Both the position numbers and the translations under genes were made by a program. The notes under the pieces are model-generated. The model saw nothing but the letters and a program-made list of their open reading frames with translations. It had not been told where the DNA came from and searched no databases. Below, piece by piece: positions 1-64,000 of a DNA stretch of 64,000 nucleotides; position 1 is the first letter of the stretch, and every line of letters begins with the position of its first letter. Origin of the DNA: Thermocoleostomius sinensis A174 (GTDB lineage Bacteria; Cyanobacteriota; Cyanobacteriia; Elainellales; Elainellaceae); NCBI RefSeq assembly GCF_026802175.1, contig NZ_CP113797.1, positions 5,123,026 through 5,187,025 of the forward strand, given 5' to 3'.

Positions 1-675
1 CGGAATTTGAATACCGTGACCGATGCGCATGAGATAGGGCAGTAATTCTGGGTAGCAGCCTGCGGTAGTTTCATACAAATGTCCGGTTGTATTCAATCCT
101 AGCGATCGAGCGTAACTGTAAAGGTGAATGTATTCATCGAGTCGTTCCCGATAGTGACCGTCTCCACCGGCAATATCAATCCCACAGACATACGGTTTCA
201 TTTGGGCGGCCAATTCCACGATCGCCTTATTCACTTCGTAGGGCAACCGGGAATGCATACAGAGAATTTGGCTAGTCACGATCGGATATTCGATCATCTG
301 GCTAGCCTTGCCCACGACTTCAACAATATCAGCCATGCGATCGATTCGTTCTAACTGACTTAGGTGGTCAGGTGTTCTGAGATAGGGGGTGTATCTTAGT
401 TCAAGGTAGGCAAGATTCTCAAAAACATAAGCTCCTCGCATTAACCGATAGATGAAATACGGAAGAGTCTCATCGGTTTGTACTTTTTCAACAAGGGTAT
501 GTAATTCAAGATATTCATCTAGGGTATTACGAGGGCGAGTGTAGAAATCCTCGAACGCTTCGTAATGGTCAAACGGTTGGGCCAAATCGGGTTGATTGCG
601 CTGAAAGTAGCGCCATAAAACTCTGGGTACAACAGACCCACCCAGATGCCGATGCAACTCTGCGTATAAAGCCAT
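1..675 (-). CDS. Adenosine deaminase-family protein, C-terminus cut by the window edge
   Basis: Reads leftward from an ATG at 675 and stays open for 225 codons to base 1, so the C-terminus is missing. Residues visible in order are an N-terminal ELHRHLGGS (the metal-binding HxH region, here HRH), a central GIDIAGGD, HLYETTAG (a variant of the family's THAGE segment) and RIGHGIQIP at the edge. These are hallmarks of the adenosine/AMP deaminase superfamily of zinc-dependent aminohydrolases, which deaminate purine nucleosides in the cytoplasm. The THAGE variation means substrate specificity cannot be set; an adenosine deaminase-like protein of other specificity is possible. The family call is secure, the substrate is not. 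Confidence 0.8.
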   Translation of the reverse strand, partial: MALYAELHRHLGGSVVPRVLWRYFQRNQPDLAQPFDHYEAFEDFYTRPRNTLDEYLELHTLVEKVQTDETLPYFIYRLMRGAYVFENLAYLELRYTPYLRTPDHLSQLERIDRMADIVEVVGKASQMIEYPIVTSQILCMHSRLPYEVNKAIVELAAQMKPYVCGIDIAGGDGHYRERLDEYIHLYSYARSLGLNTTGHLYETTAGCYPELLPYLMRIGHGIQIP

Positions 676-1283
676 AAGAACCTCGTTGATGTATTGTTTA
701 GCTGTTTATGCAGTGTGTCTATTTGTTAACAAGTCGTTACCAAGCATGCGTGAAACTGTCGAAAGACTTGTTAAGCCAATACTGATTGCGATCGTGGCTA
801 ACCCTGAACCATTGAACAAGTCAAAGCAGACGATCGGCTCGAAATAAGTAAAACAATAGGCACCCTGGGTACATACAGGATGACAACTAGCAGCTACTTC
901 GTTGAACTCTAAGCTTGTTCTTGGAGTTAACCCTAAAGGGTTGAAGCAGGTATTTAAGTTACTTAATATAACGACAATTGAAGGGAATGGACATCCACTA
1001 GCCAGGTGAGTTAGGAAGGAAAAGCGGTGATGCTTACGTCAAATTAGCTTTTGTTAAGATGTTGCCCTTTCGCCATGTCGATTGAAGTTCCTTCCCTAAA
1101 GTAGGAACTTTAGTGTAGTTCAGCGGTCTACAGAAAGGTAGCCGTAGTTGGCAGCACAGGGAATGACAGCATCTACCTCAACTTTGAGTCTATATGAGGG
1201 TTAACGTTAGATTTTCTACAGATCTAGTCAACAACATTGTGAATCATGCTTTAGCCCCCTTCATTGAATGAGACTTCAACGCT
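676..1283. other. 608-bp intergenic region with one hairpin
   Basis: No credible gene is seen. It lies between the divergently transcribed deaminase gene and the lipoprotein-like gene, so it should hold both promoters. The only structure noted is an inverted repeat, AAGTTCCT at 1085-1092 and AGGAACTT at 1103-1110 with a 10-base loop. No T-run follows it, so it is not a convincing terminator. Confidence 0.5.
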
Positions 1284-1718
1284 ATGCATTCCCCGCTTAT
1301 CCTTTCATCTATCGGTTTTGGAGTCATGGCAGTCATCGGGCTGCACAGTTGTGCTGTCCTCAAACCGCTTCCTTCGCCAACTGCGAATTCTCTAATTTCA
1401 CCCTCCTCCTCAACAATGACACCCTTGATGATCGAACCGCAGGCGATCGTGGCTTGCCCTAGAGAATTTCAAGGATGGTCGTTGGTGAGAAGTTTTGAAA
1501 CGGCGCACTATTTATTGGCGCTGTGTCAGCGGGGCGAGGCTATCTACTTAGTAGGGCAAGAAAAGAAAAAGGTAGAAGCGTTTATTACAGCCATGGCAAA
1601 AGTAGACGGGGAGAAGATTGTGGCAGAAGACGCGAAGCGGTTTTCCTATGAAATTCGCCAAGGTACGCTAACGGTTAAAAAAGCAGGCAACATCATTGTG
1701 CAAGAAGGAATTCAGTAG
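1284..1718 (+). CDS. Small secreted or lipoprotein-like protein of unknown function
   Basis: 144 codons. The first about 22 residues are hydrophobic and lead to LHSC, so Cys23 could be a lipidation site, although His at position -2 is unusual for a lipobox. A Ser/Thr/Pro-rich linker (about 28-48) precedes a compact mixed alpha/beta C-terminal half containing LVRSFETAHYLLALCQRGEA and a Lys-rich end. It is probably exported and anchored in the envelope. It lies 85 bp before tldD in the same direction, with no clear shared function. I do not recognise the family. Confidence 0.6.
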   Translation: MHSPLILSSIGFGVMAVIGLHSCAVLKPLPSPTANSLISPSSSTMTPLMIEPQAIVACPREFQGWSLVRSFETAHYLLALCQRGEAIYLVGQEKKKVEAFITAMAKVDGEKIVAEDAKRFSYEIRQGTLTVKKAGNIIVQEGIQ

Positions 1719-1803
1719 CCTCGTACCAGCTAGCTGATCGCTGAGACTCACGATAGACTGAATAAACCTGGCGTATCTGCCACTAGCTAAGAGGACTCAG
1801 CCC

Positions 1804-3189
1804 GTGGTTACATTCGTTTCGTTGCAGGATCGGTTGCTGGATACGATCGCCCCGTATCGCGATCGAGTAGATTACTTAGAGATTCGCCTGGAGCAAAGTG
1901 AATCTACACTAATTTCCTATCGAGGTGTGCACCTAGATGCGGTCGATCGCAGCTTTTCTCTCGTAGGTAATGCCCGTGCTTGTCACAACGGTGGCTGGAG
2001 CTTTGTTACCTTCAATGGGCTAACAGATTTAAAAGATCGCCTTGAAGATGCGATCGCTCAAGCTAAGCTGATTGGAAAAGAGACAACTCAGTTAGCGGAG
2101 ATCGCTCCAATTCAAGATTATGTAGCCGTAGAATTTGGTCGCGATCCGCGTGGCATTGCTCTTGACACAAAACGCCAATTAATCGAGCACTACAATCGTC
2201 TATTGGTAGAGTTCGATCCGCGCATTCAAACTACGATGACCAGCTACAGCGATCGGTTCAAAACCACCTATTTTGCTAACTCGCTGGGAACCTGCATTGC
2301 CCAAGAACGGCTGGACGTGTCGGGGCGCTTTGGCGTAGTGGCCAAGGGGGCAGACGGGCTGGTGCGGCAAGGGTTTGAGTCGGTGCATTCGCGATCGGAC
2401 TATGCCGCTTTAGAAGGATTAGAGGCTCAGGTTGTCCAGGCGGCCGATCGGGCAGTGCGGCAGCTAGATGCGAAACCAGTGAAAGGCGGTCAGTATACAG
2501 TGATTCTCGATCCGTATCTGACAGGTGTTTTTATCCATGAAGCCTTTGGGCATTTGTCAGAAGCAGATTTTGTTTACGAAAACCCACGCATGCAAGAGTT
2601 GCTGGTGCTGGGTAAACCGATGGCAATTCCGCAACTGAACGTGGTTGACGATGGCACAATACCGGATCTGCCTGGTTCCCTCAAATATGACGACGAGGGC
2701 GTACCGACGCAGCGCAAGTATTTGATCAAGGACGGAATTTTGACGCAACGGCTGCACAGTCGCGAAACCGCCGGAAAAATGCAGGAAGCTCCAACTGGTA
2801 ACGCTCGCGCTATCAGTGCCATGCACCCACCGATCGTTCGTATGACCAATACGGGTATTGAAGCAGGAGACGCCACGTTTGAAGACATGATTCGTGATAT
2901 TGCAGAAGGGGTATATGCTGTGCGAATGCTGGGTGGGCAAACTAATGGGGAAATGTTCACGTTCTCTGCGGCTGAAGGCTACATGATTCGTGATGGCAAG
3001 CTGGCAGAACCTGTGAGTGATGTGACATTGACAGGAAACGTGTTTCAAACCCTCAAGGATATTGAGGCGATCGGCAATGATTCGGTTTACAAAAGCGGTG
3101 GTTGTGGCAAAGGCGGTCAATCTCCGTTGCCCGTGAGTACAGGCGGACCCCATGTACGTATCAACAATGTTGTGGTTGGTGGCCGGTAA
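1804..3189 (+). CDS. tldD: TldD-type metalloprotease
   Basis: 461 codons, normal for TldD. The diagnostic HExxxH metal-binding motif is HEAFGH at residues 245-250, followed by LSEAD. The C-terminus carries the Gly-rich KSGGCGKGGQSP and a short beta stretch typical of the family. TldD acts with PmbA/TldE in the cytoplasm as a zinc peptidase on unfolded peptides, classically maturing microcins and CcdA. No pmbA is visible here. The start used is GTG at 1804 with GAGG about 9 bases upstream, because no ATG fits the conserved N-terminus. The gene ends just before a heptamer-repeat tract. Confidence 0.93.
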   Translation: MVTFVSLQDRLLDTIAPYRDRVDYLEIRLEQSESTLISYRGVHLDAVDRSFSLVGNARACHNGGWSFVTFNGLTDLKDRLEDAIAQAKLIGKETTQLAEIAPIQDYVAVEFGRDPRGIALDTKRQLIEHYNRLLVEFDPRIQTTMTSYSDRFKTTYFANSLGTCIAQERLDVSGRFGVVAKGADGLVRQGFESVHSRSDYAALEGLEAQVVQAADRAVRQLDAKPVKGGQYTVILDPYLTGVFIHEAFGHLSEADFVYENPRMQELLVLGKPMAIPQLNVVDDGTIPDLPGSLKYDDEGVPTQRKYLIKDGILTQRLHSRETAGKMQEAPTGNARAISAMHPPIVRMTNTGIEAGDATFEDMIRDIAEGVYAVRMLGGQTNGEMFTFSAAEGYMIRDGKLAEPVSDVTLTGNVFQTLKDIEAIGNDSVYKSGGCGKGGQSPLPVSTGGPHVRINNVVVGGR

Positions 3190-3193
3190 TTGG

Positions 3194-3228
3194 GAGTTGA
3201 GAGTCGGGAGTCGGGAGTCGGGAATTAG
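3194..3228. repeat. Tandem heptamer repeat (GAGTCGG)
   Basis: Three exact GAGTCGG units at 3201-3221 are flanked by degenerate units GAGTTGA (3194-3200) and GAATTAG (3222-3228). This is a short tandemly repeated sequence of the kind found between cyanobacterial genes. It sits between tldD and the methyltransferase gene, and closely related sequence occurs inside cobN. Confidence 0.85.
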
Positions 3229-3231
3229 GGG

Positions 3232-3765
3232 TTGGAGGTGAACCGAACAGCTAAAGGACGATCGATCGATCGCTACAAATACCACAGTCTACCGCGCCAT
3301 TCATTGATTGTCTGTGCCACTCTAGTGCAGAATGCCGCAAATTTAGGTGGACTGTGCCGCACTTGCGAAGCGTTCCGTCTGGAAGCATTGGTAATAGCAA
3401 ATTTAGCAATAACCCAAACTCCAGCCTTTCGCAATGTAGCTGCATCAGCGGATCGGTGGCAGCCGCTCGTCGCTTGTTCAGTTGAGGGGTTGACCGATTG
3501 GTTAGACCAAAAACATCAAGCAGGATACCGTTTAATTGGGCTGCACGTTGATGCTAATGCTATTTCGCTCACCAAGTTTGCCTTTCCTCGCCGATCGGTG
3601 CTGGTATTGGGGCAAGAGTTAACTGGAATTCCCCAATCGGTGCTTCGTTTCTGTCATGACAGTGTCAAAATTCCCCAGTCAGGATTGGTCGAGTCACTGA
3701 ATGTGCAAACAGCGGCAGCGATCGCCATGTACGAATATGGGCGGCAACACGCCGGACACTCTTAG
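3232..3765 (+). CDS. SpoU/TrmH-family RNA 2'-O-methyltransferase
   Basis: 177 codons. The three SpoU motifs are in order: NAANLGGLCRTCEAF (motif 1, with the Asn and Arg), LVLGQELTGIP (motif 2) and IPQSGLVESLNVQTAAAIA (motif 3, the trefoil-knot AdoMet site). The family transfers a methyl group to ribose 2'-OH of tRNA or rRNA; the target base cannot be told from sequence. The start is uncertain: TTG at 3232 or GTG at 3238, both next to a GGAGG. The 3' end overlaps the convergent ABC transporter gene by 4 bp. Confidence 0.88.
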   Translation: MEVNRTAKGRSIDRYKYHSLPRHSLIVCATLVQNAANLGGLCRTCEAFRLEALVIANLAITQTPAFRNVAASADRWQPLVACSVEGLTDWLDQKHQAGYRLIGLHVDANAISLTKFAFPRRSVLVLGQELTGIPQSVLRFCHDSVKIPQSGLVESLNVQTAAAIAMYEYGRQHAGHS

Positions 3766-5513
3766 CTAGCTTGATACTGCTCTAGGGTATGTTTTTCCCA
3801 CAGCGATCGATACAGACCTGGTTGCTCAATCAGTTCAGCATGAGTTCCCGACTGAACAATCTTTCCCTGATCTAACACCAAAATTCGATCGGCAGTGGCA
3901 GCAGCAGAAAGTTGATGCGAGATGAAAATCACGGTTTTGCGACGGGTTCCTTCTGATAAGTTGCGCAAAATTTCAGTGGCCGTTTGGTTGTCTACGCTAG
4001 ACAGGGCATCGTCCAAGATCAGCACGGGGGCGTCCACTAGCAACGCTCTCGATAACGCTGTGCGTTGCCGCTGGCCACCGGACAAGGTGATTCCCCGCTC
4101 GCCCACGATCGTTTTGTATTGTTGGGGAAAATTCAAAATTTCTGGATGAATTTGTGCTTGTTTGGCGGCATATTCGACTTCGGGCTGTTCGCTAAACGGC
4201 TCGCCATAGCGAATGTTGTTTTTGATGGTGGTGCTAAACAGAAAACTTTCCTGCGGCACGTAGGCGATCGCTCCTCTTAAATCCTTGAGGCGAATCTTGG
4301 TGATATCCTGTCCATCTAAAAATAGTTGTCCTGGTGCTACATCAAGCAAACGCGGCAACAGATTGGCCAACGTGGATTTTCCGGAACCGATCGGCCCCAC
4401 TACAGCCACCGTTTCGCCTGGTTCAATGGAAAAACTGAGGCGATCGAGGGCCGGAGTTTGGGCATCGGGATAGGTGTAAGTGAGATGATGAGCACACACC
4501 CAGCCCCGCACCTCCGATTTAGGCAAAACAATGGCATCAGGTTCGTCTTTAATTTGCGGCTCAGTAGACAAAATTCCTTCCAAGCGATCGACGCTGACCT
4601 CTCCACGCTGATAAGCCGTAATAGTGAACCCTAGTAAAGCCGTAGGAAACACAAGTCGTTCAGCAAACAGCAGCAATGCTACGAAATCCCCAACGCTGAG
4701 AGTATTATTGGCGATTGATCCGGTACCCAGTGCTAGGATTGCTAATTGGCTAATGCTAGCTAGCCCCCGCAACAGGGGAAACAGCGTATTCTGGGTTTTA
4801 GACAGTAGCAGATTGGCCTTCAATAATTGCTGGTTCAGTTGTCGAAAGGCGCGTCGTTCATTCTGTTCTTGTGCATAGATTTTGATCAGCGCCATGCCAC
4901 TCATGTCTTCTTGAATCAGATCGCTGAGGTTAGCGGTTTCCTGCTGCACCTGTAATTGCTGGTTACGTAAGCGCCGACTGAATAGCTGCACCAGAATCAG
5001 AATGCAAGGATAAACGGCCAGCGCCACTAGGGTTAAGCGAACGCTAATGCGCAACATGGCAGGAAGTGTCAGGGTATAGGCAAACACCATGTTGGCCAAA
5101 CTGAGGATGGCAAAGCCCATTAACCGCCGGATATTATCGACATCACTGGTGGCACGACTAATTAGATCGCCTGGTGTATTGGTGCTGAAGTAGTTTGGTT
5201 CTAGGGTCAACAAATGCTTAAAAATCTTCTGCTTTAAATCAAACTCCACCTGTCGTCCCACTCCAAACAGCAGCACACGCGATGCCATCCGTACCACCCA
5301 CATCACCGAAGACAGCCCCAGAATCAAAAGTGCATAAAACACAACCCGATCGAGGCTGAAGGTGGATTGCAGTTCGTCTAATCCATCTCGAATCAAGAGC
5401 GGAATATAAACCCCGATCGCATTGACAATGAATAGCGAAAAAATTCCCATTGCCGCTGGACGCCAATGGGGACGTAGGTAGCTGCCAAGTTTTCTTAAGC
5501 GAGAGTAAGCCAT
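3762..5513 (-). CDS. ABC exporter, fused permease and ATPase (MsbA/MdlB type)
   Basis: 583 codons, the standard half-transporter length. The N-terminal ~310 residues carry about six membrane helices, including the ISRATSDVDNIRR coupling region. The ATPase domain follows with Walker A VVGPIGSGKSTL, the signature LSGGQRQR, Walker B VLILDDALSSVD and the switch His in ISHQLSA. It would work as a homodimer or heterodimer in the cytoplasmic membrane exporting lipids, peptides or drugs; the substrate is not predictable. The gene is monocistronic by spacing, converging on the methyltransferase gene, with a DUF218 gene upstream in the same direction. Confidence 0.92.
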   Translation of the reverse strand: MAYSRLRKLGSYLRPHWRPAAMGIFSLFIVNAIGVYIPLLIRDGLDELQSTFSLDRVVFYALLILGLSSVMWVVRMASRVLLFGVGRQVEFDLKQKIFKHLLTLEPNYFSTNTPGDLISRATSDVDNIRRLMGFAILSLANMVFAYTLTLPAMLRISVRLTLVALAVYPCILILVQLFSRRLRNQQLQVQQETANLSDLIQEDMSGMALIKIYAQEQNERRAFRQLNQQLLKANLLLSKTQNTLFPLLRGLASISQLAILALGTGSIANNTLSVGDFVALLLFAERLVFPTALLGFTITAYQRGEVSVDRLEGILSTEPQIKDEPDAIVLPKSEVRGWVCAHHLTYTYPDAQTPALDRLSFSIEPGETVAVVGPIGSGKSTLANLLPRLLDVAPGQLFLDGQDITKIRLKDLRGAIAYVPQESFLFSTTIKNNIRYGEPFSEQPEVEYAAKQAQIHPEILNFPQQYKTIVGERGITLSGGQRQRTALSRALLVDAPVLILDDALSSVDNQTATEILRNLSEGTRRKTVIFISHQLSAAATADRILVLDQGKIVQSGTHAELIEQPGLYRSLWEKHTLEQYQAS

Positions 5514-5612
5514 CGTGAGGAGAGGGAATGAGAGAGTGGTGAGGGAAAGGCTAAAGGCTGAATGAATCGTCTTATTCCTCCTGTCCTTTATCTTTCTCTT
5601 TAGTCCTCAAGC

Positions 5613-6719
5613 TTACACACTCAACGGATCTTGTAACCACCCCCGCATGAAGTAGTAAAGCCAGGCAAAATATTCGTCGATGACCCGAGTGGTAATGGTC
5701 AAGGCTTCGGCATTGGGAATGAGATCGGTGATGGCAGCCAGCCGCAACCCTCCCTGAAGTTGGAATACATAAAAATCAGTGGGACGGGCGGTTACATCAA
5801 AAGCTAGGTTGTGGAAGGTGGAAACGGCTCGTCGCAGCGTTAAAGCAGGTGTGACGAGAATAACTGGGATGACGGTACTGGCTCGGGGGCTACTGGAGCG
5901 TAAGCGGCGCACGTCTCCATTGCATACTGCAAAAATTTCACATTCGTCTACGGCTCCCGGTCCCAAAAGCAGGCGGCGGACTGCGATCGCACTACTACGG
6001 GGATCAAAGCCTTCATTATCTACACGAATTTGTTCAGCAGGAATTCCCAATCGTCCCAGATATGCATTAATCGCCTGAGCAGACGTAACGCCCGGTTGCG
6101 CTAGGATGGCTTGCGGCCCAGCACTGACAATGATTAAGGGCGCACTTCCTCGAGTCGCTTGTTCGCTATAAAGCTGAGCCGCAAAGTTGAGCCGCGATTC
6201 TAAAGACACACTCAGCCCATTCACCGTATTACTGAGTTGAGTGCGGACCCGATAGGCCGGATCGGTGGGTAGGGTTCCATCCCCTAATACAACGATCGCC
6301 TGCACACTTCCGGCTGGGCGTTGACCTATTTCCAGTGCCGTTCGTTGTTCGGTTTGGGCCGTCAGTAAGTAGGCCGTCAGCGGCAAGCTGGTGAGAAACA
6401 AAATGAGAAAAGCAGACGTGACTTGCGGCACGCCAATTGTAGCTTTCGCTTTTCCACCAAATATTGGATAAGTGCGGCTGAGGGCGTAGCCTAGCAACAG
6501 CAAAGACAATCCCAACGGTCGCAGCGGAAAGGAAATAATGCCCCAGAGAATGCCAGCCGTGCGGTTATCGGGGGTAAAAAATACTGACGCCAGCACAAAT
6601 AGCAGCACCAGTAGACCTAACCAGGTGAGGTAAAAGCGTGGAACCAGATTCCACAGAACGAATCGAATCAAAAAGAAAATTCCAATCAGAAGTAGGATCT
6701 GAGTGATTAATTCAGGCAT
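5613..6719 (-). CDS. DUF218 (YdcF/SanA-type) membrane protein
   Basis: 368 codons. About four hydrophobic helices occupy residues 1-125, and a soluble alpha/beta domain follows, starting at AIVVLGDG and containing ESRLNFAAQLY and NEGFDPRSSAIAVRRLL. This arrangement fits DUF218 proteins such as YdcF, ElyC and SanA, which are linked to envelope and lipid-carrier homeostasis. The biochemical reaction is unknown. It is 99 bp upstream of the ABC exporter and in the same direction, so co-transcription is possible. Confidence 0.82.
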   Translation of the reverse strand: MPELITQILLLIGIFFLIRFVLWNLVPRFYLTWLGLLVLLFVLASVFFTPDNRTAGILWGIISFPLRPLGLSLLLLGYALSRTYPIFGGKAKATIGVPQVTSAFLILFLTSLPLTAYLLTAQTEQRTALEIGQRPAGSVQAIVVLGDGTLPTDPAYRVRTQLSNTVNGLSVSLESRLNFAAQLYSEQATRGSAPLIIVSAGPQAILAQPGVTSAQAINAYLGRLGIPAEQIRVDNEGFDPRSSAIAVRRLLLGPGAVDECEIFAVCNGDVRRLRSSSPRASTVIPVILVTPALTLRRAVSTFHNLAFDVTARPTDFYVFQLQGGLRLAAITDLIPNAEALTITTRVIDEYFAWLYYFMRGWLQDPLSV

Positions 6720-7059
6720 TCCAGTCTCTCCTTACACTGCCCCAATGGATTCGTTTGCTCAGCATGGCATTCTAGAAACACAAACCTGTTTAACTCTAAT
6801 CAAAGACTGAAGAAAGCAATCACCGATCGGAAAAATTTTTTAGGAAATTTTGATAACGGTTAACCTGGACGCAGTTGCCCCTTAGCAAACCAGTGCTCAA
6901 GCCCGCCCTTCAACGTCTGATTACAAAAAAGCAAAAAGGGCGGAGAGCCGCCCTTCTAAATGAGTGAATTGATGAGGTGACAGTGATTCGGTGACAATCG
7001 CCTCAGGCTGCTCAACCCAAAATGCACTCCCCTATACGTTTGTACAAATGAGATCAAGA
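6720..7059. other. Intergenic region containing one terminator
   Basis: 340 bp upstream of the DUF218 gene and downstream of the sugar transferase gene. Apart from the terminator listed separately, no gene or strong motif is seen. Confidence 0.5.
6936..6955 (-). terminator. Rho-independent terminator of the sugar transferase gene
   Basis: A perfect 8-bp stem, AAGGGCGG and CCGCCCTT, with an AGAG loop. Read on the minus strand it is followed by a T-run, and it lies about 100 bp past the stop of the sugar transferase gene. Confidence 0.85.
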
Positions 7060-7758
7060 TCAGTAAGCTCCAGAGCGCGTCACGATGATAGCGATCGTCT
7101 TGAAAATGATCTCCAGATCATACAAGGGCGACCAGCGATGTTGGTAGCGTAGATCTAGATTGACAATTTCCTCAAAGTCCTTAATGGCAGAGCGTCCATA
7201 CACTTGCCACTCGCCGGTTAAGCCTGGTTTCACATTCAACCGTTTCCAGTGATGCGCGCTATAACGGCTGACCTCATCATGGGTTGGGGGACGAGTGCCT
7301 ACCAAACTCATGTGCCCCAGCAACACATTCCAAAATTGCGGAAATTCATCCAGGCTGGTTTTGCGTAAAAACCGCCCTACGCGAGTAATTCTTGGATCAT
7401 TTTTATTTTTAAAGATTAGCCCTTTGGCTTCGTTGGGAACCGTTGCTTTCAGTTCATCCGCATTCTGTACCATCGATCGAAATTTACGTAGGATAAACCG
7501 TTGTCCGCGCAGGCCATATCGTTCTTGCCGATAAAAAATAGGCCCGGGGCTATCCAGCTTAATCAGGAGGGCTAACGGAACAAAAATCACCGCAAAAATA
7601 GCTAGTCCAATTAACGCACCAATGATGTCGAGCAATCGTTTAAAGACGGACGAAGTAGATGGGTGAGGCACCTCTGACAGGAAAATAGAGGAGGTATCTG
7701 CGCTGCCCGTCGTATCAGAGACGAGGTAGTCAGTCATTGTATGAACAGCCTGTATCAC
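7060..7758 (-). CDS. Bacterial sugar transferase (priming glycosyl-1-phosphate transferase)
   Basis: 232 codons, the short single-domain form of the PF02397 family. A membrane segment at about 41-67 (RLLDIIGALIGLAIF) is followed by PGPIFYRQERYG, the catalytic-core RKFRSM, TRVGRFLRKTSLDEFPQ, MSLVGTRPP and PGLTGEWQVYGRS. These enzymes move a sugar-1-phosphate from a nucleotide sugar to undecaprenyl phosphate at the cytoplasmic membrane, starting exopolysaccharide or O-antigen synthesis. The sugar cannot be named. The start could be the internal ATG at 7737. It has its own terminator. Confidence 0.9.
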   Translation of the reverse strand: MIQAVHTMTDYLVSDTTGSADTSSIFLSEVPHPSTSSVFKRLLDIIGALIGLAIFAVIFVPLALLIKLDSPGPIFYRQERYGLRGQRFILRKFRSMVQNADELKATVPNEAKGLIFKNKNDPRITRVGRFLRKTSLDEFPQFWNVLLGHMSLVGTRPPTHDEVSRYSAHHWKRLNVKPGLTGEWQVYGRSAIKDFEEIVNLDLRYQHRWSPLYDLEIIFKTIAIIVTRSGAY

Positions 7759-8345
7759 AGAATTAGAGAGTGGGCTTAGGTATTGCTACAGGGACTATAC
7801 AACGGGAGTCCGAGCGTAACCAATCAGAAGACGACAGCCTTTGCCAAAACTTTGCACCATTTCGGAAAGAATCCCTTATCTTCATAGAAGCTTCACAAAT
7901 TCAATTTGAAGTTTCTTGAGGAAATTACCGAAATATGAAATAACTGTTGCAATTTATCGCACGCAACTACATCGCAACTTACGGAAGCGGCGATCGGACG
8001 TAACTCAATTCAAACTCACCGATAGCAATCTTCGAGAATGTTTTCTAACGATGTACCACGCTAGACAAATTGAACAACATGCACACAGCGGTGTGGTTCG
8101 ACACGCTTCATCAAAACTTTAAAATAAACCACCCTAACATCAAGAAACAGCACTCGATGCTAATGCTGTTCTGTGCCAACTACGCCGATACTGAACTCAA
8201 ATTTCCTACCATTCCACCTGTCCTCCGGATCAAATGGTAAGAAGTCAGAGACTATGAGTTGAACTTGCGTTGAAGTTTACGCAATGATTTTGACCGACTG
8301 TGAGAGGATGGGAAGACTCCATCTGAAGCCTAACCTGCCCCTGCT
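7759..8345. other. 587-bp intergenic region, nothing clear
   Basis: Lies between the divergent sugar transferase and cobN genes and should hold both promoters. A short open frame at 7916-8122 has no family features and no ribosome binding site, so it is not called. Confidence 0.5.
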
Positions 8346-11300
8346 ATGCATCGTCTAACTGCCACGCCTGGAGGATGGACGCCTGAGACCGATGGCGTCA
8401 TTGTCATTGAACAACGAAAAGCACCGATCGTCTATCTAACTGCCGCCGATACGGATGTTCAGTTGCTTGCCAGCGCATCGAGGCGATTACCGGAGGGGTT
8501 TCCCGACATGCGGGTGGCTAGCCTGCTTCAACTCCAACAGCACTTTACCATCGATGCATATGCCGCAGATGTGCTGTCATACACGAAGGCGATCGTAGTA
8601 CGGCTATTAGGTGGACGAACCTACTGGCCCTACGGGCTAGAAGTGCTTAAACAAACTACTGAGCAAACTGGCGCAGCACTGCTGGTGTTGCCGGGTGACG
8701 ATCGCCCTGATTTTGAGCTAATGAGCCATTCCACAGCCCCCCTCGCCGTAGTCGATCGATTGTGGCGCTATTTCATCGAAGGCGGTGTTGAAAATATGGT
8801 GCGAGCGCTTCAGTTTGTCGCCGATGTGGGATTGGGAACCAGCTACAATCCCCTTCCTCCTCAACCTATCCCTCGCGTCGGTTTGTACCACCCTCCACTC
8901 CGGACTCCCCACTTCCCCCTCTCCACCCCTCAGGTTGGCATCCTGTTCTACCGCGCCCATTACCTAGCTGGAAATACTGCCCCGATCGACGCATTGTGTC
9001 AAGCCTTGATCGATCGCCAGTTTCAGCCTATCCCTGTGTTTGTTTCATCCCTGCGAGATGCTGAGGTGCAAGCAGACTTATTGGATTATTGGTCTAATAA
9101 GTCTAATCATGGGAATAAGCCGATTCAAATCTTGCTGAACACAACCAGTTTTTCACTGGCCAAGCTAGACGCTGAAACTCCCAATCTAGATCTGTGGCAA
9201 CAGTTAGATGTGCCAGTGCTTCAGGTGATCTTCAGCAGCAGCACAGCCGAACAGTGGCAGTCGCAAACACGAGGGCTTTCACCACGAGATCTTGCGATGA
9301 ACGTGGCCCTGCCAGAAGTCGATGGACGTATTATCAGTCGAGCCGTTTCGTTCAAAGCAGTGCAGTCCCATGATGCTGCCTTAGAAACCGATGTGGTTCA
9401 CTATCAACCAATCACCAATCGGATTGAGTTTGTAGCAGACTTAGCTGCCAACTGGGTTCGTCTCCAGCAAACACCCGTGTGCGATCGCCGCATTGCCCTA
9501 ATTTTGGCCAACTACCCCACTCGCGATGGTCGCCTAGCCAACGGTGTGGGGCTTGATACCCCCGCTAGCTGCGTTGAAATTCTGAAAGCACTCCAGCAGC
9601 AAGGCTATACCGTCACCGATATACCCGCAACCGGAGACGAACTCATTCAACGTCTTACTACAAGCATCACTAACGATCCCGAAGGGTACAATTTGCGATC
9701 GATTCCACAAACCCTATCCTGGGACACCTACCAAACCTTCTTTCACGCTCTACCAAAATCTATCCAGCAAGGCATCAACGATCGATACCCCTCTCCTCAT
9801 TCCCGACTCCCCATTCCCGGCATTCAACTCGGCCACATCTTCGTCGGCATCCAGCCCGCACGAGGCTACGATCGCGATCCCAGCTTGAACTACCACGCCC
9901 CCGATCTAGAACCAACTCATGAATATCTGGCGTTCTATCATTGGCTGCGGCAAGAATTTGGGGCACAGGCGATCGTCCATGTAGGCAAACATGGCAATTT
10001 GGAATGGCTACCCGGTAAAGGCGTGGCCTTATCTCAAGAATGCTATCCAGAAGCCGCCTTCGGCCCGATGCCGCATCTGTATCCATTTATTGTCAACGAT
10101 CCAGGGGAAGGTTCCCAAGCCAAACGTCGATCGCAGGCTGTGATTCTCGATCACCTGACACCCCCCATGACCCGCGCCGAACTGTATGGGCCCTTACAGC
10201 AGCTTGAAGCACTCGTCGATGAATACTATGAAGCCCAAAGCCTCGATCCAACGCGATTGCCAATTTTGCGCGATCGAATTCTTCAGTTGATGCAACAGGA
10301 AAACTTGCATCAGGAGATTGGCAGCAGAAGGCAAAAAGTCATCGATGTAGATCCAGCAGCATTCACCCCCCAATCCTTAACCCCCGACCCTCAACTTCTC
10401 TCTTCATGGTCTGAATTTCTCGCTCAAACCGATGGCTATCTCTGCGAGCTAAAGGAAGCTCAGATTCGCGATGGGCTGCACATTTTTGGGCAATGTCCCC
10501 AAGGACGCCAACTGCGAGATTTAATCGTGGCGATCGCTCGGCATCCAGGGTCGGGACGACTGGGATTGACCCGCGCGATTGCTAAAGACTGGGACTTGGC
10601 GATCGATCCATTGACGGCAGAGCTAGGGGAAGGTTGGGAAGTAGAAGGGAATCGGGAGTCGGGAATCGGGAAGGGGGAACCGGAACTCGCTGCGTGTCGC
10701 ACGGTGGGAGATGTGGTGGAACGGTTGGAACAGGAAGCTGCCCGCTGCATCGAAACCCTCCTCACTTCCCCCTCTCTATGCCCCACCCCTGCCCCCCCAA
10801 CCTCCAACACCGACCTCGAACTTACCTGGATTCGCGATCGCCTCTTGCCAGCCCTGCAACAAACCGATCAGGAAATCACGAATCTGCTGCGTGGTCTCAA
10901 TGGTCAGTATGTGCCCAGTGGTGCTTCGGGTGCACCAACTCGTGGCCGGCCAGAAGTGCTGCCTACTGGGCGCAATTTTTATTCGGTGGATATTCGCGCC
11001 ATTCCCACCGAAAGCGCCTGGGACGTGGGCCGCAAGGCTGCTGAAACGCTGATTGAATACTATGTGCAGGAACATGGCGAGTATCCTAGAACGCTGGCGT
11101 TGTCTGTGTGGGGAACGTCCACCATGCGCACGGGAGGTGATGATTTAGCGGAAGCCTTTGCTCTGTTAGGAGTGCAACCTGTCTGGGATGGGGCAGCCCG
11201 ACGAGTCGTAGACTTTGAAATTCTGCCGATCGCCCATTTGGGACGACCGCGAGTGGATGTAACCTTACGAATTTCTGGATTCTTTCGTGATGCGTTTCCC

Positions 11301-12173
11301 AATTTGATTGACTTATTTCATCAGGCGGTGGCGGCGGTAGCAGCATTGGATGAGCCGATCGATCAAAATCCCCTTGCGGCACAGGTACAGCAAGAGACGC
11401 AGCAGTGGCAAACCCAAGGATTATCCTTCGAGCAAGCCAGCCAACGATCGCTTTACCGTATCTTTGGTTCTAAACCAGGAGCCTATGGAGCGGGGCTGCA
11501 AGGATTAATTGAGGCACAAAACTGGACCGATGATACCGATCTAGCGCGGGCTTACATTCACTGGAGCAGCTATGCCTACACCGGACAAGGTGAGGGACGA
11601 TCGGCTCCCGATGCGTTTGAGCACCGGCTGCGCCACCTGCAAATTGTGTTGCACAACCAGGACAACCGGGAACATGATCTGCTCGACTCGGATGATTATT
11701 ATCAATTTCAGGGAGGTTTAACCGCCGCTGTGCGATCGCTCACAGGGCAAAATCCTCAGACCTATTTTGGCGATCATGCTCAACCTGAAAGGCCAAAAGT
11801 TCGCCAACTTAAAGCAGAAATTGCGCGAGTATATCGATCGCGGGTAATTAATCCCAAGTGGATTGCTGGGGTGATGCGGCATGGCTACAAAGGAGCCTTT
11901 GAAATGGCCGCAACGGTCGATTATTTATTTGCCTATGATGCAACAGCGCATTGCGTCGAAGATTACATGTATCAAGGGGTGGCCCAAGCCTATCTCTTTG
12001 ACCCACAGGTACAGGCATTCATTCAGCAGAAAAATCCTTGGGCCTTGCGTGATATGGCTGAACGCCTGCTAGAAGCTCATCAACGCGGGCTGTGGCAATC
12101 CATTGATTCAGCTACCCTAGAGCAACTCCGCTCGATTGTGCATCAGGCTGAAGGAGCGATTGAAACCAGGTAA
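8346..12173 (+). CDS. cobN: Cobaltochelatase CobN / magnesium chelatase-type large subunit
   Basis: 1275 codons, typical for CobN. The signature region lies near residues 500-600: GYDRDPSLNYHAPDLEPTHE, then HVGKHGNLEWLPGKG and PFIVNDPGEGSQAKRR. The C-terminal half holds SVWGTSTMRTGGDD and HWSSYAYTGQGEGRSAPDAF, also characteristic. The large subunit inserts Co(II) (or Mg in ChlH) into a tetrapyrrole with two AAA+ subunits in the cytoplasm. Cobalamin synthesis is the likely role, because ChlH-specific features were not looked for in detail. Several Pro/Ser-rich stretches are encoded by sequence resembling the intergenic heptamer repeats. The trailer end of CRISPR array 1 begins 48 bp after the stop. 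Confidence 0.92.
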   Translation: MHRLTATPGGWTPETDGVIVIEQRKAPIVYLTAADTDVQLLASASRRLPEGFPDMRVASLLQLQQHFTIDAYAADVLSYTKAIVVRLLGGRTYWPYGLEVLKQTTEQTGAALLVLPGDDRPDFELMSHSTAPLAVVDRLWRYFIEGGVENMVRALQFVADVGLGTSYNPLPPQPIPRVGLYHPPLRTPHFPLSTPQVGILFYRAHYLAGNTAPIDALCQALIDRQFQPIPVFVSSLRDAEVQADLLDYWSNKSNHGNKPIQILLNTTSFSLAKLDAETPNLDLWQQLDVPVLQVIFSSSTAEQWQSQTRGLSPRDLAMNVALPEVDGRIISRAVSFKAVQSHDAALETDVVHYQPITNRIEFVADLAANWVRLQQTPVCDRRIALILANYPTRDGRLANGVGLDTPASCVEILKALQQQGYTVTDIPATGDELIQRLTTSITNDPEGYNLRSIPQTLSWDTYQTFFHALPKSIQQGINDRYPSPHSRLPIPGIQLGHIFVGIQPARGYDRDPSLNYHAPDLEPTHEYLAFYHWLRQEFGAQAIVHVGKHGNLEWLPGKGVALSQECYPEAAFGPMPHLYPFIVNDPGEGSQAKRRSQAVILDHLTPPMTRAELYGPLQQLEALVDEYYEAQSLDPTRLPILRDRILQLMQQENLHQEIGSRRQKVIDVDPAAFTPQSLTPDPQLLSSWSEFLAQTDGYLCELKEAQIRDGLHIFGQCPQGRQLRDLIVAIARHPGSGRLGLTRAIAKDWDLAIDPLTAELGEGWEVEGNRESGIGKGEPELAACRTVGDVVERLEQEAARCIETLLTSPSLCPTPAPPTSNTDLELTWIRDRLLPALQQTDQEITNLLRGLNGQYVPSGASGAPTRGRPEVLPTGRNFYSVDIRAIPTESAWDVGRKAAETLIEYYVQEHGEYPRTLALSVWGTSTMRTGGDDLAEAFALLGVQPVWDGAARRVVDFEILPIAHLGRPRVDVTLRISGFFRDAFPNLIDLFHQAVAAVAALDEPIDQNPLAAQVQQETQQWQTQGLSFEQASQRSLYRIFGSKPGAYGAGLQGLIEAQNWTDDTDLARAYIHWSSYAYTGQGEGRSAPDAFEHRLRHLQIVLHNQDNREHDLLDSDDYYQFQGGLTAAVRSLTGQNPQTYFGDHAQPERPKVRQLKAEIARVYRSRVINPKWIAGVMRHGYKGAFEMAATVDYLFAYDATAHCVEDYMYQGVAQAYLFDPQVQAFIQQKNPWALRDMAERLLEAHQRGLWQSIDSATLEQLRSIVHQAEGAIETR

Positions 12174-12221
12174 TCCCAACGCTTCTAGGAGAGACTATAC
12201 CGCTGGAAAAATTAACTATCT

Positions 12222-13927
12222 GTTTCCGTCCCCTTGCGGGGAAAGGGTTATATCGAACCCGTCCCCGCGCCGCCCTCCGCGCCCTCGCCGCGACCTCGCC
12301 GTTTCCGTCCCCTTGCGGGGAAAGGGTTATATCGAACGTAGGGGTTTCGGGTTACATAGGGTACGCCATTCATTCTGTTTCCGTCCCCTTGCGGGGAAAG
12401 GGTTATATCGAACGTGACGTTTAACGTACCCTTCTTGAGTGGTACACAGGAAGTTTCCGTCCCCTTGCGGGGAAAGGGTTATATCGAACCCATGATTCCC
12501 AACGTCGAGGGAGAGCGGAAAGGCATTGTTTCCGTCCCCTTGCGGGGAAAGGGTTATATCGAACGCTCAACAATCTGCGTTCTGGGTCAGCCATACCAGG
12601 GTTTCCGTCCCCTTGCGGGGAAAGGGTTATATCGAACGCCACTGGATGGGGTGTTTAGCCTGGGGCTATTTTTGTTTCCGTCCCCTTGCGGGGAAAGGGT
12701 TATATCGAACGAGGCATCGATCGCTAAGAAGCCCCGGAAAGCTAGCCAGAGTTTCCGTCCCCTTGCGGGGAAAGGGTTATATCGAACTATCAAAACTGAG
12801 CCATAATAAGAACATACCGGAACAGACGTTTCCGTCCCCTTGCGGGGAAAGGGTTATATCGAACGCCCCCGGTTGTTGTAGCCGATGATCTCTGTATTCG
12901 GTTCGTTTCCGTCCCCTTGCGGGGAAAGGGTTATATCGAACCAGCGGCAGTACAGCAGCAGCAGGCGATCACTCTCACAGTTTCCGTCCCCTTGCGGGGA
13001 AAGGGTTATATCGAACAGAAATCGCCCTCGGTAGGTACATCAATTCCTGAGTTGTTTCCGTCCCCTTGCGGGGAAAGGGTTATATCGAACCACCCTCAAA
13101 TGTTGACGCCAGAAGGCTACACAGTTCGGAAGCGTTTCCGTCCCCTTGCGGGGAAAGGGTTATATCGAACCTCGTGTGGCGTTTCGGGCTGCGTCGTTTG
13201 GGGCGTCTTGTTTCCGTCCCCTTGCGGGGAAAGGGTTATATCGAACGTAGATCAAGTAACTAGAGTAAAAACCGGTAAAGCGTTTCCGTCCCCTTGCGGG
13301 GAAAGGGTTATATCGAACTTTGGTATAACCTTAATTGTGGTTGCGCTAACGGCAACATGTTTCCGTCCCCTTGCGGGGAAAGGGTTATATCGAACAAGCC
13401 TTGACGGGCATCAGGGTATGTCCAGCCAGAGTAGTTTCCGTCCCCTTGCGGGGAAAGGGTTATATCGAACTTTAATTCAACCAAAATTCGATCGTCCATC
13501 AGCCGTAAGTTTCCGTCCCCTTGCGGGGAAAGGGTTATATCGAACAGAGAGGCCTTCAAACTTTTTATACCAAGAATCACCAAGTTTCCGTCCCCTTGCG
13601 GGGAAAGGGTTATATCGAACCAAAACCTCTAATGGCGCTCCCCCTGCTGAGATCACAGACGTTTCCGTCCCCTTGCGGGGAAAGGGTTATATCGAACTCA
13701 CTGGGAAACAGGGCTTTACCCGCATCGTCATAATGTCGTTTCCGTCCCCTTGCGGGGAAAGGGTTATATCGAACAATTATTTAAGATCGACTGCCAATGA
13801 AACCTCATTTGGTTTCCGTCCCCTTGCGGGGAAAGGGTTATATCGAACTTGAAATGCAAGAATGTCTTTCGATTCATCCTTAAACACCGTGTTTCCGTCC
13901 CCTTGCGGGGAAAGGGTTATATCGAAC
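12222..13927 (-). CRISPR. CRISPR array 1: 23 repeats, 22 spacers
   Basis: 23 copies of a 37-base repeat, essentially invariant, with spacers of 35-43 bases. Repeat starts on the plus strand include 12222, 12301, 12377, 12453, 12528, 12601, 12674 and so on to 13891. I read the array on the minus strand, where each repeat starts GTTCGATATAACCCTTT and ends with the 20-base core CCCCGCAAGGGGACGGAAAC. The core holds a CCCC-GCAA-GGGG hairpin and an 8-base ACGGAAAC that would be the crRNA 5' tag. Supporting orientation: the GAAAC 3' end is usual for cyanobacterial repeats, and cas1-cas2 lie upstream on the same strand. The wide spacer length range fits type III. Confidence 0.97.
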
Positions 13928-14272
13928 CCTATGCCTTTGGAAACATTGATATATCTTGTTTCCAAGGTTCGATCGCGCGGCACTACGGAGAAACAGGTTC
14001 ACAAACATTTACAATAACTTTGCCTGATACCAGTTTTAACCACTCTGCCCAACTATCGACATTATAGTGCAAATTCCCTAACGATCCACCTCAAAAAAAC
14101 AGCACTTTCACCAAATATCACCCATTCACTCATACAGACTCTTGAAATCTCCGTGCGACAAAATCACCACCAAATTTACAATCAGTTATAAAGCCTAAAA
14201 ACCCAGATTAGAGAGCGATCGAGCCACCCCGAACCCCATTCCGTTCACTGACTCCCTTCACAAAACCACACC
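13928..14272 (-). promoter_or_regulatory. Candidate leader of CRISPR array 1
   Basis: A 345-bp AT-rich stretch between cas2 and the leader-side end of the array. Next to the first repeat is an inverted repeat, GGAAACA at 13939-13945 and TGTTTCC at 13957-13963, whose arms repeat the last bases of the CRISPR repeat. The promoter of the pre-crRNA would lie here if the minus-strand orientation is right. No gene is seen. Confidence 0.6.
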
Positions 14273-14557
14273 TTACAAAATCACAAAATCCGGCGGCTCA
14301 TAGGGCGGCGGACTGCCATACACCTTCACCCGCTGCTTCGTCCTGCCATCCATTGGATACGCCCGTAAACTATCCTCCCGCACATCCAACACCGGAAGCC
14401 AAAACCGCTCCAGTTGCTCCGTCAACCCCGCCTCATCCAGCGGACACTCAAACACCGACTCCTGCACCCGCTGACACACCCGCTCCATCCGCTTCGCCAG
14501 CTTCTGCCGCCGTTTATTATTCGCCACATCATAACAAACCAACCACAAATGACTCAT
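14273..14557 (-). CDS. cas2: CRISPR adaptation protein Cas2
   Basis: 94 codons from the ATG at 14557, which gives the canonical N-terminus HLWLVCYDVANNKRR; upstream in-frame starts would add 14 unconserved residues. Asp10 is the conserved ferredoxin-fold Asp. The following helix ERVCQRVQESVFEC and the strand RVKVYG fit the family. Cas2 dimers bridge two Cas1 dimers in the spacer integrase. It lies 106 bp downstream of cas1 on the same strand and just upstream of the array leader. Confidence 0.93.
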   Translation of the reverse strand: MSHLWLVCYDVANNKRRQKLAKRMERVCQRVQESVFECPLDEAGLTEQLERFWLPVLDVREDSLRAYPMDGRTKQRVKVYGSPPPYEPPDFVIL

Positions 14558-14663
14558 AGCTTTAAAGTGAGGAGTGAGGAGTAAGCAGATCATTCCCAAC
14601 CAAGACTCCCATTACCCACTACCCATTACCTGTTTTACCCACTACCCATTACCAACGCTCCAT

Positions 14664-15674
14664 TCATTTCAACCCAAACCCCTCATAATCCAAATTTTGA
14701 CTCACCAAACATCGCCCCACCCATCGCGCCTGCTCCAACATAATCTGGCTCACACTGAGACGACGATCCTGCGGTGGATAGAGCAACACCTTCGTCAACT
14801 GCCGCTCCAACTCCGCCAAAAACAGCTTCTTCCCCAACGCCCCCAGCCAAATGCCCTCCCCATCCGGCGCAGGCTCAAAATCCTCCGGTGAAATCGTCCC
14901 CGCCTGAATCATGGCAATCACCGCCTGATCCACCACCACCGGACGAAACTCCTCCATCAAATCCAGCACCAAATTTGGACGATACGGCTCGATCGCATGG
15001 AAAAACCCAATATACGGATCAAACCCCGCCTGCACACAGACCACAAACATCCGACTTGCCAACACCCCATAACCCCAACTCAGCAACGCATTAATCGGGT
15101 CACGGGGCGGCTGACGGTTTCTCCCTGTAAACCCCCAATCCTCCGGAAACCAATGGCGCAACGCCTGATAATAGACCCGCGCACAAATCCCCTCTATCCC
15201 CATAATCGCATTGCGCGTAATCGGAGTATCAATCCGCTGAAACCCCGTCGTATACGCCGCCAATAAGTCCACCACCTCCGTCAGTTCCGTAATCCTACCC
15301 TGAGTATCCCGATTCCGTCGCTGCAACAACGCCCGCTGATTTCGCACTTTACTCAACATCAACGATCGCGCCAGATCCAACCCCAACGGCGTATCCACAC
15401 AGCGATATTGCGCCAACCGAATTTCAGGATTCGTCGCAAAACTGCCCTGAAGCCGACCGCGAAACTGCCCATTTTGCTTCAAAAACAGCGTTTCCACCCC
15501 CTGATCTAGCAAATGGGACAGCACCACACTGCTCAGTTGCACCCCCGGCATCACCACCACCAGGTCTAGTTCCGCCATCCGCAAACAGCGAGATTGATTA
15601 TTTTGCTTAACCGTCAGATTATTGTTTTGATACTGAACCGTCGTTCCCGGTTCCGTTAAATATAGCGTCGTCAT
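14664..15674 (-). CDS. cas1: CRISPR integrase Cas1
   Basis: 336 codons, the usual stand-alone length, with no reverse-transcriptase or Cas4 fusion. Catalytic residues are visible as Glu161 (GIEGICARVYY), His226 (FFHAIEPYRPN) and Asp238 (VLDLMEEFRP). It integrates new spacers at the leader end of the adjacent array together with Cas2. The order cas1, cas2, leader, array on one strand suggests one adaptation module, divergent from the rightward effector operon. The cas1-cas2 gap contains TACCCAT/TACCCACT-like simple repeats. Confidence 0.96.
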   Translation of the reverse strand: MTTLYLTEPGTTVQYQNNNLTVKQNNQSRCLRMAELDLVVVMPGVQLSSVVLSHLLDQGVETLFLKQNGQFRGRLQGSFATNPEIRLAQYRCVDTPLGLDLARSLMLSKVRNQRALLQRRNRDTQGRITELTEVVDLLAAYTTGFQRIDTPITRNAIMGIEGICARVYYQALRHWFPEDWGFTGRNRQPPRDPINALLSWGYGVLASRMFVVCVQAGFDPYIGFFHAIEPYRPNLVLDLMEEFRPVVVDQAVIAMIQAGTISPEDFEPAPDGEGIWLGALGKKLFLAELERQLTKVLLYPPQDRRLSVSQIMLEQARWVGRCLVSQNLDYEGFGLK

Positions 15675-16038
15675 AGCAAGAGAAACGGGCTAAACCCATC
15701 ACAACATCCCAAGCTGCACCCCGGCGATCGTCTTGTTGCCTACCATCCATCCTGAATTTGCGATCGCATCTTTCTCTAACTCCATCCTGGACAAACGATC
15801 GGGGCGATCGGTTGAGCAATTCTACGGGGAACTAGCACACCTAGTAAATTTGCACTTCCGTAGGTTTGCTAAAAAAGCCAAGAACAATTAAAGACAAATC
15901 ATCCCTATCCCCTCAACCTCAGATACTGTATTTTTGATGCTGTGTTTCTTTGTGATTGAGCCACGATGTGATTGAGCCACGATCCCCTCGCGCTGCCCTC
16001 AGCTAAACTAAAAATGAGAAAAACGTGAAATTTCCACG
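15675..16038. other. Intergenic region between cas1 and a Uma2 gene
   Basis: 364 bp between divergent genes. It contains several GCGATCG palindromes and probably both promoters. No gene or array remnant is seen. Confidence 0.5.
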
Positions 16039-16668
16039 ATGGTCATAACAGCACGTCGAGCAGACCGAGTCGTATTGCATCACATTAGCTGGGAGCAGTT
16101 TGAAAAGTTGCTCGAAGATCTGGGCGATCGTCGTGCAGCCCGCATCGCCTATGACAACGGCAGCCTGGAAATCATGACCCCCTTACCTGAACACGAATAC
16201 TTCAAAGAAGTGATGAGTACCGCAGTCCAGGATATTGCCGAAGCATTAGAAATAGACTACGAAAGCTATGGTTCAACCACCTGGCGCAAACACATCAAAA
16301 TGGCAGGAATCGAACCCGACAATTGCTTTTACTTTCAACACGAACCAGCCGTTCGCGGCAGATTAGATTTAGACCTCAGCCAGGGCGACCCACCTCCCGA
16401 TCTAGCCCTAGAAATTGATCTCACCCATAAATCCCTCGATCGCTTCCCCATCTATGCCCGCCTGGAAGTTCCAGAACTCTGGTGTTATGACGAAGGAGAG
16501 CTAAAAATCTACCACCTTCAAGCAGACAAATACATAGAAGCAGAAACCAGTCTGGCACTGCCAATGTTACCCATTCACGAACTCCCACAGTTGATTGAAA
16601 CCCATCGCGCAGCAGGGCGGCGATCGATTCGACAAGCAGTACGAGAGTGGGCAAAGCGTTGGGCTTAG
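16039..16668 (+). CDS. Uma2-family (DUF820) PD-(D/E)XK endonuclease
   Basis: 209 codons. Uma2 features are ISWEQFEKLLEDLG near the start, YDNGSLEIMTPLPEHE, GIEPDNCFYFQ and the catalytic region PDLALEIDLTHKS (D...ExD). ELWCYDEGELKIYHL follows. The family has a PD-(D/E)XK nuclease fold and is greatly expanded in cyanobacteria; no cellular role is established. It stands alone, 76 bp before the membrane-anchored protein that precedes cas10, and may be the first gene of the island's rightward run. Confidence 0.85.
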   Translation: MVITARRADRVVLHHISWEQFEKLLEDLGDRRAARIAYDNGSLEIMTPLPEHEYFKEVMSTAVQDIAEALEIDYESYGSTTWRKHIKMAGIEPDNCFYFQHEPAVRGRLDLDLSQGDPPPDLALEIDLTHKSLDRFPIYARLEVPELWCYDEGELKIYHLQADKYIEAETSLALPMLPIHELPQLIETHRAAGRRSIRQAVREWAKRWA

Positions 16669-16744
16669 ATAAAGCAGTGTCAGTGCTTCATCTCTCCACT
16701 CAGTCCTCCGCCCTCAGTCCTCAGTCCTTAATCCTCCGCACTCT

Positions 16745-17422
16745 ATGACCCCGATCGCCCCTCTCTTACAAGTCAACCCCGAAACCGTCGAATTCCTGCA
16801 ACAGCAATTCCAATCCCTCACCACCAGCTTCAACATTTATGTAGCATTGCTCAGTGCTGTCAGTGTAATTTTCATTGGATTTGCCGCCTGGTTCTTCAAA
16901 CGCACCCTCAGCGAAGCCAAACAAGAAGTTGAACAACTCGTCAGAGCCGAAGTCAAACGCGAGATCGCCCGGAATGTTAGGCAGCGCATCGAGTTTTTAG
17001 AACAAGTTTTAGAACGAGAAGAAGTCCCCAGCCTTGTCAGCGTCGATTACGTCCTGCAAACCACCACCGGAACCCTCCCCAAAGAATACAACCTGCTCCG
17101 CGCCCGCTTTCCTCGCCTCAAATTACAGAAACTAGACAGCCGTAAACTCACTGGAGATGTGGTAGTGCTGGATCTGGTGAACTACCAGCCTAAAGGCAGC
17201 GAACTCACCGACGATGAACTGGAGCAAATCCTGCAACGCACGATCGACAAACTCTCTTCCGACTCCGTTCTGTCCATTTATATTCGAGGAAGATACAAGG
17301 CGATCGAAACATTGGGGCAAAAGATTAACTACTACACTTCCACTAATGTCCCCACTCAGCTTCTCGGCAACGTGATTAATTCTGCCTACGTCGCTCATAC
17401 CTTGCGCGGCGAAGATGAATAA
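16745..17422 (+). CDS. Membrane-anchored coiled-coil protein with small alpha/beta domain, candidate type III effector
   Basis: 225 codons, no family recognised. One membrane helix at about 29-52 is followed by a charged coiled coil (about 54-92) and an alpha/beta domain at 96-218. The domain has strands around DYVLQTT, DVVVLDLV and VLSIYIRG and ends YYTSTNVPTQLLGNVINSAY. The domain order and its last strand-helix unit resemble those of the interrupted gene at 29962-30930, where the equivalent end reads FSIATNPSRFKSEFNSLI. The topology suggests a cytoplasmic domain tethered to the membrane, as in some ligand-activated defence effectors. It lies 254 bp upstream of cas10. A membrane role is likely; the effector role is inference. 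Confidence 0.6.
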   Translation: MTPIAPLLQVNPETVEFLQQQFQSLTTSFNIYVALLSAVSVIFIGFAAWFFKRTLSEAKQEVEQLVRAEVKREIARNVRQRIEFLEQVLEREEVPSLVSVDYVLQTTTGTLPKEYNLLRARFPRLKLQKLDSRKLTGDVVVLDLVNYQPKGSELTDDELEQILQRTIDKLSSDSVLSIYIRGRYKAIETLGQKINYYTSTNVPTQLLGNVINSAYVAHTLRGEDE

Positions 17423-17577
17423 ACCTAAAGTAATCCCAAAAAATGCAGCAATAAAGATACAAATCTACACCCCGTATCGTACTGACATCCAAATATTTCT
17501 TTGTTACATTGGACGGAATTCTTCAGTGAAAATTGCTTAGAATTGTAGGCTAAAGAAGCTGCATAATGTTGGGCTTT

Positions 17578-17610
17578 GTTGACTGGGCGGGCAAGATGCC
17601 CACCCCACAA
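17578..17610 (+). repeat. Interspersed hairpin repeat, copy 1
   Basis: Contains GGGCAAGATGCCC, a small hairpin, within a roughly 33-bp unit. Near-identical copies in the opposite orientation lie at 23304-23335 and 34871-34897. This copy sits in the short gap before cas10. Confidence 0.75.
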
Positions 17611-17676
17611 GAGTGGTAATGTTTACTATTCAGAAAATAGAAATGATTTTTTTCGGTGCTTTACTCAGTTTAATCG

Positions 17677-20043
17677 ATGGTTGATTCCCAAAAACAATTA
17701 ACAGTGGCGATCGCCTGGTGTTTGGCATGGGGCGATCGGCGAGAACCGCAATTATCTCAGGATTTACTTCAGCAGTTTCGAGAAGCGATCGATACAGATC
17801 GAGAACCACCTGAGCCGTTAAATCCATACTTTGAACGGGCTAAAAGCCTACAGTCTTTAACAGCAGAGTTTCCCAAAAGTCTTCAGAACCTGAGTCCTGA
17901 ACTGGTTCACCTTTGGCAGCAAAAAACGAAAATTGGACTGGTTTATGGCGGTGCAACAAAGATTAAACAATACGTCTTTGAAGAGGCAAAACTACAGGAC
18001 ATTCGTGGAGCCTCTGCATTGCTCGATCGGATTAATCTGTATGATATACCTGAGTTCTTTGGTAGCTCCGAAGGGACTCGTTCTGCTCGACAATGGCTCG
18101 AAAACAATGATTCAACTCTAGCAAAAGCTCTGATTCCAGAACTACTCATTTACTACAAGGGCGGTAGTTTTCTGGCTTTCTGTCCCGCTGCCCTAATTGA
18201 TTCCCTTGCAGATGCGATCGAAAAACGCTACACCCAGGAAACCCTGACTGCAAATTCCTGTGTTGTGGGGGATGTCTTTCATCCTCTAGAAATTTACCTG
18301 GGATTACTCCAGAATCCGATTGAAAAAACGCTATGGCTTGATTCCCTGCAAAGCCATTTAACCAATCCAGCCGTTCAAGCTTATTTCGGCATTCAAGCAA
18401 ACGATCCACCAGACAAAATTGAAGCAGCCTTTAAGAGCCGTAAAAACTTCAATGAACTGGTGGCAAAGTTAGCCAATCAATTCAATCAACGCCGGAGCGG
18501 ATGCGATCGCCCTTCCCTTGAACAGAACAACACTCCTGATCAAAAAACTCGCCCCAGTCGTCGTTATCCGCCCATGTTTGAAACGCATCCTTATTTAGTT
18601 CGGGATGCTGGCGATCGACGATCTTCAGTAGCAACCGTCACTGATTTTCCTGAACCAATCCAATTCTCAGAGACATTGGCACGTAAACGATGGGTTGGAC
18701 AAATTACTAAACAGGAATCTGCGGAAGAACGAACTTGGTTTAGGAAAGCTGGTCTGGATTGGGATGCTGGAGAAGTTGAAAGTTGGGTGAACAAGTTTGA
18801 GCAATATCTGCGTGATGAGAACCTTGTTCAGAAATATGATTCAGATCTGAATTTGTTTGATGAGAACCAGAAAATCAGAGACATTCACAAACGAGAAGCC
18901 CGATCGCTCCGAGAGATTGCCGCAGCCGATAAAAATGGATTTATTGCCTACATCTATGCAGATGGAAATAACATGGGGCAATACATTCGTGATCACATCG
19001 CCACACCCGCCCAATACGAACAATTCAGTAACGATATCTTCCACGCCACCGAGAAATCAGTTTATTACGCGATCGCCCATCATCTTAAACCGTATCACTA
19101 CACACCTGACTCCTGCTCTAACCGCACAAATAAAGACAAAGTTTGGATTCATCCCTTCGAGATTGTCACCATCGGTGGAGATGATGTGTTGCTGATTGTT
19201 CCAGCGAATAAGGCTCTGAATATTGCAAAAACGATCGGCGATCGTTTTGAGGAGATTTTAATTGAGACGGGACGATATGCGATCGAACCATCCCAGAAAC
19301 CGACTCCTCATTCTGAAATACATCGTTATAATCCCCAAGAAGCACCTGAGTCCAAATGTTGCCTCAGCATTTCCAGTAGCGTACTCATCACCGCAGACAA
19401 TACCCCCATTTATTACGCCGATAAGCTCGTTTCGCAACTGCTGAAATCCGCCAAGAAAAAAGCCAAAGATTTAAAAGAGAAGGGGTATCACGGTGGCACA
19501 GTAGACTTCCTGACCCTGAAAGCCGTCACCATGATTTCCTCCAACATCAACGCCTTTCGCGATCAAGGATTGACGGTTAAATTGCCAGAGCGACAACAAG
19601 AACTCAAACTTTATGCCGCTCCCTACACGCTGCATGAATTGGGTGGATTGCTTGAAACCGCCAAAGCTGTCAAAAAATCCGGCTTCCCCCAATCGCAGCT
19701 TTATCAGATTCGTAGCCTTTTGGAACGGGGCAAACGCACTGCCATTTTGAACTATCGCTACTTCAAAGTTCGATTAGCAGCCGACAAACAACATTTTCTG
19801 GATAACGATTTTGAAAAAGCCTGGTGTGGAGCCAAAACCAACAACGGAAATCTGGCTCCGTGGATTCAAGCCATTCAAAAAGACGGTAAAACCACTTACG
19901 AAACCCTGTGGCGAGAACTGGTAGAACTATTGCCCTTCGTTGATGATCCTGCCAATGACGCTCCCAATGATAACGATCCCGACGATTCAAAGCGATCGGA
20001 CAAACAAACGACTGCCCCATCTTCCCAGGAGGCGAACCAATGA
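17677..20043 (+). CDS. cas10: Cas10, type III effector large subunit, HD-less with intact GGDD
   Basis: 788 codons. The N-terminal segment VYGGATKIKQYVFEEAKLQD near residue 89, then IRGASALLDRIN, is typical of Cmr2/Csx11-like Cas10. The first palm motif is YADGNNMG near 426. The cyclase motif GGDD is at 500-503 in EIVTIGGDDVLLIV. A helical C-terminus ends in an acidic Asn/Asp-rich tail. No HD nuclease motif is visible at the N-terminus, as reported for type III-D. The intact GGDD predicts synthesis of cyclic oligoadenylate from ATP when the complex binds target RNA. Its stop overlaps the next gene (ATGA). Confidence 0.95.
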   Translation: MVDSQKQLTVAIAWCLAWGDRREPQLSQDLLQQFREAIDTDREPPEPLNPYFERAKSLQSLTAEFPKSLQNLSPELVHLWQQKTKIGLVYGGATKIKQYVFEEAKLQDIRGASALLDRINLYDIPEFFGSSEGTRSARQWLENNDSTLAKALIPELLIYYKGGSFLAFCPAALIDSLADAIEKRYTQETLTANSCVVGDVFHPLEIYLGLLQNPIEKTLWLDSLQSHLTNPAVQAYFGIQANDPPDKIEAAFKSRKNFNELVAKLANQFNQRRSGCDRPSLEQNNTPDQKTRPSRRYPPMFETHPYLVRDAGDRRSSVATVTDFPEPIQFSETLARKRWVGQITKQESAEERTWFRKAGLDWDAGEVESWVNKFEQYLRDENLVQKYDSDLNLFDENQKIRDIHKREARSLREIAAADKNGFIAYIYADGNNMGQYIRDHIATPAQYEQFSNDIFHATEKSVYYAIAHHLKPYHYTPDSCSNRTNKDKVWIHPFEIVTIGGDDVLLIVPANKALNIAKTIGDRFEEILIETGRYAIEPSQKPTPHSEIHRYNPQEAPESKCCLSISSSVLITADNTPIYYADKLVSQLLKSAKKKAKDLKEKGYHGGTVDFLTLKAVTMISSNINAFRDQGLTVKLPERQQELKLYAAPYTLHELGGLLETAKAVKKSGFPQSQLYQIRSLLERGKRTAILNYRYFKVRLAADKQHFLDNDFEKAWCGAKTNNGNLAPWIQAIQKDGKTTYETLWRELVELLPFVDDPANDAPNDNDPDDSKRSDKQTTAPSSQEANQ

Positions 20044-20801
20044 TTCAGCTTGCCTCCCTTAACCAATCCTTTCAGCCATCTACAACCCTCCCTCTAACCG
20101 CCATCATTGACACCGCCCTCTGCGTCGGAGCAGGCGGCTCATCCGGTTCCCTGTCGGACAAACCCATCCTCAAACGGGCAGACGGTAAACTGATAATTCC
20201 CGCATCCCAACTGAAGGGACGACTGCGCCATGAATGCGAAAAGATTGCCAGGGCATTGGGCTGGGCAATTTGTGAATCTCCAGTGGCAGAAACCATGTGC
20301 CCCCAACGGGCTGGATTAACAGGCAATTTTCAGCATGAACATTACGAAATAGGCGATCGTAACCCTGATGGTTCCCCACGCCATCACTGCCTGATCTGCC
20401 AACTGTTCGGGAATCCGTCTTTACCCGCTAGACTTCAATTCAGCGATCTGATCTGCACCGAAGATCCCGACAACACTCCAGAAGTGCTGCGTCCCGGTGT
20501 CACCATCAACCGTCGTCGTCGCACCGCAGAGGAAAAAAAACTGTACTTCCTCGAAACCTCTCCCGCAAACGCCCAGCTTCCCTTTACAGGGGAAATCACT
20601 TTGCTCCCAGGCACCCCCTATTTCGCCCAAGCCCTGATTTTGGCTGGACTGAAACACATTCACGCCCTTGGTGGTAGTAAATCAGCCGGACTGGGGTGGT
20701 TACAGTGGGAATCTTCTGTATTCAAGCATCCTGAAATCAATGATGACATCTGGGAATTCCTCGCCGCTGCACCCTCTCCACCTTCAGGAGGTGAACCATG
20801 A
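20040..20801 (+). CDS. cas7: Cas7-type RAMP (Csm3-like backbone subunit)
   Basis: 253 codons. RAMP features are PASQLKGRLRHECEKIA near residue 54, a CLICQLFG Cys pair, and the C-terminal Gly-rich loop GGSKSAGLGWL. Asp40 in LSDKPILK aligns with the catalytic Asp of Csm3 (IGxxDxPV), so it probably cuts target RNA. Cas7 proteins form the helical backbone along the crRNA. It overlaps cas10 by 4 bp and csx10 by 4 bp, which indicates translational coupling. The order Cas7, Cas5 (Csx10), Cas11-like matches the fused protein I recall from type III-Dv of Synechocystis. Confidence 0.9.
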   Translation: MIQLASLNQSFQPSTTLPLTAIIDTALCVGAGGSSGSLSDKPILKRADGKLIIPASQLKGRLRHECEKIARALGWAICESPVAETMCPQRAGLTGNFQHEHYEIGDRNPDGSPRHHCLICQLFGNPSLPARLQFSDLICTEDPDNTPEVLRPGVTINRRRRTAEEKKLYFLETSPANAQLPFTGEITLLPGTPYFAQALILAGLKHIHALGGSKSAGLGWLQWESSVFKHPEINDDIWEFLAAAPSPPSGGEP

Positions 20802-22048
20802 AACGCATTCACCTCACCATTACAGCAGAAACTCCCCTCGCCATCGGTCAACGCAAACCCGGAGCATCCGTCAGCGAAGCAATGGACTACATCCCCGGAA
20901 CTGTGATTCGCGGGGCGATCGCTGCTCATATCCTCAATCAAACCTCTGACTCTCCCGCCGATGGAGACGACTTCCACACCCTATTTCTCAACGACAATGC
21001 CGCCGTTTTCCAAAACGCCTATCCCGCCGTTCTGAAGCTGAGTAGTGACCAATATGATGTCAGTCAAGGCGAGGTCAAAGTTCTACCTGCCACAGCCCTC
21101 AGTTCTAAAACCAATAGCGGCTTCCAGCCCAAAGCCGGAGTATTCGATGCCCTCATCGACAGCTTTTGCGCCAGAGAACATGGGCATTTTTATGAACCCA
21201 ATGACGTAAACGGCGATCGAGTGGAGCCATTCAAAGGGTTTTACAGCCAGCATCAAGGTTCCTACTACGCCCATTCTGTCAACCAGCGACTTCTGACGCG
21301 AGTTGGCATTAACCGTCGTCGGGCAACCGCCCAGGAAGAAATTCTCTACAGCATTAAAGTGTTGGATGAGTTCCAAGGGAAAGCGCAGGACGGCACACCT
21401 CAACCGACCGTATACAAAAGCGCGATCCTGATTAGCGACGATAATCTGGCAACAGCGTTGCAGACTTTCCTGGAGCAGAATAGCCCACACTTTCGGCTTG
21501 GCGGTTCCACCTCGCGCGGACTGGGAAAAGTTCATATTGAGACGCAAATTGAAGATATCAAAGATATAGATGAGCGATCGAATGTCATTCAAGCTCGAAT
21601 AGATATATTCAATGAAAAGTTAAACGAAAGATGGAGTTTATGGAATGTATTTAATGATTCCAATTCCACAAAGGGACGAACTTTTTTTACTCTCGATCTC
21701 CAATCCGATGCCATCCTATCAGAACACTGGCAACGAACAACCGTGATTTCAGAAGCGATGCTCAATCAATTTACTAATATCCACGATCCAGACCTTCAAC
21801 TCCACATGGCATACAGCAGCTATGACTATCGATCGGGCTGGAATGCCGCATGGGGATTGCAAAAGGATGTAGAGCTAATGACCAATATGGGCAGTGTCTA
21901 TCTGTTCAGCACCCAGCAACCCCAAGCCTGGTATGAGCCGCTAGCTTGGTTAGAAAGTAGAGGAGTCGGCGATCGGGTTTCAGAGGGGTTTGGTCAGATT
22001 AGGGTTTGTGATGAATTTCATTTAGTGTTTCGAGAAGGAGCAGAATAG
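20798..22048 (+). CDS. csx10: Csx10, the Cas5-like RAMP of type III-D
   Basis: 416 codons. It begins KRIHLTITAETPLAIGQRKP, has IPGTVIRGAIAAHIL (RAMP start region) and RVGINRRRATAQEEILY. Two Gly-rich loops follow: GGSTSRGLGKV midway, and GVGDRVSEGFGQIRVCDEFH at the end, the latter typical of Csx10. Csx10 marks subtype III-D and caps the crRNA 5' tag in the Cas5 position. The ATG overlaps the cas7 stop, with a strong AGGAGGTGA ribosome binding site upstream. The next gene starts 2 bp after its stop. Confidence 0.93.
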   Translation: MKRIHLTITAETPLAIGQRKPGASVSEAMDYIPGTVIRGAIAAHILNQTSDSPADGDDFHTLFLNDNAAVFQNAYPAVLKLSSDQYDVSQGEVKVLPATALSSKTNSGFQPKAGVFDALIDSFCAREHGHFYEPNDVNGDRVEPFKGFYSQHQGSYYAHSVNQRLLTRVGINRRRATAQEEILYSIKVLDEFQGKAQDGTPQPTVYKSAILISDDNLATALQTFLEQNSPHFRLGGSTSRGLGKVHIETQIEDIKDIDERSNVIQARIDIFNEKLNERWSLWNVFNDSNSTKGRTFFTLDLQSDAILSEHWQRTTVISEAMLNQFTNIHDPDLQLHMAYSSYDYRSGWNAAWGLQKDVELMTNMGSVYLFSTQQPQAWYEPLAWLESRGVGDRVSEGFGQIRVCDEFHLVFREGAE

Positions 22049-22050
22049 AA

Positions 22051-22680
22051 GTGTCATACTTATCCAGTATTAGCATCAAAGAACAGTTGGCTTTGAGAAT
22101 TGCTAGTGAAACCCAAAAACAGATGGACTCTATCCTGGAAAGGATTCAACAAATTGCGAAAGAATTCAAAATTGCCGAAAAAGATAAGCGATCGCCTTTC
22201 CGAAATGTTTTAGCAGTTGCGGTTGAATCCACTGCCTCACTCGAAATCATTAAAAACTATATTCGCTATCAGGTCGGACGTGGAAATAACTCTAGCCCTA
22301 TCTGGATCTTAAAGCAGAATAAAAAGCTATTTGCAGAAGCATTAGTCGAAGCTCTTGATGCACTTAGACAAGACGCAGAAGAGATTCTAAAGCGCATTGA
22401 AGAGGCTTGTGAAGAAGCTCAAAAGCAGAATAAATCGAACGAAGTAGAAGCAGAACAAGAAACACTACTCAAGTATTTGCAGAATTCAAAAAATCAAGCA
22501 ATGCTTCAGCGCGACTTGCATCTGGAATTAGCAAGGCTGTATTTAGGTTATCTGGCTCGTGAACATACTGCACTTGTAGGAGAGCAAAAAGAAAATCCTA
22601 AGACAGAAACTCATGATGAAAAACAAAAGGCATCAAAAACAGTTCATGGTACTCCTAATCAACCAACAATATCCAAATAA
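22051..22680 (+). CDS. Helical protein, probable Cas11-like small subunit
   Basis: 209 codons from a GTG 2 bp after csx10. It is almost wholly alpha-helical: ERIQQIAKEFKIAEKDKRS, FRNVLAVAVESTASLEIIK, a long charged helix, then LHLELARLYLGYLAREHTAL and a polar tail of about 35 residues. No nuclease or nucleotide-binding motif is seen. Small subunits of type III complexes (Csm2, Cmr5, Cas11) are helical and form the inner filament. Its position directly after Cas7 and Csx10 is where the Cas11 segment lies in the fused III-Dv protein. The assignment rests on position and helical content, not on a recognised motif. Confidence 0.6.
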   Translation: MSYLSSISIKEQLALRIASETQKQMDSILERIQQIAKEFKIAEKDKRSPFRNVLAVAVESTASLEIIKNYIRYQVGRGNNSSPIWILKQNKKLFAEALVEALDALRQDAEEILKRIEEACEEAQKQNKSNEVEAEQETLLKYLQNSKNQAMLQRDLHLELARLYLGYLAREHTALVGEQKENPKTETHDEKQKASKTVHGTPNQPTISK

Positions 22681-22713
22681 ATACTGATATTGTTCTAAAA
22701 AGGTTTTATTGCT

Positions 22714-23289
22714 ATGTCATCTCTTCAATCCCCTTTAAAGCTTTCTCTAAAAGAATTTTTAGATCTCCCAGAAACCAAGCCAGTCCGTGAATACATTGAT
22801 GGGCAGATCCATCAGAAACCCATGCCCAAGGGAAAACATAGCCGACTCCAAACCTATTTAGTGGCTGAAATCAATCGGATGAGCGAATCCCAACGGCTTG
22901 CCTGTGCATTTGCAGAACTGCGCTGCACCTTTGGCGGACGATCGATCGTCCCTGATATCACCGTCTTTTCATGGCAAAGAATTCCATTAGATGCAGAGGG
23001 GGAAATCGAAAATACCTTTGAAATTCCGCCAGACTGGACGATCGAAATTCTTTCCCCAGAACAAAGCTCGATTCGCGTCATTGACAATATTTTGTTTTGC
23101 CTGAATCACGGCACTGAACTCGGTTGGCTGATTGATCCCCAGGAGAGATTAGTCATCGTTTTTCGTCCAGCGCAACAGCCAGAAATCAAGCGAGATCAGG
23201 ATATCCTACCTGTTCTCAATCCCCTAAGCGACCTTAAATTATCAGTTGCAACGATATTCAGTTGGTTGAACCTAAGAAATGCAAATTAA
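22714..23289 (+). CDS. Uma2-family endonuclease inside the type III-D operon
   Basis: 191 codons. Features are YIDGQIHQKPMPKGKHSRLQ, LRCTFGGRSIVPDITVFSW (the PD of the active site) and DWTIEILSPEQSS (ExxxP region), ending with a helix. It is closely related to the Uma2 protein at 31761-32324 (shared LRCTF-GRSIVPD and APDW/PPDW-IEILSP). It is co-oriented with the cas genes, 33 bp after the Cas11-like gene and 114 bp before the next RAMP. It could be cargo or a co-opted nuclease; no function is shown by sequence. Confidence 0.87.
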   Translation: MSSLQSPLKLSLKEFLDLPETKPVREYIDGQIHQKPMPKGKHSRLQTYLVAEINRMSESQRLACAFAELRCTFGGRSIVPDITVFSWQRIPLDAEGEIENTFEIPPDWTIEILSPEQSSIRVIDNILFCLNHGTELGWLIDPQERLVIVFRPAQQPEIKRDQDILPVLNPLSDLKLSVATIFSWLNLRNAN

Positions 23290-23303
23290 ATCAACTGTCA
23301 TTC

Positions 23304-23335
23304 TTGTGGGGTGGGCATCCTGCCCGCCAGTCAAT
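23304..23335 (-). repeat. Interspersed hairpin repeat, copy 2
   Basis: Reverse-complement copy of the unit at 17578-17610, with GGGCATCCTGCCC as its core. It fills most of the gap between the Uma2 gene and the next cas7 gene. Confidence 0.75.
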
Positions 23336-23403
23336 CCAGCAAAACGATCGCACAGGGTATTGAATCCAACATCTTAAACTAGTTCACAGGTATAAACAGA
23401 CCC

Positions 23404-24312
23404 ATGTTTGATACGTTCAAAAATCGCTTAGAACTTTCAGGAACCCTCTGGACAGTGACAGCACTCCGCATCAGCCAAGGACGCTCCCTGGAACCGATCG
23501 GCTCTGATTTGCCCGTCGTCAAAGATGCGCTGGGTCATCCCCTGATTCCCGGTTCGAGCTTTAAGGGAGCCATGCGATCGCGCCTGGAGAGTTTTCTGCG
23601 CGGGATAGACGACAACCTCGCTGCCAATCCGGCGATCGAAGAGGAGTGGGCGATTCCATCAGATGTGATGAAACAACTCAAAGAAGACCATCAAAATGAC
23701 GCAGATTTAACCAGAACAATCATCGGCAGAACGGATCTAACTTCGCTGCTATTTGGCTCTCCCTGGATGGCGAGTAAGTTCCAGGTGCGAGATTTAACTG
23801 TTATACGAGATTCCTGGTTCGGACAATACCAGGAGCGAGACGGGGTTTCCATCGATCGAGATACTGAAACCGCCGCAGATGGCAAACTTTATGACTTTCA
23901 GGTTGTACCTGCGGGGACACCCTTTACGTTTAAGGCGATCGTCGAAAATGCCGAGGAGTGGGAACTGGGACTGCTAATGATTGGCTTACACCAGTTTGAA
24001 ACTGAGCAAATTCCCCTGGGAGGTGGGCGATCGAGGGGATTGGGGGTGGTGAAGCTGGAGATCAAAGAGATGCGTTGGATAGATGTACGGCGATCGGATG
24101 AGCCAGACAGGTGCGATCCAGCCAAAATGCAGGATTACCTCAGACATTTGATAATGGAACAGGAAACACCTGTCGGCGAAGTTGTTTCTCCTGAACAACG
24201 AAAAGAGTGGGCAAGCCAGTTTATTAGCAGCCTTCAAGAACACATCGATCGACTCTCTCAGGCAAAGACTACAATCGAAGCAGCGCAGTCTTCCAGCAAT
24301 CAAGCAAAGTAG
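23404..24312 (+). CDS. cas7: Cas7-type RAMP, Csx7/SSO1426-like
   Basis: 302 codons. The N-terminus carries PIGSDLPVVKDALG, whose Asp35 corresponds to the catalytic Asp of Csm3 (IGxxDxPVxKD). IPGSSFKGAMRSRLESFL follows, then LTSLLFGSPWMASKFQVRDL, RDGVSIDRDTETA and the Gly-rich loop LGGGRSRGLGVVKL. All are typical of Csm3/Csx7 RAMPs. It would be a backbone subunit with RNase activity against bound target RNA. The C-terminal ~70 residues form a charged helical extension. The next gene starts 10 bp after the stop. Confidence 0.92.
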   Translation: MFDTFKNRLELSGTLWTVTALRISQGRSLEPIGSDLPVVKDALGHPLIPGSSFKGAMRSRLESFLRGIDDNLAANPAIEEEWAIPSDVMKQLKEDHQNDADLTRTIIGRTDLTSLLFGSPWMASKFQVRDLTVIRDSWFGQYQERDGVSIDRDTETAADGKLYDFQVVPAGTPFTFKAIVENAEEWELGLLMIGLHQFETEQIPLGGGRSRGLGVVKLEIKEMRWIDVRRSDEPDRCDPAKMQDYLRHLIMEQETPVGEVVSPEQRKEWASQFISSLQEHIDRLSQAKTTIEAAQSSSNQAK

Positions 24313-24322
24313 GGAGAGAGTA

Positions 24323-24946
24323 ATGATGTCTTTTAGTCAGTACAAATCGATCGGGGCTGTTGTTAAAGAATTTCAAGTTCGCTATACCGAGCTTAATTTT
24401 GTAGGTGAAGTCCCTTTTGTAATTCCTGACTATTTTCGTAATGATTTAGAAATTGTGATGCGCGAAGGAGTCGTTAATAATTCTGAGTTTGCTATCTGCG
24501 AAAACCTGATCTATCCTCTCCTCAAAGAAGTTTGGAAGAGTTATCTAAAGCACTTCGTCCTGTGGAGTCATCAACTTCTGACCTGTGATGACAATCTATC
24601 CGGCTTTCCAGAATACATCCTGGCAAGGCGATCGCCCCTCGGAAAGGTTGTGTTCGATCAACCCTACTTACTGCTCGTCGAAGCCAAACAGGACAAGTTT
24701 GAAGAGGGATGGGGACAGTGTTTAGCTGAGATGATTGCAGCCCAGCGTCTAAATGAAAATCCTCAACTGGTAATTTTTGGAATTGTTTCCAACGGGTCAA
24801 TTTGGCAGTTTGGCAAATTACATGCTGAATCGTTTATACGCCATGTTGAACCATATACAATTTATGAGCTTGATACGTTGTTTGCAGCAGTCAACTTTGT
24901 TTTTCAACAGTGTGAAATGCAGCTTGATCAGTTGGTTACAGCCTAG
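24323..24946 (+). CDS. PD-(D/E)XK nuclease-like protein embedded in the cas operon
   Basis: 207 codons from the ATG ATG pair at 24323, preceded by an AGGGAGAGAG ribosome binding site. The arrangement fits a restriction-like nuclease: Glu60 in a helix (ENLIYPLLKEVW), GFPEYILA with Glu98 at the usual Asp position, and Glu120-Ala-Lys122 in YLLLVEAKQDKFEEGWGQC. It resembles the N-terminal nuclease module of type I restriction subunits and related stand-alone proteins common in cyanobacteria. No CARF or other sensor domain is present. Tight spacing (10 bp before, 31 bp after) shows co-expression with Cas7 subunits. DNA or RNA as substrate is unknown. Confidence 0.7.
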   Translation: MMSFSQYKSIGAVVKEFQVRYTELNFVGEVPFVIPDYFRNDLEIVMREGVVNNSEFAICENLIYPLLKEVWKSYLKHFVLWSHQLLTCDDNLSGFPEYILARRSPLGKVVFDQPYLLLVEAKQDKFEEGWGQCLAEMIAAQRLNENPQLVIFGIVSNGSIWQFGKLHAESFIRHVEPYTIYELDTLFAAVNFVFQQCEMQLDQLVTA

Positions 24947-24965
24947 AGAAATGCCCTATGTATAG

Positions 24966-25655
<690 letters not shown>

Positions 25656-25658
25656 GCA

Positions 25659-26633
25659 ATGCACAAACGATTAGTTAACCACTGCACGATCGAACTTTCC
25701 CTAATTCCCGATGGACCAATTCTCATCAAGTCCGGCAAAGAAGGGGCTGACCCCACCAAACCCGATATGGAATTTGTGGAAACTTATCATCAAGACGGAC
25801 GAACCATTTATCTGCCAGGAAGTTCTTTGAAGGGAGCCATTCGCGCCCATGCAGAGCGGATCGTTCGATCGATTGGAAGTGACAGCAAACCTACTAATCC
25901 AAACCTGCTTTGGGCAAATGATCCCTTAAACGACAACTATGATTACTTAAAAGATCGAAAAGATAAACAAAAAAAGTTATCTCCTCCTGAAATTCATCTT
26001 CACTCTTCATTTACTGATCGACTGTTTGGAAACACTTCGATCGCCAGTCGTCTCCGGATTGAAGATGCCTATCCCACCGATCGCACTCAACTCAAATTAG
26101 AAGAACGAAACGGGGTGGCGATCGATCGGGTGTTTGGCTCAGTCGCAGTGGGGCCATTTAATTATCAGGTTTGTACGGGAGGAGAATTTAAGACCAAGAT
26201 TCACCTCAAGAACTTTACGCTGGCGCAATTGGGCTTAATTGGTTTGGTGCTGCGGGATTTGAATGATGGCTGGTTTGGTTTAGGATTTACCAAATCGCGG
26301 GGGCTGGGAACGGTTAGGGTGCAATACGAACAGGCTATTGTGCAGTATCCAGCCTGCGTTTTGAATAGCGAGAATCAGATTAGTCTACTTGGTCATTCAA
26401 ATCTATCCTGGAATCACACAACGCTGCTGGGGGTTGGAGCTTTTCTGGAAGAGTCCGAGCGCGATCGATATGGTTTCCCGAAGGACGATCGGCTGGATAC
26501 CCCTGTGTCTGCTGAAGCAATGCCTCTAGGCTTCGGAGTACAGTTAACCTGGCATGGCAATACGGTGACAGATTTATTTGAACGTAGCGTCAAGGCATGG
26601 AAAAAGGTAGTTATGTCTGGAGCCACATCATGA
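25659..26633 (+). CDS. cas7: Cas7-type RAMP (Csm3-like)
   Basis: 324 codons. LPGSSLKGAIRAHAERIV is the RAMP signature; TDRLFGNTSIASRLRIEDAY, RNGVAIDRVFG and the Gly-rich loop GFTKSRGLGTV follow. Asp36 in TKPDMEFV lies where Csm3 has its catalytic Asp. A C-terminal region of about 80 residues (VGAFLEESERDRYGFPKDDR onward) is extra relative to small Csm3 proteins. It probably occupies a backbone position and cleaves target RNA. It is separated from the previous RAMP by the nuclease and nucleotidyltransferase genes, and its stop overlaps the next start. Confidence 0.9.
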   Translation: MHKRLVNHCTIELSLIPDGPILIKSGKEGADPTKPDMEFVETYHQDGRTIYLPGSSLKGAIRAHAERIVRSIGSDSKPTNPNLLWANDPLNDNYDYLKDRKDKQKKLSPPEIHLHSSFTDRLFGNTSIASRLRIEDAYPTDRTQLKLEERNGVAIDRVFGSVAVGPFNYQVCTGGEFKTKIHLKNFTLAQLGLIGLVLRDLNDGWFGLGFTKSRGLGTVRVQYEQAIVQYPACVLNSENQISLLGHSNLSWNHTTLLGVGAFLEESERDRYGFPKDDRLDTPVSAEAMPLGFGVQLTWHGNTVTDLFERSVKAWKKVVMSGATS

Positions 26634-27103
26634 CCGCCTATGTTGGATATCGCCAAGCAACCGTTGAGCAATTGAGGGAATTAGTCGAACATCCTGCGAT
26701 CGCCATTCCCAAAACCTATTATTTTCTGCGCTGGTTCGATCGAGTGAGTGGCATTCAGACAGAGTTATCGAAAGAGTTTCCTAGTCCCGAAGGGCAATTA
26801 TTTAATGCCAGTCTGGAATTACGGTGGAAACGACAGGGAACTGAATACGACATTCTCCTTCTGAGTAAAGACGAACCTAAATCGGATTTGAAATTTACGC
26901 AATTAGGAAAAGATTGGGACTGGTGCGATCGTCCTGCGATTTTCCATAACAGTGATGAAACTAAATTTCCTAAAGGATTTGCATATCTAGACGGGGAAGA
27001 AAAGTTCAATCCAAAGAATTTTCCAATCAAGCAGCGATATTTCTTCAATTCTCAAACTGCCACCGTTCACTTTATCGCCCTCACCCTCGATCGCCATGTC
27101 TAG
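26630..27103 (+). CDS. Csx19-like type III-D accessory subunit
   Basis: 157 codons from the ATG at 26630 that overlaps the cas7 stop (ATGA); a start at 26597 would add unconserved residues inside the upstream gene. Features are YYFLRWFDRVSGI, LFNASLELRWKRQG and FNSQTATVHFIALTLD. Size, place between two Cas7 genes and general composition fit Csx19 (TIGR03984), which is found in III-D loci. I recall that in type III-Dv it contacts the Cas7 filament. No catalytic motif is seen. The name rests on resemblance and context. Confidence 0.6.
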   Translation: MTAYVGYRQATVEQLRELVEHPAIAIPKTYYFLRWFDRVSGIQTELSKEFPSPEGQLFNASLELRWKRQGTEYDILLLSKDEPKSDLKFTQLGKDWDWCDRPAIFHNSDETKFPKGFAYLDGEEKFNPKNFPIKQRYFFNSQTATVHFIALTLDRHV

Positions 27104-28190
27104 CAATCCTCCCCCCCCAAAACCATCGCGCCCTAACCTTGCAAATTCCTCGCCTCGCAGACGAAACAATTCCGAACAGGCATTACCCGCCAAACCCTAT
27201 GAACTGATTCCGTTTCCCAAACAGCCGCCTTGCCTCAAACGTCCTGCTGGACACGACAAGTACCTGCCCGATCGCCTGCATGGAACCCTATTTCTGACGC
27301 TAACCGTCCAGACCGCTTTGCACGTTTCAACGGGAGTGGTGGTCATGGGAAGTGATATTGGCAATAATCGCATTCCCCTGATTAAAACAATGGTGCAAAA
27401 CCCGGATCAGAAACTTACGATTCAGGGAAGTTCGCTAAAGGGCTGTGTGCGATCGGTCTATGAGGCAGTAACAAGGAGTTGCATTTGTAAGACGAAGGCA
27501 AAAAAATTACAAATTCCAGACAAGTATTCCGAGTGTACACCTGAGCCGAAGAAAGGGAGGTTGGATGTTTGTCCTGCCTGTCAAATTTTCGGGGCATTGA
27601 ATTGGCAAGGTTTAATTGAATTTCAGGATGCAGTTTGCCAGAGTACGGGTTTTGCAACAGGGTTTATGCCGTCCTTGTATCGTCCCCGTCCTGATCAACG
27701 ACGCGCTTACTTTAGACAAGGTAAAGTGGCTGGACGAAAGTTTTACTATCACACCATCAGGGCGATCGACAGGGGACAAAATCAGGGAATTCCGGTACAG
27801 ACAGCAGCGAAAGAATACATATTCACCACAGCGTTGCACTTCAAGAATTTAACAGCAGAAGAGCTAGGAACCCTATTTATCGTTCTCGGACAAGATCCCC
27901 AATATCCGATCGCCCTCAAAGTAGGAGGTGGTAAACCGATCGGCATGGGAACGATGACAGTACAGGTTACGGCGATCGATTGCATAAAGGGACAGAACTT
28001 GCGCGATCGATATGTTGCTTATCAGTCTCCAGATTCGACTCAATTGACGGGCGACGTTTTACAGCAATTGATGCAACAACATATTCAAACGGCTCATGCG
28101 AGTGCGTTCGTCGAAAAACCTCAGCTAGATGCGTTGCTTGAAGTTCTACGATATCCAACCGATCGTGAACCGCCGACGGGAATGTATTGA
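27096..28190 (+). CDS. cas7: Cas7-type RAMP with Cys-rich insertion
   Basis: 364 codons. A Pro/Arg-rich N-terminal tail of about 55 residues precedes LHGTLFLTLTVQTALHVSTG, the RAMP signature QGSSLKGCVRSVYEAVTR and the Gly-rich loop VGGGKPIGMGTM. Cys-x-Cys (CICK) and CPACQIFG frame a probable zinc site. Where the other three Cas7 proteins have Asp, this one reads GNNRIPLIK, so it may lack RNase activity. It is the last RAMP of the operon and overlaps the Csx19-like gene by 8 bp. It could match the TIGR03986-type RAMP, but I am not certain. Confidence 0.85.
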   Translation: MSSNPPPPKPSRPNLANSSPRRRNNSEQALPAKPYELIPFPKQPPCLKRPAGHDKYLPDRLHGTLFLTLTVQTALHVSTGVVVMGSDIGNNRIPLIKTMVQNPDQKLTIQGSSLKGCVRSVYEAVTRSCICKTKAKKLQIPDKYSECTPEPKKGRLDVCPACQIFGALNWQGLIEFQDAVCQSTGFATGFMPSLYRPRPDQRRAYFRQGKVAGRKFYYHTIRAIDRGQNQGIPVQTAAKEYIFTTALHFKNLTAEELGTLFIVLGQDPQYPIALKVGGGKPIGMGTMTVQVTAIDCIKGQNLRDRYVAYQSPDSTQLTGDVLQQLMQQHIQTAHASAFVEKPQLDALLEVLRYPTDREPPTGMY

Positions 28191-28246
28191 GGCACAGGGA
28201 GTTTGGGAGTTAGGATCAGATTGGTCGATGCTGGAGAAATGCACCC

Positions 28247-28864
28247 ATGATACAAACCATAGACACGCTTATTCAAAATTCTCTAAGCTTCGAGCAGTTC
28301 TTGAACTATGAATTCTCCGATGAGGGACGCTACGAGCTAATCAACGGAAATATTGTGAGGATTTTAGCCACTCGACAGCATGACAACATCGCAGAATTTA
28401 TCGCGGATACGTTCAAAGCCGAAGTCAAACGACGAAACTTGAACTATCGCGTTTCCGGTCGAGTTATGATTCGCACCGTTACTCCAGAAGGCAAAGAGCA
28501 GGGACGGTTTCCGGATGTCAGTGTGGTCGATCGCACTTTATGGGATGCTAATCTTTCCGCCTATACTGCCTTCACCGATCCGCCTCAAATTGCGATTGAG
28601 GTCGTGTCCTCCAACTGGGAGGATGATTACATTGACAAACTCGATGAATACCAACGGCTAGGCATTCCCGAATACTGGATCGTAGATTACCAAGCAGTCG
28701 GTAGCCGATCGCTCCTTGGTCATCCTAAAATTCCAACGATTTTCGTTTGCTTACTCGATCAGAGCGGACAATACCAGCTTCACCCCTATCGTGGCGATGA
28801 GCCGATCGAGTCACCCACATTTCCAGAACTATCCATAACTGCGAATCAGATATTTGAGGCTTAG
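28247..28864 (+). CDS. Uma2-family endonuclease
   Basis: 205 codons. Features are SFEQFLNYEFSDEGRYELIN then G, GRFPDVSVVD (active-site PD), PPQIAIEVVSSNWEDDYIDK (ExxS) and the common GIPEYWIVDY. It is 56 bp downstream of the last RAMP gene and its stop abuts the next ATG, so it is likely part of the same transcript. It is more distant from the 22714 and 31761 Uma2 proteins than those are from each other. Confidence 0.87.
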   Translation: MIQTIDTLIQNSLSFEQFLNYEFSDEGRYELINGNIVRILATRQHDNIAEFIADTFKAEVKRRNLNYRVSGRVMIRTVTPEGKEQGRFPDVSVVDRTLWDANLSAYTAFTDPPQIAIEVVSSNWEDDYIDKLDEYQRLGIPEYWIVDYQAVGSRSLLGHPKIPTIFVCLLDQSGQYQLHPYRGDEPIESPTFPELSITANQIFEA

Positions 28865-29524
28865 ATGATGTCATCCGATGTTGCTCAAGTTGGACTCACC
28901 GATGCTCAGTGGAACATGGCTCACCAGATTGCTGATCGGTTGGCGAAAGAGGACACTGATGTGAACGAACTGGGAAAAGTAATTGCCTATCTACGAACGG
29001 CAATCAATCAATACGGCTCAAATGCCGGATCGCAGTTTTTCAAGTATCTAAAGACTCTGGTTAAGAATGGCAACAGTATCGGGCACAGTAGCAAAACAAT
29101 TGGATACTATCGCAGTATTGACAAAGCCTGTAGTGACATTCTGCAAAAGGAAAATTTAGATGCTGAAGCGATACTCCAAATTTTGGGTTGGGCGGCACGG
29201 CTAATGCGCTATTACAAGGTTTCCCCGATCGGTGAAAATGCAGAACCCCAGGAAGAATCTGTTCCCTCTGCGGTGACAGAACGGCAAGCAGCGATCGAAG
29301 CCTTAATCCAAACACAAACCTTTGAAGTAGGGCAGATGATTGAGGCGCAAGTGAAGCAAAAACTGAAAGGAAATAAAGTTACCTATCTCATCGGAGATCT
29401 CTTGTTTACAGAGAAAGAAGCCAAGACATTCGATCGAATTCCTGCAAGTGGCAAGGTTAAGGTTGAAATTAAATCACTCAAAGAAGATGGCAGCATTAAC
29501 CACGTTAAGTTTGTACAATCCTAG
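28865..29524 (+). CDS. Unknown protein ending the type III-D operon
   Basis: 219 codons, family not recognised. Residues 1-118 are helical and contain a GSQFFKYLKTLVKNGN segment and ILGWAARLMRYYKVSPIG. After a polar linker, the C-terminal ~70 residues (FEVGQMIEAQVKQKLKGNKV onward, then KVKVEIKSLKEDG) look beta-rich, perhaps a small barrel. It starts immediately after the Uma2 stop. The helical half could be a second small-subunit (Cas11/Csm2-like) domain, and the barrel a nucleic-acid-binding module. Both are guesses from secondary structure. Confidence 0.65.
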   Translation: MMSSDVAQVGLTDAQWNMAHQIADRLAKEDTDVNELGKVIAYLRTAINQYGSNAGSQFFKYLKTLVKNGNSIGHSSKTIGYYRSIDKACSDILQKENLDAEAILQILGWAARLMRYYKVSPIGENAEPQEESVPSAVTERQAAIEALIQTQTFEVGQMIEAQVKQKLKGNKVTYLIGDLLFTEKEAKTFDRIPASGKVKVEIKSLKEDGSINHVKFVQS

Positions 29525-29961
29525 TTGAGGTAACAGACTATACCAAGGCAACTATTTCTCTTGTAGATGAAATTACTACAAATATTGAAAGATTTCTAAA
29601 ATTAGAGCAATTCCTTGAGTGAAAACTTAGCCATACTTTATGACCTGTTATCGTAGAGGCTCTTTATCCTCTACTTCTACCGTTTCTGAATTTACGGGAT
29701 TATAGCGGTAGTACGGACTATCTCATCATCTTTACTTCCTAAAGATGTCGGGCGCTCTTGGGAGTTTTACTGCTTTCGCTCGACTCCTAGTCTCTGAACC
29801 TTGTCAAACCCTTGAATATTTTTACCTTCGCCGTTTTGACCTTGGCTGCCGATTATCTGTCCCACAGACTTCTTGGCAATTCACCCGATTATCATCTATC
29901 GTTTTCACGACAGAGGGCCCTTTGAGCCACCCACTCTGAACTGCAACTAAGTGTACCTCCT
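29525..29961. other. 437-bp gap after the type III-D operon
   Basis: Separates the converging operon and the interrupted membrane-protein gene. A 64-codon open frame at 29745-29939 lacks family features and is not called. No strong terminator is identified. Confidence 0.45.
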
Positions 29962-30930
29962 TTAACGAATCAGGGAATTGAACTCTGACTTAAATCGACT
30001 AGGATTAGTAGCTATAGAAAAACGACCATATCCCCGCAAAATAGAATCCTGTTCTTCAGGTATTTTAACTTTCTCATCTTCTTTATAGATAAACACAATC
30101 AAAGGAACATCTTCTTTGAGAGATCGCAAAAAATCAACCACCCTTTTTAACTTTTCCTTTGAGTCCTTCGAATTCACATAAGAATATACCAGCAGATCAC
30201 ATTTTGATAGAGATAGAGCTTCATCATTGCGAAGATAATGACAATATATATTTTTAAATCCCTCCTTCTTTATGCCCTCTATTATACCAAAATCATGTAA
30301 ATTTTCATTTTCAAAAATCCATAAAATCCTCTTTTACTTTACAAGTTCCTCTGCCCGTAAAAAATCATACACTTCAGAATATTGCTGCTTTAAATTCTCC
30401 TTGAAGGCTTCAACACCTGCTAACTCTGCTGTAAGTTCATCTTTTAGTTCCTGGGTTTTCTCTTTCAATTCTAGCAACTCATTGTTTTTTAGTTCCACCT
30501 CTTCAGTCAGTTTCTCAAAACGTTCTTCAACTTGTTTAAAGTTATTAAATCGATCGCGGATAAAGAATGCTAAAACAGTTCCAGCTACTGCGAAAATAAG
30601 AGTCAGTGAATTTCGAGTTTCATCAAAAATATGTTTAACAACATTAAAATTTTGCCTGGAATATTCTTTCCAGAAATCGCTTTCACTCCTCTCAAAAATC
30701 AACTCTTTTTCTACATTTGAAACTTCGAGTTCAATTTTCTCTCTAAGATACCGTTCGACTTCTCCTCTTATTAAATCTTCTGGGGTTACTTCGCTGGAAG
30801 ATTCAAAGCCAGATATTATATTTTTTGCTGACAGTTGACTTAAATTTACATTCAATGCGTGAGCCGTATCAGACATTATTAGAAGGACTTGAGCTATTAC
30901 CAATATCAAAACCGTAGTGATTCTCAGCAT
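29962..30930 (-). pseudogene. Membrane-anchored coiled-coil alpha/beta protein interrupted by an in-frame stop
   Basis: One continuous frame of 323 codons from an ATG at 30930, broken only by a TAA at 30334-30336 (codon 199). Before the stop are a signal peptide (1-25), an external segment, a membrane helix (about 109-125) and a long coiled coil (128-195). After it the same frame encodes an intact alpha/beta domain: RILWIFENEN, DLLVYSYVN, PLIVFIYKEDEK and FSIATNPSRFKSEFNSLIR. Domain order and final motif resemble the protein at 16745-17422. A recent nonsense mutation is the simplest view. Readthrough, or a separate product from the GTG at 30177, remains possible because the second half is undecayed. 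Confidence 0.7.
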
Positions 30931-31000
30931 TTTAAAGGTTGCTCAACTCCATAGTTTAGACAAAGGCTATATATCCTGATTGATTCATTAACTCATCTTT

Positions 31001-31663
31001 TTATTGTGCAGATCCTAATTCGCTAAAAACGTTCAACAACCATCGACTAATGGCTCCATCCTCTTCTGTACGCGATCGTCTAAGAGCCTTTTCTACCAGA
31101 TCAATTCCTAGTCCTGGTAAGACTTGAGATTCACGAATCTTTGTCCCATCAGCATTGGACAGAGCAGTCGCAAACACCTGACCCGTATTTACATTCACCA
31201 CCCAATATTCCCGAACGCCGAGGTGTTGATAAAGCCTTTGCTGGCGATCGCATTCATCCTCTAAGGAAGAAGCCGCAATTTCGATCACAAGGGTTGGCGG
31301 ATCGCATTCATCCAAGTTAACTGGAGCGTTATTGTAGGGTGGAAGTTTCAGTCCTTGACCCACGTAAAAAGCGAGATCGGGTTGGGATTCGCGTACTTTC
31401 GCTTTTCTGAAGGTGGTATTAGTAAATCCCTTAATAGAGAGCATCTTAACCGCTGCATAGAGGTTGACTAGCGTTGAAAGTACCGTATTATCCTGACCGT
31501 GTGCAGCACCAAGCGGCGACATCTCAATCCTCATGTAACCCTGATCATAATAAAATCTACCGCTTGCCAAAACCGGATCATCTGCAAAAGTCAGAAACGC
31601 TTCCCAGGTCGCCTCAACCCACGTATCGGTGGAGATCGTTTGCAGAGGAAGAGGGCTAGCCAT
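31001..31663 (-). CDS. Uma2-family endonuclease
   Basis: 220 codons from the ATG at 31663, chosen because the upstream in-frame extension to 31789 overlaps the neighbouring gene and is not Uma2-like. Features are YYDQGYMRIEMSPLGAAHGQ, SQPDLAFYVGQG, CDPPTLVIEIAASSLEDECD (E.E active site) and GVREYWVVNV. It is in tandem with the Uma2 gene at 31761, 97 bp downstream of it. Confidence 0.87.
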   Translation of the reverse strand: MASPLPLQTISTDTWVEATWEAFLTFADDPVLASGRFYYDQGYMRIEMSPLGAAHGQDNTVLSTLVNLYAAVKMLSIKGFTNTTFRKAKVRESQPDLAFYVGQGLKLPPYNNAPVNLDECDPPTLVIEIAASSLEDECDRQQRLYQHLGVREYWVVNVNTGQVFATALSNADGTKIRESQVLPGLGIDLVEKALRRSRTEEDGAISRWLLNVFSELGSAQ

Positions 31664-31760
31664 CAGTGTCACCTCGATCGATTGATTATTAGCATAGCAA
31701 GTTGTTTGACAACAGATTGGAACGGGGCAAACAAGGCGTATGAGGAGATCCACGTTTGTT

Positions 31761-32324
31761 TTAACGTCTGTTGATTTGGAGCCACTCAAAAATTTGCTCA
31801 GCGGTTAACTCCAAGTCAACCCCTGGCAATACTTGAAGGGGACAACGCCCTCGACACACATTCGGTTCTTGTTGCGGCGCAAAAATCAGAATGGAATAAT
31901 CATCGGGATCGATCATCCACACCAACTGACCACCCTGCTTGATGCAGTGCAAAAGATTATCAATCACACGATTGGCTTTTTGATCAGGTGAAAGAATCTC
32001 AATTGACCAATCCGGAGCTTCCAAAAAATTGTCCTCTGGTTCTCCTCGTTCATTGACTGGAATCCGACTCCATGCCACAACTGCCACATCAGGAACGATC
32101 GATCTTCCGGCGAACGTACAGCGTAATTCAGGTAATGCGGTGTAGGTTTCACTGTGCCCATCAATTTCAGCCAACAGTCGCTTTTGTAAGAGGGAATGTC
32201 GAGTTTTTGGCATGGTTTTTTGCATCGCATCCCCATCTGCATATTCCCAGGCTGGAGAGTCCTCAATGTAGGGATGGTTGAGGAATTCTTCAAGGGTAAG
32301 AGCCTGGATTGAAGGAGCGGTCAT
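31761..32324 (-). CDS. Uma2-family endonuclease, paralogue of the operon copy
   Basis: 187 codons. YADGDAMQKTMPKTRHSLLQ, LRCTFAGRSIVPDVAVVAWS and APDWSIEILSPDQKANRVID parallel the protein at 22714-23289 motif by motif. This suggests a duplication within the island or repeated acquisition from one source. It reads leftward and precedes the 31001 Uma2 gene. Confidence 0.87.
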   Translation of the reverse strand: MTAPSIQALTLEEFLNHPYIEDSPAWEYADGDAMQKTMPKTRHSLLQKRLLAEIDGHSETYTALPELRCTFAGRSIVPDVAVVAWSRIPVNERGEPEDNFLEAPDWSIEILSPDQKANRVIDNLLHCIKQGGQLVWMIDPDDYSILIFAPQQEPNVCRGRCPLQVLPGVDLELTAEQIFEWLQINRR

Positions 32325-32484
32325 ATTTTCAAGACAACAAGTCCGGTTCTGATTTCAGTATATCGGCTCTCACCAATGGGGAAACTGCATTAGCAACAGA
32401 TGAGAACGATCGATCGTCTGAGGTTGGGCAGGACTGGTGTGCTGAGAAGAGAAATTTGGCAACGGATGAAGCAGAAGATGAGTA

Positions 32485-33330
32485 TCAGGAATCGCCTGAC
32501 CACTCTCCCGGATTTGTCGCCAACCAGGTTTCCAGATCGACGAGTGTTGTAAACTCTAGCAACGCTTCGCCCAATGCTTCTAGTTGAGTGAAAGAGAGTG
32601 ACTGAATTTGAGCCGTGCTTCCAGGAGGGATAGCCTGGTTGAGGCGACGTGCCAGTTGTCGAAGGATTAGATTGACCTCGGACTGTTTAGCTTCCTGACG
32701 TGCTTCCTCTTTTAACTCCTGGTAAATCACAGATTCTTGCATGAGTTCTCTCCGTAACACTCGCCGGATTGTTTCTTGATTCAATACTAACCCAGCCATG
32801 ATCCCAGTCGCTGCTGCCAGGTTGCTTTGGTCAGTTCGATCGCCGATATTCTCGATCGCCTGAGCAACTTGCCGTAGCGTACTGACTCGATCGGTTGTTT
32901 GAGCTAGTGCTGCATAGGGAAGGAGTCCTGGAAGTTGGAGAAATGGTTCGATCGGTTGTTCCCAGAGCCGCATGACCTGAAATTCATGGCGCAGGGTGTC
33001 TAGCTCAAAGGTAGTTTGCCGCACTAAGTTAGACTCAGTTTCTCGCAGATAAATCACAACTTGCACCATGCGTTTATTGGGAAACCTTCGATACACTCGC
33101 AGGCGATAATCTGCCATGCGAAAGGGCATGGTTGGGTCTGGAGCGGTTTGAAATTCGCAGTGCAGCACGAGGTCGTCGGATTGCAACAAGACCAGAGCAT
33201 CGGCACGAATGGGTTCCAGGGAAAGCTCCGATGGGCTGAGTTCACTAAGGGCGATCGGTTTGCCGATGAGCCAGGTTGCAAAGTCTTCTGGAAATTGTTC
33301 GATGAGGAATTTGGAAACGTTGTCAAACAT
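32485..33330 (-). CDS. Rpn-family recombination-promoting nuclease (with DUF4351)
   Basis: 281 codons from the ATG at 33330, giving the usual start MFDNVSKFLIEQFPEDFATW. RADALVLLQSDDLVLHCEFQ is the PD-(D/E)XK-type active-site region (D..E-Q) and YRRFPNKRMVQVVIYL follows. The C-terminus has the DUF4351-like LILRQLARRLNQAIPPG then LSFTQLEALGEALLEFTTLV. Rpn proteins cut DNA and promote RecA-independent exchange in E. coli; cyanobacterial copies are often called putative transposases. It lies 354 bp from CRISPR array 2 on its trailer side. Confidence 0.82.
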   Translation of the reverse strand: MFDNVSKFLIEQFPEDFATWLIGKPIALSELSPSELSLEPIRADALVLLQSDDLVLHCEFQTAPDPTMPFRMADYRLRVYRRFPNKRMVQVVIYLRETESNLVRQTTFELDTLRHEFQVMRLWEQPIEPFLQLPGLLPYAALAQTTDRVSTLRQVAQAIENIGDRTDQSNLAAATGIMAGLVLNQETIRRVLRRELMQESVIYQELKEEARQEAKQSEVNLILRQLARRLNQAIPPGSTAQIQSLSFTQLEALGEALLEFTTLVDLETWLATNPGEWSGDS

Positions 33331-33684
33331 GAAGAAGAACACGGAACGCGGAACACGAAAGGTAGAAAAAGGAGCGGGAAAGACAAGGACTGGCTCGATC
33401 GCACCATCGTTGCTGACAGAGGCAAACCATATTTTACCTGTCCAAATCACTCGTCTGCCTTTAAATTCCGCCTTTCGCGTTTTGGCTTCACTGGCAATGG
33501 ATAGAAACGGGCGATCGTTGTGGCATCGATGCAGAAGAAATAGATAAAAATGGGCGATCGTTTCTACATTTACGCACAAGAATAACGGACAGCAAGTGCC
33601 ACTAAATCTTCAGTCATATCTGCCACCAACACGTATCTTATCCGTTTCCTTCGCTCTCCATTCGTGGTTACATTTCCGTTCATG
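33331..33684. other. 354-bp gap between the Rpn gene and CRISPR array 2
   Basis: Upstream region of the Rpn-family gene and trailer side of array 2. Upstream in-frame extension of the Rpn gene is possible but not conserved in character. No other gene is seen. Confidence 0.4.
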
Positions 33685-34401
33685 TTTCCATCCCCTTGCG
33701 GGGAAGTAGTTAGGGAAGGTCTGTTCACCAACAAGGAGTGCATCTGATTACGCACCCATGTTTCCGTCCCCTTGCGGGGAAGTGGTTGGGAAAGTTCAAG
33801 GCGGCTTGGATCATTCTAATCCGTACTTCACTGAATTTCCGTCCCCTTGCGGGGAAATGGCTGGGAAAATGTCGGAGAAATCCGCAACAACCAAGATCTG
33901 GCACGCTTGTTTCCGTCCCCTTGCGGGGAAGTGGTTGGGAAAATCTTTCTCTGAAGGCGGTGCTGCATCTTCTTTCTCTGAAGGGTTTCCGTCCCCTTGC
34001 GGGGAAGTGGTTGGGAAATTTGATTGCTTCGCAGTATGCCCAACTCGATACAAGCGTGTTTCCGTCCCCTTGCGGGGAAGTGATCGGGAAAGGTTGAGTT
34101 GGTTACAGTGCGTGGATATTAACGAACTTTATTGTTTCCGTCCCCTTGCGGGGAAGTGGTTGGGAAAGCAACTCTACTTGTTGTCATTCGGGAGCAGCAA
34201 CGCTTCCGTATTTCCGTCCCCTTGCGGGGAAGTGGTTAGGAAAGGATCTGGAAACAGAAGTCCGTGATTTAATTACGCAATTAGCGATTTCCGTCCCCTT
34301 GCGGGGAAGTGGTTAGGAAAGGTGCTGTCCTATCAGGAAATGATTGATGCAGTGAATAATGATGATATTTCCGTCCCCTTGCGGGGAAGTGGTTGGGAAA
34401 G
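33685..34401 (-). CRISPR. CRISPR array 2: 10 repeats, 9 spacers
   Basis: Ten 35-base repeats start at 33685, 33760, 33835, 33909, 33985, 34058, 34134, 34210, 34287 and 34367, with spacers of about 38-45 bases. On the minus strand the consensus starts CTTTCCCAACCACTT and ends with the same 20-base core as array 1, CCCCGCAAGGGGACGGAAAC. Repeats vary more than in array 1. The copy at 33685 is the most degenerate, which suits a trailer end on the left. Copies at 33835, 34210, 34287 and 34367 end in T instead of C (minus strand). Confidence 0.95.
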
Positions 34402-34620
34402 GGTAGCCTCCTGGAACCTTTACGGGTTGAGAGGTTCAGCACCCCCGATCTCCATAGGTCAAAAATGACCTGAAAATCACAGCATGAAGGCTCAAAAATT
34501 AGGAAACTTCGATGGCTGAAACCCTGATGGGGCAAACCATCGCCATAAGCCAGCGGAATCATGCGGTTTTCAAGGTGCGGCTGCCCCCTTAGATTAACAT
34601 CTCAATCTGAGATCGCCAAA
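34402..34620 (-). promoter_or_regulatory. Candidate leader of CRISPR array 2
   Basis: Sequence on the right of array 2, where the leader should be if the array reads leftward. It holds a small inverted repeat, GGTCA-AAAA-TGACC at 34457-34470, and is otherwise unstructured and gene-free. It shares no obvious sequence with the array 1 leader. Confidence 0.5.
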
Positions 34621-34749
34621 AACCAAAATTCTTTTCTTAAGCATTTGCAATACTTCGTCGATCGCCTGTAATCTCCTCAATCAATCCCCAATCACACACA
34701 TCCTTGATTTTGGGCGATCGAATTATAGATTTCATGAGATCTGATACCA

Positions 34750-34821
34750 ATTTAAATTGAGAACGTGTTTAAATTGAGAACGTGGCAAATCGGGTAAGGG
34801 CGATTCGCGATTCGCCCTTAC
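34750..34821. repeat. Direct repeat plus hairpin repeat
   Basis: TTAAATTGAGAACGTG occurs twice in tandem at about 34752-34784. It is followed by an inverted repeat with perfect 10-base arms GTAAGGGCGA (34794-34803) and TCGCCCTTAC (34812-34821). This looks like a REP-type intergenic element. Confidence 0.7.
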
Positions 34822-34870
34822 GAGCGGTTCATCTGTCGCAGAGATGGTTTAAAGCGGTATGAAATTCTCG

Positions 34871-34897
34871 TGAGGTGGGCATCTTGCCCGCCCAGTC
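34871..34897 (-). repeat. Interspersed hairpin repeat, copy 3
   Basis: Contains GGGCATCTTGCCC and matches the units at 17578-17610 and 23304-23335. The rest of the 34402-35251 gap has no recognisable gene. Confidence 0.75.
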
Positions 34898-35251
34898 AGT
34901 AAGGCGTTAATCACCAATCACAACAATGCAAAAAAGTATTTGAATACGCTTGTATTGTGGGCGCGTATCCTTTATGCTGTTGCGATACTGGTTTTTTCAC
35001 CCGAACGAACCAGTCCACTCAAACCCGCTTAAGGTGAGGTATAGCGCTGATTAGGGAAGCGACCAACAACCCTAACCAGCTAACCTGGCACTCTGAAACA
35101 GGCAGAGGGCAAGGCTGTTTGATTGTAGATCATTGTGTCTGCGATCGACAGTCTCGCTGATGCATGACGACGCTTGGGGAGTTGTTTTTCTGAAACCTGC
35201 TTCCCACACCTTAAGCTTTTCTTCTCAACAACATCAGCGAGGAACCCTAAT

Positions 35252-35452
35252 ATGTCTTCAGAGTTCAATGAACAACTGCCCGTCACGCAGGACGATCGGG
35301 CCCAACTTTGGATTATTGGTACACGCGATCAAGTCATCTTCACCATGAACGAGCTTTACGTGAGAAGAGTTGCCACCGATCGCGCTCAGTTCACCCCGAT
35401 CATCCCGGCTCCCTTTGCCGTCGGAAAATACATGACGGTGCTGGTGCGATAG
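35252..35452 (+). CDS. Small conserved-looking protein of unknown function
   Basis: 66 codons from the ATG at 35252, with GAGGAA about 8 bases upstream; longer in-frame starts add unlikely sequence. It contains AQLWIIGTRDQVIFTMNELY and a C-terminal FAVGKYMTVLVR. It is soluble, with no signal peptide. Codon use and compactness suggest a real gene, but I do not recognise a family. It stands alone between the CRISPR island and katG. Confidence 0.6.
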   Translation: MSSEFNEQLPVTQDDRAQLWIIGTRDQVIFTMNELYVRRVATDRAQFTPIIPAPFAVGKYMTVLVR

Positions 35453-38135
<2,683 letters not shown>

Positions 38136-38574
38136 ATTCAACTTCAACTGATTGTCAGATGATCTCATCAGATGATCAATGTTGAGGCGATACAAACGAG
38201 CAGAAATCTAACACACACAAGGAAGCCAGATACAGGTGGGAATGTCCAAGGAGCGCATCCCACCTTTCTATTGGGTGCCATAAATGAATCAAAATGTTTG
38301 CAATAAAAAACTTTTGGGCAACCTTGATGATCTACATGATAGTCCCAACAGTTCTTTCATGATTTGACAAATGCTTTTATGAAAAAGCTCCTAGTCTACA
38401 ACGCTAGGAACTTTTTAGGTGTGAGGAGCGAAACTGAATCCGTCTAATCAACCGCTACCCTTGTCTAGTTCTTGACATTTATTCTTTACACTTCAGAGAT
38501 GAATGCAAAACGGTGTTCAACAAAGGTCAGAGAGAACTAAAGCACCTAAAAATATACAATAACGAGGTTTTTAC
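38136..38574. other. Intergenic region after katG
   Basis: 439 bp. It contains the katG terminator candidate listed separately and otherwise no clear gene. An AACTAAAGC sequence near 38535 resembles part of the katG upstream repeat. Confidence 0.45.
38234..38265 (+). terminator. Probable katG terminator
   Basis: AGGTGGGA at 38234-38241 pairs with TCCCACCT at 38258-38265 across a 16-base loop, followed by TTCTATT. It lies about 100 bp after the katG stop. The U-run is weak. Confidence 0.55.
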
Positions 38575-39150
38575 ATGGCATCTGCGAATAAATTCCAGAC
38601 AACTCTTCCGATTCATCGGATTTCGTTGACTGCGCCATACTCCTTGGATGCGGCATTGGCGTATTCTGGTGACTCACGCTGGTTGGGACTATATTGGGAA
38701 TCTGAGTTAAACCAACTTTGTCATACTGATGGACAATCCGTCAGTACGGGCAACAGTCGAGCATGGCAAATCTTTTACTCACACCCTGACATTAAACCCT
38801 TACTTGAAGTCTGGCAACTCGGAGATGAGGGGCAGCCTGCTCAAAACTACCTCTTGCTTGATCGACAAACTCGGAGGCTATACGTGGGGGAAAGTACTAT
38901 TGTTGAAGACTGTTTGGCGCAGCCGCAACTATTAGATTTATTAGCGGAGCTTGAAACAGGAGAAATCAAAATGAATGCTCCGGTTGATTCGCCCAGTTGG
39001 TTGCAGTGGGGAACCGATCGTGCCACGATTATCTGCGGCGTTTTGCTAGTACTCTTGGGACTGCCAATTGCAGGATGGGGCGTGGCTGAACTTTTGGATC
39101 ATGAATATTGGCTAGAGATAGAGTTACCTGAATGGCTGGAGGTCGAATGA
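38575..39150 (+). CDS. Hypothetical protein with C-terminal membrane helix
   Basis: 191 codons. A soluble N-terminal region of about 145 residues contains YSGDSRWLGLYWESELNQLC and NYLLLDRQTRRLYVGES. One membrane helix follows at about 151-172 (ATIICGVLLVLLGLPIAGWG) and then an acidic tail ending WLEIELPEWLEVE. It would be tail-anchored in a membrane with the soluble part in the cytoplasm. No family is recognised. It precedes lepB by about 200 bp in the same direction. Confidence 0.7.
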   Translation: MASANKFQTTLPIHRISLTAPYSLDAALAYSGDSRWLGLYWESELNQLCHTDGQSVSTGNSRAWQIFYSHPDIKPLLEVWQLGDEGQPAQNYLLLDRQTRRLYVGESTIVEDCLAQPQLLDLLAELETGEIKMNAPVDSPSWLQWGTDRATIICGVLLVLLGLPIAGWGVAELLDHEYWLEIELPEWLEVE

Positions 39151-39348
39151 TTCGTCAGGCTCAATTCTCCGCTTCTACCAGTCTAAAACGCTACCCACCT
39201 GCCACTGACCTGCCACACCCCTGACACATCGGCAAACTATTGTGAGTTTGTTCATCAATCCTCGATCGCATTGGTTCATCGAGTAGATTCACTGCATTTT
39301 CAAGAATGTATTGAATTATAGCGACGGTATTTACTGTTTAGTTGCAAT

Positions 39349-39912
39349 ATGGATGAATTCAAAATCGAATCAAAGCAAGAATCAAACCACTCTGAGAATG
39401 CATGGTTAGAGGGGCTGAAAACCATTGGTCTGAGCCTGATTCTCGCCTTCGGTGTCCGCACCTTTGTGGCAGAAGCCCGATATATTCCATCGGGTTCAAT
39501 GGAGCCAACTCTACAAGTCAACGATCGCCTGATTATTGATAAAATTAGCTACGATTTTGAACCGCCCCAACGGGGAGACATTGTGGTGTTTAACCCGACG
39601 GATACGCTGGAACAGCGAAACTTTCACGATGCTTTCATCAAACGAGTGATTGGTCTGCCCGGAGAGCAGGTCGAAATCAAGAATGGGTTGGTCTACATCA
39701 ATCATCAACCCCTCCAGGAAAATTACATCGCTGCGAAACCGGATTACCAGTGGGGGCCTGTGGTGGTTCCACCTAATTCCTATCTGGTGTTAGGAGACAA
39801 TCGCAACAATAGCTATGATGGGCACTACTGGGGCTTCGTTCCCCGCGATCGCATTGTGGGTAAGGCAGTGGTGCGTTTTTATCCCTTCGATCGGGTAGGA
39901 TTGATTGACTAA
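39349..39912 (+). CDS. lepB: Signal peptidase I
   Basis: 187 codons, the size of cyanobacterial LepB. One N-terminal membrane helix ([20 protein letters not shown]) is followed by the catalytic Ser in SGSMEPTL, the catalytic Lys in [12 protein letters not shown], and [16 protein letters not shown]. It removes signal peptides from exported proteins at the cytoplasmic or thylakoid membrane. It is not tightly linked to its neighbours. Confidence 0.95.
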
Positions 39913-40308
39913 TACGTTCATGTTGCCGTCACTGCTTCGTTATTACTTTGACACAAAACTCCTGTAAATTATCGTGGCGATGAATTTTGCTCAAAAGATT
40001 CATCCGACTCGGCACAGTGCTTGCTTCCCATCAACCTTTCCCCTCCTTTGCTATGTTTCGATTATAACAACGCTTCGTTTCATCCCAACCAGTTGGGTAC
40101 GGCACAAGATCCTCAGTATGTGCAGGCTGTTGCGGCACTGGAGCATCCTTTACAGAAAAATTCATCTAGAAAAACAACTGCATCACGTTAACAAGGGAAC
40201 ACAAAAGATTACCTCATTGCCCAATCTTAACTTGTAGATGTGAATCCAAATTTCCCTCATTAGGATACAGTGTGAGGATTGAATTCTATATCCATAGCCA
40301 CAGTGTCC
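39913..40308. other. Intergenic region with a possible gene remnant
   Basis: 396 bp between lepB and the DUF421 gene. One frame at about 40065-40190 encodes NASFHPNQLGTAQDPQYVQA then VAALEHPL, which reads like a protein C-terminus without any start. It may be a remnant, but no family is recognised. Confidence 0.35.
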
Positions 40309-40878
40309 ATGATGGAGTATTTCAACAACGTGATGGTGCCCGGTGTACCGATTGATGAGAAAATCATTCGTGCCATATTAGTCTACGCTTTTCTGCTGAT
40401 TGCTCTTCGACTAGGAGGCAAACGTGAATTAGGTCAAATGAATGGGTTTGATCTGGTAGTGCTGCTCTTACTATCAAATACGGTGCAAAATGCCATTATT
40501 GGGAATGACAATTCTGTTTTAGGTGGCTTTGTCGGTGCAGCAACCTTAATTGCCGTGAACTACATTATTGTCCGACTCGCTTACCGCTATCCGCGCGTTT
40601 CAAGGCTCGTGGAAGGTAGACCCACGATTCTGATTAGAAACGGGCAAATCATTCCTGAGAATCTCAATTCAGAAGTAATTACCGAGTCAGAACTTCGAGC
40701 AAGTTTGCGCCGTCAGGGGTTTGAAGAACTTTCGGAGGTTAGAATTGCAATTTTGGAAACGAATGGGAGTCTCACGATCGAACGAGAACCTGACATGACT
40801 GAAGAGCTAGAACACCGAAGGCTAATGGAGCAACTCGATCGTATTGAGATGGCCTTGAGTCAAATCAATCAATCTTAA
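40309..40878 (+). CDS. DUF421 (YetF/YcaP-type) membrane protein
   Basis: 189 codons from the ATG ATG pair at 40309; an upstream in-frame TTG at 40279 is an alternative. Membrane helices near 19-35 and 50-85 surround LRLGGKRELGQMNGFDLVVL and LLSNTVQNAIIGND, both hallmarks of DUF421. VEGRPTILIRNGQIIPENLN and ELRASLRRQGFEELSEVRIA form the cytoplasmic domain. Bacillus YetF/SpoVA-like relatives are linked to spore germination and stress; the biochemical function is unknown. Confidence 0.88.
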   Translation: MMEYFNNVMVPGVPIDEKIIRAILVYAFLLIALRLGGKRELGQMNGFDLVVLLLLSNTVQNAIIGNDNSVLGGFVGAATLIAVNYIIVRLAYRYPRVSRLVEGRPTILIRNGQIIPENLNSEVITESELRASLRRQGFEELSEVRIAILETNGSLTIEREPDMTEELEHRRLMEQLDRIEMALSQINQS

Positions 40879-40956
40879 AATCAATCTTAGCAGATTGCAA
40901 ACCAGTTTAGAGAACGCCCTAAAGGTGTCAGTTGCAACCTAGACCGCCCCACAAAT

Positions 40957-41017
40957 CCCTCAAGCTTGGGGGACTTTGACCAATCAATTGGGTTAGAAGT
41001 CCCCAAACTTGGGGGAG
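40957..41017. repeat. Imperfect inverted-repeat element
   Basis: CCCTCAAGCTTGGGGGACTT at 40957-40976 is largely complementary to the arm at 40997-41017 (AAGTCCCCAAACTTGGGGG). It is a stem of about 20 bp around a 20-base loop, between the DUF421 gene and the small secreted gene, and looks like a small mobile or REP-type repeat. Confidence 0.65.
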
Positions 41018-41109
41018 TAGAGAGATTGTGCAATGCACCGCTGCGCGAACGAGTGCAGTGTTGCCATTAACGCACATTCCCGTTCGATCGACTGAGAATG
41101 GAAAATCAG

Positions 41110-41316
41110 CTATTCATTACGCTGATGCAATAAGCCTACTGGCTCATGATTCGCCTCGCGTTGTTTAACGATTTTACCCATCACTGCTCTGTAATATTCT
41201 CCACCTCCTGTATGTGCCATCGCAGGTGAGGCATAGAAACCTGCCAGGGCAACTGAAGAAACAGCAGCAAGGCTGAGCAGGGTTAAACTAAATTTCACAA
41301 CAGATGCACGTTTCAT
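41110..41316 (-). CDS. Small exported protein
   Basis: 68 codons from the ATG at 41316, preceded by GGAGAA 4-9 bases upstream. A classic signal peptide (KRASVVKFSLTLLSLAAVSS, then VALAGFYASPAMA) ends in an AMA-type cleavage site. The mature part of about 35 residues contains HTGGGEYYRAVMGKIVKQRE. No family is recognised. It is divergent from another small exported protein at 41665, across a shared 348-bp intergenic region. Confidence 0.6.
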   Translation of the reverse strand: MKRASVVKFSLTLLSLAAVSSVALAGFYASPAMAHTGGGEYYRAVMGKIVKQREANHEPVGLLHQRNE

Positions 41317-41664
41317 GATTTTCTCCATTCACTTTATTGGTTGAATTCGTATCTAGATGAAAGCATAGAAACAGTTTTTGGCAGATCGAAGTCAGTCCTG
41401 TGTTAAAGCCATGACAATTCACTTAATCATCTAAATACTCTGGTCAGCAAAACAAAGCAGGTGAACACTGCCTACTCTACAGTGCTGCGGTGCTATAGGC
41501 TTTAGCATATGTGCTTTAGGATAATGCCACAGTTTTTTCACCCTTTGCACATTGGTTTGACATATTCAATTCTTATCCTGCTGTGCAGATCAAAATTTTG
41601 CTAATAACTATCGCTTAGGTCATTAGAGTTAATCAAAAAAATAGAATCCCTTCAGGAGGTTACG
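41317..41664. other. Divergent promoter region of two small exported-protein genes
   Basis: 348 bp, AT-rich. It should hold promoters for both flanking genes. No clear operator is seen. Confidence 0.45.
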
Positions 41665-41871
41665 ATGAAACTCAACTTCATTTTGGGTCTGATAGGAGCC
41701 GTAACATTGTCCACACTGGTGTCTCCTGTTTTAGCTTATAGCCAGGTGCATTCAATGAATATCGTTGCAGAGAATGCCAAAGCGAAGTCCTATCATCCTG
41801 GGTTTTGGCAACCGATCGCCCATGTAAATCCGAGTCATCCTATTGGAGTCAGGATAATCAATTACCCATGA
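41665..41871 (+). CDS. Small exported protein
   Basis: 68 codons with a very good AGGAGG ribosome binding site 5 bases before the ATG. A signal peptide (FILGLIGAVTLSTLVSPVLA) precedes a mature peptide of about 44 residues with SYHPGFWQPIAHVNPSHPIG. It is likely periplasmic or secreted. No family is recognised. Confidence 0.6.
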   Translation: MKLNFILGLIGAVTLSTLVSPVLAYSQVHSMNIVAENAKAKSYHPGFWQPIAHVNPSHPIGVRIINYP

Positions 41872-42061
41872 GGGAATCGGCAGGGGAAGTCTCAAAGCCG
41901 TTCTGGTTAGCTATTTCCCCTTTTCTTAGATGATTTAGTTCCGTTGACATCTGAAACTCAGCCCTGGGGCTGAATTTAGCAACTCAGGGATGCTCATTCA
42001 AAGATATTACGTATGCTAAATAATAGAATACTTAGTAAATGTTTAGAGAAGAAGGTCAGTG

Positions 42062-43483
42062 ATGCAGTCCAATGATCATTCCGCGTTAAATCGGCAGACA
42101 GGTCTGAATGGCAAGTCTGCTTTAGGGAAAGCAAGTATTACCTCAGAACAGTTATCTGTGCCCAGCACCAAATCCACTCCTGAAACAACGGAATTGGAGA
42201 CTCCAGACTCAGCCACAAAAGAGGAAGCAACATTAGAACCTCCAGAACCGCCGATCGAACCCCGTCGAAAGCATCCGCCCAAATGGGCAATCGGACTAAT
42301 TGTTGTCGGTGCGATCGTCGCGGGAAGCTGGGGATTGCGCTGGTGGCACTATGCCTCGACCCATGAAGAAACCGATAACGCCCAGGTGGTGGGAAATATT
42401 TACCCGATTAGCAGCCGCATCCCTGGAACGGTACAGACGATCGCGGTGGACGATAATCAGCCTGTTCAGGCAGGACAGGTGCTGGTGCAACTTGATCCCC
42501 ACGATTATCAAGTCAAGGTAGAGCAAGCCCAAGCTGCCTTAGCCGTAGCCCAACGTCAGGCCCAGGCTGCCCAGGCAGGGATCTCGTTAGCAAACGCCAA
42601 TGCCCAGGCGCAGACCACCACCGCTCAAGGAAGCGTTGGAGAGGCGATCGCCTCTATCTCTAGTGCCCAAGCCGCATTAAAAGAAGCGCAGGCAGGTGTT
42701 CCGTTCGCCCAAGCGCAACTGGCCCAATCTGAGGCGAATCTACAAAAAGCCCAAACAGACGACCAGCGGTATGAAACCCTTTATCAGCAGGGAGCAATCT
42801 CTGCCCAACAGCGAGATGCCGCCAGAGCCAATTACGAAACGGCAGCCGCAGCGGTTGATGCCAATCGGCAACAGGTACAGCAGTCCCAGGCAAAAGTAGC
42901 CCAGGCGCAGCAGGGTATTGCCCAGGCGCAAGCTCAGTTGCAATCCAGCCAGGGTGGGATACAACAAGCCCAGGCAACCGGAGTGCAGGCAGAAGTGAAT
43001 CGCAGTCAGTATGATGCCGCTGTGGCTCAGATTGCCGAAGCAAAAGCAGCCCTCCAGAATGCTCAACTCCAGCTTTCCTACACTCAGATTACGGCTCCGG
43101 CAACGGGGCGAGTGGGCAATAAAACCGTAGAAGTGGGGCAGCAAGTCCAACCGGGACAGCCCTTGATGGCAGTGGTCGGAACAGCCCCCTGGATTGCTGC
43201 CAACTTCAAAGAAACCCAGGTGGCGCGAATGCACCCCGGTGAAGCCGTTGAGATTCATATCGATGCCTTTCCCAGCCAGACCTTTGTTGGACGAATCGCG
43301 AGCCTGTCCCCTGCCTCCGGAGCGCAATTCTCGCTGCTGCCTCCAGATAACGCAACAGGGAATTTTACAAAAGTCGTGCAGCGGATTCCCGTCAAGATTA
43401 CCTTTGACCCCAGCAGTATTCAGCCCTACGAAAATGCAATTACTGCGGGAATGTCGGCAACGGTCAGCGTAGCGGTGGAGTAA
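42062..43483 (+). CDS. HlyD/EmrA-type membrane fusion protein
   Basis: 473 codons from the ATG at 42062, with AAGG 6 bases upstream. After a polar N-terminus, one membrane helix lies near 76-96. THEETDNAQVVGNIYPISSR and DNQPVQAGQVLVQLDPHDY form the lipoyl/barrel-sandwich half. A long Ala/Gln-rich coiled-coil hairpin (about 155-325) follows, then APATGRVGNKTVEVGQQVQP. It bridges an inner-membrane pump to an outer-membrane channel. The EmrB-type pump starts 8 bp after its stop, so the two form one efflux system. Confidence 0.93.
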   Translation: MQSNDHSALNRQTGLNGKSALGKASITSEQLSVPSTKSTPETTELETPDSATKEEATLEPPEPPIEPRRKHPPKWAIGLIVVGAIVAGSWGLRWWHYASTHEETDNAQVVGNIYPISSRIPGTVQTIAVDDNQPVQAGQVLVQLDPHDYQVKVEQAQAALAVAQRQAQAAQAGISLANANAQAQTTTAQGSVGEAIASISSAQAALKEAQAGVPFAQAQLAQSEANLQKAQTDDQRYETLYQQGAISAQQRDAARANYETAAAAVDANRQQVQQSQAKVAQAQQGIAQAQAQLQSSQGGIQQAQATGVQAEVNRSQYDAAVAQIAEAKAALQNAQLQLSYTQITAPATGRVGNKTVEVGQQVQPGQPLMAVVGTAPWIAANFKETQVARMHPGEAVEIHIDAFPSQTFVGRIASLSPASGAQFSLLPPDNATGNFTKVVQRIPVKITFDPSSIQPYENAITAGMSATVSVAVE

Positions 43484-43490
43484 GCCAACC

Positions 43491-45119
43491 ATGAGTCATT
43501 CTAATTCGGCTAGCGTTTCTCTGCCTCGTCCATCCTTGCCTCGATCGGGTTCTCCCCATCAGAAACAGTCTGCCCCACCCAGTTGGCTAAAGTGGGCGAT
43601 CGCCATCACCGCTGCGCTGGGAGCCATTCTGGAGGTGATTGACACTAGCATCGTTAATGTTGCCCTCACAGATATTCAAGCCAGTGTCGGAGCAACCATT
43701 AGTGAAATTGGCTGGGTGGTGACGGGGTATGCGATCGCCAATGTGATTATCATTCCCCTCACCGCTTGGTTGGGGGATTATTTTGGCAAGAAACGCTATT
43801 TCGTGTTTTCGCTGATTGGGTTCACGATTGCATCGGTGCTGTGTGGACTTTCGGCAAACCTCCCAACCCTGATCGCGGCTCGCGTCTTGCAGGGGCTATT
43901 GGGAGGAGGGTTACTGGCGAAAGCCCAATCCATTTTGTTTGAAACGTTTCCTCCTGCCGAACAGGGCATTGCTCAGGCGATTTTTGGCGTGGGAGTCATT
44001 GCTGGGCCAGCCATTGGCCCCACCCTGGGCGGATACTTGACTGATAACCTGGGTTGGCGATGGATTTTCTTTATCAACATTCCCTTTGGCATTGCTGCGG
44101 TAGTAATGGCATTGCTGTTTTTACCTGCCGATCAACGCAGGTCTGCGGCTCGGCAACCCCAAGTGGATTGGTGGGGCATTGGGCTACTGGCGATCGCCCT
44201 TGGGAGTCTGCAAACCTTTCTGGAAGAAGGGGAACAGGATGATTGGTTCGATTCCCAATTCATCTGGTTTTTGGCGATCGCCACCGTCATTGGATTAACG
44301 CTATTTATCTGGCGAGAATTATCAACCCGGAATCCAGCCGTAGACCTGCGAGTCTTGCGTCACCGTTCCCTAGCGGCAGGCAGCCTCTACTCCGGAATTG
44401 TCGGTATGGGGCTATACGGAACGCTGTTCGCCGTACCAATCTTTGCTCAAAGCGTGCTGCACTTCACGGCACAGCAAACCGGATTGTTGCTACTCCCAGG
44501 GGCACTGGCTTCGGCAATTACGATGGTGGCAGTTGGTAAAATTTCCAGTCGGGTTGATGCGCGTTTGTTAATTGCAACGGGCAGCGTCCTTACTACACTG
44601 GTGATGTTTTCCCTGGCAACGATCAATCCCGATACGGGAACCGATTCCCTGTTCTATCCATTACTCTGGCGGGGAGTTGGCACGGTCATGATGTTTTTGC
44701 CCCTCAGTCTGGCAACGCTGAGTCCGTTACCCAAAGCCGATATTCCGGCTGGATCGGGCTTTTATAACCTGACCCGGCAACTGGGAGGCAGCGTTGGCAT
44801 TGCTGTGCTTTCTACCCTTCTGGAACAACGGCATGCCTTTCACCGCGCCATGCTAGCTGAAAGTGTTAGCCCGTACAATCTACAAACTCAACAACGTCTC
44901 GACGCAATGACCGCTGCCATTCAAAGTCGCGGTTCTGATGCAGTCACCGCTCAACAACAAGCACTGCAATTACTAGATCAAACCCTTGATTTACAGGCTT
45001 CCATTTTGTCGTTCGAGGATGTGTTTCGCTTTGTCGGTATTGTGTTTATTTGTTCATTGCCATTACTATTTCTGTTGGCAAGAGGACGGGGAAACGGGGC
45101 TGGGGCAAATGTGCATTAG
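43491..45119 (+). CDS. EmrB/QacA-type MFS efflux pump (DHA2 family)
   Basis: 542 codons, with about 14 predicted membrane helices, typical of DHA2 drug:proton antiporters. ILEVIDTSIVNVALTDIQAS is the DHA2 motif D1 region, LGDYFGKKRYF is MFS motif A, and GVIAGPAIGPTLGGYL is motif C of antiporters. It exports hydrophobic compounds with the adjacent HlyD-type protein. Drug specificity cannot be read from sequence. Confidence 0.94.
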   Translation: MSHSNSASVSLPRPSLPRSGSPHQKQSAPPSWLKWAIAITAALGAILEVIDTSIVNVALTDIQASVGATISEIGWVVTGYAIANVIIIPLTAWLGDYFGKKRYFVFSLIGFTIASVLCGLSANLPTLIAARVLQGLLGGGLLAKAQSILFETFPPAEQGIAQAIFGVGVIAGPAIGPTLGGYLTDNLGWRWIFFINIPFGIAAVVMALLFLPADQRRSAARQPQVDWWGIGLLAIALGSLQTFLEEGEQDDWFDSQFIWFLAIATVIGLTLFIWRELSTRNPAVDLRVLRHRSLAAGSLYSGIVGMGLYGTLFAVPIFAQSVLHFTAQQTGLLLLPGALASAITMVAVGKISSRVDARLLIATGSVLTTLVMFSLATINPDTGTDSLFYPLLWRGVGTVMMFLPLSLATLSPLPKADIPAGSGFYNLTRQLGGSVGIAVLSTLLEQRHAFHRAMLAESVSPYNLQTQQRLDAMTAAIQSRGSDAVTAQQQALQLLDQTLDLQASILSFEDVFRFVGIVFICSLPLLFLLARGRGNGAGANVH

Positions 45120-45162
45120 TATGATGAATCTTTAAAATTCAGTTACTGAATTGTTGTTGCTT

Positions 45163-45282
45163 TTACAGATCAGGTGCACTTACTGTCGCGAGAAGCGCAC
45201 CGATCGCAATGGTTAGTGCATAACTTATCAAAAAACTAGCCCCGATTAAAGCGATCGCCCCTGCAACAGTTTTGACTTGCAT
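45163..45282 (-). CDS. Very small hydrophobic protein
   Basis: 39 codons: a Lys near the start, then one long hydrophobic helix with Gly/Ala spacing (VAGAIALIGASFLISYALTI) and a short polar end. It could be a single-span membrane peptide. The ribosome binding site is weak and no family is known, so it may be fortuitous. Confidence 0.35.
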   Translation of the reverse strand: MQVKTVAGAIALIGASFLISYALTIAIGALLATVSAPDL

Positions 45283-45382
45283 TGTTTCTATCGGCAGTAA
45301 CTACACGCAGGTCAGCTTAGTAAATTATCTTCCTGGAGAACTCCTTTGGCTCTAAATCGCGGTTAAATGCCGATCATCGTCC

Positions 45383-45974
45383 TCACTGCTTTGAAGCGTC
45401 AATCTCAATGTTTTCATAGAGGGCAATGATTTCGATTTGAGCCTCAAATGCAGTCAAGGACAAATAACATTTGGATCATCATATTCCGATAGCAGCCATT
45501 GATTAACAGCCGTTTTGACGTAATGTTCTACGTGAATTTGGTACTGATCAATGAGGAGATATTCGCGGAAGCTTTCAATGGTGCGGTAAGCAGAAAACTT
45601 TTCGCCGTGGTCGTAATCTTGGGTTGATTTGGATAATACTTCAGCAATAAAGCAGGGAAGGGATTAGTCACGGTGTCGGTACGCCCGGTTTGAAGCTGTA
45701 GGGTTTTTTCGACAACCATCAGATCGGGATAGGTGTAAAGATTGCGATCGGGAATCCACAGGCGTTGATCGGCTCCGAAAATCCGGTAGGGTTTGCCGCG
45801 CAAAGCAGATTTGAGCAGGGTTGCCAGATTAATTGCCAGTTCGTTGTGGTCAGGTGTGCCTCCCGTTATGAGTCGAATTTCTCCGTTTACATATTCATGG
45901 CGTTCCTCCGAGGCCGTTTCAAATTCCAGATATTCTTCACGGGTATAGGTGCGTTGCTCAAGTGCCTGTGTCAT
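45383..45974 (-). pseudogene. Frameshifted Uma2-family gene
   Basis: Starts at the ATG at 45974 with a normal Uma2 N-terminus (YTREEYLEFETASEERHEYV) and PDLMVVEKTL. Near 45655 the family sequence jumps frame, to IAEVLSKSTQDYDHGEKFSA and FREYLLIDQYQIHVEHYV. It jumps again near 45465, to SLTAFEAQIEIIALYENIE, ending at 45383. Two small indels therefore inactivate an otherwise recognisable gene. Its start follows directly after the type ISP remnant. Confidence 0.85.
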
Positions 45975-45981
45975 GGTGAAT

Positions 45982-46332
45982 TCAAGCTCCCTTATGCTCA
46001 ACGGTATCTGGCATTTGCTGAATGATTTCTATCGTGCGGACGCTGACGGTGCAGACTCACTGTAGAAGGTCAATGACATGTTCCTTGTAGTCCACAAACT
46101 TGTAGGTATTGAAGAGTTTGGCGGTCGGGTCTTTGGGTGTTTTTTCTTTGTATTGGTCGAGTATCCATTCCAGGGCGGAGCAGTTGCTGAGTTTGTAGTC
46201 CCAGGCAACAGCAGGGATACCTTCACTAGCTGCTCAAATGCATTACGAATGCTGGTTTCCTTTTTGGAACCGCCATAACGAACGATTTTTTTCGACCTCC
46301 GCTTGGTAATGCGCTACTAGCAATCTGGACAT
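45982..46332 (-). pseudogene. Collapsed remnant of a type ISP restriction-modification gene
   Basis: Only the two ends seem to remain. At 46332 it begins MSRLLVAHYQAEVEK, then in a shifted frame RYGGSKKETSIRNAFEQLV. After a large internal deletion comes SALEWILDQYKEKTPKDPTA, KFVDYKEHVIDLLQ, a TGA in frame, and VCTVSVRTIEIIQQMPD. These ends resemble those of type ISP single-chain restriction-methyltransferase-helicase proteins as I know them. The gene of more than 1000 codons is reduced to about 350 bp with frameshifts and a stop. Confidence 0.65.
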
Positions 46333-46694
46333 TCTACAACTCCTGGCACCGTGAAACCTGGGTAAAGTGAGGGCTAAAGCTCAGTATTCCCACTTAATCT
46401 CAATTCTGACTCATCGACAAGGTTCCAGATCTGAAACTGGGAAAGACGGTTCTAGGATCTGCATGAAGGTGGGCAAGATGTGAAATGCACAGGCTTCGCT
46501 AACGCATTTCAACAATTATCTTCCGGTTACGCCCTCAATGAGGACTTGCGGCATAGCGACCCGCTCACAGGACGCAGTTAACCTTTTCAGCTCACCAAAA
46601 GCCTGATTTGTTCTGGTGCAGTGGGATTGTTAGACAGAATCATCTCTATCTCAACTTAAAGGTGTCGAACTTCGGTAGGTGGCGATCGCCAGTT
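46333..46694. other. 362-bp gap, nothing clear
   Basis: Lies between the restriction gene remnant and the VOC operon. No gene is seen. The region carries short repeat-like GC-rich pieces. Confidence 0.4.
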
Positions 46695-47078
46695 TCATGA
46701 CGACTCTTTCGGTGACATGTGTAGGCCAATCATGTTTCCTTCTGTATCAACGATCATAGCCATGAACCCATATTGACCAATTGACATTTTTGGCTGTTGG
46801 ATGTGTCCACCCGCTGCCACGACACGCTCCAGTTCTGTAGCCACCTCATCACAGTGGAAATAGGGTATCGTACCACTCCCACCAGACTTAACTCCTTCCA
46901 TCTGAACCAATGCGCCAGAAGCGCCAACCTGATCCATTGCCATTGGAAATGCCCACATATCCATTCCAGAGCTTTCGAGCTTCTCCAACTTCATCTGAAA
47001 CACAGACTCGTAAAACCTTTTTGCCCGATCCATGTTCTGTACATAAATTTCACACCAAACAATGGGATTGGATTTCAT
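46695..47078 (-). CDS. VOC-family protein (glyoxalase/bleomycin-resistance fold)
   Basis: 127 codons from the ATG at 47078. It begins with a betaalphabeta unit (VWCEIYVQNMDRAKRFYESV) and repeats it around GTIPYFHCDEVATELERVV, ending DTEGNMIGLHMSP, the usual VOC C-terminus. The fold binds metals and small ligands; members range from glyoxalases to antibiotic-binding proteins. It is the last gene of the ArsR-led operon by order. Confidence 0.88.
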   Translation of the reverse strand: MKSNPIVWCEIYVQNMDRAKRFYESVFQMKLEKLESSGMDMWAFPMAMDQVGASGALVQMEGVKSGGSGTIPYFHCDEVATELERVVAAGGHIQQPKMSIGQYGFMAMIVDTEGNMIGLHMSPKESS

Positions 47079-47235
47079 CACATGAACCTCTCAATTTTGC
47101 AATGACAATGTTTTTTTGGAAAAAGCTTCAAATCGTTACGTTTTGGGTTTCGGTAATAATGACATCGCTGAAATCGTAATCACGAAGCAGTGTGTATCTG
47201 TTCTGCTTTCGGTCTCTATTTCCATTTCTCTTACC

Positions 47236-47700
47236 TCAAAATGCTGTTAAATAAGTCGCAAGGCGATCAAAACACTCTGACCAACCTGTGTTGTGAGAAT
47301 CCCGCGATTCAATCGATTCAAAGATGGCTTGCTGGAACGTCATCAACGTTTTGTTGCCCTGTTCCTCAAACGTTACAGTCACCAGCGTTTCATGTTTAGG
47401 CTGGCTGTTCTCATCTTCCCAGGCAAAGGTAAAGACTATGCGCTCTGGCTCAATGATTTCGCGATAGATGCCCTGCATCCAATAGTCGGTGCCTTCAGGG
47501 GAGCGAATACAGGCTCGATACATCCCGCCAACTTGCACATTCATCTGGCAGCCGATGGTCGTAAAGTCCTTTGGGCCTAACCAGCGAGAAAAGTGTTCGG
47601 GTTGAGTCCAAACTTTGAACACCAGGCTTCGAGGCGCATCCAACAGGCGAGTGATCGTAAGTTGCCGATCCTGAATTGTCGTGGCATTATTCATACTCAT
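47236..47700 (-). CDS. SRPBCC/AHSA1-family protein
   Basis: 154 codons from the ATG at 47700. LTITRLLDAPRSLVFKVWTQ and PEHFSRWLGPKDFT form the typical start, GGMYRACIRSPEGTDYWMQG is the middle strand, and the C-terminal helix ends with WSECFDRLATYL. These helix-grip proteins bind hydrophobic ligands or modulate Hsp90. AHSA1 genes often lie next to ArsR and PhnB-like genes, as here. Confidence 0.9.
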   Translation of the reverse strand: MSMNNATTIQDRQLTITRLLDAPRSLVFKVWTQPEHFSRWLGPKDFTTIGCQMNVQVGGMYRACIRSPEGTDYWMQGIYREIIEPERIVFTFAWEDENSQPKHETLVTVTFEEQGNKTLMTFQQAIFESIESRDSHNTGWSECFDRLATYLTAF

Positions 47701-47711
47701 GTTCAACTATC

Positions 47712-48155
47712 TTAGCGTGATGCGTTTGCGTATTGCTCTGTTGAGGGTTCGCCAGATTGGATGGCACTGGGTTCCATATACACGATTTCCCAAATGTGTC
47801 CATCTAAATCCTGGAACCCGTGAGCATACATAAACCCGTGATCTTGTGGTTCGTTGTAGGTGTTGCCACCAGCCGCGATCGCGTTGCTCACCATCTCATC
47901 AACAGCGGTTCGACTTTCACTCGACAAACTTACTAAGACTTCAGTGCTTTTCGTTGCATCGCAAATAGCGTTGGGTGTAAACGATTTGAATTTGTCGTGA
48001 GTTAATAGCATGACAAAGATATTGTCACTCACAATCATGCAAGTTGCCGTTTCATCGGTAAATTGAGAGTTAAAACTAAATCCGAGTTTCGTAAAGAACT
48101 CCACAGATTGGTTGAGGTCTTTCACAGGTAGGTTCACAAAAATTTGCTTAGACAT
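47712..48155 (-). CDS. VOC-family protein
   Basis: 147 codons. FVNLPVKDLNQSVEFFTKLG and DNIFVMLLTHDKFKSF form the first half, and DHGFMYAHGFQDLDGHIWEI the metal-site end. It resembles the glyoxalase-like proteins annotated as lactoylglutathione lyase relatives, but the substrate is unknown. It is 11 bp upstream of the SRPBCC gene in the same operon. Confidence 0.9.
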   Translation of the reverse strand: MSKQIFVNLPVKDLNQSVEFFTKLGFSFNSQFTDETATCMIVSDNIFVMLLTHDKFKSFTPNAICDATKSTEVLVSLSSESRTAVDEMVSNAIAAGGNTYNEPQDHGFMYAHGFQDLDGHIWEIVYMEPSAIQSGEPSTEQYANASR

Positions 48156-48251
48156 GGTTTCTCCAATGGTGTATTTCTGGTCTGAACAGTGAGTAATTTA
48201 ATCATGACCTTCAGGCTTTGATAGGTCATGGATAACAGCTTTTTCTTGAGG

Positions 48252-48866
48252 TCAATCAAGGGCAAACGAACCAGTCTGAAGTTTTCCTGCACGACGGTAG
48301 ACACTGACGATAGTACCTTTGCTTGTATTGCTGGAACTGACGAGTTTCAGCATGGATGGAACAGTGCCAGAACCAAAAAGTCGTTTGCCAGTTCCGAGTA
48401 TTACAGGAAAGATAAGTAACCGATATTCGTCAATCAGGTCATGCTGAATCAGTGTCTGAGCAAGTCCACAACTGCCGTGAGCCTGAATTTCGCCTGAGTA
48501 ACGTTGCTTCAGTTCGCCGACTTCCCCAACAACATCCTGAATGAGTGAGGAGCCATACCAATCAAAGGTTGTCTGTGTGCGCGAAGCGACATACTTTGGT
48601 AATGAACTCAATTGGTTGGCAACGAGTTCGTCTGTGTCGGTGATGCGGGGCCAGTGAGCAGCGAAAATGTCGTAGGTGGTACGTCCCAGCAGGAATGCTT
48701 CTGCTTTCGAGAAAATGTCATCCATTGTCTTTCCCATTTCCTCATCAGCATGGGGAACCAGCCAACCTCCGTGAGGAAAGTCGCCAGTTGTATCTTCACT
48801 TGGGCCACCGGGAGCCTGCATCACTCCATCCAGGGTCAAAAACATTGTTAAAGTCAGTTCAGCCAT
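48252..48866 (-). CDS. Dihydrofolate reductase-family (RibD C-terminal) protein
   Basis: 204 codons. It starts LTLTMFLTLDGVMQAPGG, has FLLGRTTYDIFAAHWP, and IQAHGSCGLAQTLIQHDLID then EYRLLIFPVILGTGKRLFG, all typical of YyaP/YwjB-type reductases. An NADPH-dependent reduction is likely, substrate unknown. It is part of the ArsR-led operon. Confidence 0.9.
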   Translation of the reverse strand: MAELTLTMFLTLDGVMQAPGGPSEDTTGDFPHGGWLVPHADEEMGKTMDDIFSKAEAFLLGRTTYDIFAAHWPRITDTDELVANQLSSLPKYVASRTQTTFDWYGSSLIQDVVGEVGELKQRYSGEIQAHGSCGLAQTLIQHDLIDEYRLLIFPVILGTGKRLFGSGTVPSMLKLVSSSNTSKGTIVSVYRRAGKLQTGSFALD

Positions 48867-48930
48867 TGTTTATTCCTTTTAGATAGTCATTCAGGCGATC
48901 GCGTGTTACCCGCATTCCAGTTTCTAATGG

Positions 48931-49419
48931 CTAACTGATTCCGTCCGCTGCACGCTCAATTGTGGCGATGTCAATCTTTACCATTTTCATCATTGCTTCC
49001 TGCGCTCGTCGTGCGCGTTCCGTGTCGCGATCGTTGAGTAATTCGATCATCCGCTTGGGTACAATCTGCCAAGAGAGTCCCCACCGATCTTTGACCCATC
49101 CGCAGGCAACTTCTGATCCACCCTCTGCGAGAGCAGACCATAGGCGATCGACTTCAGGCTGGTCATCACAATGGATTTGAAACGACACAGCCTCAGTGAA
49201 CGGAAACTGCGGGCCACCGTTTAGCCCCACGTATTGCATACCAGCCAACGTGAATTCGACCGTCAAGACCATGCCAGCGGGTCCACTCGGCGTGTCAATA
49301 GGAGACTTCAAAATACGATCGATGCGCGAATCTGGCAGTAACGAAACATAGAATTTAGCCGCTTCTTCAGCGTCGCCGTTGAACCACAAACAAGGGACAA
49401 TTTTTTGAGTTGTTAGCAT
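48931..49419 (-). CDS. PhnB-like VOC protein
   Basis: 162 codons. IVPCLWFNGDAEEAAKFYVS, VEFTLAGMQYVGLNGGP and WVKDRWGLSWQIVPKRMIEL are typical of PhnB/3-demethylubiquinone-methyltransferase-like VOC proteins. The annotation as a methyltransferase in databases is misleading, because no AdoMet motif is present. It lies 65 bp upstream of the DHFR-like gene in the same operon. Confidence 0.92.
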   Translation of the reverse strand: MLTTQKIVPCLWFNGDAEEAAKFYVSLLPDSRIDRILKSPIDTPSGPAGMVLTVEFTLAGMQYVGLNGGPQFPFTEAVSFQIHCDDQPEVDRLWSALAEGGSEVACGWVKDRWGLSWQIVPKRMIELLNDRDTERARRAQEAMMKMVKIDIATIERAADGIS

Positions 49420-49466
49420 TGGATTCTCCGGTTAAATCTCTGTCTTTAAGTCGCTGATTTCAAAAG

Positions 49467-49832
49467 CTACACATCAACAACCATCTCGAAGCCACCATAG
49501 ATCATCCGCTTGCCATCGAACGGCATTTCAGCATTGGGATTCTTTTCAGGCTGCATACTGCGTGGGTCTGCCATGACTTTCTTCATGCCCTCATCTCTGA
49601 CTTCGCGTGAGGGCCACACAATCCAAGCAAAGCAAACTGTTTCGTCTGCCTGACGCTGAACAGCTAAAGGAAATGATGTAACTTTACCTTCAGGAACGTC
49701 ATCACCCCAACATTCGACTACCTTGAGTGCCCCGTGTTCCTTAAATATAATCGCTGCGTCCTCTGCATATTGCTTGTAAACTTCTTTGTTAGCTGAAGGA
49801 ACCGCTAAAACAAAACCATCAACGTAAGGCAT
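49467..49832 (-). CDS. DUF1428-family protein
   Basis: 121 codons. It starts PYVDGFVLAVPSANKEVYKQ and ends DGKRMIYGGFEMVVDV, with EHGALKVVECWGDDVPEGKV in between, all diagnostic for DUF1428 (a dimeric alpha/beta barrel fold). Function is unknown. It is the second gene after arsR in the operon. Confidence 0.93.
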   Translation of the reverse strand: MPYVDGFVLAVPSANKEVYKQYAEDAAIIFKEHGALKVVECWGDDVPEGKVTSFPLAVQRQADETVCFAWIVWPSREVRDEGMKKVMADPRSMQPEKNPNAEMPFDGKRMIYGGFEMVVDV

Positions 49833-49909
49833 TAGATTTCTCCTTGCAATAGAGTTGCAATGTTTGTCTATGCAATTGCACGAATCACATTATTTTTGCG
49901 ATTCTAGGT

Positions 49910-50239
49910 TTATTCAGTTGACTGTAATTCTTGTAAATATTCATCCAGGCGATCGAAACTGTGTTCCCAAAATTGGCGATAGTGTTCCAGCCAGTCTGCT
50001 AAATCCTTCAGCGGTTCCGGATTGAGGTGGCAGGGTCGCCATTGGGCATCTCGGCTGCGGGTAATCAGTTGAGCACGTTCCAATACTTTGAGATGTTTGG
50101 AGATGGCAGGTAGGCTCATCTCAAAGGGTTCGGCGAGCTCTGTGACGGTCGCTTCTCCCTGAGCAAGTTGCGCTAAAATTGCTCGACGGGTGGGGTCAGC
50201 GAGGGCAGCAAGGGTGACACTCAGGGAATCCGTAGACAC
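49910..50239 (-). CDS. ArsR-family transcriptional regulator
   Basis: 109 codons. A winged helix-turn-helix lies at ADPTRRAILAQLAQGEATVT then LAEPFEMSLPAISKHLKVLE; the C-terminus (LADWLEHYRQFWEHSFDRLD) matches the SRPBCC-associated ArsR subgroup. No Cys-rich metal site is seen, so it probably senses something other than a soft metal. It heads a leftward operon of six downstream genes, and a palindromic operator candidate lies just upstream. Confidence 0.93.
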   Translation of the reverse strand: MSTDSLSVTLAALADPTRRAILAQLAQGEATVTELAEPFEMSLPAISKHLKVLERAQLITRSRDAQWRPCHLNPEPLKDLADWLEHYRQFWEHSFDRLDEYLQELQSTE

Positions 50240-50245
50240 TTGAAA

Positions 50246-50279
50246 TTTAACCGCGCAGTTAATTAACTAATAGGTTAAA
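50246..50279 (-). promoter_or_regulatory. Candidate ArsR operator
   Basis: A perfect 12-bp palindrome AGTTAATTAACT (50257-50268) lies inside a wider inverted repeat TTTAACC (50246-50252) and GGTTAAA (50273-50279). It starts 7 bp before the arsR ATG, a position suited to autoregulation. Confidence 0.65.
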
Positions 50280-50477
50280 TGTACTACTTTGATCTGTCAA
50301 GGGCAATCTCTACTGTTCTGGTAAACTTTTGTAAGGTTTTGTCGATCGTCTAAGCTCTCATCTACGCTATTGATGCATTGAGATTGTAATCATCATTCCA
50401 ACTGCAAAATGCAGCGGCTGTCGTTAAAAAATTGCATGATCAACTGAGAGAAATGTTAGACCAATAGGGTACTGGAG

Positions 50478-50822
50478 CTACTTTAACGACAGGACTGTGA
50501 ATAATGCTGCCGCTGCCAATGCTGCGATTGTCCGAACATGGTTCCAGAATGTCCAATCGGTCAGATATTTCGCCCAGAGTGTTGCTTCTTCTGGACTATC
50601 GGGCTTCACGCCCGCCAACGCATCATTCAGCGGCACATTGAATGCGATCGTCACTGTGATTGTGCCAACGAGGTAAAGCAGACTACCTGCCAGCAAATAG
50701 AAGGCACTCGGTTGCTGCCACTTGAACAGAACGGCGATCGCTAGAAAGAGGCGAGTGAGAGCCGTTCCAAACAACGTGATCATGAATAACGGATTAATCG
50801 CCGTAATGTTGATCGATTGCAT
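50478..50822 (-). CDS. DUF1772 (anthrone oxygenase-like) membrane protein, N-terminus truncated
   Basis: 114 codons with about three membrane helices. FNVPLNDALAGV and WTFWNHVRTIAALAAAALF are the DUF1772 signature. Family members usually carry about 45 more N-terminal residues including a first helix. Here the frame upstream of the ATG keeps only a few family-like residues (QGIAA) before running into the preceding gene. A 5' deletion is therefore likely, and the product may be non-functional. It overlaps the upstream gene by 43 bp. Confidence 0.7.
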   Translation of the reverse strand: MQSINITAINPLFMITLFGTALTRLFLAIAVLFKWQQPSAFYLLAGSLLYLVGTITVTIAFNVPLNDALAGVKPDSPEEATLWAKYLTDWTFWNHVRTIAALAAAALFTVLSLK

Positions 50823-51211
50823 CGCAGCGATTCCTTGGGTTGAAAACGGTGAAAGCCAACGAAATGAGGCGTTATGGATACAATAATTTCATTCTTGGCA
50901 AACGATCGGATTCCCTCCATCACCGCATGATTGGGTTGACCGTAAATATCTAATCGTCTGACTGTACTGTGTTTCATCACATCATGGATGTACGGATCAG
51001 ATATCTGCCAGTGAAACAGCATAGATTCCGAATCAGGATAGAACTGAACGCTGTAGGCTTGCAGATTCTCCTCGTCAACGTAAACCTCAACCAACAATTG
51101 AGGCCCGTTGGTTTCTACAAATTCAATCGATCGCTTCACGCTCTCCTGAAAATCTTCTAGTTCTCCTTGACGAATTTGCATTGTGTTGATCAGCAGAATG
51201 GATTCAGACAT
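50780..51211 (-). CDS. Antibiotic-biosynthesis-monooxygenase-like small protein
   Basis: 143 codons from the ATG at 51211, with a GGAGATATC ribosome binding site; a longer frame to 51418 overlaps the next gene out of frame. LLINTMQIRQGELEDFQESV and VQFYPDSESMLFHWQISDPY suggest a ferredoxin-like dimeric alpha-beta barrel. The last ~25 residues (RFQPKESLRCNRSTLRRLIR) are atypical. They probably come from read-through into the truncated DUF1772 gene, so the native stop may have been lost in the same deletion. Confidence 0.6.
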   Translation of the reverse strand: MSESILLINTMQIRQGELEDFQESVKRSIEFVETNGPQLLVEVYVDEENLQAYSVQFYPDSESMLFHWQISDPYIHDVMKHSTVRRLDIYGQPNHAVMEGIRSFAKNEIIVSITPHFVGFHRFQPKESLRCNRSTLRRLIRYS

Positions 51212-51237
51212 GATATCTCCTTTCCTAATTGAAGTCG

Positions 51238-52761
51238 TCATGACGGGATGATGATCAAGGCGATTGCCAGCACATATCCGGCCAGAGTCGGCAACATGGT
51301 CAGGGACATGCCCAAGGCACGCCCTTGGGCACCTCGGTGATCGCGGTGATAGCCAATCAAAAACAGGAGCCGCCCCACCGCAAACAGCATCACCGCCGTC
51401 ACAATCAGCGACAGCCACGGCCCGCTGAGTAGGGTCGCCAGAGCCAGGTAAGCACCAACTGCAAGTACCGCCTGCTCCAGCGTATTTTGCAGAAACGCCA
51501 CCTGCACCGCAATCTTATCGCTGGGTGGCCCGGCTGCCGCGCCGCCCACATCCGCCAGTGATTTCCGTCGTCCCATTGACACCATCATCACCCCCACCAG
51601 CACCCAAAGCAGCACAAACAGGCTCGCCTGAATGGCGAAGGCTAACCGGTTCACTAGCGAGGTCGGAAACTCAAACCAGACCGGCAATGTGAAATAGCCA
51701 ATTCCTAAGCTAAGGGCACTGACAATAAGCGACAGAGCACCAGCCTTTCGAATGGCGAGTTCTTCTTTTTGCAGATTGACTTGCACTTCGGGTTGTCTGG
51801 TCATGGATCGTCTCCTAAGTAACTTTTCTCGAGATTGTGATTCAACCTTAATAAGGGAATGCGATGAACTGTGAGGAGTGTAGTTTGGTTGATGGGATTG
51901 ATTCGATTGTTGTCCAATCAAAACACTGATTAGAACGATCGCGATTCCGAACAGTTGAATGAGTGTGAATGTTTGTTGGAGTAAGACGAATCCAAGCGAG
52001 GTTGCAACGACCGGGCTGAGCAATCCTAGATAGGAAACGGCCGAGGCTTTGAGTTTATCAAGCCCCCGGAACCAAAGGGCATAAGCCATTCCAGTGCCGA
52101 CCACACCTAGATAAACGAAACCTAATAGGTTTGTGGTTGAGAGATGAGTAATAGATCCTTCGATCGTCAGGGCAATAGGCAGCAGAACCAAACCACCAAC
52201 AGTTAATTGCCATGCGGTAAAGACCAGTAGAGAAACAGGGCGTTTCCACCGCTTAACGAGGACGACTCCCAGACCCATTGTGGCGGCACCAGCAAGCGCG
52301 GCAAGAATACCTACCCCATCCAGTCGTGCAGCAGGACTCACAACTAACAACCCGACTCCTGCAAAGCCCGCGATCGCCGCCGTAATTGACCGCTTAGACG
52401 GTTTCTCATGCAAGATCACCCAGGAGAACCAGACGACTAGTAACGGCTGGATTGCGCCTGCGGTTGCTGCAACACCGCCAGGAAGGCGATAAGCTGCCAC
52501 GAACAGTAGGGCTTGAAAGATGCCGATATTGAGGCTACCTAAGAGCAAAATCCGCCACCACCAGATCCCTTTTGGCAGTTGCTTTAACCAGGCGATGAGC
52601 AGAATCCCGATGGGTAGCGATCGCAAGCTAGCCACCAACAACGGATGGTTCGGCGGCAGAAGCTCCGTTGCCACAATATAGGTCGTTCCCCAACTCATTG
52701 GTGCTAGAGCCGTCAGCAGAATATCAGACAGGTGAACTTTAGCTGCCTTCATATATATCAC
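51238..52761 (-). CDS. EamA-family transporter fused to a MAPEG-like membrane protein
   Basis: 507 codons. Residues 1-300 are a normal EamA/DMT exporter of ten helices (APMSWGTTYIVATELLPP; LHEKPSKRSITAAIAG; VYLGVVGTGMAYALWFRGLD). A linker of about 30 residues leads to Met320, with its own GGAG ribosome binding site just upstream (51804). The rest is a four-helix MAPEG-like domain (VAFLQNTLEQAVLAVGAYLA; RLLFLIGYHRDHRGAQGRAL). The site suggests two former genes joined by loss of the EamA stop; the MAPEG part may also be made alone. EamA exports small metabolites; MAPEG proteins act on glutathione or lipids. Confidence 0.78.
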   Translation of the reverse strand: MIYMKAAKVHLSDILLTALAPMSWGTTYIVATELLPPNHPLLVASLRSLPIGILLIAWLKQLPKGIWWWRILLLGSLNIGIFQALLFVAAYRLPGGVAATAGAIQPLLVVWFSWVILHEKPSKRSITAAIAGFAGVGLLVVSPAARLDGVGILAALAGAATMGLGVVLVKRWKRPVSLLVFTAWQLTVGGLVLLPIALTIEGSITHLSTTNLLGFVYLGVVGTGMAYALWFRGLDKLKASAVSYLGLLSPVVATSLGFVLLQQTFTLIQLFGIAIVLISVLIGQQSNQSHQPNYTPHSSSHSLIKVESQSREKLLRRRSMTRQPEVQVNLQKEELAIRKAGALSLIVSALSLGIGYFTLPVWFEFPTSLVNRLAFAIQASLFVLLWVLVGVMMVSMGRRKSLADVGGAAAGPPSDKIAVQVAFLQNTLEQAVLAVGAYLALATLLSGPWLSLIVTAVMLFAVGRLLFLIGYHRDHRGAQGRALGMSLTMLPTLAGYVLAIALIIIPS

Positions 52762-52897
52762 CGTAGAGCTGCACCATCAAATTTGAAATTAACCACGCAC
52801 GGTGGCTTTTGCTGTGGAAAAACCGTTGAGACATAATCACTTTTTCTCAATAGAAAAATATTTTGCCTTCTTATTCTTTTGAAAGAAGCTTCTTGGT

Positions 52898-54124
52898 TTA
52901 AAACGTTTCAAGTTGCCTCAGTATTGCGACTCCAATGAGTGTACTGAAGCTAGCAGCAGCCCATAATCCAGAAGCGGTTTCCTGATTTTGAGCCAGTGCC
53001 CACCCTCCAATCAAAGGGCCAACCAAATAGCCAACTGTCCAACATTGAGCATTCAGAGCTAGATAAATTCCAAGAGAAGGTCTGGGTGCAAGTTCCGTCA
53101 CCAGGGCTACTGCGAAGGGGTTGTAAGTAATATTTGCAATTGCCAACAGTGCGATCGCCAGCACAGCAAATACCATTTGTCCTCCGTTTGAAATTCCTGC
53201 AAACCAGACCAGCAAAAAGCCAATTCCCCACAACACCATTGACAGCATCAAGACATAAACTCGGTGATAGTTTTGCAAGAGGCGAACCATTGGCAACTGA
53301 CAAAGCGCAGCCAATAACACATATCCTGAAAATAAAACCCCAACATTCCCTGGAGTCATACCTGTTGCTGTAGAGTGATGAACGAAGTTAGTAAAGTAGA
53401 GCGGCATCGTGCTTTCCATCAAATTGATGTAAGTGGTGAACAGGATGTTGGCGATCGCAAACACTAAAAAAAGAGGATTTAACAACGCCACCTTCCACGC
53501 TTTGAGACCCGTTCGAGCATCATCAGGAGAGGGTTGAGCTTGGCGACTGTCCTTGAGCATAATGGTCAGCACTATCAAAAAGATGAAAAACGTCAACCCA
53601 TCGACGATAAACAGCAGTTGGTAAGAGTTGGCAATAGAAATCAGCATTCCACCTAACACGATGCCTAACCCTGAACCCAAAGAATCCGCCAAGCCAGAAA
53701 CAGCAAAGGCTTCTTCTCGCTGGCTATCCTGCGATCGGTCTGTAATGGCAGCACCCGATGCTGGCCAATAAAGGCTGTCTCCCAGCCCCATCAACAGGTT
53801 CGCCAGAATCAGGAATGGGAAACTGTGGGCAAACCAAAAGACTCCATCTGCCAGGATAGAGATGATGCAGGAGAGGATGAGAGTACGGCGACAACCCCAG
53901 ACGCGAGAATCGGTCATGGAACCTGCCAGGAAATAGCCAACGGCACTGGCGATCGCACCACTACTCAAGCCGATGCCGACTGCTGTTGCGGATAGCCCAA
54001 CCTGATTCACGAAATAGATGGGCACATAGAACAGCACAACTCCAGAGCCAATCTGAGAGAGAAACCGTCCCGCTACCAGTACCCAGACTTGGGGGCTAAG
54101 TTGGGGCAACGAGGGGATTAACAT
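52898..54124 (-). CDS. MFS transporter
   Basis: 408 codons from the ATG at 54124, which gives the natural start LIPSLPQLSPQVWVLVAGRF. About 12 helices. MFS motif A-like GSMTDSRVWGCRRTLILSC lies between helices 2 and 3. It resembles MDR-type exporters, with unknown substrate. It follows the SDR gene by 17 bp, so the two are probably co-transcribed. Confidence 0.88.
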   Translation of the reverse strand: MLIPSLPQLSPQVWVLVAGRFLSQIGSGVVLFYVPIYFVNQVGLSATAVGIGLSSGAIASAVGYFLAGSMTDSRVWGCRRTLILSCIISILADGVFWFAHSFPFLILANLLMGLGDSLYWPASGAAITDRSQDSQREEAFAVSGLADSLGSGLGIVLGGMLISIANSYQLLFIVDGLTFFIFLIVLTIMLKDSRQAQPSPDDARTGLKAWKVALLNPLFLVFAIANILFTTYINLMESTMPLYFTNFVHHSTATGMTPGNVGVLFSGYVLLAALCQLPMVRLLQNYHRVYVLMLSMVLWGIGFLLVWFAGISNGGQMVFAVLAIALLAIANITYNPFAVALVTELAPRPSLGIYLALNAQCWTVGYLVGPLIGGWALAQNQETASGLWAAASFSTLIGVAILRQLETF

Positions 54125-54141
54125 ATTAATCAAGTCTCCTT

Positions 54142-54861
54142 TTAGGCCCAGGTGTCTGCCATTGCAGGCATAGAGATTTCCTTGACACAAGAAGCATGGG
54201 AGAGAGACAAAATGCATCGGGCGATCGCCACCACGTCGTGAACCGGGATCTGAATACCGTTGAACTGAGCCAATGCTTGATCAATCCCTGCCGCATAGGG
54301 AACTTCTGTCGCAATCATGCCAGGATTCATGCAGGTGACCGCAATGCCATCTGCCCGCAGATTTTCACGGAGAGCGTGGGCAATTCCCCGCACACCAAAC
54401 TTAGAGGCCACATAGGCAACCTCTGGAGAACCTGTGTTCTCAACTCCAGAAATCGAACCAATCAGGATGATTTTGGCATGGTTCGCCTGCCTGAGATTGG
54501 GTAGAACCGCTTGAATACAGTGGATTGCCGACAGAAGGTTGACCTGTAAGATTCGCTCATGGTCAACTGGGTTAATCTCTTCAAAGTCGTAATCATCACT
54601 AAACGCCGTTGATTCCCAAATGCCGACGTTGTAGACCAACGCATCCAACTTTTGTCCGTCCAGTGCTGCAACGATCTGTTGGCTGGTAGTATTAGAGGAC
54701 AGATCGGCTTCAATCCAGATGCGGTTCACAGCATCTTGCTGCATGAGGCTCTGCGGTTTACCTCGCGATACTAACCATGCTGTATCTCCGGCTTGAGGTA
54801 GCCCTCGGCTGAGAGCATCTCCTAATCCTCGGCTTGCTCCCAAAATCAAAATATTCTTCAT
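54142..54861 (-). CDS. Short-chain dehydrogenase/reductase
   Basis: 239 codons. The nucleotide motif GASRGLG is at 8-14, NVG corresponds to the NNAG motif, the catalytic Ser is in LIGSISG, and Tyr and Lys are in YVASK. It is a classical SDR using NAD(P)H, substrate unknown. It sits 10 bp after the MBL-fold gene and 17 bp before the MFS gene on the same strand. Confidence 0.92.
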   Translation of the reverse strand: MKNILILGASRGLGDALSRGLPQAGDTAWLVSRGKPQSLMQQDAVNRIWIEADLSSNTTSQQIVAALDGQKLDALVYNVGIWESTAFSDDYDFEEINPVDHERILQVNLLSAIHCIQAVLPNLRQANHAKIILIGSISGVENTGSPEVAYVASKFGVRGIAHALRENLRADGIAVTCMNPGMIATEVPYAAGIDQALAQFNGIQIPVHDVVAIARCILSLSHASCVKEISMPAMADTWA

Positions 54862-54871
54862 TTGTTACCGC

Positions 54872-55648
54872 TCAAACTGTAAGTAGGTGTTTGAAATCTT
54901 CACGCCAGCTCTCAAATTCCGTAATGAAGTTGTAGCCGCAGACCGTCTCCAGTGTTCGCCCGGAAATCACCTCTAGTATTCGGGCCGCTTGATCGCGGGT
55001 CTCTTGTTGCGGCCCAAACGGATTGAGTCGCATTTGAGATCCGGGTGGAAAGGCGTAGTCACAGATAAACAACACCTTGCGGTAGATGTACAACGTGAAG
55101 CCCGGTGAGTGTCCACCAATATGGAACGCTTCAATGCCACGTTCGGTAAAGTCACTGTCAAAGGGGCGATCGACCGGAAAGGGTTTAGCGATCGGAATCT
55201 TGGCATCCAGCGCGTGCAGATGGACTTTTGCGCCCCAAAGTTCACGATATTGGTTGGATGCACCCATGAAATCCTTGTGGGTAAAGTAGATTGCCTCGAT
55301 TGGCTCCAAGTCTCGATTAAATGCGGATGGACAATCAATCCAAACCGCACCCTCCTTGGTTTCTATGCGATAAGCTGCGTGTTCAAACCCCAGACGAGGC
55401 ACAGACAGCAATTGTGTGACATACTCATTGACGCGGTATGGAGTGACGCGATAGGTTCGCTCTGCCTCATCCCAAGCGACAAAATGATCATGGGTTGCGC
55501 CACAAAAGGGGCAGACATCTGGCATCTCATCTATCATGTTGTAGCCGCAAGTAGTGCAAACCCATTGCTGATAATCTGTTGAAATGGAGCCATTACCTGC
55601 CGGATTAGAAGTTGCAGAACTTCCATTTATGAATGGTTGAATGCTCAT
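54872..55648 (-). CDS. Rubredoxin-like plus metallo-beta-lactamase-fold protein
   Basis: 258 codons. Residues 28-50 carry CTTCGYNMIDEMPDVCPFCG, two CxxC knuckles that bind one iron as in rubredoxin. An MBL-fold domain follows, with THKDFMGAS, FHIGGHSPGFTLYI and FICDYAFPPGS. The usual HxHxDH motif is weak (THKDFM), so hydrolase or oxygen-reductase activity is uncertain. The combination suggests a redox or diiron enzyme. It heads the group with the SDR and MFS genes. Confidence 0.82.
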   Translation of the reverse strand: MSIQPFINGSSATSNPAGNGSISTDYQQWVCTTCGYNMIDEMPDVCPFCGATHDHFVAWDEAERTYRVTPYRVNEYVTQLLSVPRLGFEHAAYRIETKEGAVWIDCPSAFNRDLEPIEAIYFTHKDFMGASNQYRELWGAKVHLHALDAKIPIAKPFPVDRPFDSDFTERGIEAFHIGGHSPGFTLYIYRKVLFICDYAFPPGSQMRLNPFGPQQETRDQAARILEVISGRTLETVCGYNFITEFESWREDFKHLLTV

Positions 55649-55940
55649 GTTAAAGTTCCTCTCTGAGATTGTTCTTCAAGGTTTGTTGCATTTGCTTCTC
55701 TGAAATTTGCTGCCATGATTTCAGTGTTTTATCAGTGCAGCAATAGCATCAGTTGGCTCCATCGCAGCCAACTCACCAGGTGGGCTAATCGCTCAAACCG
55801 GTTCAAATGGGTTGAAATTCCCGCTCAATCCGGGATTCAGTCCGTTTCAACGGACTTTCGTTCTTAGCCCCGAATTGATTCGAGGGCAGATTCCAGAAAA
55901 GGTGCAAGATGTGAGTATTTGTACATTGCCAGACGTGTTA

Positions 55941-56441
55941 CTACACATTAAATGATTCATGATATGAGACAATTCCACTGGGTATTCGTGTGCCAAATGA
56001 AATTACCTGGAAGTATTCAGGTGGAATGTTTGGTAGAACCAGACTCGGCTCTGCCTTGAAACCAAAACGGCTATAGTACTCAGGGTTGCCTACCAACACA
56101 CACCCAGATGCACCTCGATCGCGCAGGCTAGCCAATGCCTGTTCTACAAGCTGTGACCCAATGCCCCTGCCTTGATATTCAGGAATGACAGCGATCGGGC
56201 CAAGACCGTACCAATTCTGACTGCCATCGGAAATGGAAACCGGAGATATGGCTACATGTCCAATAACTTGACAATTTACTTCGGCAACAAGAGAAATGGT
56301 TAGGTTTCCTGAATTCCGCAACGCATCAACAATTACATGCTCAGTGTGGCTAGTATGGGGCGCATTGAGGAATGCTTCTGATATTAAAAATCTAATGGTT
56401 TCAACATCAGAAGCAACTTCTTGGCGAATTTTCATATTCAT
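55941..56441 (-). CDS. GNAT-family N-acetyltransferase
   Basis: 166 codons. The acetyl-CoA loop is IPEYQGRGIGSQLVEQALAS, preceded by WYGLGPIAVIPE and followed by GCVLVGNPEYYSRFGF, typical of YhbS-like GNAT proteins. The acceptor is unknown. It stands alone. Confidence 0.93.
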   Translation of the reverse strand: MNMKIRQEVASDVETIRFLISEAFLNAPHTSHTEHVIVDALRNSGNLTISLVAEVNCQVIGHVAISPVSISDGSQNWYGLGPIAVIPEYQGRGIGSQLVEQALASLRDRGASGCVLVGNPEYYSRFGFKAEPSLVLPNIPPEYFQVISFGTRIPSGIVSYHESFNV

Positions 56442-56456
56442 GGCTAATCAGGGAGC

Positions 56457-56606
56457 TTACCGATCGCACACCGGAGCACTCGACTGTGTACCTCGGCAGA
56501 AGCCGCCACTAGCAGCAAACGTTGTACTGTCTATTGGTAATGCCAGGGTAACGAGAGCCGTCAGGACAACGAGCTGAATTGAATGACTAAAATTGAAAAC
56601 CTTCAT
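56457..56606 (-). CDS. Small exported peptide
   Basis: 49 codons from the second ATG at 56606, with GGAGGT 5 bases upstream. A signal peptide (HSIQLVVLTALVTLALPI) is followed by a mature peptide of about 20 residues with two Cys (GGFCRGTQSSAPVCDR). Longer upstream frames have no signal. No family is recognised. Confidence 0.5.
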   Translation of the reverse strand: MKVFNFSHSIQLVVLTALVTLALPIDSTTFAASGGFCRGTQSSAPVCDR

Positions 56607-56794
56607 CATGACCTCCAATTTGGACATAAGAAACTGGGTGTACAAAAACTGTGGCGGGGGCATTGCGCTGAGCCGTTTCAACCTTTTGCTTTGCGGCTCG
56701 ATACAGTGACTTTATAAAGAAAAATCTTTATAAACTAATAATAGAAAACAGTTTCTCCAAAGTCTTGCAAATTCCTGTACTTTTGAGCAGATTC

Positions 56795-57691
56795 TTATTG
56801 ACTTTTGAGAAATGCTTTAGGACTGCTGCCAACTGAGCGTTTGAAGTGATAGTTGAGATGGCTCTGATGCGTAAAGCCTAAAGAGTGAGCAATTTCTGCA
56901 ATACTGAGTTTGCCCTGTCGCAGCAACTGTTTAGCCCGATCGATGCGGCACTGAATCACATACTGATGCGGCGATAATCCAGTCGATTGTTTGAACAATC
57001 GGGAGAAATAACTCGGACTCATGTGCGCGATCTTGGCTAACATTTCTAGTGATAGATTTTGATCGAGATGATCATGAATATAGTCCACTACTTGTCGTAG
57101 TGTATGTCGAGATAAACCGTTGGTGATTGATGACAGAGCATAGTTGCGAACAGAATAATGTCTTAACAGATGCGCCATTAATGCGATTTTCATAGCATCG
57201 ACATACAAACGCCCTCCCATACTACCTGATTTCAATTCTGCAATTAGCGTTAGCCCAATGTGGTAAATCAAAGGGTCGGACGGGTTGATGATGGGCAGCA
57301 GTTCTACAGGGTTGGACTCCGTTGTATCGGTGAGTTGCCGTGTCAATAACTCTGGTTCAAATGCCAGCATCATGAACTGATGCTCTGACTCCCAATATGC
57401 TGAGGTGCGAGCATTGGCAGTCAACACTCTCACGGTTCCAGGACTCGCCAGATTGAGATATTTTTTCCCCTCAAAAGTTTCAACGATGGGCGACTGTAAA
57501 GTGCGATTGTGAATCACCAGCCGATGCTGAGGACAGAAATGCTCCACCATTTCGAAGGGAGGCTGGCGGTAATAGTGCAGGTAAAGTCCACCCCAATCCG
57601 TCGAATCGTTGGACAGCAGTGCCTTGTTTGGATAGAGCTTTGAAAGCTCTTCCCCAGTTAGATGAATCTTCAGCGCTTCGCTTGTCGCCAT
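56795..57691 (-). CDS. AraC-family transcriptional regulator
   Basis: 298 codons. An N-terminal ligand-type domain is followed by the double helix-turn-helix: LSLEMLAKIAHMSPSYFSRL, FKQSTGLSPHQYV and IAEIAHSLGFTHQSHLNYHF. Its target is unknown. It lies 21 bp downstream of the damaged sigma-factor gene and could have been co-regulated with it. Confidence 0.93.
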   Translation of the reverse strand: MATSEALKIHLTGEELSKLYPNKALLSNDSTDWGGLYLHYYRQPPFEMVEHFCPQHRLVIHNRTLQSPIVETFEGKKYLNLASPGTVRVLTANARTSAYWESEHQFMMLAFEPELLTRQLTDTTESNPVELLPIINPSDPLIYHIGLTLIAELKSGSMGGRLYVDAMKIALMAHLLRHYSVRNYALSSITNGLSRHTLRQVVDYIHDHLDQNLSLEMLAKIAHMSPSYFSRLFKQSTGLSPHQYVIQCRIDRAKQLLRQGKLSIAEIAHSLGFTHQSHLNYHFKRSVGSSPKAFLKSQ

Positions 57692-57712
57692 GACTCACAG
57701 CCCCCTGTCCAG

Positions 57713-58505
57713 CTAAGATGTTTTTATATGTAGTCGAAATGACTTTATATTAACAGACTTCCTGCGATCGCGGGGTGTTGCGGAAAGAGCGTCGGTAAAC
57801 TGCTGCAATTTTTCCGGGTTTCGCATGGTGTAGATGGATTGAATGCAACCGTCTACAATCTCAAAGGTCATCACACTTTGAACGCAACCTTCTGCCATGA
57901 TGACGATACCCGGTTGTCCATTAACCTCCACGACCTGAGCAACGGGTGTGATCAACCACTTGCGGCGGATAGCTAAAAAGAATCGAGCGACTTTCATCGC
58001 ACCCTGCAAAGGTTTCAGAGCTGCTGTTACCTGCCCCCCTCCATCCGACCAGAAGGTGACATCCTTTGCCAAAAGCAACAGCAGATCTTGTAAATTGCCC
58101 TGGGTATAGGCTTCCAGGAATTGGTCTGCAACCTGCTCCTGTTGCTGGCGGGAAACTGGAAAGCGGGGACGTTGAGAGGTAATGTGTTGTCGCGATCGCC
58201 GCAAGATTTGACGACAATTGGCTGGACTTTTCCCAACCATCTGAGCAATTTCGTCATAGTCATACTCAAACACATCCCGCAGCAAAAATACAGCTCGTTC
58301 GATCGGTGACAATCGCTCCAGCACGACTAAAAATGCCATCGCAAGCGAGTCAGCTAACTCCACCTGAGCAGTTGGATCACCAGTTTGTTGAGTCAAGATG
58401 GGTTCTGGTAACACGGCCCAATGTACTGTTCTCGTCGCACACGGGCAGACCGGAGATGATCAATGCAAAGGCGAGTCATAATCGTGGACAAATAGGATCT
58501 GGCAG
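57713..58505 (-). pseudogene. SigJ-like ECF sigma factor, truncated and frameshifted
   Basis: From 58414 leftward a 233-codon frame starts LPEPILTQQTGDPTAQVELA and contains region sigma-4 (LSPIERAVFLLRDVFEYDYD) plus the SnoaL-like C-terminal domain of SigJ. Just upstream, in another frame, is SYLSTIMTRLCIDHLRSARV and RREQYIGP, the end of region 2. One missing base near 58415 would restore GPWLPEP. Before about 58505 the gene stops matching. So region 2 is mostly deleted and a frameshift follows; promoter recognition must be lost. Confidence 0.8.
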
Positions 58506-58696
58506 ATTGCGATGACGCTGTGAATTGCATCGGCATCAAACACATCGGCAATCGCCGCTTCCGCCCCTTGTTCAGCTAAAGTCCTGGCTTTTTCTGAAGA
58601 GCGAGTCAACCCTACCACATCATGTCCTTGAGCCAGCAATTGGGCAATCAGCGGACGACCGATCGCTCCGGTTGCACCTGCAACAAAGATTTTCAT
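58460..58696 (-). pseudogene. NmrA/NAD-dependent epimerase-like gene, 3' truncated
   Basis: The frame opens with an intact Rossmann start (KIFVAGATGAIGRPLIAQLL), LTRSSEKA and IADVFDADAIHSVI, about 62 residues of an NmrA-like reductase of about 300. It then runs into sequence of the sigma-factor gene and stops. The breakpoint is near 58500-58512 and is the same one that truncates the sigJ-like gene. Confidence 0.8.
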
Positions 58697-58786
58697 TCCT
58701 CAACTCCTGAAGATGACGCATTCACAAATAAGACGAGAGAGCATCTTTTGTTGTGACAAGTCGAGCATCAATCTAGAGGTTTTTGT

Positions 58787-58915
58787 CTAGCCTTGTGCTG
58801 CCTGCGCTACCGCAAAGCTATCTTCAAACAGTTGATAACGAATCATTAAACCATCTTGAACGGTAAACACGAAGGCGAACTCACTTTCGATTACTTGGGT
58901 AAAAGATAGAGGAAA
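58787..58915 (-). pseudogene. C-terminal fragment of a SnoaL/NTF2-like protein
   Basis: About 42 codons read SFTQVIESEFAFVFTVQDGL then MIRYQLFEDSFAVAQAAQG before a TAG, the usual end of SnoaL-like ketosteroid-isomerase-fold proteins. No start or N-terminal half is present upstream, so it is a remnant. Confidence 0.65.
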
Positions 58916-59196
58916 GTAGTCAGCTTATCTGATTGCCGCGGCGATGTTCTTCATTCGATTGGGTGATTCAATTGGGTGAAGCAGAGTAAGGAAACGATCG
59001 CTACCCTGAAAAGGCTACAGCAAGTGGAGAAAGCGCGATACTTTATTTGCTACGGAACATCTTTTGGTGCAGAACTTGTGAATGCGCCCATTCAGTATTT
59101 CGATGGTCATAACATTCGCCATACCAGCATCTCATTCGGGATCTACACCTCCAACAGCCACAACTGACGACTCTTCATGCCAAACAAGGAGCCTTC

Positions 59197-59604
59197 ATGC
59201 AGAGAACTGTAATTAACCCTAAAACGGTGTTCAATTCATTACAATATGGCTTCAGTCAAGCGGTAATTGTTCCAAGTGGGCGACGAGTTGTTTTATCAGG
59301 ACAAGTCGGAGTCGATGCAGAGGAAAATACTGTAGGCACCGATATTTCTACTCAGATCACGGTAGCTCTAAACAACATAGAAGCAATTCTCGCTGAGATT
59401 GATGCTGACCTTTCGTATGTTGTGGTTTTGCGTATCTACATTGTGGATTCGGCAAAGAATGATCAGCAAAAGATTACAGAGGCTTTATTAGAACGCTTCC
59501 CTGTCAATCCTCCGGCTACTTCCTGGGTGCTTGTTTGCGGTTTATCGGAACCGGAATGGTTAGTCGAGCTTGAAGCTGAAGCAGTGTTGCCTGATAAAAA
59601 CTAG
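59197..59604 (+). CDS. RidA (YjgF/UK114)-family protein
   Basis: 135 codons. FNSLQYGFSQAVIVPSGRRV, VLSGQVGVD and VVVLRIYIVD follow the family pattern; the C-terminus PATSWVLVCGLSEPEWLVEL replaces the usual R-x-x-V-x-V-x-x-L with a Trp variant. The active-site Arg of true RidA is not evident, so the enamine deaminase role is uncertain. Confidence 0.85.
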   Translation: MQRTVINPKTVFNSLQYGFSQAVIVPSGRRVVLSGQVGVDAEENTVGTDISTQITVALNNIEAILAEIDADLSYVVVLRIYIVDSAKNDQQKITEALLERFPVNPPATSWVLVCGLSEPEWLVELEAEAVLPDKN

Positions 59605-59647
59605 TTCACCCTATTGAAGCACATCAGTTAGTGGCACATCGCAAAAA

Positions 59648-59926
59648 TTACTCACTGTTGTTGGACATGAGAACTGCAAAGCACCATCCATCAATGGTTT
59701 TTCGCAAGACGTGAGAATACTTGCGATCGCTTTTGTAATCCTTGGGAGACTCTGCGGACGCAGCAACAACTAGTTCTTGTAGTCTAACCTCGACAGCCAA
59801 ATTACCCTGCCGTTCGATGCGAATCGGAGTTTGCTTGATTGATTCAAACTTGACGTTGCTGAACAGCTTCAACTCAGTTTCATAGAAGTCTGATTTGCCA
59901 GCGACAACATCATTTCCTTGCAGCAT
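59648..59926 (-). CDS. SnoaL/DUF4440-like protein, start unclear
   Basis: The frame from the ATG at 59926 encodes 92 residues of an NTF2-like fold (LQGNDVVAGKSDFYETELKL; HVLRKTIDGWCFAVLMSN). The same frame continues upstream to about 60041 with family-like sequence (KESINSLRAKQIFAIENGDA; YRALCTDDILL) but has no start codon before a TGA. The N-terminus was therefore probably lost through a small indel, or an unusual start is used. Confidence 0.6.
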   Translation of the reverse strand: MLQGNDVVAGKSDFYETELKLFSNVKFESIKQTPIRIERQGNLAVEVRLQELVVAASAESPKDYKSDRKYSHVLRKTIDGWCFAVLMSNNSE

Positions 59927-60041
59927 CAGTAAGATGTCGTCAGTACAAAGAGCACGATAGGAATTTGCGTCGCCATTCTCAATGGCGAAAATCTGTTTTG
60001 CGCGAAGGGAGTTAATCGACTCCTTATCTTTTAACGAAAAC

Positions 60042-60331
60042 TCCCCAATTCATTCAGATTATTTATTCATCTAAATTCTCTCTTTTGATAATTAACTGAG
60101 TATTCTGACAATACCATCCCTGCCTTTTTTAGAAAAATCATTGAGGTGCTCCGATTTCATAAATTGATGGTTTCAGATGCCCAAACTCTGCTGCTCCGCT
60201 GTGTATCGATTGAGATGAGCCGCCGCAGATCGCCTTTGATGCTCACAGATAACCCTTCGGCGGTCGGCTCCTAACTCCTGCGGAGAGGCTACGCCAACGA
60301 TTTGTTATCTCGCTTGGCAACTACATCTTGC
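60042..60331. other. Intergenic region with repeat-like sequence
   Basis: 290 bp downstream of the restriction gene. CTCCTGCGGAGAGGCTACGC near 60276 is a small GC-rich repeat of a type common in cyanobacterial intergenic DNA. No gene is seen. Confidence 0.4.
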
Positions 60332-63300
60332 TTACTTTCCAATCATATGCAATGCCTCAATCCAGATTTTGAGTTCCTGTTCAGCCAGGTTTTTATCAGT
60401 CAACTCCTGTTCCTGGTGAGCAATGTAGGTGTTCCGAAAGTCGTTGATGCGGGTGACGGTTTCCAAAAACTTACGCCCACCCTGAAACCGCAACTGAGTT
60501 TGTAAGGCTTCAAACACACCACCGATTTTCGTGGTGTCATTCAGCGCATAATCCAGACACGATCGCAGCAAGCCAATGAGCGACAAGCCATTATTGAACA
60601 CCAACGTTCGTTTCAGATTTTGTGCCAATTTGCGGTAATAGTCCTCTGCTTTACGGTCAACGCCGCCCAGATAGGGAGCAAACCAGGCTTTTTGGTCATC
60701 TACGGTGACGGGCATTTCTGGTTGCAGTCGCCGTACCAGGAAGCCTTTCGCCACTTCATCGATCGAACCCAACAGAGCGGTAAAAACAGGGGCATAATTC
60801 ATCCCCTCTTTGTTTTCAAAGAAGCGATAGAGCATGACAGACTGATCGGCAGCACGGCGATAGCGGGAAGGCAGGGCATTGAGAATGGCTGGATTAATCA
60901 GGCTATCGACAGCGGAGGCTTCTTCATCCACCTGCCCCAAATTCACAAACAGCGGCAAGTCCTGAAACTCCTCAGATTGGAGCAGGTTTTGTAAGGCAGG
61001 GGCACAGGCACGAGCCAGTTCAGCAACGGTATCACCTGCCATGCGTTCAAATACGCCTTGAGGAATGTAGAGATAGTGCCATGTGCCTGCTTTTTGCTGA
61101 CTAAAGTCAGCACTACGAACGTTTTGGTTTGTAGTGGCGACTTCAGTCGTCATCCCCATCCCAGAAGCAGCCTCACACCAGGCGATCGCGGCTTTTGCTT
61201 TCAACGGTACATCCCGATCTTCTCGTCCTTTGGTTTCTACCAGATAATAGTGACCATCAATCGTTCGGACAAAGAAATCAGGGGTGTAAAAGGCAAGTCT
61301 GTCTCCATTTGCAAGATAATCAATTCGCAAGCACTGCGATCCGGCGTTTTTGGCAAAAGCAGCTACATCAGGGGCGCGATCGCAGAACTTCGCCACGACC
61401 ACTTCTAACTCCCGATTACAGGTGACGAGATTGAACAGGGTCTTTGCGGCTTCCAGGGCGGGACGGCGTTCGCTCAGGGTGACTTGATAGGGTTTCCAGG
61501 CATTCAGGGATTTGGGCGGTTCGACGATCAGCCGTTCTTCCGTGGTGGTGGTGCGGCTGCGGATCAGGGGGACAAACACTGCCCGCAGGTGTTCTCCCAC
61601 ATCGGAGTCGGCTAAGCGAGCCACCAGAGCCGGATCGAACAGGGTGGTTTTCTGCTTAAACAGGATTTCTTCCAGGAAGGTTTGAATCAGAGGAGCTAGG
61701 ATGGGATGGAGTCCCCGTAGCTTGCAAATGGTTTCCAGTTGCTTGACATAGTAGGAAACCGCACCGATTCCCGATGCCAATAGGGGTAGATTGAGTTGTA
61801 ATTTCTCCACCACTTCGCCCGTAAACAGGTGTCGCCCTTCGTACTCGATTGTATTGTTCGTAGTGCCGACTGAAGTCGGCTCACCAGTAACATCATTAAC
61901 CACTGAAGTGATTACTACAAACTCCGGGTTTGTAGTGATGACTTTAGTCATCCCAAAAGGCAACGGCTGAAACCGCTTAAACGCTTTTTTCACATCTTGA
62001 ATCGTCAAGCCTTCCAGCTTGGGCACAATCCGAAAACCTGCGGAAAGGGTGGGAATCTGGATATTCAGGGCATTCACATCTTTGTGGCTCTCGTCGGGGA
62101 AGATGGAAATGGTCGTGGCGGGAACGCGATCGAGTTCCACAATTTCCAGCGGCAACCCTTCCTGAGCCAGTTCTTGCTGATAGAGGCTGGCAAAGGCGGG
62201 ATGTTCCACTACTGTCACCAGTTCATTGGCTTGACCGGGGGGAGTCATACGGCGTAAGCCCCGTCCCAGGGTTTGTTCCGGCAAAATATTAGCCTTGGAA
62301 CTGTAGGGACGCAGGGGCACGATCGTTGTCACATTTCGCACGTCCCAGCCTTCCCGCAGCATCAGCACCGAGACAATGCAGAAATAGGGACTGGCATTGC
62401 TATCCAGTTCCCGGCTGAGTTTTCGCAGTGCCTTCAGGTCATCGTCGCTGATGGCTTTTTCATCTTCGACAAATTCATAGCGGGCATCCTTGCCCCGTCC
62501 GACTTTTTTGAGTTTGCCCTTCAGGTTGGTGTGCAGGTTGATGGTTTTGCCGTTGAGTTGCTCAAATAGCGGATCGGTGTTGAAGCGTTGGGTAATTTGA
62601 TCCGCCGCTTCGGTGTCATCGCACATAATGAACAGTAAAGGCTTTTTGCCGCTGGCTTGCCATTCAGCTTGGCTGGCTTTCCAGCGTTCGTAACCCAAAA
62701 GCAAATGCTGTTCCCAGCGGTAGGCAGCGTTGTCGTCGGCTTGTTCGACTAACTTGCGACTGGCTTGCCCGATAATGGGAGTTTTGACAATTCCGGCATC
62801 CACCGCTTCACCCAGGGGCGTATCGCAGACAATGTGTTTGAACAGTTGCCCTTTGTTGTCTTTGGGCGTGGCGGAAAAATCCAGTTGCGCCACCAGTTTG
62901 CCACCGCTGCGAGACAGGATGGTTTCGTGCAGGGTACGGATGGCTTCGTTCCAGGCGGAACCAGAATCCCAGACATGGTGGGCTTCGTCGTTCAGCACCA
63001 TAACGCGACGATGGGCGGTGATGCGATCGCGCAGGGCGGCTCCGGTATCGAGGGCTTTAGTTTTAGAGACCACTGGCCCCATCCAGGCGTAGGAGTCTTC
63101 CTCGGCTTTCTTTTTGCGTTTAGCCGTGTCGTAGAGGCGATGGATATTGGTGAGGTAGAGCGTTCCGCCCGTTGCCGCACCGCTGGCTTCGTCTTGCAGC
63201 ACGACGGATAAATTCCAATCGCCGCGCCATTCCGGGGGAATTAGCGGGTCTTCGTCAAACACGCGCCCGTTGCCAAAGTCGTCTTTGAGACGTTCGTAGA

Positions 63301-63928
63301 CGGTGAGGTTGGGGGCAATGACGACAAAATGCCGCGCCATCTCCGAGTCAGATTCCCGCAGGGCATGAAAGTAGCTCCAGACCATGCACAGGCTCATGAC
63401 TTTGGTCTTGCCTGCCCCGGTGGCCAGTTTGAAGGCGTAGCGGCTCCAGGCATCTTCGTCTTCGGTGATGCCCAGGGCTTGCAATTCCGCATTTGCACCG
63501 CCAAATTCGGCAATGATTTGGGACAGGCATTCGATACGACGGACTTCCTTGAGGTAAATCAGAGTCTCGACCGCTTCTCGCTGGCAGAAGTAGTAACGAA
63601 ACTCAAATTCTTCACTACCCACCCCTACCCCCTCCGAGGAGGGGAAACGACGACGGTGGGCGCGGTTAAACCAGTGATTCAGCAGTTGAATCGTGGTGTC
63701 GCTGGCACCGATATAGAAGGCTTCTCGCCACTCTCGCACGGCTGAGCGCAGGTTATTGACCACCTCAATCGGGGAGGCTCTACGTCCCTGCACAATATTG
63801 CTTGTAACCCCTTTGTTCGTAGTAACCGCTTCAGCGGTCTTCTCCACCCGGACGCGATGGGCGTTGGGTTCTTGCCAGGGGGCAAATAGGGGTTCGAGAA
63901 CGGTGGGATTGAGCGTTGAGGAGGTCAT
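60332..63928 (-). CDS. DEAD/DEAH restriction helicase-nuclease (BPTD_3080/type III Res-like)
   Basis: 1198 codons. Walker A KLATGAGKTKVM is near residue 174, DEAH-box VLNDEAHHVW near 314, and SATPKDN and EQTLGRGLRRM complete the SF2 helicase motifs. A C-terminal nuclease region reads LAFYTPDFFVRTIDGHYYLV then ETKGRED (D...ExK) near 885-900. It would translocate on and cut unmodified DNA; a partner methyltransferase should lie beyond the right edge. Several stretches, for example EAVTTNKGVTSN, ITTNPEFVVITSVV and EVATTNQNVRSAD, are encoded by repeats of intergenic type inserted in frame. Confidence 0.9.
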   Translation of the reverse strand: MTSSTLNPTVLEPLFAPWQEPNAHRVRVEKTAEAVTTNKGVTSNIVQGRRASPIEVVNNLRSAVREWREAFYIGASDTTIQLLNHWFNRAHRRRFPSSEGVGVGSEEFEFRYYFCQREAVETLIYLKEVRRIECLSQIIAEFGGANAELQALGITEDEDAWSRYAFKLATGAGKTKVMSLCMVWSYFHALRESDSEMARHFVVIAPNLTVYERLKDDFGNGRVFDEDPLIPPEWRGDWNLSVVLQDEASGAATGGTLYLTNIHRLYDTAKRKKKAEEDSYAWMGPVVSKTKALDTGAALRDRITAHRRVMVLNDEAHHVWDSGSAWNEAIRTLHETILSRSGGKLVAQLDFSATPKDNKGQLFKHIVCDTPLGEAVDAGIVKTPIIGQASRKLVEQADDNAAYRWEQHLLLGYERWKASQAEWQASGKKPLLFIMCDDTEAADQITQRFNTDPLFEQLNGKTINLHTNLKGKLKKVGRGKDARYEFVEDEKAISDDDLKALRKLSRELDSNASPYFCIVSVLMLREGWDVRNVTTIVPLRPYSSKANILPEQTLGRGLRRMTPPGQANELVTVVEHPAFASLYQQELAQEGLPLEIVELDRVPATTISIFPDESHKDVNALNIQIPTLSAGFRIVPKLEGLTIQDVKKAFKRFQPLPFGMTKVITTNPEFVVITSVVNDVTGEPTSVGTTNNTIEYEGRHLFTGEVVEKLQLNLPLLASGIGAVSYYVKQLETICKLRGLHPILAPLIQTFLEEILFKQKTTLFDPALVARLADSDVGEHLRAVFVPLIRSRTTTTEERLIVEPPKSLNAWKPYQVTLSERRPALEAAKTLFNLVTCNRELEVVVAKFCDRAPDVAAFAKNAGSQCLRIDYLANGDRLAFYTPDFFVRTIDGHYYLVETKGREDRDVPLKAKAAIAWCEAASGMGMTTEVATTNQNVRSADFSQQKAGTWHYLYIPQGVFERMAGDTVAELARACAPALQNLLQSEEFQDLPLFVNLGQVDEEASAVDSLINPAILNALPSRYRRAADQSVMLYRFFENKEGMNYAPVFTALLGSIDEVAKGFLVRRLQPEMPVTVDDQKAWFAPYLGGVDRKAEDYYRKLAQNLKRTLVFNNGLSLIGLLRSCLDYALNDTTKIGGVFEALQTQLRFQGGRKFLETVTRINDFRNTYIAHQEQELTDKNLAEQELKIWIEALHMIGK

Positions 63929-64000
63929 GAAAATCAGAATGAAAGCTTTTGAAATAGATCAGCTACGGGGAACGTAAATCCGGGAATCACCTCTTCTCCA

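Follow-up and report, generated by a model that had tools for sequence, protein, structure and literature searches.

How type III CRISPR systems whose Cas10 lacks an HD domain, those of subtype III-D above all, clear invading DNA is an unsettled question. In one passage of PMC11026444 most III-D Cas10 proteins are predicted to be without this domain, and a passage of a Synechocystis paper (PMC9676260) raises, as speculation, an ancillary RNase that would take its place or do the clearing. The window analysed here is a 64-kb stretch of DNA that is part of a 5.8-Mb contig. A recurrent nuclease gene of the effector operon, with no sensor domain detected and a predicted intact active site, is a concrete candidate for DNA clearance. 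A sequence-only reading had proposed that its product, termed P0001, may be an auxiliary nuclease that compensates for the missing HD domain of Cas10. We consider it most likely, with a probability of about 0.5, that P0001 is an optional accessory DNase, as predicted from its fold, of cyanobacterial type III systems that also has a life of its own.

The III-D operon and the predicted nuclease P0001

The type III-D effector operon spans 17677-29524, and cas1 and a CRISPR array are also found in the window. The features are as follows:

13282..13545 and around, strand not assigned: part of a CRISPR array with repeat GTTTCCGTCCCCTTGCGGGGAAAGGGTTATATCGAAC
14664..15674, minus strand: Cas1
16745..17422, plus strand: CRISPR-associated membrane protein (PADLOC Mem_02)
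17677..20043, plus strand: Cas10, without HD motif, GGDD at residue 500
20040..20801, plus strand: Csm3/Csx7-like Cas7 (7a)
20798..22048, plus strand: Csx10, the Cas5 of III-D (TIGR02674, 413 bits)
22051..22680, plus strand: Csm2/Cas11 (PADLOC)
22714..23289, plus strand: Uma2, accessory (PF05685, match at 7e-34)
23404..24312, plus strand: Csx7/Csm3 Cas7 (7b), upstream neighbour of P0001
24326..24946 (from 24323: 207 aa), plus strand: P0001, predicted stand-alone PD-(D/E)XK protein (PADLOC PDLC01472 PD_DExK, AlphaFold2 model)
24611..24613, plus strand: codon of E97, at the place of the 'PD' aspartate
24680..24688, plus strand: codons of E120-A121-K122, the (D/E)XK motif
24978..25655, plus strand: nucleotidyltransferase-like ORF, downstream neighbour of P0001 (weak NTP_transf_5/DUF6036/AbiEii matches, all below cut-offs)
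25659..26633, plus strand: Csm3 Cas7 (7c)
26597..27103, plus strand: Csx19 (PADLOC)
27096..28190, plus strand: Cas7-like RAMP (7d)
28247..28864, plus strand: second Uma2-like ORF (PADLOC PDC-S03, whose model fits the Uma2 at 22714 as well)
28865..29524, plus strand: Csx21

The open reading frame at 24323-24946 consists of 207 codons and a stop. The protein is likelier to be 206 aa long, starting at 24326, since aligned relatives begin at the second Met. Its earlier description as tightly packed between Cas7 genes is accurate on the upstream side, where the gene for 7b ends 10-13 nt before the start of P0001, but the downstream neighbour is the nucleotidyltransferase-like ORF and the next Cas7 is reached at 25659. 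This type of ORF recurs in type III operons (the window and loci L179, L165, L170, L173, L174 and L207) and lies directly 3' of the nuclease gene in two loci, the window and L179. The Mem_02 membrane protein encoded upstream of cas10 is a possible separate effector of the same III-D system.

P0001 matched the PADLOC model PDLC01472 (PD_DExK) over residues 54-199 with 152 bits and an E-value of 2e-45. All 60 members of family alignment A2 matched PADLOC PD_DExK and no other PADLOC model, and P0001 is a member of this CRISPR-associated PD-(D/E)XK family already listed in PADLOC. Profile searches of Pfam, NCBIfam and PHROGs assigned P0001 to no family, PF05685 (Uma2) gave no match, and a sequence search of the PDB resulted in chance matches only. 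The absence of a sensor domain, as proposed earlier, was confirmed to the extent that none was detected by Pfam, NCBIfam, PHROGs or PADLOC, and no CARF family was present among the profile matches.

Structure prediction with AlphaFold2, based on 60 sequences, resulted in a model of P0001 with a pLDDT of 92.2 and a pTM of 0.91. The best Foldseek chains for this model were rescored by VIA-align. The closest nuclease structure was BpuSI (3s1s; Z 13.4 over 145 residues at 3.0 A), followed by DrdV (7lo5/7lvv; Z 12.0) and an HsdR of V. vulnificus (3h1t; Z 10.5), with a further HsdR, 2w00, at Z 6.2. Scores below that of the V. vulnificus HsdR were obtained for TT1808 (Z 8.3), the DUF820 protein 3ot2 (7.4), NucC (7.0-5.9) and Cas4 (5.5). 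The top rows with both programs, in VIA-align above any nuclease, were mitochondrial large-subunit ribosomal proteins (Z 14-16.2), matched through chains 5 and s over about 193 residues and covering model residues 1-199; these chains are presumably mL37 and mL65. We take them as a non-catalytic relative of the predicted P0001 fold, which may hint at a possible kinship between an enzyme and a ribosomal protein.

The conserved polar core of the family alignment comprises E60, E/D97, E120, K122 and Q132 and, together with the model and the structure matches, upholds the PD-(D/E)XK-like nuclease fold that had been read from the sequence. The EAK motif is at 120-122 as claimed, but the Glu of GFPEY had been numbered 98, whereas the motif starts at residue 94 and the Glu is residue 97. 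Conservation was followed in a close group, defined as the 80 sequences above 342.5 bits of the family profile with the window included, and in a next group of 71 members at 200-342.5 bits, 69 of which were aligned. Residue 97 is Glu in 80/80 close-group members, Asp in 63/69 of the next group and Asp in all 15 distant members. E97, E120 and K122 are kept together in 79/80 of the close group, and residue 120 is changed in 6/69 aligned members of the next group. We conclude that P0001 is a predicted single-domain PD-(D/E)XK nuclease of the HsdR/type IIG kind whose active site, judged from model and alignment, is intact. Glu97, where PD-(D/E)XK enzymes usually have Asp, is a clade mark of the close group and could alter metal use. 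Nearly all named relatives of P0001 are cyanobacteria, and we regard the contig as cyanobacterial on this basis.

Placement and inheritance of the gene in type III operons

The surroundings of the gene were evaluated in two separately sampled sets of regions, one centred on Csx10 and the other on the best family matches, in addition to 63 named loci. With kinship left in the neighbourhood counts, a CRISPR gene was found within 5 kb of 45/80 close-group members as compared to 3/71 next-group members (Fisher p 6.5e-13), and two of these three (L141 and L150) were divergent copies that occupy a III-D slot. Without the window the count is 44/79, composed of 6/17 members in the named loci and 38/62 in whole-genome loci, some species possibly being in both sets. 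In 40 of the 45 cases an effector-complex or CARF-type gene is among these neighbours, which are then not limited to Cas1, Cas2, Cas6 or Csx3. A CRISPR gene lies within 300 bp of 37 close-group members, and for 35 of them all such genes are on the same strand. For the remaining 35 of the 80, no CRISPR gene was found within 5 kb; in 21 of these cases the available sequence extends 5 kb or more to either side. The possibility that the family appears at random genomic sites, and only here next to cas genes, had been raised as counting against an auxiliary role. The sites outside cas loci do vary, but the association with cas genes recurs. Random insertion as the whole story was rejected on the overlap in place between Csx10 and the family and on the locus maps, and stays in the argument below as a rival.

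In a few loci the gene is near Cas1, Cas2 or Cas6 (L177, L196, L205, L212 and L214). As Cas4 is of the same superfamily, a Cas4-like nuclease that trims spacers during the adaptation step was considered. This is scarcely probable given that in III-D the gene sits among effector genes and away from Cas1-Cas2, that the likeness to Cas4 is weak and that the source genome already contains a separate Cas4-family match.

Among 46 canonical Csx10 loci the junction between 7b and 7c is visible in 38. The gene is present in 13 of these III-D operons and absent from 25, and is therefore not required in III-D. The survey of III-D loci for the same insertion that the sequence-only reading had suggested was carried out on the 35 Csx10-sampled operons, the window and two gene-fetched loci being left out: ten carry the gene, which lies between 7b and 7c in nine of them and ahead of 7b in L236. 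The slot is also seen in the spacing, the 7b-7c gap being 579-1346 nt in 12/13 operons with the gene and below 50 nt in 19/25 without it. Within III-A operons the gene was found between csx1 and csm1 (L208 and L227), between csm4 and csm5 (L219) and at L185, and it also occurs in operons with a longer Csx10 and a shorter Cas10 (L035, L037, L161, L175 and L207). One of the latter, L037:8001-9441, has two tandem nuclease copies (382 and 398 bits) that end a type III operon. A literature search of titles and abstract openings returned no description of the family in III-D, and we make no claim of its absence from print.

A distant subfamily (about 78-86 bits, Asp97) was observed in type III operons as well (L229:8303, L230:4862, L246:11066, L236:14233, L194:2215 and L161:3145). 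In canonical III-D operons its slot is between Cas11 and 7b, where a distant member was found in 4/35 operons, three of them without the close-group gene. The interval from Cas11 to 7b in III-D is also a recurrent site of Uma2-type genes (L046, L130, L131, L136, L138, L141, L244 and the window).

Inheritance was examined on trees. In a 149-member tree at least 14 changes are required to explain the label 'near cas', and on the Csx10 tree presence of the gene needs 11 changes, which is no fewer than chance (shuffled mean 11.5); the gene has therefore often been gained or lost. Given this scattered presence and the 25/38 operons that lack it, the gene is dispensable. Nevertheless, over 12 operons gene distances track Csx10 distances with a rho of 0.78 (permutation p 0.0004), the values for the core genes against Csx10 being 0.78 for 7b, 0.72 for 7c and 0.76 for Cas10. 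After removal of near kin and of one long branch, the rho between gene and Csx10 was 0.57 (p 0.03) and the correlation of the gene with 7b or 7c distances was not significant (p 0.18). The pattern suggests to us that the gene is co-inherited but has been lost repeatedly and to some extent exchanged among type III loci.

Insertion at a single junction and patchy presence could also be produced by a free-standing homing endonuclease spreading into the 7b/7c junction, and I-Ssp6803I is a cyanobacterial PD-(D/E)XK homing enzyme. Such an origin is very unlikely, since the distances track Csx10, the dN/dS ratios reported below are low and other slots are used in III-A operons, in III-D-like operons and outside cas loci.

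Presence of the gene and the HD domain of Cas10

In the Cas10 of the window no HD dipeptide is present in the first 330 residues, and a profile of the III-B HD region found no match in the source genome, so that as far as the sequence goes this Cas10 lacks the HD domain, as had been stated. An HD dipeptide is likewise missing from the first 330 residues of 37/44 canonical III-D Cas10 frames, a set in which one gene is counted twice and a few frames are cut at the N-terminus. The other seven have it at scattered positions, and in L139, which has the gene, it is at residue 39 in a stretch judged variable. Over the first 400 residues of Csm1, the dipeptide is absent at 26/30 loci and occurs as a stray one at the other four. 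Cmr2-type frames of at least 900 aa have KIWG(L/I)LHDP in 14/17 cases, two of the other three being incomplete. Among the matches listed, the HD-region profile matched 58/76 Cas10s of at least 900 aa, 1/41 of 700-899 aa, 0/32 Csm1 and 2/8 fragments.

A family member was found within 12 kb of 14/41 III-D-sized Cas10s, 6/32 Csm1 and 0/76 long Cas10s among the matches listed. This count by size class leaves out the eight Cas10 fragments below 700 aa, and with them locus L193, whose Cas10 runs off the contig. Re-sorting by HD match, with HD-matching fragments included, placed a member near 20/72 HD-less as compared to 1/61 HD-bearing Cas10 loci among the matches listed (Fisher p 1.9e-5); 18 Cas10s of at least 900 aa without an HD-profile match, none of which has the gene near, are excluded from this comparison. 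The Csm1 entries include three fragments whose HD status is unreadable, and fragment G240:C543 was left out. The 20 HD-less loci comprise the window itself, two divergent copies (L141 and L150) and two short ones (L148 and L132, the latter at a contig edge). A similar difference was obtained among the matches listed when the count was restricted to genomes with a family match in the typed list, with 20/39 HD-less and 1/17 HD-bearing (p 0.001), or to genomes with a close-group match, with 20/34 and 1/11 (p 0.005). Based on genome density, chance would place about 0.06 copies near the 72 HD-less loci, as compared to 0.05 for the 61 HD-bearing loci, a rough figure that assumes 66 copies and 5 Mb per genome. 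With 20 and 1 seen, HD-less loci are strongly enriched and HD-bearing loci hardly so.

The single HD-bearing case is L193 (genome G253), a III-B locus in which the gene precedes cmr1-cmr2 by 50 nt and cmr2 has FWQRKIQALLHDPP. A strict replacement of the HD domain was rejected on account of this locus. Presence of the HD domain is moreover a property of whole subtypes, so that HD status and subtype are confounded and the independent cases are few. The enrichment fits compensation for a missing HD domain without proving it. What stands of the auxiliary role proposed from the sequence is a nuclease-fold protein without a recognised sensor that recurs in III-D and favours HD-less loci; against it, or undecided, are L193, the III-D operons that lack the gene, the intact copies in eroded operons and the confounding with subtype. 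Natural controls are available in operons that differ in whether they carry the gene and in whether they have the HD domain.

The gene outside intact operons, its role and known systems

The family was found in at least 218/388 genomes of the class among the matches listed, often in several copies, and not all of these belong to CRISPR loci. The Asp97 group is nearly always away from CRISPR genes; its upstream neighbours in the three loci scanned were UPF0014, a PAP2-like protein and an inositol phosphatase. Close-group copies without cas genes adjoin an aminotransferase, NnrU, an oxidoreductase, a dehydrogenase and an epimerase, several of these copies thus having metabolic genes as neighbours, and in L036 and L042 the neighbouring ORFs have no family. 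In total ten upstream neighbours were scanned, eight with families and two without.

Four III-D operons have eroded to the point where the nuclease gene is alone, or nearly so, in being intact. L159, L181 and L184, all of one genus, are broken by different deletions flanking the gene, and L156 is the fourth. No Cas10 match was found in the eroded-operon genomes G136 and G289 among the matches listed. The dN/dS among L159, L181 and L184 is 0.10-0.14, part of this divergence predating the operon breaks, and 0.14 was obtained for the intact operons L136 and L131. Overall, values were 0.10-0.18 with or without adjacent cas genes, and 0.24 for one pair with four differences. Survival in eroded loci is partly a sampling effect, since the gene itself led to L181 and L184, while L156 and L159 were also reached from remnants of Csx10.

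These observations bring forward the possibility that the gene is a passenger, that is, a dispersed cyanobacterial nuclease gene, like Uma2, with a function of its own, which has lodged in tolerant operons and is merely co-transcribed. Its wide occurrence, the unrelated genes that adjoin copies away from cas loci, the intact gene in eroded operons and in genomes without a Cas10 match, and the similar dN/dS with or without cas genes all agree with this, as does co-occurrence with Uma2, which is present in 6/13 III-D operons with the nuclease as compared to 1/25 without (p 0.0035). A passenger would, however, have to account for 20 copies near HD-less loci where the rough expectation is a small fraction of one, for the same slot in 12/13 gene-bearing III-D operons, and for recurrence in III-A and III-D-like operons and once in III-B; the survival in eroded loci is in addition weakened by the sampling effect. 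We regard a passenger as the main rival reading, at well below even odds.

Activation by a second messenger made by Cas10, in the manner of NucC, would place the protein among CARF-less effectors. GGDD is kept in every Cas10 frame read (44/44 canonical III-D frames), and NucC, also without CARF, serves some type III loci according to a passage of PMC7854544. Models for Csx1/Csm6 (PDLC01032) and for the Card1 CARF domain found no match in the source genome while their controls matched; searches with PF09651 and PF09670 also gave no match, but neither did their controls, so that these two are uninformative. This type of activation is nonetheless improbable: the model is closer to type IIG and HsdR (Z 13.4-10.5) than to NucC, the gene is kept in G136 and G289, and a CARF gene is also present in 7/13 III-D operons with the nuclease, as compared to 6/25 without (p 0.08; four CARF clusters counted). 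Replacement of a CARF effector found no support in the same count, nuclease operons having CARF genes at least as often.

We return to the accessory DNase. The gene would serve type III operons mostly with an HD-less Cas10, those of III-D and III-A, and the predicted nuclease would cut DNA. It would be made together with the effector complex and add to or replace DNA cleavage during immunity. As no sensor was detected, its restraint may come from contact with the complex, from the choice of substrate or from a low activity, and not from a cyclic nucleotide. There is no strict dependence on the complex, because relatives are kept without cas genes. A further-reaching proposal, which we hold only tentatively and rate as doubtful, is that HD-less cyanobacterial type III systems have repeatedly handed DNA cleavage over to a separate HsdR-like nuclease that has no sensor, is encoded between cas7 genes and is licensed by the RNA-bound complex instead of a second messenger. 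If true, a complex-licensed nuclease would be a third way to arm type III systems, besides the HD domain and effectors activated by cyclic nucleotides.

Compared with known systems, P0001 has parts in common with several. Card1, Can1 and Can2 are PD-(D/E)XK nucleases that occur with type III loci; they have a CARF domain, whereas none was detected in P0001. NucC is CARF-less and of the same superfamily, but it scores below type IIG and HsdR in structural likeness to P0001, and kin of P0001 are kept in genomes without a Cas10 match among the matches listed. Uma2 (DUF820) shares fold class and operons with P0001 but is a different family; structure 1wdj (Z 8.3) we take to be a Uma2. The HD domain of Cas10 would supply DNA cleavage, but it has an unrelated fold and is part of Cas10; it is present in the long III-B Cmr2 of the same class. 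The nuclease domains of the type IIG enzymes BpuSI and DrdV and of HsdR have the fold in common with P0001 at 10-15% identity, yet P0001 stands alone, without helicase, methyltransferase or target-recognition part. PADLOC PDLC01472 'PD_DExK' describes the same family, but characterises it no further than by an association with CRISPR types I-VI; this generic label makes no mention of the slot in III-D, of the association with HD-less Cas10 or of the E97 clade.
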